From Candidatus Spechtbacteria bacterium RIFCSPLOWO2_12_FULL_38_22 (GTDB lineage: Bacteria > Patescibacteriota > Minisyncoccia > Spechtbacterales > 2-12-FULL-38-22): a stretch of DNA of 33,983 nt. Below the pieces are notes generated by a model, which was not told the origin of the DNA, made no database searches, and saw only the letters and a list, made by a program, of their open reading frames with translations. How positions within the stretch are numbered: the stretch's first letter is position 1; each line of letters starts with the position of its first letter. The stretch covers positions 1-33,983 of the forward strand of contig MHOK01000021.1 of assembly GCA_001820055.1 (NCBI GenBank). The letters run 5' to 3'. Below, one piece after another: positions 1 to 33,983 of this stretch. The position numbers and the translations under genes are program-made.

Positions 1-154
1 AATGAGATACTCCTGACAATCTTTTTAACTCATAATGTGCGCCAACGCCTACTAAAACCAGGCTGGTTACCGCAGCCGTGCTTTTCATAGGAACTGTTAT
101 TACACGAATTCCGTTTTTTAATGTTGTTTTTTTATAATCCAGCTCTGGAAGCAT
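1..154 (-). CDS. M16-family zinc peptidase, N-terminal fragment (runs off window start)
   Basis: Minus-strand translation from ATG at 154: MLPELDYKKTTLKNGIRVITVPMKSTAAVTSLVLVGVGAHYELKRLSGVSH..., matching the M16 N-terminus style (LxNGxRVI...VGxGxxYE...GxSH). Not in the supplied ORF track because it is truncated. Confidence 0.8.
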   Translation of the reverse strand, partial: MLPELDYKKTTLKNGIRVITVPMKSTAAVTSLVLVGVGAHYELKRLSGVSH

Positions 155-218
155 AGATTTATTATATCAATGGTTGAATAATTATAAAACGAACTTCCAA
201 ATAAATCAAATAGCCCCC

Positions 219-280
219 ACGCTGCCTGTCTGCCGCCTGCCTGTCGGCAGACAGGGTAGGCAGGGATGCATGGGGGCCTA
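219..280. terminator. Nested inverted repeat, likely terminator of the RNase J-like gene / palindromic repeat
   Basis: gcccccacgctgcctgtctgcc...ggcagacagggtaggcagggatgcatgggggc; outer GCCCCCA/TGGGGGC arms and inner CTGTCTGCC/GGCAGACAG arms. Confidence 0.5.
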
Positions 281-290
281 ATTATTTTAA

Positions 291-1817
291 TTAAGGAACA
301 AGTATCACTTCTTCCAGATCTTCTGGTAGAATAACTGGAATTTCTCCCGCTATTTCCCCCAGCATTGCTCTTTGCTCCAAAGGAGCGTGAATGGGCATCA
401 ACACGGCGGGTTTGAGCATACGGATAATCTGCTCCAGGTCATCGCGCGGAGCGTGACCTGAAACATGAAGTTCCTTGAAAGTTATATTTGGACCAACGGA
501 TTTACGAACCCAAGGGAGTTCGTTTCCATCATGGCCCAATGGATAATAAATAGTACAACCTGTACCTCTCAATTGCTCCAAAACGGTTGCGACTTGTGGC
601 TCGTTTCCTGGAATAGTACGAGCTGCAAATACAACTATGTCATTTGGAGTTAGGTGAATGTCTTTCATGTCTTGATTATACTCAGGGTTCAAAAGCCTTG
701 TGAGAGCCGCAAGTGGCTCTGCCTGACTCCCTGTCAAAAAGATAATTGCGTTAGGAGAAACCTCAAATTCTCCATATGAATAGCGCATCCAGCTTCCTGG
801 AACAAATTCCTTATAACCACGACGTGTGGCATCCTCATCATCCTCATAAGACTCATAATTAAGCGGTCGCAACCCATGTCCCCACTTCATGTTGTCTTGC
901 ATGCTTCCACCGTGTATGACCACTGGCCGATCAACACCTTTGCGTCCAAGTGTCATCAAGACCTCCAACAATTTGGGCTGGGATGAAAACATGGTGGCAA
1001 AAACCCTTCTGTCAGGATTTTCATCAATAATTCCAAGCAAACTGTCAATTGCAATATCCTCTGCCTTGCCTGGACCCTTTTTGTCAGCTCCAGTAGCATC
1101 CAGCATTAGAAGGTCTGGGCTCTTCAATCTTTCGTCCGAAAGCGTTCTAACAAAATCAAAAGTTTCCCGTTGATTCGCCCCATGAAGACGAACATCACCA
1201 GAATAAATAATTTTTTTACCTGCTACTTCAATAATGACTCCAAGCGAATCGGCAACGCTGTGATTCACTTTGAAAAAGCTGAATACAACACTATTTTCTC
1301 TATCGGCATCCGGATGGCCAAAAACTTCTTCGGTTTTATCATCAACAATCAAAATGTGATCATCGTAAATCTCAAGCCGGTGATGTGAAGCAATTGTATA
1401 ACGACTATCCAAAAGCGGATTGGGCTTTTTAGCAAGTGCGCGATGTTCTCGCGACTGCTGCATATTTGCTGCGTATTGCGGCATAAGGAAATACGGTAAT
1501 TCCTTTCCACTCTCTACAAGAAACTCGGCTAATTTATTAGTTCCGCCATCGTGATCGCGATGAGCGTGGCTAATAACTACCGCATCAATAACTACATCGT
1601 TTGGAATAGCACTAAAATTCGGAACATGGTTCCAATCAAGGCCCAAGGTCGTATCTTCATCCCAACCAGGGATGCTCTGCCCACAGTCAAGCAAATACCC
1701 AAATTTAGTTGCATCTGCATATTCAACCGTAAGTAAATAGCAATTCTTATTTCCTATACCAGAAAGGCCTCCGCCAATACTGGTAACAGAAACTTTCTTA
1801 ACTTGAATATCATTCAA
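291..1817 (-). CDS. Metallo-beta-lactamase fold ribonuclease, RNase J-like
   Basis: 508 aa; HxHxDH motif in SHAHRDHDGG, later IIYSGDVRLHG and HVSGHAPRDDLEQII resembling RNase J / beta-CASP proteins. Confidence 0.8.
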   Translation of the reverse strand: MNDIQVKKVSVTSIGGGLSGIGNKNCYLLTVEYADATKFGYLLDCGQSIPGWDEDTTLGLDWNHVPNFSAIPNDVVIDAVVISHAHRDHDGGTNKLAEFLVESGKELPYFLMPQYAANMQQSREHRALAKKPNPLLDSRYTIASHHRLEIYDDHILIVDDKTEEVFGHPDADRENSVVFSFFKVNHSVADSLGVIIEVAGKKIIYSGDVRLHGANQRETFDFVRTLSDERLKSPDLLMLDATGADKKGPGKAEDIAIDSLLGIIDENPDRRVFATMFSSQPKLLEVLMTLGRKGVDRPVVIHGGSMQDNMKWGHGLRPLNYESYEDDEDATRRGYKEFVPGSWMRYSYGEFEVSPNAIIFLTGSQAEPLAALTRLLNPEYNQDMKDIHLTPNDIVVFAARTIPGNEPQVATVLEQLRGTGCTIYYPLGHDGNELPWVRKSVGPNITFKELHVSGHAPRDDLEQIIRMLKPAVLMPIHAPLEQRAMLGEIAGEIPVILPEDLEEVILVP

Positions 1818-1943
1818 CTTAACTCACCTTCCTTTCCGTTGTTGTGCTGCTATACAGCTATAAATTTGCCTACAAAAAAACACCAAACTAAAGTAAACTT
1901 ATAGCTGTATAGCCATATTTTTAAAGAACTCTTTCTTAGCCAA

Positions 1944-1972
1944 ACTATAGCACAATATTAAAAGAATTGCAA
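1944..1972 (-). promoter_or_regulatory. Putative sigma70-type promoter for the RNase J-like gene
   Basis: On minus strand: TTGCAA-17 nt-TATAGT. Confidence 0.45.
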
Positions 1973-1996
1973 GAGTTTACTATAAATTCGTAACAC

Positions 1997-2132
1997 AAAA
2001 TAAAAAACAGTGCGATTTATTTCGTCGTAAGCCTGCCTGCGGCCTGCCTACGCACAACGTGCAGGTAGGTAGGCAGGCGGGAATGAGCGTAGCGAATGGC
2101 AGCGTGAAATAAATTGCACTGTTTTTTATTTT
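1997..2132. repeat. 136-bp inverted repeat with 27-nt arms, probable glyS terminator or MITE-like palindrome
   Basis: Left arm aaaataaaaaacagtgcgatttatttc (1997..2023) and right arm gaaataaattgcactgttttttatttt (2106..2132) pair over 27 positions with a single G:T. Confidence 0.7.
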
Positions 2133-2155
2133 TTATTTTATAAGTTTATATATGG

Positions 2156-3535
2156 CTAAGATACTAACTTCTTAAACTCCTTTCCGTCAAAATACATACC
2201 CAATGTATCCAGCAAGTCGTCTATTTTTACTCTTATTTGTTTCATAGAATCCCTGTCGCGCAATGTGACACTTTTGTCTTTTAGCGTATCGTGGTCTATG
2301 GTTATGCAAAGCGGAGTCCCGATTTCATCATGCCTTCTATATCTTCGCCCAATAGCTCCCGATTCATCGTACTGGGCAACGTAGCAAGGTAGAATGCTTT
2401 CAAAAATTTCGCGCGCATGCTTAACTAACTTTTTGTCGTTTTGAAGTAAGGGAAATACCGCTACTTTGATAGGCGCCATCCACCTAGGAAATTTTATAAC
2501 TATTCTCTGTTCGTCTTCTGCGTAAACATCCAGCAATACACAAAGCAATGTTCTTTCCAATCCAAAAGAGGGTTCAATAACATGCGGTACAATTTTTTCG
2601 TTTGTATTTGGGTCTGTATAGTTTAAATCCTCTCCGCTATGCTCCATATGATTGCGCAAATCAAAATCTGTACGGTAAGCTAGTCCGTATAATTCTTTTG
2701 TTCCAAATGGAAAATTATATTGAATATCAACCGTTCTTTTAGAGTAGTGAGCAAGTTTGCTACTTGGAGTTTCATAATTTTCCAAATTTTTTTTGTTTAT
2801 TCCACAGTGTTCCAGCCATTTGTGCATTTGCCCCAGCCAATATTTGAAATGTTTTTCCCATTCTTTTTCTTGAACAAAGTACTCAAACTCCATCAAGTCA
2901 AACTCCCGGGTTCTATAGATATAATTTCCTGGAGTAATTTCATTGCGAAACGCTTTACCGCAAGCGGCAATGCCAAATGGAAGGCGAGCTCTCATCGTAG
3001 TAAAAACGTTTTTAAAATTAACAAACATGGCTTGAGCAATTTCTGGCCTCAAATAAACTGTGCTGTCATCGTTCTCTATCGGGCCCAAGTTTGTTTTAAA
3101 CATCAAATTGAATTGTTTAGGTTGAGCTAGTTCATTGCCTTTTGGACTTTTTAAGTTAGTATCCTGCGCTTTTTCCACCATGTCCTGCTCGCTCATTTCA
3201 GACACATTTATACCCTCTTTTTCTAGCAGATGGTCTAGTCGATAACGTTCGTTCGTTTTTTTATCTTCAACAAGCGGATCTGAAAACTCCTTCAAATGTC
3301 CGGAGCTTTCCCATACTTTCGTATTCATAATTACCGCAGGGTCAATTCCAAAAACATCTTCGCGGCTTTCCACAAACCATTTCCACCATTCCTGCCGTAT
3401 ATTATTTTTTAAAGCAACTCCAAGCGGTCCAAAGTCCCAAGAGTTAGCAAGACCGCCATAAATATCCGAACCCGGATATATAAAACCGCGCCGTTTTGCC
3501 AATGATTCAATTTTTTGCATTAAGTTATCCATCAA
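2156..3535 (-). CDS. glyS: Glycyl-tRNA synthetase, dimeric class II type
   Basis: 459 aa; KRRGFIYPGSDIYGGLANSWDFGPLGVALKNNIRQEWW and PHVIEPSFGLERTLLCVL are diagnostic of bacterial alpha2 GlyRS. Confidence 0.95.
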   Translation of the reverse strand: MMDNLMQKIESLAKRRGFIYPGSDIYGGLANSWDFGPLGVALKNNIRQEWWKWFVESREDVFGIDPAVIMNTKVWESSGHLKEFSDPLVEDKKTNERYRLDHLLEKEGINVSEMSEQDMVEKAQDTNLKSPKGNELAQPKQFNLMFKTNLGPIENDDSTVYLRPEIAQAMFVNFKNVFTTMRARLPFGIAACGKAFRNEITPGNYIYRTREFDLMEFEYFVQEKEWEKHFKYWLGQMHKWLEHCGINKKNLENYETPSSKLAHYSKRTVDIQYNFPFGTKELYGLAYRTDFDLRNHMEHSGEDLNYTDPNTNEKIVPHVIEPSFGLERTLLCVLLDVYAEDEQRIVIKFPRWMAPIKVAVFPLLQNDKKLVKHAREIFESILPCYVAQYDESGAIGRRYRRHDEIGTPLCITIDHDTLKDKSVTLRDRDSMKQIRVKIDDLLDTLGMYFDGKEFKKLVS

Positions 3536-3543
3536 CTATATAT

Positions 3544-5142
3544 TTAGCGGTTAACTTGTCCTATGTCCTGCTCTAAAAACGCGCCTGTAAACTCATCGAT
3601 GCCGGTAAGTTTTGTTTGTTCTAAAATGTCACTGCCGTCACTACCAGATAAGCCGATTTTAAACTCTGCTTCGCGAGGCGAAAATATGCTACCCATTCCC
3701 ACATCAACACTGCCAACATTCCAAATTACAGTGTTGCTGGAAGATATAAATTGTATATTTTCATTAGATGGAGCTACATCTCCGATCCATTTTACATATG
3801 CGGGAAGCACGGCTTCCACCTGAACAGATTTTGCTTTATTTAACGTATTGCTTAAACCCCAATGAACAACATACTCCCCTTGGCCAACGCTGACTACATC
3901 CTGATCCAATTTTAAATCGGTAGTAATGCTAATGGTCAGTTTGTTGTCTGCCTGCAAAATAGTGCCGCCAAGCGACAAATCGTCCTCTTGAGATTTTATT
4001 TTTGTCTCTATGGTAACAACTTTTTCTGTATCATTAACGTTAGCTGGAACTAAGTTGTCCTTCACATTAAATGAGGCCAAAAACTCTCCTCCTTCATCTA
4101 TGTCCACAAACCGTAAATTTGAGATTGTATTTTTGTCCCACTGTATTATCCCAGTATTTCTATCTATGGTAGCTCCTGAGGCGGTTATGCTTGATGTGTC
4201 TATTAAATCCCTGGATATCATCGCGCTCACGACAACATCCTCAAGGGCTTGTTCGGACTTATTTGTGTAGGAAACTCTTATTACAATCTTGTCCCCCGCC
4301 TGTATCATATTATCTGGCGGACCTTCAACTTGCTGACTTAAAAATATCGGGGATTTTGAAACTTCAACAATCTTCTCTACGCTGTTTAGCGGCAAAAAGG
4401 TTACGCCCTCCAATTTGCCTAGTTGTATATTAAAACTATACGAGGATTCACTCCCTTGGGGAATTCCCAAAAACTCCCTTTTTATATTGTCTCCTTCCCG
4501 CAAATTACCGAGTTTCCACACAGTTTCATAATCAAAATCTTGATTTGTATCTTGCAATTTAAAATTCTCTGGAAAATTTAACTTCAGATATATGGGGGAT
4601 GTGTCGATATCTGAATTTGGAACGATATGGATTGTACCCCTTACTTCCTGCTGAGAATATATTGAATTTGGCAAATCAAAAATCATAGAAACATCTAGTT
4701 TCCCTATAATAACTTCCGCCGTCGCCACGCTTACAAATCTAGCAGAAACGCCTTCTGGGGAATAGTCTGCTCTAATGCGTATATTTTCTTTAGATTTATC
4801 TGATGAAGCGACTAAACTAAACTCCACACGATACTCTTCTCCAGCTCCTATCCTTGCTATGCTGCTTTCCGGGCCGCCGTCCTTGTTGTCAAGTGAGAAA
4901 GCGGAAGGTATTTCTATAAACAAATTAACATCCAATAAAGCTTTGCCAGAATTATTCTTAATGACCGCAAAAAATGTTTCTAGTTGTCCATTTTCAACTT
5001 GCGTTGGACCATCTATGCTTACTTTCACTTCTTTTGTAGAAAAATCTCCTCTGCCAAACCAAACAAAAATCGCCAACGATATAAGGGCTAATATGGAAAG
5101 CGGCATCAAATGCCATGCTTTTAATTTTTTTCTAATCTTCAT
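3544..5142 (-). CDS. Membrane-anchored surface protein with DUF11-like/beta-sandwich repeats
   Basis: 532 aa; N-terminal TM anchor (MPLSILALISLAIFVWFG) followed by repeats such as VSYTNKSEQALEDVVVSAMIS. Confidence 0.5.
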   Translation of the reverse strand: MKIRKKLKAWHLMPLSILALISLAIFVWFGRGDFSTKEVKVSIDGPTQVENGQLETFFAVIKNNSGKALLDVNLFIEIPSAFSLDNKDGGPESSIARIGAGEEYRVEFSLVASSDKSKENIRIRADYSPEGVSARFVSVATAEVIIGKLDVSMIFDLPNSIYSQQEVRGTIHIVPNSDIDTSPIYLKLNFPENFKLQDTNQDFDYETVWKLGNLREGDNIKREFLGIPQGSESSYSFNIQLGKLEGVTFLPLNSVEKIVEVSKSPIFLSQQVEGPPDNMIQAGDKIVIRVSYTNKSEQALEDVVVSAMISRDLIDTSSITASGATIDRNTGIIQWDKNTISNLRFVDIDEGGEFLASFNVKDNLVPANVNDTEKVVTIETKIKSQEDDLSLGGTILQADNKLTISITTDLKLDQDVVSVGQGEYVVHWGLSNTLNKAKSVQVEAVLPAYVKWIGDVAPSNENIQFISSSNTVIWNVGSVDVGMGSIFSPREAEFKIGLSGSDGSDILEQTKLTGIDEFTGAFLEQDIGQVNR

Positions 5143-5148
5143 AAAAAT

Positions 5149-5712
5149 TTAGTTAAAAAATTCTAAGGATGTATCAAATCTATTTTCAAAAACTTTTTTT
5201 AATTGATAATCAAGTTGCGCCTTGCTGTCTATGCTATCTAAATTTAATTCCACAATACTTAAACCAAGTATATTCAAGAGCTCTGCAATCCACCCTCTTT
5301 GTGCAGTCCAAAACTCAAAATTCAAACTTTTTTGACTCAATATCTTGTTTGTAGTACTTAGGGCAACATTTAATAACTTCCATATCTTTATATCTTTTTG
5401 GTTTTCAAAAACTAATGAATCCACAGTCCTGAAAAAAGATATTAGATGTCCCATTGCCCTAAAGTCCGAGTTTGTTTTGGAACATATTTTTTTCTCGCTT
5501 ACTCCTGAAATTATATATCCGCCGCGACCTAAAACTAAAGAGCACTGAATAATTCCCACCGCATGAAAAAAATTGCCCTGTTTAGTGGTAACTTTCTTTG
5601 AACTCTTAGCCTTCGCCACAAGTTTTCCGAAGTCTTTTGTATATAAAGAAACAATTTCATCTGCTTCTCCAACCTTGTTTGTATTTAAAACGACCGCATA
5701 CGTTGTGTACAT
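5149..5712 (-). CDS. recO: DNA repair protein RecO (short form)
   Basis: 187 aa; YTTYAVVLNTNKVGEADEIVSLYTKDFGKLVAKAKSSKK is the RecO N-terminal OB fold pattern. Confidence 0.8.
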   Translation of the reverse strand: MYTTYAVVLNTNKVGEADEIVSLYTKDFGKLVAKAKSSKKVTTKQGNFFHAVGIIQCSLVLGRGGYIISGVSEKKICSKTNSDFRAMGHLISFFRTVDSLVFENQKDIKIWKLLNVALSTTNKILSQKSLNFEFWTAQRGWIAELLNILGLSIVELNLDSIDSKAQLDYQLKKVFENRFDTSLEFFN

Positions 5713-5721
5713 ATATACTAG

Positions 5722-8700
5722 CTATACTTTATCAATAGCCATAATTACCATGTCTCTATTATCCCACTTAAATTCCACTTTTGCATCATGCTTCTCGCCA
5801 TTAACCTTTTGCTCACTTATTTTTGTTGCGTTTGTGTCTTGTGCTATACGAGCTTCCCACTTAGCTAATTTCCCTTCAAAAGTTTGAGGTAAAGAATATT
5901 CTACCTTAATCTTATCGGCAGGGTGAAGCTTAAGCGATTTTCTCATTCCTTGAATATGGCGTATCATTTCACGAATGTTTCCCTCCAGTCTTAAGGCTTC
6001 GGACAACTCAATGTCCAGCATTACTTCATTATTTTGGCCATACGTTTTCCAGTTTTTATTTTTAGAATCTACATTCTTTAAATTTATAACCTCTTTGACA
6101 TTAAGCTCTTCCTTCAAAATTTCCATATATTTATTGTCTAAAACTTTCGGTACGGCTAAGGCTTGCAGGGGCTGACGCACGCGCATAGCGTTATCTGATC
6201 TTATGCTTAAACCTACTTGCGCCCAATCTTGCACTAATTTCATGTTGTTTAACACTTCCTGTTCTTTTTTTGTAATAGCCAAATACTTTGGATAATCCTC
6301 CCAATGAACACTAGTGTTCTCCTTTTTATTTACTTTTTGCCACACATATTCTGCCACAAAAGGAGTAAATGGCGCTATAAGTTTTGCTACCTCGCTTAAC
6401 ACAAAGGACAGAGTTTTTTCTGCTTCGCTCTTTTGTATTTTATTTTTTGGTTTTTGAAAACGCTCACGGCTTCTTCTAACATACCAGTTGGATAGGTCTT
6501 GCATAACAAATTCGTCAATAATACGAGCCGCTTCAACCACATTATAACTATCCATGTATTGAGAAACTTTCTTAGACAACTCTTTGAGCCGTGCGCTTAC
6601 CCATAGATCCAAACTGTTTTTTGTTTTTATGTCAGAAAACTTTTTCGGCGCGCGGACAGATGAAGAATATGTGTGTAAAAAAATGTATGAATTTAAAAAG
6701 GTCAAAATAAACCTATGCAAACGTTCTTTAACATCCCGCTCGGAAAATCTCTTAACAGCTCCGGGGTTATTAACTGTAAAAAAATACCAACGCACAGCAT
6801 CCATGCCATACACATCTGCAAGTTTCCATGGGTCTACGATATTTCCCTTGCTTTTGCTCATTTTTTGACCCTTTTCGTCTAAAACATGCCCTAGAGATAT
6901 AACATTTTTGTATGCAGGAGCTTTACCCAAAATAACGGAAATCGCATGCAGTGTATAAAACCATCCGCGCGTCTGATCTATAGCTTCGCAAATATACTCT
7001 GCCGGATAATTAGTGCCTTTATCTATGGCATTTTTATTCTCAAAAGGATAATGCAATGAGGCAAGGGGCATAGCACCGGAATCAAACCAAACATCTACCA
7101 AGTCTTTTACCCTTGACATCTGACCTTTTTTACACTTATTGCACTTAAATTTTATTTCGTCCACAAATGGCCGATGAAAATCTAATTCCCCACCCTTGTT
7201 GTACGGGAAAAAACCGTAGTTAAGTTCACGAAACTGGCCCGTTTTTATGTAGTTATTACTAAGGCGGCAGTTAATCGTCTCATCAACTGTTCGTCCTTGC
7301 ATACTCGTTTCAAGCATCCATATTGGATCTCCATGACTAACCAGCAATATCTTTTTACCTTTATATTTTTTTTCTAATTTATTCATAACAGCCATCATTC
7401 TTTCCCTTAAAGCCGCAAGGGTTTCTCCTTTGTGTGGATTTTCTGTAAATTTTTCTTTTTCTGTTTTAAATAACTTCTCGTATTCAGCGAATTTTTTGCC
7501 ATCTACATTACCGACCCCAATTTCTATCAACTCCTTATCAAATATAATATCTTCTATCCCCAACTGTGTAGCGACGATCTCTGCTGTTTGTCTTGTGCGT
7601 ATTAGGGGTGAAGAAACAATCACATCAATACCTCCTTTCTTTTTTAATTCTAAAGCAGACTTCTTAACCTCCTTTATACCCTTTTGGGTTAAACCGTACT
7701 TTGGGTTATCAGTTTTAATACTGCTAATAGACATCCCCAGTTTGTTATGACCCGCATAGCCATGACGCATCACAAAATATTTATTTTTACCTCGCGTTAA
7801 TTGCGATAAATCACTTCTTGAGCCCACGACTTCCATGTGTTTACAACTATTACATTTCCAAATGGGAAGCGGTGTCCCCCAGTATCTAGAACGAGAAAAC
7901 GCCCAATCTTTAACCTCTCGCAACCATTCTCCAAACCTACCTTCCTTCAAATAGTCGGGTACCCAATTTATTTTCTTATTCGCATTTATAAGTTCTTCGC
8001 GTAACTTGCTTATTCCTACAAACCAAGAATTCATAGCATAGTAAAGAAGCGGAGTCTTGCATCGCCAACAAAATGGATAACTATGCTTATACGGCAATAC
8101 TTTGTATAACTGATTTTTTGCTTTTAAGCGGTCTATTATTGCCGGCTCCGCGTCTTTCACAAACCGGCCCGCAAATTCTTTCACGCGCTCATTAAAGCGT
8201 CCATTTTCATCCACTGTGTGATATTTAGGCAGTCCAAGCTTAACTCCCAAGTTATAATCGTCCTCTCCATACATAACCGCCGTATGCACTATCCCTGTTC
8301 CTTCTTCTGTAGTTACAAAATCCGCCTCCACCACATAATGTTTCCTGTCTTTTATATCAGAAAATGAATCAAATAGAGGCTCGTATTCTATACCAACCAA
8401 ACTAGAACCCTCAAGTTCTTTTATAACTTTGTACCCACCCTCCAACACCTTAAGTAACGGCGTTGCTAAAATATAATACTCGGAATTCTGCTGAACAAGC
8501 GAATATTTAATATCCTTACCGATAGCTAAAGCAACATTCCCGGGAAGCGTCCATGGCGTTGTTGTCCAAGCCAAAAGAAAGGTTGTAGTTGGTAGTGAGT
8601 GGTGAGTAGGGTTTTTAACACGAAATTTTATAAATACGGAATTTTCAGTTACATCTTCGTATCCCTGCGCTACTTCGTGGGAAGAAAGTCCTGTCCCACA

Positions 8701-9228
8701 GCGTGGACAACGCGGAATCACTTTATATCCCTCATATAATAAACCTTTCTCGTGCATTTGTTTTATGACCCACCAAAGACTTTCCATATACAACGGATCA
8801 TAAGTTATATAGGGGTTATCCAAATCTATCCAAAACCCCATGCGTTCGGTTAGGTTTTCCCAGTCTTTTTTATATTTCCAAACCGAATCCTTACATTTTT
8901 CATTGAATTTGGCTATTCCATATTCTTCTATTTGTTTTTTGTTATTTATTCCCAGTTCCCTTTCAACCTCAAGCTCCACCGGAAGTCCGTGAGTATCCCA
9001 TCCACCCCTTCGCTCTACACAAAATCCTTTCATTGTCTTATACCTACAAATAACATCTTTAAAACTGCGCGCCTCAACATGATGAAAACCGGGGCGGCCA
9101 TTTGCAGTTGGCGGACCTTCAAAAAATACAAAACTGCGGTTTTTTGACCGCTTGTCTACACTGCGTTTAAATGCGTGGGACTCTCTCCAAAATTTAAGTA
9201 TTTGTTTTTCTATTTCTATAATTTCCAT
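5722..9228 (-). CDS. ileS: Isoleucyl-tRNA synthetase with inserted histidine-phosphatase domain
   Basis: 1168 aa; FFEGPPTANGRPGFHH (HIGH-type region), KMSKSKGN (KMSKS), WDTHGLPVE; internal segment NKYFVMRHGYAGHN...VSSPLIRTRQTAEIVA...ILLVSHGDPIW is a histidine phosphatase. Confidence 0.95.
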   Translation of the reverse strand: MEIIEIEKQILKFWRESHAFKRSVDKRSKNRSFVFFEGPPTANGRPGFHHVEARSFKDVICRYKTMKGFCVERRGGWDTHGLPVELEVERELGINNKKQIEEYGIAKFNEKCKDSVWKYKKDWENLTERMGFWIDLDNPYITYDPLYMESLWWVIKQMHEKGLLYEGYKVIPRCPRCGTGLSSHEVAQGYEDVTENSVFIKFRVKNPTHHSLPTTTFLLAWTTTPWTLPGNVALAIGKDIKYSLVQQNSEYYILATPLLKVLEGGYKVIKELEGSSLVGIEYEPLFDSFSDIKDRKHYVVEADFVTTEEGTGIVHTAVMYGEDDYNLGVKLGLPKYHTVDENGRFNERVKEFAGRFVKDAEPAIIDRLKAKNQLYKVLPYKHSYPFCWRCKTPLLYYAMNSWFVGISKLREELINANKKINWVPDYLKEGRFGEWLREVKDWAFSRSRYWGTPLPIWKCNSCKHMEVVGSRSDLSQLTRGKNKYFVMRHGYAGHNKLGMSISSIKTDNPKYGLTQKGIKEVKKSALELKKKGGIDVIVSSPLIRTRQTAEIVATQLGIEDIIFDKELIEIGVGNVDGKKFAEYEKLFKTEKEKFTENPHKGETLAALRERMMAVMNKLEKKYKGKKILLVSHGDPIWMLETSMQGRTVDETINCRLSNNYIKTGQFRELNYGFFPYNKGGELDFHRPFVDEIKFKCNKCKKGQMSRVKDLVDVWFDSGAMPLASLHYPFENKNAIDKGTNYPAEYICEAIDQTRGWFYTLHAISVILGKAPAYKNVISLGHVLDEKGQKMSKSKGNIVDPWKLADVYGMDAVRWYFFTVNNPGAVKRFSERDVKERLHRFILTFLNSYIFLHTYSSSVRAPKKFSDIKTKNSLDLWVSARLKELSKKVSQYMDSYNVVEAARIIDEFVMQDLSNWYVRRSRERFQKPKNKIQKSEAEKTLSFVLSEVAKLIAPFTPFVAEYVWQKVNKKENTSVHWEDYPKYLAITKKEQEVLNNMKLVQDWAQVGLSIRSDNAMRVRQPLQALAVPKVLDNKYMEILKEELNVKEVINLKNVDSKNKNWKTYGQNNEVMLDIELSEALRLEGNIREMIRHIQGMRKSLKLHPADKIKVEYSLPQTFEGKLAKWEARIAQDTNATKISEQKVNGEKHDAKVEFKWDNRDMVIMAIDKV

Positions 9229-9230
9229 AT

Positions 9231-10862
9231 CTACATTTTTTCTGGCGCGTTAATGCCCAATAGTTTTAGGGACTTCCCTATTACCAGGCCTGTAGCTATT
9301 GCCAGCGCCAACCTACCTTTATTTATATTAAAGGCAGTCGAAGAAGGATTGTCTTCGATAATCCTAAAGTCGCGATAAAATTGACTAAATATCTGCGCTA
9401 ATTCATGTACATAAGTTGTTAAACGATGAACCTGATAATCGTGAGCAATATCTTCTATGATATCGGGAAACGCGACTAACTCTTTAATCAACTTCATCTC
9501 GCCATACTCCTTAAGCTCATTCATGTTTTTTTTACTTACTGAAAATTTATTAGAATCTGTTGCATTTTGTACTTTTTTTAGAATACTGCGGATTCTAGCG
9601 TGCGTGTATTGAATATAAAATACAGGATTTTTTTGTGACTGTTCGCGGGCAAGCTCTAAATCAAACTCCATTTGAGCATCCAAAGATTTGGTTAAGTAAA
9701 AATATCTTGTGACATCCAATCCTACTTCTTTTAATAAATCGTGCAAAGAAATTACATTGCCCCTTCTTTTGGAAAGGCGCATCTTCCCTTTCAGGGTAAC
9801 TAATTGAGAAATGAGAATATCCAAATCAGTTATTTTAAAACTTTTCATTGCAGCTTTCAAACGCCCCACATGACCCTGATGATCCGCGCCCCAGATATTA
9901 ATTAATTTTTTAAAACCTCTGCGCGCTTTGTCTCTGTGATAGGCGATATCTGCCATAAGATAAGTGCTCTCTCCGCTTCCCCTAATCAACACCTGATCTT
10001 GACTATCTCCATATTTAGTAGTTCTTAACCAAGTAGCTCCCTCTTTTTCGTATACCAACTTTTTTTTTTGAAGTTCATTAAACGTGTTTGTTACGAGGTT
10101 ATTTTTATATAAACCCTCTTCCTCTTTCCAGATATCAAATTTAATTTTTGCTTCCTCGTGTAAAAACTTTTCAATGTCCTGCATAATCTTGCCGGCCAAA
10201 AAATACCCTGCCGCGCTTGCGGTTTTTATATTTTTTAATTTAGAAGAATACTGTTTTAATTTTTCGTCTAAGTATGGGCTTTTATACGAGGTTCCTCTTT
10301 TTAACGCTGTCTTTCCTAACTCCTTAATTTGCGCACTTTGACGAGCATTATTTATATAATACTCGCGCTTAATATCAAAGTTCGCAAAACTAAGTATGTT
10401 TGCTAAAACATCGCCATAAAATGCGGTACGACCATGTCCTATATGCAACTCCCCAGTTGGGTTAACGGACACGAACTCTAAGTTTAATTTTTCTCCACGA
10501 CCAACATTAACCGAGCCAAAATTATTTGTTTTCAAAATATAAGAAACCTGCTGTTTTAAATACTCATTTGAAAAGTAAAAGTTTATAAAGCCAGGGGAAG
10601 CAACTTTAATTTCTGAAAATATTTTTAATAATTTCTCATCTTTTTGAAGTTGCTCTAAAATAACTTTCGCTATTGTTTTTGGCTTTCTGCCAGAACTAGA
10701 AGCAACCTGCATAGCAATGCTTGTTGAGTAATCTCCTTGTCCTTCACGATTTGAGCGTTCAATCTTTATTTTGTTGAAAGAACCAGCCGGCAATTTAGCG
10801 CTTTCTTGAAGTATTTTTATTGAATTTTTTACACTTTGGCGTAATTTATTGCGAACTTGCAT
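9231..10862 (-). CDS. argS: Arginyl-tRNA synthetase
   Basis: 543 aa; LEFVSVNPTGELHIGHGRTAFYGDVLANIL and NVISLHDLLKEVG are ArgRS signatures. Confidence 0.95.
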   Translation of the reverse strand: MQVRNKLRQSVKNSIKILQESAKLPAGSFNKIKIERSNREGQGDYSTSIAMQVASSSGRKPKTIAKVILEQLQKDEKLLKIFSEIKVASPGFINFYFSNEYLKQQVSYILKTNNFGSVNVGRGEKLNLEFVSVNPTGELHIGHGRTAFYGDVLANILSFANFDIKREYYINNARQSAQIKELGKTALKRGTSYKSPYLDEKLKQYSSKLKNIKTASAAGYFLAGKIMQDIEKFLHEEAKIKFDIWKEEEGLYKNNLVTNTFNELQKKKLVYEKEGATWLRTTKYGDSQDQVLIRGSGESTYLMADIAYHRDKARRGFKKLINIWGADHQGHVGRLKAAMKSFKITDLDILISQLVTLKGKMRLSKRRGNVISLHDLLKEVGLDVTRYFYLTKSLDAQMEFDLELAREQSQKNPVFYIQYTHARIRSILKKVQNATDSNKFSVSKKNMNELKEYGEMKLIKELVAFPDIIEDIAHDYQVHRLTTYVHELAQIFSQFYRDFRIIEDNPSSTAFNINKGRLALAIATGLVIGKSLKLLGINAPEKM

Positions 10863-10977
10863 GTACTCTAAGTTATAGCGTAAATTTCGCTATGTATAAA
10901 GGGGGTATAAAAATTTCTGGGAATTTTTTAGTTTATTTAATGTTATTCAATAAGTTGAACAGTATCGAAATATATAA

Positions 10978-11004
10978 AAAATCGTCGGTTAGGACGACTT
11001 TTTT
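10978..11004. terminator. Rho-independent terminator hairpin between argS and the 66-aa ORF
   Basis: aaaaaatCGTCggttagGACGactttttt. Confidence 0.6.
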
Positions 11005-11020
11005 GTTTTAGGTTAACTAT

Positions 11021-11221
11021 TTATTCTGAAAAAAGTGACTTAGCGTCAAGGGCGGTATTTGTGGTAACAGAGCCCCCATCTCCGCCTTTAAGTAGAACAA
11101 AACCTGCTTCCCCTAGCACTCTTTTCATATCTGAAGCGGCATCAAATGCTTCTTTAGCTGTTGCAAACTTCCTGTTGCTTCTAATAGCAAAAATCTTCTC
11201 CCAGGTAGTTCCGTATGCCAT
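11021..11221 (-). CDS. Small conserved-looking hypothetical protein
   Basis: 66-aa ORF, free-standing, own terminator at 10978..11004. Confidence 0.5.
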   Translation of the reverse strand: MAYGTTWEKIFAIRSNRKFATAKEAFDAASDMKRVLGEAGFVLLKGGDGGSVTTNTALDAKSLFSE

Positions 11222-11282
11222 CTTGCACCTCCCCTACATACTAAAAACATCTTAACAAATACATGATGGCCTGTCAATGTTT

Positions 11283-11359
11283 GATGCGCGCACCGCGAAG
11301 CCCCCGGTTTTTGCCGGGGGCGAAGTGGTGGAGATGACGGGACACTTTGTTATTTCACT
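11283..11359. repeat. 77-bp direct repeat copy 1 (hairpin plus tRNA/tmRNA-3'-end-like sequence)
   Basis: gatgcgcgcaccgcgaagcccccgg...ccgggggcgaagtggtggagatgacgggacactttgttatttcact; near-identical to 11690..11766. Confidence 0.8.
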
Positions 11360-11612
11360 AAATTAATCTTTTTTTGGTAAAAGCATACCCAGAACTAGAT
11401 TTTAGATATTTCTCAAAAGCGTAAGCTTTTTCTTTTTCTACAAATGTACAATACCAAAGTAAAATATAAGGAGTTTTTAATTTAGTGGATTTAGTACCGT
11501 GCCCATTATGTTGTTTGACGCGTTTTTGTAAATCAGCTGTTGCGCCAATATAACGACTTTTGTCTTTTTCGCTTTGTAAAATATAAACATAGTACATATT
11601 GATCTGCCCCAC
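11358..11612 (-). CDS. GIY-YIG family endonuclease, UvrC-like catalytic domain
   Basis: MYYVYILQSEKDKSRYIGATADLQKRVKQHNGHGTKSTK...FEKYLKSSSGYAFTKKRL; YVYIL...YIG motif. Confidence 0.9.
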   Translation of the reverse strand: MGQINMYYVYILQSEKDKSRYIGATADLQKRVKQHNGHGTKSTKLKTPYILLWYCTFVEKEKAYAFEKYLKSSSGYAFTKKRLI

Positions 11613-11689
11613 GACGTACCACTGCGTGGTACTATGCGGGGCACCACTTCGCTTAACACTAGCACGAATTTTTTAAATTTTAAAATTTT

Positions 11690-11766
11690 GGTGCGTGCAC
11701 CGCGAAGCCCCCGATTTTATTCGGGGGCGAAGTGGTGGAGATGGCGGGACACTTCGTTATTTCACT
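11690..11766. repeat. 77-bp direct repeat copy 2
   Basis: ggtgcgtgcaccgcgaagcccccga...tcgggggcgaagtggtggagatggcgggacacttcgttatttcact. Confidence 0.8.
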
Positions 11767-11896
11767 CGCTCACTTCGTTCGCTCTTTGACACCTTGCGGT
11801 TTCAACGCTCTTCGCTAATTAGCGAATCGCTGCTTCCACCACGGGAAACCAAAGTTTCCCGACCCCTTCTTTGTTCAATCCCCGCCATCAATTTCA

Positions 11897-11944
11897 ACCA
11901 AAATAAAATAGTCCGCCACGCATGGCGGACTATTTTATTTTGGT
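11897..11944. terminator. Perfect 21-bp-stem hairpin
   Basis: accaaaataaaatagtccgcc acgcat ggcggactattttattttggt, no mismatches. Confidence 0.7.
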
Positions 11945-12028
11945 GGACTACGTGAGAAGTGGTTGGAACCAAATTATGAAGGAATTGCAGCTTTGGCAGC
12001 AGGTATCCACGACTAATTCGTAATTTTA

Positions 12029-12445
12029 CTAAAACTCCCCCTTATCAACCAATTTATTTAATCTCTTAATAACTGCCTTCGTTAATTTATTTTCAGACAG
12101 CCGAACCTTCATTTGTTGATTTTCTTGGAATCTTTCTACTAAACCCTGGCCTTCAAGCTTCTTATCAATAGTGCTATCCCACCAAGCTCCTTGCCAGAAA
12201 TTATTCTTTGAATATAAAACATCTATGGAAACAAGGGGCCACGGATGACCATTATTCCATATATCCAAAAGACGATCTGCCATATGTTTCCCTTTTAAGG
12301 CCTTTCTAATCGAACGAGTTTCTTTCAATAATTTCTTGGTTATAAAATAAGATTTTACCCAAGCTTCAATTGGTTTATACATAAAAGCAGTGAATCCCAA
12401 AAAGATAGCACCGCTTACTACTGACAAAATAATGAATTTAATCAT
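12029..12445 (-). CDS. Membrane-anchored hypothetical protein
   Basis: 138 aa with one N-terminal TM segment (IKFIILSVVSGAIFLGFTAFMY). Confidence 0.5.
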   Translation of the reverse strand: MIKFIILSVVSGAIFLGFTAFMYKPIEAWVKSYFITKKLLKETRSIRKALKGKHMADRLLDIWNNGHPWPLVSIDVLYSKNNFWQGAWWDSTIDKKLEGQGLVERFQENQQMKVRLSENKLTKAVIKRLNKLVDKGEF

Positions 12446-12470
12446 AATTTAAATTTTAACACATTATTTA

Positions 12471-13844
12471 TCATAAACTTGCAATAGCGTCTGCGTTAAT
12501 TGTTTTCAATCCATCTCTTTCTTGAACATAGGGAATTTTTTCTTCTTCAAATCCGAACCACAGATATACCTCCCGAATCAACTCAAATGCAACAGCTCCT
12601 ATATCGAAATTATCAGTTAAAAAGGTTTTTTCAACCGCTCCATCATTATCGGGCGCATCTCTTCTTTGGTCTTCAAAGCCTTGAGCCAAACTGCCGAGTT
12701 GATATGGAAGTAAATAACTTTTTATGTCATCAAGGTGTAAATTCTTAAAATCAACCCGCAGTGTTATTTCTTCTGGTAAATTCTCCAGGTCATCCAAAAC
12801 AAGCTTATAGAACGACACAAAACTATAAATAACCTCTATTAGAGCGGCTGAGTTTATTTTCTGTCTTTCTTCATCGTGCCAGGCAAGAAATCTATGGTCT
12901 GCAAGAGCAATAAAAACAAGGGTTCCATCCTTATACAAATCGATAACCTTCCTGTCTCCGTTTGCTACGCGAATCATTTCACCACGCATAATCCTTGCCT
13001 GATCCAGCGTCTCAATACTCCAACCACCTCGTCGTAATATAGGGGGAGTTTCTAAATGCCTTCTGATGCTATGCTCTGAGGTTAAAAAAATAGTTTGAAG
13101 CTGACTCGGCTGATTTGGGTAAGCAGAAATAGTTATAGTTCTTTCATTTCCCAGATAAGCGTGTTCAAGCGCGCGCGTTATTCTTTGCTCTATTCTCTCA
13201 CCATTAGTCCTGCTTTGAACTTGAGCCTGATTATGTTGCGCTACACTCCTCAAGAGAACCTCGATTCCATCAAGTTGATTTTTAATTTGTTTTTCATAAT
13301 GAAAACCTGATTGTATATATCTTTGCATATCTGCAATAGTTGCGGGTTTATTGGTGTCTCCTTTTCTCTGCGCGTACCCAAACAGTGTCTCTATTTTCCT
13401 TTCACCATCAAGAGTTTTTGTTATTAAAAAAGGTTTAGTAGATTCTTTTTGTTCTGGAACCGTAATAACCACCAAGCCCCTGCCCGCCTGAGACGTAATC
13501 TCAATCCATTTTACATCTACCCCCTCAATGTCCGGGTAAACCCAATCTCCTATAACATTTCTATATTGTATGGGGTCTACGAGGCTTTTATTAAAAGGAC
13601 GAAGAGATTCAACTTCATCTCCAAAATGTTCGTCGCTTTGAGATGTTTTAACACCTATAAAAATAAATCCTCCTTCAAAATTGGAGAAAGAGGAAACGTC
13701 TTTAGCTAATTCTTTTTTTGATATATCGTTTTGCAACTGATAAGGGCTTGCTTTGCAATCGAACCACTCATTCTCAATTTCTCCAATAAGCTTATCAAAA
13801 TCAGCGGCTGAAACAATTTCTTGTAATTTTTCTAAGGATAGCAT
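12471..13844 (-). CDS. AlbA_2 / Schlafen-like domain protein
   Basis: Internal ATG at 13844 (MLSLEKLQEIVSAADFDKLIGEIENEWFDCKASPYQL...KELAKDVSSFSNFEGGFIFIGVKT) fits the AlbA_2 pattern; the ORF-track start at 13973 reads through an intergenic hairpin. Confidence 0.75.
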   Translation of the reverse strand: MLSLEKLQEIVSAADFDKLIGEIENEWFDCKASPYQLQNDISKKELAKDVSSFSNFEGGFIFIGVKTSQSDEHFGDEVESLRPFNKSLVDPIQYRNVIGDWVYPDIEGVDVKWIEITSQAGRGLVVITVPEQKESTKPFLITKTLDGERKIETLFGYAQRKGDTNKPATIADMQRYIQSGFHYEKQIKNQLDGIEVLLRSVAQHNQAQVQSRTNGERIEQRITRALEHAYLGNERTITISAYPNQPSQLQTIFLTSEHSIRRHLETPPILRRGGWSIETLDQARIMRGEMIRVANGDRKVIDLYKDGTLVFIALADHRFLAWHDEERQKINSAALIEVIYSFVSFYKLVLDDLENLPEEITLRVDFKNLHLDDIKSYLLPYQLGSLAQGFEDQRRDAPDNDGAVEKTFLTDNFDIGAVAFELIREVYLWFGFEEEKIPYVQERDGLKTINADAIASL

Positions 13845-13926
13845 ACAAATTGAATTTAATTTACCTCTTACACTACACAAAAACAAGCGCCTTCGCAAGC
13901 GCCCCTTTGTTTTATAGAAAATAATT

Positions 13927-14085
13927 TTATCCTTCTTGCTCCTCTGTTTTACTGGGCCTAAGCAGTAACGCAAAAAGGTTCACCAGCTTTTCTGCCTTTA
14001 TTTTTGCTTCTTCATAAGGAAGTTCTACATTAAATTCCTTCTTATAAAGTTCTTGAAATTCTTTTACGGCTTCGTCGGGTAGCAT
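13927..14085 (-). CDS. 52-aa small protein (not in ORF track)
   Basis: MLPDEAVKEFQELYKKEFNVELPYEEAKIKAEKLVNLFALLLRPSKTEEQEG*, 53 intact codons, located directly downstream of the restriction-modification operon. Confidence 0.7.
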   Translation of the reverse strand: MLPDEAVKEFQELYKKEFNVELPYEEAKIKAEKLVNLFALLLRPSKTEEQEG

Positions 14086-14098
14086 ATAGGAAAATTAC

Positions 14099-15487
14099 TT
14101 AAGCCCAAAAATCTAATAGATTCTTAATTGCTTCCTTAAATAATTCCGGAGCTTGAACGCCTAAAATCAAATCGCCTTGCTCATTTAAAAGAAACCCAAC
14201 TTTAAGTTCCACAATCTTTTTTTCTACTCCCCCAAATAAAACAACGGTGCGAATTATTTCAAATCCAGGATAGTATTTCTTGATATATCTGTCCTCAATA
14301 TCCTTAAAACCTCTTAACTCCTTAATACCGTCCTTACGGAACTTATATTTTTTACCTTCAACATCAATCACTTCGCTTCTTCCAAAGTCAATTAAAATTA
14401 AATCTGGTATGCTAATTATTTTCTTCTTATTTCCGGCTTTATATGCACGTTTATCAGAATACTTTTCTAAAGCAATAGGTTTTCCTTCTTTAGTTATAAA
14501 ATAGCCTTTCTCGCAACCGGCGTGGTTTTCAAAAATAGAGTATCCTTCTGTAAAATTTTCTGCCACCAAATGAATAAATATAGTCCCTAATTTCTCCCCA
14601 TCCATATCATACTTCCAATAACTCTTATGCATTACAGCTTTTGAAATTGTTATGCCCTGCAATGAGATATTTAAAGCATTGGCTATTTGAATAAACTTAT
14701 TTCCACCCTCAACGTGTTGTTGTAAAAGACCGTGCCGAGTAATTTCAATCTCACCTTTCCAACCTAATCTTCGCAAAGCTGCAGCAATTAAACTCAATGC
14801 GCCGATGTTTGGATCGTGAGATAGTCCGCCACTTTTGAAGAGCCGACCGGAGATTTGAATCTTCTTATCAAGTTTTGTAAACAAAATTGGCACATTTCCT
14901 TTCGGAGCATTTTTCATACCAGCTTTTAGAGCAATGATCTCATCAATGGTTTTAAAAGGTTTGAAAATTTTAGGATCTAACTTTTTACCTAACACCTCAA
15001 CGCCCAGAGTTAGCAGTAACCTTGTCCCAAAAATATACGTTGATGTTGCCACCTTTTTCTGATCTATCCTTAAATAATAGAGCATTATTTTTTTAGCATT
15101 TGGGTAATAGGTTTGTATAAAAAGAAATTTAATAGCTCGTTGATAAACACCGGTATTTCGGCTCTCCGAATCATCTGTTTTGGTTTCTTCAATCGCGTAA
15201 ATAGGTTTATCCCTTAAAGTTGGTTCATTTTTTTGATAAAAAATTAAGAAATCTACTGCACTTGAGTTCCCTGAAATAGTTTTTATATACACTCTGTCTA
15301 CATTATTGCAACGAAAACCTACGACCTCGTATTTAAAAGCAAACTTTCCATTTTCCAGAATTGGTAAAATGCGTATAGCATCAATAAAAACTGCAAATTC
15401 ATAATCCTTTGCAAATTTTTCAAGCACTTTTATTAAAACCTCTTTTTTGGGACGCTCCTCTGTTAAAAACCAAAGATTCTTTTTCAT
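14099..15487 (-). CDS. Putative PD-(D/E)XK restriction endonuclease
   Basis: 462 aa; SSAVDFLIFYQKNEPTLRDKPIYAIEETKTDDSESRN resembles a D...ExK core; overlaps the adjacent adenine methylase by 4 nt. Confidence 0.55.
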   Translation of the reverse strand: MKKNLWFLTEERPKKEVLIKVLEKFAKDYEFAVFIDAIRILPILENGKFAFKYEVVGFRCNNVDRVYIKTISGNSSAVDFLIFYQKNEPTLRDKPIYAIEETKTDDSESRNTGVYQRAIKFLFIQTYYPNAKKIMLYYLRIDQKKVATSTYIFGTRLLLTLGVEVLGKKLDPKIFKPFKTIDEIIALKAGMKNAPKGNVPILFTKLDKKIQISGRLFKSGGLSHDPNIGALSLIAAALRRLGWKGEIEITRHGLLQQHVEGGNKFIQIANALNISLQGITISKAVMHKSYWKYDMDGEKLGTIFIHLVAENFTEGYSIFENHAGCEKGYFITKEGKPIALEKYSDKRAYKAGNKKKIISIPDLILIDFGRSEVIDVEGKKYKFRKDGIKELRGFKDIEDRYIKKYYPGFEIIRTVVLFGGVEKKIVELKVGFLLNEQGDLILGVQAPELFKEAIKNLLDFWA

Positions 15488-16542
15488 TTTTTTAATATAT
15501 ATAACTGTTCCTTAACGTGTTTTTTTGTTTTGCTTGCCCCGTTATTGTTGCTTTTAAAACGTGGGTATTCAAATTCACTTAATTCAACTTGACCATATTG
15601 GGCCAATGTAGATATTATTTTTTTTTGAGGCATTATGCCCTCCGTGTTATAGCTCAAAATCAAGGCTCCGCAGTTTGCTTTTTTTGCTATTTTTGAAAGT
15701 TCACCTAATGCAGATTCTGGATTACAAAAATTAGATTTTTGATTACTATAATCCCTTAAACCGGTTACTCCTTTTATTTTCGGGTTGTCATACTTTGATA
15801 TCGTTTCTAACAAATGATAGTTTGGCGCATATTGCCTCTGATTATATGGGGGGTCAAGATAATATATATCCGCTTTTATTTTATCTACAAGATCTACTGA
15901 ATTGACATTAAACGCATAATTTTCTTTTTTGTTTACTATTTGAGGAACGCCACGTAATTTTAATGGCTTAAGCGCTCTTACGTCCCATTTTTTTTGAAAT
16001 GCTCCATAAACACCGGTGATATTTGCATAGAAAGGAGCAGTTTCAATAAGACAGGCCACCAATATAAAATACTCATTTTGAGTTACTAACTTTTCCTTCC
16101 GCCAAATTTCAATTTGCTGCCTGATTGCATCTATTCTTTTACCATTTTCGTTAGTAAAATACATTCTTGCTTGTTTTAATCCAGACGTCCCAGCCGGCGT
16201 ATAATTCTTGTAAATAAATCCTTCAACCGGGTCAATCTGATTTAAATACTCAACAACCAGCAATAAGGGCGAAGAAAAAAGAAAACCGCTCTTAATGCTA
16301 ATTTTATTAAGAAGTTTGCTGAATTTTGGTTCTTCGTTATTTACAATATACGCCTGCTGCAAAACATACGAAAAATGTAGTAAATCTGACGAAAAAATTT
16401 GATAACCCAATTTTTTGAAATACTTACCAACACTTGCAGTCCCAGCAAAAAAATCAAAGAACGAATTTCCTTGAATGTTCTTTGATTGCATTACTTGGTG
16501 TATTTTATTAACCAAATTTTCTTTATTACCAATAAACCTCAT
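15484..16542 (-). CDS. DNA adenine-N6 methyltransferase, D12 class (FokI-type half)
   Basis: 352 aa; MRFIGNKENLVNKIH, FFDFFAGTASVGKYF and IYYLDPPYNQRQYAPNYHLLETI. Confidence 0.85.
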   Translation of the reverse strand: MRFIGNKENLVNKIHQVMQSKNIQGNSFFDFFAGTASVGKYFKKLGYQIFSSDLLHFSYVLQQAYIVNNEEPKFSKLLNKISIKSGFLFSSPLLLVVEYLNQIDPVEGFIYKNYTPAGTSGLKQARMYFTNENGKRIDAIRQQIEIWRKEKLVTQNEYFILVACLIETAPFYANITGVYGAFQKKWDVRALKPLKLRGVPQIVNKKENYAFNVNSVDLVDKIKADIYYLDPPYNQRQYAPNYHLLETISKYDNPKIKGVTGLRDYSNQKSNFCNPESALGELSKIAKKANCGALILSYNTEGIMPQKKIISTLAQYGQVELSEFEYPRFKSNNNGASKTKKHVKEQLYILKK

Positions 16543-16543
16543 A

Positions 16544-17464
16544 CTATGTAGAATAATTCGTTATAAGCACCTCCACACTTGCATTTCTGTCCCTTACACG
16601 GGTTTGATAGTTAGAATTTGAATAATTGAAATCAATATAATTTATTCTGTAATTGTCCTTCTCTGAAATCCATTTTTTTAAAACATCATTTGATTTTCCT
16701 TTATGGTCTATGACATTTGATAAGGCAAATCTTATTCCCTTTTTGTTTAATTCATCTAATCTTTCTAATAAAGCGGTCTCCTCTTTCTCCGACCAACCCT
16801 TAAAACCCCTTTTCCCATCATTGTAAGTTCCTGTTGTTATAAGATACGGAGGATCACAATAGACAAAATCATTGTTAGACAAAAAAGAAAAATCAAATTC
16901 TTCAAAACAAATACCAGATAAGACAACGTCCAAATCTTTTAATCTTAAAATAAATCGCTCTAAATTTTCACGCATTTTATTATTAAAACTGCTTCTCTCC
17001 CTCCCAAATGGGTTATTAAATTCGTGATTATTGTTAAAACGTATTTGATGATTAAAAGAGTAAGCAATAAGAACAAATAAATCTAACGGATTTTTTTGTT
17101 CATTATATAAACTTCTCATTTCCTTATATCCGTCCTCATTTGTTAATGAAAGCTTGAACTGCCTTATCCTTCCATCTATATGCCCTAATATATCGCCAAC
17201 ATCTTGGGACTTAAAGATTTTATACATCTCAATCAAGTAAGTTAAGTTGTCATTTAGGTAGACGTGATCTGCATTTACGTTTATTCCCACATTACAACCA
17301 CCAGCGAATAAATCCACAAAATTACCTATGTTTTTGGGAAAATAAGGCACTATCTGGCCTAAAATCTTATATTTACCTCCAATATAATTTAACGGTGACC
17401 TTATAAAATCACCGACAATAATACTATTTGGAGATAACGGAAATAAATTAAGCTTGGTCTGCAT
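16544..17464 (-). CDS. DNA adenine-N6 methyltransferase, D12/Dam class
   Basis: 306 aa; SPLNYIGGKYKILGQIVPYFP, FVDLFAGGCNVGINV and FVYCDPPYLITTGTYN. Confidence 0.9.
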   Translation of the reverse strand: MQTKLNLFPLSPNSIIVGDFIRSPLNYIGGKYKILGQIVPYFPKNIGNFVDLFAGGCNVGINVNADHVYLNDNLTYLIEMYKIFKSQDVGDILGHIDGRIRQFKLSLTNEDGYKEMRSLYNEQKNPLDLFVLIAYSFNHQIRFNNNHEFNNPFGRERSSFNNKMRENLERFILRLKDLDVVLSGICFEEFDFSFLSNNDFVYCDPPYLITTGTYNDGKRGFKGWSEKEETALLERLDELNKKGIRFALSNVIDHKGKSNDVLKKWISEKDNYRINYIDFNYSNSNYQTRVRDRNASVEVLITNYST

Positions 17465-18603
17465 TATTTTTTAAATTCGTTAAGCTTAAAATCTACTTGA
17501 TATAAATATACTTCAACGTCTTTGAGTTTCTTTAAGGCAAAGTAAAGGCGTTCGTCATAATGTCCGGCTATGATAATTCCTTTTGTCGGTTTTCCGCTTG
17601 TTTTCTTTTCTTCAAGCCAGCCCATATACCTGGTGAGTTGCCCAACCGTGTCGTCGCTGGTTTGGTTCTTTTTTAGCTCTATCACAACATACTGGTCGGT
17701 TTTTTTATCTTTAGCTAAAATATCAATAATACCTATATCAGTTCTATACTGCTGACTTACCAGTTCACCATTTTCCTCTATTAAATCATATTTATTGCCA
17801 AATTCTGTCTTGTCCCAATTTTCTATAATAAAATCCTCCAACTGGCTCTCCATATAGAATAAGCTGGGATCGCTAATTTCTTGACTTACTGTAGGGAATG
17901 ATGCTTGAACCTCTTCTTCTGCTTCTATTTTGCTAACTTTCCAAAAAGATTTGAACTCTGCAGAGTAAGCGAAAACCGATACGGTTCTTGCCGAATAATG
18001 AATACCCGCGTTTTCAAAAAATTTTATAATATCACTGTTTGAAGCGGCTATTTTATTACCAATATCCTCTGACGAAAAATCTACGGTCTGTATACCAAGA
18101 AACGAACATAATTTTTCCCTATCATTCAAGGAAATAATGCTCAAATTATTAACCGGATAAAATGCCGCCAGCATTGCCCCCAGAGCATTTCCGCTTGGTC
18201 CTGTTAAATTATTTATATGTTTTTCTTCGTTAAGCTTGTATAGCTCATTTATATACCCAGCTTTTTGGGTCGTATCCTCTTCAAGAAAAATTTTATTTAA
18301 TAAGCTTGAAAATTCTTTACGAGCTTTTATACCGTTAAACATTCTTCTCCAAGCCCCTTGTGCAACCATAGCTCGTGCTACTGCTTCGCTTTCGCGGGTA
18401 TTACCACGCCCATTTCTATCTAAAATTCGTATAATTTGATCAACCTCGGCATCGTTCAGCTCGCTATTACCGTCCGCTAAAATCTTATTATCCCAAAAAT
18501 CTCTAAACAGCTGACTTTGTTTCACCCAAATAGCATCCTTTGATTCAACATCATATATAGCAAGGAAGTTATTAAATAATTGTTTTAATTCTTGTTTCTC
18601 CAT
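17464..18603 (-). CDS. Putative nuclease with NucS-like PD-(D/E)XK C-terminal domain
   Basis: 379 aa; RTDIGIIDILAKDKKTDQYVVIELKKNQTSDDTVGQLTRYMGWLEEKK matches the GxxDxLxxD...VVIELK...GQLxRYMGW pattern of NucS-type nucleases; its start shares a base with the methylase gene end. Confidence 0.75.
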   Translation of the reverse strand: MEKQELKQLFNNFLAIYDVESKDAIWVKQSQLFRDFWDNKILADGNSELNDAEVDQIIRILDRNGRGNTRESEAVARAMVAQGAWRRMFNGIKARKEFSSLLNKIFLEEDTTQKAGYINELYKLNEEKHINNLTGPSGNALGAMLAAFYPVNNLSIISLNDREKLCSFLGIQTVDFSSEDIGNKIAASNSDIIKFFENAGIHYSARTVSVFAYSAEFKSFWKVSKIEAEEEVQASFPTVSQEISDPSLFYMESQLEDFIIENWDKTEFGNKYDLIEENGELVSQQYRTDIGIIDILAKDKKTDQYVVIELKKNQTSDDTVGQLTRYMGWLEEKKTSGKPTKGIIIAGHYDERLYFALKKLKDVEVYLYQVDFKLNEFKK

Positions 18604-18614
18604 AAATTACAGTT

Positions 18615-18792
18615 TTAATGAAATATAGGTTTCGTATCCTCCACTCCGGGTTCAGCAATTGCTCTTCGGAGGCGTTCAATTGCGTCATCCCCTCTTGTGT
18701 CAGCCGGTCTATCCAACTCTGTGGATTGCTTGTCGGTTGTAATTAGAATTGGTCTTGCGTTTTCTTATAAATGTTTCTGTATTATTTTCCAT
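18615..18792 (-). pseudogene. Small ORF apparently broken by a 1-nt frameshift
   Basis: ATG frame gives MENNTETFIRKRK...; the neighbouring frame continues ARPILITTDKQSTELDRPADTRGDDAIERLRRAIAEPGVEDTKPIFH*. Span of 178 nt is not a multiple of 3. Confidence 0.4.
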
Positions 18793-19027
18793 ATCATTTT
18801 TATCCTAACATAAATCCGCCTTATTCGGGCGAGTTTTCTCTAAAAAATACTTATCGCAGAGTCCAGAATTTTACGATAGTGTATATTACCAAACTGGGCC
18901 TTGCGTGAAAAGTGGTTAGAATCAAATTATGCAAGAAGCACAGCTTTGGAAACAGCGAAGGAGGAAACGTCTTTAGTGTGGGAACAAATTTTGCCACTTG
19001 ATTACCCAGAGTTTTTATACGTGATTA

Positions 19028-19360
19028 TTAGCGAAAAAATCCAAGTTCATCGTGCAGAAACACCGCAATTACCGCAATGAGATAGAAAGCAATAATAATA
19101 AGTGCGAGTACTGCCAACCCTTTTATTGTTACCTCGCTAAAGGGAGAAATTTTCAGTAGCCATTTTCCGAGTCTTGTTCGCCACCATATTTCCAAAACTT
19201 TATACGCTACTACCAATGCCACTCCCCATATCGAAAACGCTATTGCAGATGCCAACGTCGTTTCTAACCCTTTGCTTAATTCAACTCTTCCGGTAATTAG
19301 AAGAGAAAGCCCTATTAAGGCCAATGCGATTATGGTTGCTATTGCTGTTGGGGTATTCAT
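19028..19360 (-). CDS. Small integral membrane protein
   Basis: MNTPTAIATIIALALIGLSLLITG...; about three hydrophobic segments; start placed at internal ATG rather than 19417. Confidence 0.5.
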   Translation of the reverse strand: MNTPTAIATIIALALIGLSLLITGRVELSKGLETTLASAIAFSIWGVALVVAYKVLEIWWRTRLGKWLLKISPFSEVTIKGLAVLALIIIAFYLIAVIAVFLHDELGFFR

Positions 19361-19434
19361 ATTAATTAGCTCTTGATACAAGCAAAAAGGTTTTATTGGA
19401 TTATCAGAATGACCCAAATTTAAACGAGTATAGT

Positions 19435-19500
19435 AACACGATAAAAAAAGAGTTTTCCAACACTATAAAAAAGATGAGTTTTCTTACACGATAAAAAAAG
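19435..19500. repeat. Iteron-like repeats, cluster 1 (three copies)
   Basis: taACACgATAAAAAAAGAGTTTTCcaACACtATAAAAAAgatGAGTTTTCttACACgATAAAAAAA; ACAC at 19437, 19461 and 19487. Confidence 0.65.
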
Positions 19501-19640
19501 CGAAGCTGATGTGTGAGAATTTTGCGGAGGAATATCTTTATTTAGGAAGGCACGTTGCAGGCGCCATCTTCAATCTAAAAAATTGTGTGTGATAAGCCCC
19601 AAACAAAAAGCCCACCACCAGGTAGGACCTTGCGGCCCAA

Positions 19641-19787
19641 CATACGAGTTTCCTCGTATGGCGCAATCAGCGACCCTGATGATGGGGTGTTTGTGCTGAT
19701 TGCGTCTTGTTAACCATATCTCGCAGTTTAAACTGTGAGGGTTAGGTCTGTTTATTTAATTCGTTTTTATAATAGCAGAAATAGACC
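19641..19787. ncRNA. Candidate structured non-coding region with four successive hairpins
   Basis: catacgag-tttc-ctcgtatg; cgcaatcagc...gctgattgcg; taacc-atat-ctcgcagttt/aaactgtgag-ggtta; ggtctgttt...aaatagacc. No ORF over 60 aa in the track here. Confidence 0.5.
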
Positions 19788-19871
19788 TGCAAGAAAAGAA
19801 AGCTCTAACTTGAGCCTTAGATACCACAAGAGAAACTCCACTTGCTTATGAGAAGGACGAAGACTTGAGTG

Positions 19872-19916
19872 AGTTTTCTCACACTATAAAAAAGAGTTTA
19901 GTAACACTATAAAAAG
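19872..19916. repeat. Iteron-like repeats, cluster 2 (two copies)
   Basis: GAGTTTTCtcACACtATAAAAAAGAGTTTagtaACACtATAAAAAgg; ACAC at 19881 and 19904. Confidence 0.6.
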
Positions 19917-19944
19917 GGCGAAGTTGAATAGGAGTATAGTACCT

Positions 19945-19972
19945 TTGCAAAATATCTTATACTTGTTATAAT
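19945..19972 (+). promoter_or_regulatory. Putative promoter of the 52-aa/Rep-like operon
   Basis: TTGCAA (19945..19950), 16-nt spacer, TATAAT (19967..19972). Confidence 0.5.
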
Positions 19973-20026
19973 GAATGAGTCAGAAAAATTTAGTTAGAAA
20001 CCGTTTTCGCTGGGAGATGTCCGGCG

Positions 20027-20150
20027 GTCACAACAAGTGACAAATGTTACCGGGTTTCGAAACAAAATAGTAATTGAAAAATTGCTGTTCTGTTTTAGAA
20101 CCCGGTTTTGTTTTGTCACAACAAAATCGGGGTCTATAAGTCCCGATTTT
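20027..20150 (+). promoter_or_regulatory. Structured 5' leader: alternative small hairpin, long GAAA-capped hairpin and start-proximal hairpin
   Basis: GTCAC/GTGAC (20027..31/20037..41); 20037..20119 long hairpin; AAAATCGGG/CCCGATTTT (20123..31/20142..50). Confidence 0.65.
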
Positions 20151-20309
20151 ATGTTATCTACAAAACGAATAAAAGAGCTGCTAAAAAAGCCGGATATGCC
20201 GGACGAGGAAGCAGAAGAATTACGAGATCGGGCTTTAGGCCTTGCGGAAATTGCCTTTGCCAAATGGTCAGCAGAAAAAATAAATAAAGAAAAAAATGAA
20301 GAGGCTTAA
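20151..20309 (+). CDS. 52-aa small acidic/helical protein of the mobile element
   Basis: MLSTKRIKELLKKPDMPDEEAEELRDRALGLAEIAFAKWSAEKINKEKNEEA*; ATG directly after the leader hairpin; upstream GTG extension in the track falls inside the hairpin. Confidence 0.7.
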   Translation: MLSTKRIKELLKKPDMPDEEAEELRDRALGLAEIAFAKWSAEKINKEKNEEA

Positions 20310-20832
20310 AAATACCCACCTAGACAATAAAGCCATTCAAAAATTTGGCCACACAATAGCAAGCCAAGGGTATACGCAAGTGCCGAATTTATTATTGGAG
20401 TATCAGAAAGAATTGAAGATAAGCAACTCGGAATTACGCTTATTACTGCATATTCTACAACACAGATGGGATAACAATCCCGGAAAGACACATCCTGCCC
20501 TAAAAAAGTTAATTAAGTTTTCCGGTATGAGTTCTGCAACTATACATAGAGCAAAAGACAAATTGATAGAAAAAGGATACTTGAAGACATTAAAGATGCT
20601 ACGCAATCCGTACAGAACGCATTCATACGACATCACAGGCCTTCTAACGGCCTTGCGCGTAGAATTTCACAGAACAATGCAGAAGAAGTTGGAGTCGGGA
20701 GCTATAAGCAAAAAAGAATACGAGGGTTACCTTGAGGATACAAAACTTGAAATTGAGTATGAAAAATCAAAAAGTGAATTTGATGTGTTCCAAAATGAAA
20801 GTCAGGGGTCTTCCGAAATGAAACACTACTAA
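20296..20832 (+). CDS. Winged-helix DNA-binding protein, replication-initiator-like
   Basis: 178 aa; NSELRLLLHILQHRWDNNPGKTHPALKKLIKFSGMSSATIHRAKDKLIEKGYLKTLK is a wHTH pattern seen in plasmid/phage Rep N-termini. Confidence 0.6.
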   Translation: MKRLKNTHLDNKAIQKFGHTIASQGYTQVPNLLLEYQKELKISNSELRLLLHILQHRWDNNPGKTHPALKKLIKFSGMSSATIHRAKDKLIEKGYLKTLKMLRNPYRTHSYDITGLLTALRVEFHRTMQKKLESGAISKKEYEGYLEDTKLEIEYEKSKSEFDVFQNESQGSSEMKHY

Positions 20833-20940
20833 TACTTAAGTATAAGAATCACTATACTTCTTATAACGGGTTCAATGTATTAAAGATTTAATACAAAAAT
20901 AAATGGTCGCTTAATAGATTTAATTTATAAAAACAAAACT

Positions 20941-21093
20941 ATGAACAAAAAACAAAAATTGTCGCTGACCGAAGAAGAAATTCTTAGAATTAAACTTGGG
21001 ACCTTTGCGGAATTTGATAACCAATTGAGAAGAGAACGCGTACTACAAGGATTGAAACGTAAAAGATTACAAAAAAAAGACGTGTCAGCGTAG
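20941..21093 (+). CDS. 50-aa microprotein with recombinase-like FAEFDN helix (not in ORF track)
   Basis: MNKKQKLSLTEEEILRIKLGTFAEFDNQLRRERVLQGLKRKRLQKKDVSA*; compare ASFAEFDNEMRKERCSDGMRQRVRQG in the neighbouring recombinase. Confidence 0.6.
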   Translation: MNKKQKLSLTEEEILRIKLGTFAEFDNQLRRERVLQGLKRKRLQKKDVSA

Positions 21094-21135
21094 GAGTGTA
21101 CCGATGCTGAACCCATTTAACCTAAACACACCAAA

Positions 21136-21408
21136 ATGTCTGCTAACCATCAAATTATTGAGAATGAGGGCGTATCTATAAGCAAGAAGCGCCTCGCTAA
21201 AATCAAAAAGAAAACATTAACCTACAAAGGCAATGTTTATGGCTTTAATATTTATTGCCGTCATTGCAATCGAACAGTGTTTACAAGTTCGCAAATCATC
21301 GAGGGAAGACGAACTGACAACGAACAAAAAGGTTATAGAGATTGGATAGTTTTATGCACGAATTGCTGGAAAATAATCGACAGTGGTAAAAAAATTCATT
21401 TGATATAG
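21136..21408 (+). CDS. Small putative zinc-ribbon protein
   Basis: 90 aa; CRHC...LCTNC paired CxxC motifs. Confidence 0.6.
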   Translation: MSANHQIIENEGVSISKKRLAKIKKKTLTYKGNVYGFNIYCRHCNRTVFTSSQIIEGRRTDNEQKGYRDWIVLCTNCWKIIDSGKKIHLI

Positions 21409-21434
21409 GCCTATGGAACTGTTATAGTTAGGGC

Positions 21435-21544
21435 GTTGACCCAATCATATATTTGTCCGATTTTTTTAATGCTGACCTTAAAGCGGCGCCTGCCAGCATT
21501 ACTACCTTCGGGCAAGTGGTTGGGTCAACCAGGCGTCGCTTTAA
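21435..21544 (+). promoter_or_regulatory. Structured leader of the serine recombinase with interleaved stems
   Basis: gttgacccaatcat (21435..21448)/gtggttgggtcaac (21516..21529) and ttaaagcggcgcctg (21478..21492)/caggcgtcgctttaa (21530..21544). Confidence 0.65.
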
Positions 21545-21573
21545 TGTTGAAAGAAATTAACCAAAACAAAACT

Positions 21574-23136
21574 ATGAAAGGAATAATATACACTCGTGTA
21601 TCAAGTGATGAACAAGTTAAGGGCACATCTTTAGAACACCAGGAGGAGGTTTGCCGTGAATACTGTGAGAAGAAAGGAATTAAAATAGCCGGGGTATTCC
21701 GAGAAGAAGGCGCTTCGGCTAAAACTGCTAATAGAAAAGAGTTTCTAAAGGCCATTGAATACTGCCGCAAGAACCAGGGAAAAGTAGAAGCTTTTATTGT
21801 TTATAAAGTTGACCGTTTTGCTCGTAATACAGGCGATCACTTAATGGTTAGACAAAAACTATTGCAGTACGGTGCCACGCTTCATTCGGTAACAGAAACT
21901 ATCGGAAACAGCCCACAAGAGAAACTCCTTGAAACTATGCTCGCCTCATTTGCCGAGTTTGATAATGAAATGAGGAAAGAAAGGTGTTCAGATGGGATGA
22001 GGCAACGAGTTCGGCAAGGTATATATCCGTGGAACCCTCCTATTGGCTACAAAAGTCAGCACGCCAAAAGAAATGGTGAGAAGAAAACAAGGCCTGATCC
22101 GCCAGATGAAAATACATTTCCTTTAGTGCAGCGGGCGTTAAAAGAATACTCTAAAGGCATATACTCTCAAATAGAGATTGCGAAACTTTTGGATAGTTGG
22201 GGACTTGAAAAAATTAGAGGAAAAAAAACAAGCTCTCAGTTGGTAGACAGGATATTGGGGCATTCTCTTAAATTTTATACAGCTATTCTTGTAGATCCTT
22301 GGACTAAAGAAGAAATCCCGGGCCAGCACGTGCCAATGATTACAGAAGAGGAAATGTATCGGATTCAAGCAGTAAGAGCCGGCAAAGCATACCAGCAAGC
22401 CAGAAAAGGCACATATAACCCTATATTCCCTTTGCGGAAAACTGTTTACTGCGGGTTTTGCAATAATCCCCTAACCGCAAGTGCTCCTCGTGGTAATGGC
22501 GGTCTGTATTATTATTACCACTGCTATACAAAAACCTGCACCGCTTATGCAAAGAACATCCGGAAACAAGATTTAGAAAGTGAGTTTTTGGATTACTTAA
22601 AAGAAATAACCCCAACAGAAGATTTCTTAATCGTTTTTAAAGAAACTTGTTTGAATGTGTGGAAAGAAAAGTTAGAAGAACACACGGTGAACAGATCAGA
22701 ATACGAAAAAGAACTCAAAAAACTTGAGCAGCGTAAAAAACAAATATGCGAAATGATGGAAACCGGAACTTATGATGCTCAGTTAGGGCAAGAACGCCTA
22801 GAGGAGATGAAAAATAAGATAATAGCTACAAAAATATCCTTGAGCGAAGCAAGGATAGATGAGTTGGACGTGGAGGCAACTTTAACATATGCGTCTAAAT
22901 TTATAAAAGATTTAGCCCGCCAATGGATTGATTTAGGTACGGCAATGGATAAACTACAGCCCCAGTTCCAAAAGTTAGTTTTACCCAATGGAATTCCCTA
23001 TACTCGAGGTGAAGGATTTGGAACCGCCGATTTAGGGCTTATATTCGAGCTTTACCGCCAATATGACGGCGATAAATCTCTTGTGGTGGAGATGGCGGGG
23101 ATTGAACCCGCGTGTAGAAGAGGTAAAAATAGCTAA
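21574..23136 (+). CDS. Large serine recombinase (resolvase/invertase N-terminus, recombinase domain, zinc ribbon)
   Basis: MKGIIYTRVSSDEQVKGTSLEHQEEVCREYCEKKGI...VYKVDRFARNTGDH...ASFAEFDNEMRKER...VYCGFCNNPLTASAPRGNGGLYYYYHC. C-terminus SLVVEMAGIEPACRRGKNS is encoded antisense to the ssrA 3' end. Confidence 0.95.
   Translation: MKGIIYTRVSSDEQVKGTSLEHQEEVCREYCEKKGIKIAGVFREEGASAKTANRKEFLKAIEYCRKNQGKVEAFIVYKVDRFARNTGDHLMVRQKLLQYGATLHSVTETIGNSPQEKLLETMLASFAEFDNEMRKERCSDGMRQRVRQGIYPWNPPIGYKSQHAKRNGEKKTRPDPPDENTFPLVQRALKEYSKGIYSQIEIAKLLDSWGLEKIRGKKTSSQLVDRILGHSLKFYTAILVDPWTKEEIPGQHVPMITEEEMYRIQAVRAGKAYQQARKGTYNPIFPLRKTVYCGFCNNPLTASAPRGNGGLYYYYHCYTKTCTAYAKNIRKQDLESEFLDYLKEITPTEDFLIVFKETCLNVWKEKLEEHTVNRSEYEKELKKLEQRKKQICEMMETGTYDAQLGQERLEEMKNKIIATKISLSEARIDELDVEATLTYASKFIKDLARQWIDLGTAMDKLQPQFQKLVLPNGIPYTRGEGFGTADLGLIFELYRQYDGDKSLVVEMAGIEPACRRGKNS
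21732..23136. other. placeholder-free note: right boundary region of putative integrative element (recombinase body plus att-like ssrA 3' end)
   Basis: 17-bp GTGGTGGAGATGGCGGG at 23083..23099 recurs in direct orientation at 11732..11748. Confidence 0.3.
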
Positions 23137-23468
23137 CCTACAAGTTTAGATTATTTGTTTTAGGTTACCCATTTAAGATATATAGCTAAAAAATAACCAA
23201 AACACTATAAATCCGAGTCCTAAAGTTTTGCTAACAGTTTGGACACACTACTAGCTATTCCGATAAATTGGCACCGCATTTGAACCATCGGAAGTCATTC
23301 AATGCGATGGCTTACGGTCCGCCGGCTGGCGGATTAAGCGTAAGCTAATGCAGGTGTTTCACTGCGTGAGAAGTTTGCACTTACTCGTTGTCTATTGTTT
23401 TACGAGCACTAGACGAGCTCGACTTGCAAACTATAAATACTTTCTCCTAGCAAATCTAAAACATCCCC
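23084..23468 (-). ncRNA. ssrA: tmRNA (ssrA)
   Basis: Minus strand 5' GGGGATG ... CATCTCC-ACCA 3' forms a 7-bp acceptor; T-arm GCGGGTTCAATCCCCGC; tag ORF 23378..23334 GCA AAC TTC TCA CGC AGT GAA ACA CCT GCA TTA GCT TAC GCT TAA = ANFSRSETPALAYA*; adjacent to smpB. Confidence 0.93.
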
Positions 23469-23576
23469 GCAATTTTTGCCCAAGAGGGTATAACCCGATT
23501 GGATGGAAAAATTAGCGTCCGCCGTAGTTTCTTGACCGTCCGTAGCTTTATGCGCAGGAGGTTATACGAAGGCGGG

Positions 23577-24026
23577 CTAACTTTTTAAACTTCTTATTAT
23601 TTTTCTTTCTGCTTCTCGCTTCTTTATCGTCTCTCTTTTATCATATTTCTTTTTTCCGCGCATTAACCCAATTTCTACCTTTATCAAACCTCTATTATTA
23701 TACAACCTCAAAGGCACTAGTGTCAATCCCTTGGCCTGTAGCTTGTCTTCTATTTCTTGCACCTCTTTTTTGTTTAATAACAACTTTCGTGTTCTCTGCG
23801 GGTCATAATTAGGGGTTAAGTTCCGCTCTTGATACGGCGGTATGGTTACATTTGTTAAGTAGGGTTCTCCTCCTCGAATTATCACAAAGGCTCCCCGCAA
23901 ACTAGCAGATCCCTTTTTTACAGACTTAACTTCGTGTCCATAAAGCTTAACACCCGCGATATAAGTTTCTAAAACTTCGTAGTCAAATCTGGCCTTTTTG
24001 TTACTACTATATATTGTACTGGTCAT
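23577..24026 (-). CDS. smpB: SsrA-binding protein SmpB
   Basis: 149 aa; ARFDYEVLETYIAGVKLYGHEVKSVKKGSASLRGAFV and GKKKYDKRETIKKREAERKI. Confidence 0.97.
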   Translation of the reverse strand: MTSTIYSSNKKARFDYEVLETYIAGVKLYGHEVKSVKKGSASLRGAFVIIRGGEPYLTNVTIPPYQERNLTPNYDPQRTRKLLLNKKEVQEIEDKLQAKGLTLVPLRLYNNRGLIKVEIGLMRGKKKYDKRETIKKREAERKIIRSLKS

Positions 24027-24134
24027 AGCTATCTTTTATAATAACACGCGCAATGCGTGTCTTGTTAAATTGACCGCACCCCAAATACAAGCTATACTTA
24101 ATATACTATTATTTGCAAATAAAAGTATAAAAAA

Positions 24135-24671
24135 TTGTTTCAACAAAGATATTTTCAAAAAAAATACGAGCCGAGAGTAAGAAAAAACGAACAAATACAT
24201 GCACCTAAAGTGCGCGTTATTGACAACAGCGGAGAAAATTTGGGTATCTTGGATATTAAAGAAGCACTTGAGAAAGCCAAAGAAGCTGGTTTAGATTTAA
24301 TAGAAATAACAGCCAAAGCAGATCCTCCTGTAGTTCGGATAATGGAATATGGAAAATATTTATACCAGCAAGGTAAAAAGGACAAGGCCGGCAAAAAAAA
24401 ACAGACCACGGGAGAAACGAAAGGTGTTCGAATTGGAATGACAACATTTTCACACGATTTAGAGGTAAAAGCAAAGATGGTAGACAAATTCTTCAAAAAA
24501 GGTTATAAAGTCAAGGTTGAGCTTGTTATGCACGGTAGAGAGAAAGCTTTGGGGAAAATTGCTGACAAAAAAATTGAAGAATTTTTATTAACGCTTAAAG
24601 AAAAATACAAAATGGAGCAGGAACCAAAAAAATACCCAAGAGGATTATATTTTATAATTTCACCACAATAA
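24135..24671 (+). CDS. infC: Translation initiation factor IF-3, TTG start
   Basis: 178 aa; RVRKNEQIHAPKVRVIDNSGENLGILDIKEALEKAKEAGLDLIEI and KKYPRGLYFIISP. Confidence 0.95.
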   Translation: MFQQRYFQKKYEPRVRKNEQIHAPKVRVIDNSGENLGILDIKEALEKAKEAGLDLIEITAKADPPVVRIMEYGKYLYQQGKKDKAGKKKQTTGETKGVRIGMTTFSHDLEVKAKMVDKFFKKGYKVKVELVMHGREKALGKIADKKIEEFLLTLKEKYKMEQEPKKYPRGLYFIISPQ

Positions 24672-24706
24672 GCTCGCTTTGCCGAGTTTGACTCGGCTTT
24701 GCTCAC

Positions 24707-24848
24707 AGTAACAAGTAACGAGCAACGAGTAACGGGTAACCACCGCACCCGTTCCGCCAAAGCGGAAAGATATGGGGGCAGGCAAGTAAATAATTCCACT
24801 GCACGAGATTAAAAAAAATTACTCATTACGCATTACTCGTTACTAATT
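24707..24848. repeat. Two opposed period-7 tandem arrays in the infC-rpmI spacer
   Basis: agtaaca|agtaacg|agcaacg|agtaacg|ggtaacc (24707..24741) and actcatt|acgcatt|actcgtt|actaatt (24821..24848), partly reverse complements. Confidence 0.75.
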
Positions 24849-24870
24849 TGTGAATGAAATGAACAAAACT

Positions 24871-25074
24871 ATGGCTAAACAAAAAATAAAAACTAAAAAG
24901 AGCGCCGCAAAAAGATTCAAGATAACAAAAAACGGCAAGGTATTGCGCAGAGCTTCCGGCCAGAGCCATTTTAATGCTAAACAAACTTCAAAACAGCGAA
25001 GACAAAAAAGAAAGTTTATACAGGTGTCCAAGGCCGAAGCAAGAAAAATAAAAAAATTAATGCCCTACAAATAA
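24871..25074 (+). CDS. rpmI: 50S ribosomal protein L35
   Basis: MAKQKIKTKKSAAKRFKITKNGKVLRRASGQSHFNAKQTSKQRRQKR. Confidence 0.95.
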   Translation: MAKQKIKTKKSAAKRFKITKNGKVLRRASGQSHFNAKQTSKQRRQKRKFIQVSKAEARKIKKLMPYK

Positions 25075-25097
25075 GCTCGGCTAACGCCTCGCTTCCT

Positions 25098-25195
25098 AAA
25101 ACTTAAAACATGAAACATAAAACATATAACACGAAATACAAAGCAGGTTTCAAGCTCCAAGCTCCAAGTTTCAAGTTTCAAGTTTCAAGTTTTGC
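25098..25195. repeat. Continuous degenerate period-7 array in the rpmI-rplT spacer (14 units)
   Basis: aaaactt|aaaacat|gaaacat|aaaacat|ataacac|gaaatac|aaagcag|gtttcaa|gctccaa|gctccaa|gtttcaa|gtttcaa|gtttcaa|gttttgc. Confidence 0.75.
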
Positions 25196-25224
25196 GATTT
25201 TACGAGCGTTAGCAAGTAAAAATT

Positions 25225-25572
25225 ATGTCAAGAGTTAAAAGAGGAAACGTAAGAACAAAAAAAAGAAGGGGGGTGCTGGCCCGCACTAAGGGTTTTAAAT
25301 GGCGAAGAAAAAATGTTTATAAGATAGCAAAAGATGCCGCGCGCCACGCAGATGCAAGAAGTTACATAGGAAGAAAGCAAAAAAAAAGAACCATGCGCCA
25401 GCTATGGAACATTAAGATAAACGCGGCCAGTAGAAAAGATGGAATATCATACAGCAAATTCATGCATGCGCTGAACCAAAAAGGAGTAAAGCTAGATAGA
25501 AAAATTTTAGCAGATATTGCAGAAAATAATCCAGAAATATTCAAAAAAATCGTAACAAAGCTAAAGGACTAA
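25225..25572 (+). CDS. rplT: 50S ribosomal protein L20
   Basis: MSRVKRGNVRTKKRRGVLARTKGFKWRRKNVYKIAKDAARHADARSYIGRKQKKRTMRQLWNIKINAASR. Confidence 0.96.
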   Translation: MSRVKRGNVRTKKRRGVLARTKGFKWRRKNVYKIAKDAARHADARSYIGRKQKKRTMRQLWNIKINAASRKDGISYSKFMHALNQKGVKLDRKILADIAENNPEIFKKIVTKLKD

Positions 25573-25591
25573 AATTAAAATAAATCAATAA

Positions 25592-25625
25592 AAAAACCCA
25601 CAGCAACCTTAATCTGTGGGTTTTT
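25592..25625. terminator. Bidirectional terminator between convergent rplT and VWA operon
   Basis: aaaaacccacag caaccttaat ctgtgggttttt. Confidence 0.85.
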
Positions 25626-26658
25626 ATATTCTTAAACTTTTTCTAAAAAGAACTAGAATAAATACACTGCCAACCAATATCCAAGAATATACATAGTAAT
25701 ACTCTTTCACGTCTACAACCTCTTGCGATGGTGTGTAAGTGAAACTGTCAGACAGTGTAGACCTTATATATCTTTCCAAGCTACCGTCTTGAGCTTCTTC
25801 CCAATAAAAGTATTCTCCGCCGGTCATCTCCGCAATTGTGCGCAAGTTGGTTTCGTTGAGAAAAGATACAAACTCTACACCGTTGCGATCTTTTACGTAC
25901 TCGCCTGTAAAATTTCCCAAATTATCCAGTATTGGAATCCTCCAACCAGATGCAGATCCAACACCAACCGTAATGATTTTAATGTTTTGTGCGCTAGCTT
26001 CGCCCAAAGCAGCAACCAATTTATTTATGCTAGCTTGGTCTCCAACACTGTTACGGGTGCGTAAGTCACCGTCAGAAAATAAAATCACATATTCTACATT
26101 TGCGTACTGCGGATTATCTTTCTTAAGTTGAATAATAGTATATATAGCCTCGCCGATATCAGATCCAGGAGCCGGAACTATACCTGCATAAAAATTATTA
26201 TCTAAGACAGTTCTAATGTAATCTATGTTTTGAGTCAGGGGAGTAAAGTGGATAGCAATTCCTGCATATCCAAACAATTGGAACCTAGCAGAAATTGAAG
26301 TTATCAAGCTGTCTACAATGTCCTTTGATATATCCAATTCGCTTTTTGTAAAAATATCTGACTTAGCCATACTGCTATTTGATGTATCAACCAATATAAC
26401 GTAGTCTCCTTTAGGAGATATGGAAGGCGGGCCAAAAATTTCTTCCTGCGGTTTAGCCAAAATTGCAAAGAGACTAATGAACACAACCGATATTAAAATG
26501 GATGATATAACATTCTTTGTCTTGCTTGCTTTCCGATAAAACCTCTTCAAAAGTTTTTTGTCCTTACTGTAACTCACGACGAACAGAGCAAAGACTAAAG
26601 GTAAAATTACAACTAAGTACCAAAAAACTTTGGGGTTTTCAAAGTTGAACACGCCCAT
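25624..26658 (-). CDS. Membrane VWA-domain protein (BatA/BatB-like)
   Basis: 344 aa; YVILVDTSNSSMAKSD (MIDAS-like DxSxS), TM segments at both ends. Confidence 0.75.
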   Translation of the reverse strand: MGVFNFENPKVFWYLVVILPLVFALFVVSYSKDKKLLKRFYRKASKTKNVISSILISVVFISLFAILAKPQEEIFGPPSISPKGDYVILVDTSNSSMAKSDIFTKSELDISKDIVDSLITSISARFQLFGYAGIAIHFTPLTQNIDYIRTVLDNNFYAGIVPAPGSDIGEAIYTIIQLKKDNPQYANVEYVILFSDGDLRTRNSVGDQASINKLVAALGEASAQNIKIITVGVGSASGWRIPILDNLGNFTGEYVKDRNGVEFVSFLNETNLRTIAEMTGGEYFYWEEAQDGSLERYIRSTLSDSFTYTPSQEVVDVKEYYYVYSWILVGSVFILVLFRKSLRI

Positions 26659-26661
26659 TTT

Positions 26662-27252
26662 TTAAAAATCCCCGGGTCTGGGCAAAACTGATGTATCTGT
26701 ACCCGCATTGGTGCCATCACCTGAAGGTATTCCATTTGCAAGGATTTCTTCAGCTTCTTTTTGGCTGTAACCTTCTTCCCGCAAAGCTTCTACTATCATT
26801 TCATTTAGAATCTCTAGATTCCAAGTAAAGTCTTCGTCTTCATAATCACGCATGGCCTCTATGATAAAAGACCTGGCGATAAGCAACACTTCTGACTTTT
26901 TCTGTTCTTCTGACAGGAACATATCAAGATTTTGAGCAATTATTGTACCCTTGTTAAAATTTGAAAAAGAATCAATTTTACTATCAAATGGCGAGGTGCT
27001 AGTAATAACGCTAAGTTTTTTTAACACATCCGCTACTGCAACTGCTAATTCCCTGATATCTCGTGCCTGCGCCACGGAAGAACTGAAGGTTTCCATGGAC
27101 ACATTGTACTGTGCGTATTCATTTTCAGCGTTTACTTTAGAATTAAAAGCTAAATAAAAACTCCAGGACGACAAAGCCAGCAGTAGCGCAAGTGTAGATA
27201 TTCTTAACTTCTTAGACCATGGATACGAGAAAAACCTAGAAACTCTTTCCAC
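26662..27252 (-). CDS. Hypothetical membrane-anchored protein of the MoxR/VWA operon
   Basis: 196 aa with one N-terminal TM; tightly packed between two VWA genes. Confidence 0.5.
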   Translation of the reverse strand: MERVSRFFSYPWSKKLRISTLALLLALSSWSFYLAFNSKVNAENEYAQYNVSMETFSSSVAQARDIRELAVAVADVLKKLSVITSTSPFDSKIDSFSNFNKGTIIAQNLDMFLSEEQKKSEVLLIARSFIIEAMRDYEDEDFTWNLEILNEMIVEALREEGYSQKEAEEILANGIPSGDGTNAGTDTSVLPRPGDF

Positions 27253-27255
27253 TCT

Positions 27256-28320
27256 CTACCTCCTTTCTCGGACTTGACGAGTGAACAGCTCTACAATAAC
27301 TACCCACAACACCATCAAAATGACAAAGACTAAGGATATTTCATTTGCTAACGACTCCTGCGACAGTGTTATCTGTCGTGTTACTATCGGAGCTTTTTCA
27401 AGTTCAAGAAGATTTTCCAGCGCGTCGTCCACCTCCTGTTGAGAATCGGCCCTGAAAAAAATTACGCTAGAACTGAAAACACCCAAAGCTCTCTGATATG
27501 CCACAATTGTATATTCGGAAGCATTGGTAATTATATAAAGACTAATATTTCTAGCTATTACGTTTTTCATCGCGTCAACTACTCCCCTCATCCCCCCTTC
27601 ACTTGAATCAGTAACCTGGAGGTCTGTGAAAAGCACAATGACCGCTTCTTGTGAATCAATATCTCTTCTAACTTCCTCAACAATTCTTACAGATTGCTCT
27701 AAGCCGGGTATCACTCTTGTGCCGCTAGAAAGTTTAGAAAATGGATATTTTCCTGGCTGTAGGCTAGCTATGCTTAGAAGTTTGACTTCTTCAAAAAGTT
27801 TAATAACCTGGTCAATATCTGCCGAAGGATAAATATAAGCAACGGGTTCCGAGCTAAACAAAACTACTCCCGCAATCACATCTGACGCATTGCGCAAAAA
27901 ATTAATCTGTGCTTGTTGGACTATTTCAAAACTAGTCTTTTTCTCTCCAGAGGGGTCGTCGCCGGTAGGAGAAGCAACCCTCATGCTTGCAGAAATGTCT
28001 GTAAGAGTCACAACTATGCGAAGATAATCCGTGGAGGTCTGTTCAACAATTTTTTCTTTTTTGGACACAGGACCAGCCACCAAAAAACTTGTCAACAAAG
28101 AAAATATAACTAAAAACATAACATTAATCACATGATTGAACCTGAAATGGGTGCTAAAAATTTTTTTAATATTTTCTGTATCTGCCAGCTTAACTGTGTT
28201 CTTATACTTTTTCCTCCACAAGTTAGCTACAATCAGCACGCTTATCAACGTACAAAATACAGCTACAAATAAAAATGGGGAGGTAAGTTGTGCAGATTTC
28301 AGCTCAAGCCAAAAATCCAT
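27256..28320 (-). CDS. Membrane VWA-domain protein (BatA-like)
   Basis: 354 aa; VVTLTDISASMRVASP, TM segments at both ends. Confidence 0.75.
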   Translation of the reverse strand: MDFWLELKSAQLTSPFLFVAVFCTLISVLIVANLWRKKYKNTVKLADTENIKKIFSTHFRFNHVINVMFLVIFSLLTSFLVAGPVSKKEKIVEQTSTDYLRIVVTLTDISASMRVASPTGDDPSGEKKTSFEIVQQAQINFLRNASDVIAGVVLFSSEPVAYIYPSADIDQVIKLFEEVKLLSIASLQPGKYPFSKLSSGTRVIPGLEQSVRIVEEVRRDIDSQEAVIVLFTDLQVTDSSEGGMRGVVDAMKNVIARNISLYIITNASEYTIVAYQRALGVFSSSVIFFRADSQQEVDDALENLLELEKAPIVTRQITLSQESLANEISLVFVILMVLWVVIVELFTRQVRERR

Positions 28321-28322
28321 AC

Positions 28323-29351
28323 CTACCTCCTTTCTTTCTTTATGTTAGACCCCGTATCTGTGAACTCTTTTATGTCTAAGGTTTTTGCAAAAACCTTATC
28401 TAGTGCGGCATCAACATCTTCGTAACTTACATCTTCATCAGCGCTAGGAGAAAAAGCTTTATTAAACAATTCGCCCAATTCACCTGTGGCAAATAACTCA
28501 AAGAAAGATGCCGTGCTAATATTTCTAAAGACACGCGCTATTTCCAGCGTAAGATTCTGTAATGCTATCATTCTGTTTTTTGCGCTGTCTTTTCTAAGCC
28601 AAATTTCATCCTTGAAGCGGTTAAGTTTTTCAGCCAGAGACATTTCTTGAGTGCTTGTTTTCTTCTTCTGTGAGAACTTGGGACCATAAATCCACAGCAT
28701 GCTTAGAAAAATAAGCGCAACGACAAACAACACTCCAGCGTATCCAAACTTGTCGCTAATCGATGAAGTATTGTCTTTAACTGGCCCCTTGACATTCCTT
28801 AGCTCTGCCACATCGATGTCAGTGACGTTTCTCGTGATATTCACGGGCCAATCATTTTTTACTTCAATCAACCCTGAGGCGACATTGTCCAAAGCAATAT
28901 AATCTACGCTCGTTTGGGGTAGATAATAGACCCTGTCAACCAAGCCATTAACTATAAAAAGCTTAACTTCAAAAACATATTCCCACACATCCGCCCCTTC
29001 ATTATTTGGAAGCCTTCCAATCTTTCTGTGCAAAATTGTTGGTCGGCCCTCTAGTTCAAACGGCGCAAAAACTATGGAATTAAACGCAGTGTCCAAATCT
29101 AGGTTAACATGACTACTACTATATTGAACCACATAGCGTACCGTAAATCTTTCTCCCAAAGAATGGGAGTAGTCATTATTCTCTATCTCTACTCTGGCAG
29201 CAATGAACGGCCATGCAGTTAAATAAATTTCATCTTTATTCTCTTTGCTCTCATCCCCGAAACTTGGGGTAAGGAACGCAGAAATAAAGATTATTGAAGC
29301 CGCAGACGCCAAAACTGCGATTAAAGTTCTCGCGTTAAGTAGCTTGCGCAA
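28323..29351 (-). CDS. Membrane protein of the MoxR/VWA operon (BatD/DUF4381-like position)
   Basis: 342 aa; N-terminal signal/TM, beta-rich ectodomain, TM, cytosolic helical tail. Confidence 0.5.
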   Translation of the reverse strand: MRKLLNARTLIAVLASAASIIFISAFLTPSFGDESKENKDEIYLTAWPFIAARVEIENNDYSHSLGERFTVRYVVQYSSSHVNLDLDTAFNSIVFAPFELEGRPTILHRKIGRLPNNEGADVWEYVFEVKLFIVNGLVDRVYYLPQTSVDYIALDNVASGLIEVKNDWPVNITRNVTDIDVAELRNVKGPVKDNTSSISDKFGYAGVLFVVALIFLSMLWIYGPKFSQKKKTSTQEMSLAEKLNRFKDEIWLRKDSAKNRMIALQNLTLEIARVFRNISTASFFELFATGELGELFNKAFSPSADEDVSYEDVDAALDKVFAKTLDIKEFTDTGSNIKKERR

Positions 29352-29447
29352 CCTCGCCCACCTCCTCTCTGGTGATGCTATTTTGTTGACAAGTTAACTA
29401 ATCAAACATTACACTTTTTGAGACTGAAAGTCAAGAGTAAAAATAAA

Positions 29448-29472
29448 AAAACCCTACCTAACGTAGGGTTTT
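29448..29472. terminator. Hairpin overlapping the DUF58 gene stop codon
   Basis: aaaaccctac ctaac gtagggtttt; stop TAG of the DUF58 ORF at 29454..29456. Confidence 0.6.
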
Positions 29473-30359
29473 GAAAGAACACCTTGAAGCTCTTTCCTAA
29501 TTTTAGAAAAATCAAATTCCGAAACGTGCGCAAACCTTAGTGCCTTAGATTCCAGCCTAGCCCTTAAACGCGAAAACCTTTCTTCGTGCTCTGCTCTTAT
29601 GCGTCCAATGTTCTTTCGGCCAAGTGAAATACCGCTGTGAGCACCGGTGCTTACATCTGTAAATACTAACTCCCTTCCCCTTTGAGCAATGTCTGGAAAA
29701 GTATACTCTAGTTCATCTTGAACAACAATCGGAACGACGATGTAATCTTGAAAATAACTGTCCAGCAGTCTTGTGAAAAAACTATCGTCCCCCAAAAAAT
29801 CTGAAATTATAAAAATAAACGATCCAATAGGTAGAGCTTCTTGCCAATATGACAAACTAAGTCTTTTTGTGCGGGATTTTTTAAAATCACAAATCACATC
29901 TTCCATCAGGCTTATTGCCCTTCTATACTGATCGGACCCAACTCCTAGCTGCTGAACGATCTCATAATTTCCTGCCAAACCCCAAAGACCGGTCGCAATA
30001 CTCTGATTTAGGGTAGAAAAAACTACTATAGACGCCGCGGCAAAAGAAGACCTGATTTTATCTCGCAAAAACATACTGCGAGAAAAATCATAAACCACCA
30101 GTGCTCGTAATTCCCGAGTTTCAACTCTATCTACAACCATGGGCTTTCTCTTCTTAGCACTTAAAATAGGATCAATATTTTCAATGCTATCTCCGGGCTT
30201 AAATTCCCTTATCTCTGTCATTTCCATACCCCTACCGGAAAAAATGCTATCCCAATCTCCGAAGTAACTTCCCCCGACGATAGGAACTTGGCTTAGATCT
30301 ATGCCAAAATTTCTTGCCTCTATACGCAATGCCTCCAGTTCATCCTTAGATATGGACAT
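29454..30359 (-). CDS. DUF58 domain protein
   Basis: 301 aa; FSGRGMEMTEIREFKPGDSIENIDPILSAKKRKPMVVDRVETRELRALVVYDFSRSMF. Confidence 0.85.
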   Translation of the reverse strand: MSISKDELEALRIEARNFGIDLSQVPIVGGSYFGDWDSIFSGRGMEMTEIREFKPGDSIENIDPILSAKKRKPMVVDRVETRELRALVVYDFSRSMFLRDKIRSSFAAASIVVFSTLNQSIATGLWGLAGNYEIVQQLGVGSDQYRRAISLMEDVICDFKKSRTKRLSLSYWQEALPIGSFIFIISDFLGDDSFFTRLLDSYFQDYIVVPIVVQDELEYTFPDIAQRGRELVFTDVSTGAHSGISLGRKNIGRIRAEHEERFSRLRARLESKALRFAHVSEFDFSKIRKELQGVLSKPYVR

Positions 30360-30362
30360 GCT

Positions 30363-31457
30363 TTACAACCTCGCAATGAAAACTTGTCCAAGAATTTCAT
30401 CAAGAGTCCTATCAAGAATTTCACTTCTTTTAGAAAGATCTACGTCCCTGTTATAACCAATTCTGTGACCCAAAACAAAAGGCGCAAGCTGAACAATGTC
30501 TTGTGGAACAACAAAGTTTCTTCCTTCCAAAAAAGCTCTGGTTTTGATAGCTCTTTGCAGATATATAGGAAAGCGAGTAGAACCTCCTACTACTATATTC
30601 CCCTGAGCCACCAACCTTGCCTCGTTTGGACGCGTTAGGTTTGTAAACTCGACAATAATTTGTCTTAATTCTGACGATATAAAAATACCCCCATCAACCA
30701 ATTCTCTAATCTCAAGGATATCCTCAGCAGAAATTACTTTCCTTATTGAACTTCTGGCACTTAGCGCTTCTACCGCTTCATCGTGCGTTTGGCCTGCTAT
30801 ATCAAGACCACGAGCTTGCAAATTACTGTCTTCTGCCTCCAGCACGCGCAGTGTTTCTTCATCAGAAATATATGGGACATTAATTTTCATCATAAATCTA
30901 TCTTTTTGAGCTTCGGACATTGCATAAGTCCCGCCACCAGTAGTTTGATCTAGCGGATTTTGAGTGGCAAATACGTTAAATGGAGGTTCAAGTTTAATTG
31001 TACCAGAACGCTTTGTTGTAACCTGAAGCTCTTCCATGGGCTCAAGCACAGCAGAGGTTGTTCTTGGAGAGGTTCTATTGATTTCGTCTGTTAAAACTAT
31101 TCCTCGGGCAAAAATGGGGCCCTTTCTGAAACTAAACTCACCTGTCATATTTCCCCTATCGTCAAAGACAGGAGACTCGTCTCCTGTAATATCTTCGGGC
31201 ATTGTCTGGGGCGTCATTTGAATACGAGAAAAATCCATATCGCAAGCCTCTGCGATTGTTCTAGCCAGCAAAGTCTTTCCCACACCAGGAACTGCTTCCA
31301 TAAGTATGTGATTGTTATTCCCCGGAGCAAAAAGTGTAATTAAAGTAGCGTCAATTGTGGCGTCCATACCTTGAACGCCTCGCCTGTGAACTTCCGCTCT
31401 TAACTCTTCAACTTTCACTCTTGCACTTTCCAGCGTAAAGGAAGCTTTGTCTGCCAT
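30363..31457 (-). CDS. moxR: MoxR-family AAA+ ATPase
   Basis: MEAVPGVGKTLLARTIAEACDMDFSRIQMTPQTMPEDITGDE...FATQNPLDQTTGGGTYAMSEAQKDRFMMK. Confidence 0.93.
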   Translation of the reverse strand: MADKASFTLESARVKVEELRAEVHRRGVQGMDATIDATLITLFAPGNNNHILMEAVPGVGKTLLARTIAEACDMDFSRIQMTPQTMPEDITGDESPVFDDRGNMTGEFSFRKGPIFARGIVLTDEINRTSPRTTSAVLEPMEELQVTTKRSGTIKLEPPFNVFATQNPLDQTTGGGTYAMSEAQKDRFMMKINVPYISDEETLRVLEAEDSNLQARGLDIAGQTHDEAVEALSARSSIRKVISAEDILEIRELVDGGIFISSELRQIIVEFTNLTRPNEARLVAQGNIVVGGSTRFPIYLQRAIKTRAFLEGRNFVVPQDIVQLAPFVLGHRIGYNRDVDLSKRSEILDRTLDEILGQVFIARL

Positions 31458-31524
31458 TTTGCCCACCTTTATTGACAAGTTACTACCTAAACCCTACCTT
31501 AATTTATAAGATAAGTCAAGAAAA

Positions 31525-31562
31525 AATCGCCTCAATCCGCCAGCTGGCGGATTGAGGCGATT
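31525..31562. repeat. 38-bp perfect palindrome, terminator-like
   Basis: aatcgcctcaatccgccag|ctggcggattgaggcgatt. Confidence 0.85.
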
Positions 31563-31577
31563 AAAAAACGGCTCATG

Positions 31578-31931
31578 TTAAAGATGAGGCGTTTTTTTTG
31601 ACTTATATTTAGTTATTTTAGTTTCGTTTGTAATTTTCTTTTTTACAGTTTGTACAGTTGTTTTTGTTTTTAATAAAACCTCCCTCTGAGAGCTAGGGCC
31701 TGAAGGCTGAACCTTGCTTTTAGGTAACACTTTTTTATCTGCCAGTTTTATTATTTTTTTAATTTCTTGTTTGGGTTTTAAAATAAAATATTCAAATTTG
31801 TTATATAATTTTTCAATCTGCTCTTTTATGTCCTCCTTACTCAAAAAATCGTGCCTAATGCGCGCTTTTTCAATACGTATATGTTTTTTAACACCAGCTG
31901 GAAGTTTCATCTTTTGTTTTTGATCCATCAA
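31578..31931 (-). CDS. Basic, lysine-rich hypothetical protein
   Basis: 117 aa, strongly basic, no recognised domain. Confidence 0.5.
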   Translation of the reverse strand: MMDQKQKMKLPAGVKKHIRIEKARIRHDFLSKEDIKEQIEKLYNKFEYFILKPKQEIKKIIKLADKKVLPKSKVQPSGPSSQREVLLKTKTTVQTVKKKITNETKITKYKSKKTPHL

Positions 31932-31946
31932 TAGACCAAGTTAACA

Positions 31947-33245
31947 TTAAAAATAAACTTTTGCAAATTCTTCACGTACAATTTTTCTATCATCCCAATC
32001 TATGGGTCCGTTTTTGGTCATCATTAACGGTTCAGCGCCCTTACCTGTGATTAAAATAGAATCGCCATCTTCTGCTATCTGTAAAGCTCTATTTATTGCT
32101 TTTCTGCGGTCTAGTATTTTTTCGTATTTTAGCTTACCAGAAAAACCTTTTTCTATGTCTTTTAAAATATCTTGCGGGTCTTCACTGTAAGGATCTTCGT
32201 CGGTTATTATAACCTCATCGCAGTACTTCTCAACGATCTTAGCAAATTCTGGTCTTTTCCACTTATCTCTACCACCACCGGCAGCTCCAAATACCCCTAT
32301 CAACCTGCCTTCGCTAAATGCCTTAATGGTTTTATACACTTTTTCAAAAGCATCCGGCGTATGCGCGTAATCTACAAACACGTTAAACGGCTCTCCTATC
32401 ACACGCTCCAACCTGCCACTAACTCCGGGAAAGGTTTTAACGTATTTTGCGATATCTTGCAGCTCCAAGTTACAAGACAAAGCAACACATACAGCGGCTA
32501 ACGCATTATATGCATTAAACTCACTTAACAACGACATATTGAACAAAACCCCATCAATCTTTAAAGACAAACCGTTTGAGTCATAGCTTGTGTCGCTGGG
32601 AATAACCGTCTGGTAGTTATCATTTTCGTATTCTTGCTTAAGCGAGTATGCTATTTTTCTAGTTACTTCAAAGTTTAAAAAATATTCTGCCGCTTCATCG
32701 TCCGCATTCACAATAGAGACCTCGTGGGGCAATGCAAAAAATTTACCCTTAGTGTCTCTGTAGTTGTCAAACCCGCCGTGGCTTTCTATGTGTTCAGGAG
32801 TCAAGTTTGTAAAAACAGCTGTATTAAACTCTATATGCTTATGGCGATTTTGTTTTATACCTTCACTGGTCACCTCCATAACCACATACTCACATCCTGC
32901 ATTTACCGCTTGGCGTAAAAACTTTTGCATTTTTAAACGCCCCGGCATTGTCATTTTTAACATGTTTTTCCATTCTTTCTTATTGATTTTAAAACGCAAC
33001 GAAGATAACGAAGCAACGTGTAACCCGGCTCCCTCCAAGATGTGGGTCGCCAAATGAACTACCGTGGTTTTCCCATTGGTTCCAGTTACTCCTATTATTT
33101 TTATTTTTTTTGACGGATTCCTATACAAAATAACGCCCAAAAGTGGCCAAAAAATACCGTGATAAAGTTTTTCGAAAATCCAATCCGGCAAAAGCCACTT
33201 TAGAAAAGCTTTTATGTTAAGTAGTATTTTTTTAATAAAAAGCAT
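31947..33245 (-). CDS. murE: Mur ligase, MurE-like UDP-MurNAc-tripeptide synthetase
   Basis: 432 aa; IGVTGTNGKTTVVHLATHIL, YVVMEVTSEGI, VFTNLTPEHIESHG, VFVDYAHTPDAFEKV, VFGAAGGGRDKWKRPEFA. Confidence 0.9.
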   Translation of the reverse strand: MLFIKKILLNIKAFLKWLLPDWIFEKLYHGIFWPLLGVILYRNPSKKIKIIGVTGTNGKTTVVHLATHILEGAGLHVASLSSLRFKINKKEWKNMLKMTMPGRLKMQKFLRQAVNAGCEYVVMEVTSEGIKQNRHKHIEFNTAVFTNLTPEHIESHGGFDNYRDTKGKFFALPHEVSIVNADDEAAEYFLNFEVTRKIAYSLKQEYENDNYQTVIPSDTSYDSNGLSLKIDGVLFNMSLLSEFNAYNALAAVCVALSCNLELQDIAKYVKTFPGVSGRLERVIGEPFNVFVDYAHTPDAFEKVYKTIKAFSEGRLIGVFGAAGGGRDKWKRPEFAKIVEKYCDEVIITDEDPYSEDPQDILKDIEKGFSGKLKYEKILDRRKAINRALQIAEDGDSILITGKGAEPLMMTKNGPIDWDDRKIVREEFAKVYF

Positions 33246-33251
33246 CGTAGT

Positions 33252-33983
33252 TTAAAACTTATTTTTAAATTTATACGCCCAATACCACACCGGTTTAAAA
33301 ACCAAATCAAAACTTCCGATATACTGCACCTCTTTCCCGCCAAACCCTCTTTTAAACCTCGTAACTCCGGGCCAGCGTTTTTCATCTATCCCCCAAAGGT
33401 CATACTCATCCATGTCTTCACGGCCGGCTATTTTTATAAGCTCCCAGTGTAAAAAATAGGGCGCCATATATTTGCGCAAACTATAATCAGAGGCTCCATG
33501 CAGATATGTCATTCGATTGTTGTATGAAATTACAATGGCTGCGGCAGCAAACTGGTCGCGCGTTTTTACAAAATATAAATCTACGTTTTCTAGCTCAATT
33601 AATTTCTTGTAATACTCTTTTGGATGTACGGCGAATTCTGAACGATTAGATGTTTTTTTTAATAAATCCCAAAACGCATTTATGTCTTTTGAGTTTTCTA
33701 CTTTTAAAAACTTCTTTTCTGACAAACGAATATTATAACTTGTTTTTTTGTGCATATGCCCTAGCAACTCGTCATGGTGCACATTCAAATCTAAAATGAT
33801 CGTACGTTGTGGCTGAAGTTCTTTCACTGCATCTCTAAATCCTAAGTTTTGCAATCTTGTTAGTTGTTCCTTGTTCGCCGTGCCCGCCGTAGCTTCATGC
33901 GAAGGCTGGGTTGTTCGTTGAGTTAGTGGTTCAAACTTAAAAAAAATTGAACCTTGTTTTTGTCCAATTTTTTTAATCTCATC
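33252..33983 (-). CDS. FemAB-like peptidoglycan bridge aminoacyltransferase (5' end beyond window)
   Basis: HKKTSYNIRLSEKK...DLWGIDEKRWPGVTRFKRGFGGKEVQYIGSFDLVFKP; the reading frame stays open from 33854 to the window end (DEIKKIGQKQGSIFFKFEPLTQRTTQPSHEATAGTANKEQLTRLQNLGF). Confidence 0.85.
   Translation of the reverse strand, partial: DEIKKIGQKQGSIFFKFEPLTQRTTQPSHEATAGTANKEQLTRLQNLGFRDAVKELQPQRTIILDLNVHHDELLGHMHKKTSYNIRLSEKKFLKVENSKDINAFWDLLKKTSNRSEFAVHPKEYYKKLIELENVDLYFVKTRDQFAAAAIVISYNNRMTYLHGASDYSLRKYMAPYFLHWELIKIAGREDMDEYDLWGIDEKRWPGVTRFKRGFGGKEVQYIGSFDLVFKPVWYWAYKFKNKF

Follow-up and report, generated by a model that had tools for sequence, protein, structure and literature searches.

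In the rep mRNAs of IncI/IncB plasmids, a hairpin loop pairs with a downstream sequence that immediately precedes the start codon, and the short pseudoknot so formed activates translation. Type I toxins, such as tisB and hok, are encoded by primary transcripts that are translation-locked. In Salmonella, a stem-loop in the 5′UTR of the IS200 tnpA mRNA hides the ribosome-binding site (RBS), and the transposase is kept low (PMC12594629). The 5′UTR of the ISPpu9 tnp gene of Pseudomonas putida also folds into a structure that likely includes the RBS, whose weakening raises the translation of the transposase, and which is opened by an antisense sRNA (PMC8450116).

Here we describe a leader located upstream of a large serine recombinase gene in the window, that is, the whole stretch of 33,983 nucleotides analysed, which is one contig of a 0.62-Mb genome. 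Computationally, it is a four-helix RNA that acts in the sense strand, lies at the 5′ terminus of its transcript as placed by the promoter, and stands before recombinase genes. It shares with the plasmid rep mRNAs a loop-to-downstream pairing ahead of a mobile-element gene, but its helix C is of 10-21 bp across the family and abuts another helix, P1. As in tisB and hok, the structure draws on the very 5′ end of a primary transcript whose gene may be harmful, although the structures and the genes are different, and our leader has no known processing site. Compared by description only, the IS200 case is similar in having a structured 5′ leader, one that lowers translation there and may do so in our family, on the mRNA of a mobile-element recombination enzyme, and different in that a stem-loop covers the RBS of an IS transposase (PMC12594629); an apical-loop-to-tail pseudoknot starting at +1, as found in our family, is not reported there (PMC12594629). 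ISPpu9 differs as an IS element from another host with an antisense sRNA, whereas no conserved antisense promoter was detected across the members of our family; a minus-strand -10 peak at -11 was discarded as such, being the near-palindromic -10 box itself.

A literature search, whose scope did not extend to the survey of motifs that Weinberg and co-workers published in 2017, found no published description of this leader. In Rfam release 15, no family reached its gathering cut-off over the leader of the window or those of five other members (L061, L070, L065, L034 and L080), where weak chance matches only were obtained, such as plant microRNA families over L034 and L080. We class the leader as a new family of RNAs whose presumed kind of function is already known, and it is very probably genuine, an RNA element that controls mobile DNA instead of a chance pattern.

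The leader in the window and its surroundings

The earlier note on this DNA had described two interleaved stems, A and C, a smaller stem B, a run of Ts ahead of B, and a recombinase ATG just downstream. Recomputation placed all of them where that note had them (Table 1): A (hereafter P1) comprises 14 pairs, two of them G:U, C comprises 15 with one G:U and opens its 3′ arm at the base next to A, B (hereafter P3) has seven pairs, and 29 nt separate C from the ATG. The proposed pseudoknot also held, with A and C interleaved through a zero-length junction, but its geometry is not that of a classical H-type, as the junction lies between the two 3′ arms. The arrangement is that of an apical-loop-to-tail pseudoknot into which two further helices are inserted, and RNA folding revealed one stem absent from the earlier description, P2, where UUGUCCGA pairs with UCGGGCAA. 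The predicted fold has a z-score of -4.96, with none of 200 shuffles folding as well, and the combined A+C pseudoknot scores 70.5 (maximum of 50.0 among 2000 dinucleotide shuffles), the highest value on both strands of the window. A second, weaker pseudoknot-like arrangement (score 50.5) occurs at 20037-20141, upstream of a DnaD-like gene; it overlaps a sub-threshold similarity to CopA (E 0.23), and no -10 box stands at the same spacing from it.

Table 1. Positions of the leader helices and of the flanking promoter and gene in the window
Feature	Positions	Strand	Basis or remark
Promoter TTGATA-17-TATAGT, sigma-70-type	21400..21428	+	-10 at 21423-21428, ending 6 nt before P1
P1 (stem A), 5′ arm	21435..21448	+	21435 is the predicted +1; folding and covariation
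P2, 5′ arm	21453..21460	+	Double-sided changes at every P2 pair
U-run between P2 and P3, nearly invariant	21461..21467	+	40-44 of 46 sequences have U in alignment columns 53-56
P3 (stem B), 5′ arm	21468..21474	+	Arm-swap test among 23 members
C, 5′ arm (apical loop of P3)	21478..21492	+	Folds and covariation
P3 (stem B), 3′ arm	21494..21500	+	Folds
P2, 3′ arm	21508..21515	+	Folding and covariation
P1 (stem A), 3′ arm	21516..21529	+	Folding and covariation
C, 3′ arm, directly after P1	21530..21544	+	Bears UUU and the U of the G.U wobble, both conserved
A-rich linker, no Shine-Dalgarno (SD) sequence	21545..21573	+	Sequence inspection
Large serine recombinase	21574..23136	+	Resolvase N-terminal domain PF00239 (E 7.5e-35); zinc ribbon PF13408 (4.9e-7)

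The last part of the recombinase frame overlaps the 3′ end of a tmRNA gene encoded on the opposite strand (RF00023, 127.8 bits; 23084-23468, minus strand), which was not called by ARAGORN. A 17-bp direct repeat, GTGGTGGAGATGGCGGG, is found at 11732-11748 and at 23083, with a near copy at 11325, and may represent the boundaries of an 11.35-kb element inserted in ssrA. The region 14099-18603 encodes two D12-class adenine methyltransferases, a protein with a NucS/YhcG-like nuclease domain and one further protein, a cluster that is possibly R-M cargo of the element. The window also contains a LOOT RNA, from a structured RNA family (RF03000, 68.8 bits; 19624-19748, minus strand), 1.7 kb upstream of the leader, as well as a short reading frame at 20941-21092, with a fragment resembling residues 115-145 of the recombinase (42%); ahead of this frame stands a near-copy (88%) of AATTAACCAAAACAAAACTATGAA, the context in which the recombinase starts. 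SD sequences are present in two of the 16 window genes checked and absent from the other 14, which indicates that the organism rarely relies on them.

A family of leaders in Patescibacteria

Two covariance models (R1 and R2) and a pseudoknot descriptor resulted in a family of 47 copies in Patescibacteria, the one in the window and 46 more, in roughly 5-7% of the genomes sampled. R1, built from three sequences and run over 384 genomes of the host class, found 21 strong matches, the window among them, below which the scores show a gap; all 21 have the pseudoknot, and the descriptor added L034 and L080 for a set of 23 members. R2 was built from 15 sequences and applied to 380 genomes sampled across the whole phylum, where it identified 28 true copies. 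Of these, 24 were new, which brought the total to 47; R2 recovers every member except L034 (46/47). Two candidates, L112 and L113, were dismissed as false positives. A pattern with P1 only returned five matches in genomes of the host class, one of them a new true member (L040), and 15 chance matches in IMG/VR, all without a C stem. C-core patterns and the recombinase of L061 found no match in IMG/VR, nor did the leader of one member in phages and plasmids.

All copies but one (46/47, window included) precede a large serine recombinase, which in L080 and L110 begins some hundreds of nucleotides further on. The sole copy with no following recombinase (L105 / L114 1635-6085) precedes a type III R-M mod-res operon, near which a separate gene for a serine recombinase is encoded on the opposite strand. 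The leader in the window is identical to one on the Candidatus Curtissbacteria contig MFBL01000049, which places its host among the Patescibacteria. The closest recombinases (L008, L009 and L010) were tried as a source of homologous leaders and have none; two distant ones (L027 and L034), of 24-29% identity, do carry it. When the leader is mapped on a tree of 68 recombinases, its presence takes at least nine gains or losses to explain, and such a scattered distribution indicates that it is not the marker of one clade. A second leader motif suspected in a leaderless clade failed on alignment.

P1 and C fold in each of the 47 copies, and P2 and P3 as well in nearly all. In almost every copy the order is P1, P2, a U-run, P3 with the 5′ arm of C as its apical loop, the closing of P1, and the 3′ arm of C, which begins at or within 2 nt of the 3′ end of P1 and pairs with the apical loop. 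The first C pairs of L075 and L077 are reached via a small bulge, C is offset in L080 and displaced by one nucleotide in the L106-L109/L111 subgroup, and the minimal versions L104 and L110 have a single inner hairpin. The sequence of C is conserved beyond its pairing (GGGCGG, a G.U wobble in 33/43, U-run, UUU), and the alignment shows conserved letters in the unpaired U-run and the C core, with few conserved unpaired positions overall.

The earlier note had left its stems to stand or fall by covariation, and the homologous leaders do keep their helices through compensatory changes. In an alignment of 46 sequences (A4), fitted to a model with the P1 and P2 pairs but without C, paired cells reach 82.6% versus 65.4 after shuffling, and double-sided pair changes 427 versus 145; for C alone, with column pairs picked from the members' own folds, the values are 90.3% paired and 116 double-sided changes versus 34. 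None of 500 shuffles reached any observed value, and these shuffles ignore relatedness, a point answered in part by the diversity of pair types and by controls with a partner slid by 1-3 columns, where the covariation score falls from 0.40-0.45 to 0.06-0.12. Because the model held no C pairs, the covariation of C is free of model-fitting bias. Covariation is thus seen in P1, P2 and C; P3 aligned less well, and in its arm-swap test the own arm was strictly best in 21 of 23 members. Arm swapping among the 23 members agrees with the covariation in A4.

The 5′ end of the leader can be placed with the promoter. The -10 hexamer (at least 5/6 matches) lies at exactly -12 relative to the first base of P1 in 40 of 46 members, a pyrimidine occupies position -1 in 42/46, and a purine position +1 in 45/47. 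In nearly all copies, the predicted start of transcription thus falls on the base that opens P1, with 6 nt between it and the -10 hexamer, and the leader begins there. The earlier note considered a start downstream of 21530 fatal to its proposal; the promoter lies upstream of 21435 and not beyond 21530.

A palindrome that acts as DNA makes no difference between G.T and A.C mismatches, whereas a sense RNA tolerates only G.U. The G.U:A.C counts are 69:2 in C, largely due to one conserved wobble column without which the ratio is still 36:2 or better, 12:1 in P1, and weaker, 22:10, in P2; a Watson-Crick-only search of the 23 members gave 32:2 for C. The large excess of G.U over A.C in P1 and C argues that the pairing acts in the sense-strand RNA and not in DNA.

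Possible modes of action

With modest confidence, we favour a new family of cis-acting, 5′-terminal leader RNAs that would hold the expression of mobile-element genes low or conditional, most likely through a C helix that restrains translation initiation. Precedents are the leaders of IS200 and ISPpu9, whose structure conceals the RBS and holds the transposase at a low level (PMC12594629; PMC8450116). We infer that there would be regulation of expression, that translation would be the step affected, that P3 and C would exchange, and that some trigger may exist. Transcription would start at the first base of P1, and the mRNA would therefore begin inside the structure. P1, P2 and P3 fold into one long hairpin, with the 5′ arm of C in its apical loop; once P1 closes, the 3′ arm of C would emerge directly below and pair with the loop, producing a very stable pseudoknot that abuts P1. 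The C helix, on or beside the ribosome loading region, would have to open before initiation, with P3 as the alternative state, and the leader would in this way keep the recombinase, or another mobile-element gene, at a low or conditional expression.

Duplex energies make C stronger than P3 in 47/47 copies (medians of -25.2 and -8.7 kcal/mol), and the linkers have medians of only 3 and 1 nt, so short that a full coexistence of P3 and C would be tight. Since C is stronger and the linkers are tight, a P3 that forms first and is then replaced by C is plausible. The distance from the end of C to the AUG, with the start codons of most homologues set by a simple first-open-ATG rule, is up to 10 nt in 17/46 members, 11-20 nt in 13/46 and more than 20 nt in 16/46 (window included). 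The 30 members with C within 20 nt of the AUG speak for a possible occlusion of initiation; given the other 16, together with the A-rich, open linker of the window, direct occlusion cannot explain everything. The restraint of translation would fit the window itself least well, given its open linker of 29 nt, and the conservation of the C sequence exceeds what simple occlusion requires. A role of the 5′ arm of C outside the leader was also considered and rejected: not every member keeps the AAAGGGG that would make it an SD decoy, and instead of following helix 44 of the 16S rRNA the arm covaries with its own cis partner.

The A-rich gap of the window makes it possible to think of either a protected 5′ end or a leader bound by an effector, and we hold both for rather unlikely, to a similar degree. 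As armour of the mRNA, a paired 5′ terminus would block 5′-dependent decay by RNase J or E and stabilise rare recombinase transcripts with no regulation of translation, which agrees with the predicted first nucleotide being held by P1 in nearly all members, with a 5′ end sitting at the junction where C abuts P1, and with the 16 members, the window among them, in which C ends far from the start codon; a simple 5′ hairpin would however suffice, and P3, the long C helix and its conserved sequence would be superfluous. The effector, either a ligand, the recombinase or a host protein, would bind the U-run, GGGCGG/G.U, UUU and CC and set expression. The conserved letters of the unpaired U-run and the C core, and the G.U wobble retained in 33/43, point in this direction, but the conserved unpaired bases are few for a small-molecule pocket, and a leader that precedes highly diverse recombinases, and in one case an R-M operon, makes autoregulation by one protein unlikely.

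Other readings appear less probable still. With its A-tract, GC core and U-tract, the C helix looks like the stem of a terminator, whose formation could stop the RNA polymerase, and UUU is nearly invariant after the GC core of its 3′ arm; such attenuation is nonetheless improbable, with a U-tract that is short (mean of 4.7 U in 8) and interrupted by A/G, and with tens of nucleotides between the two arms of C. We give very little credit to an RNA cofactor or guide for the recombinase, similar to bridge RNAs, or to a released trans-acting sRNA, even though the association of a structured RNA with a recombinase gene, and the promoter directly before it, invite the comparison: the variable segments are all helical arms and the loops short and A/U-rich, with no free variable loops, no intrinsic terminator follows the leader on the sense strand of the window, and one copy serves an R-M operon. 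The earlier note had hesitated between a riboregulator and a DNA site, and covariation, the G.U bias and P1 at the predicted start strongly back the RNA half, while the DNA half is disfavoured. Inverted repeats just downstream of a promoter and adjoining a site-specific recombinase gene could be bound by the recombinase or a repressor, or be part of an attachment site, but the tolerance of G.U with A.C almost absent in P1 and C is a strand asymmetry as for a sense RNA, the arms begin at +1, and the likely attachment site is at the opposite end of the gene, in the tmRNA, all of which makes a DNA-level site highly improbable. That the leader RNA regulates expression, and by which route, is inferred.

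The conserved U-run may form a U.A-U triple with the A/U end of C, an idea invited by the U-run and the UUU. Beyond the leader RNA that holds expression low or conditional, a bolder extension, which we consider doubtful, would be a phylum-wide, portable RNA switch for mobile DNA, perhaps including the triple, that would sense entry or stress (through a ligand, a protein or the state of the ribosome) and then release integration enzymes and, occasionally, R-M cargo.

Patescibacteria are a vast and mostly uncultured group, where RNA regulation and the control of mobile elements are little known. This leader family, with no Rfam entry, shows a very strong covariation, a fixed 5′ end and an unusual loop-to-tail pseudoknot, and it is tied near-exclusively to large serine recombinases, a class of enzymes also used in genome engineering. 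It opens a way to test directly by what means integration is restrained, with a covariance model ready for annotation.
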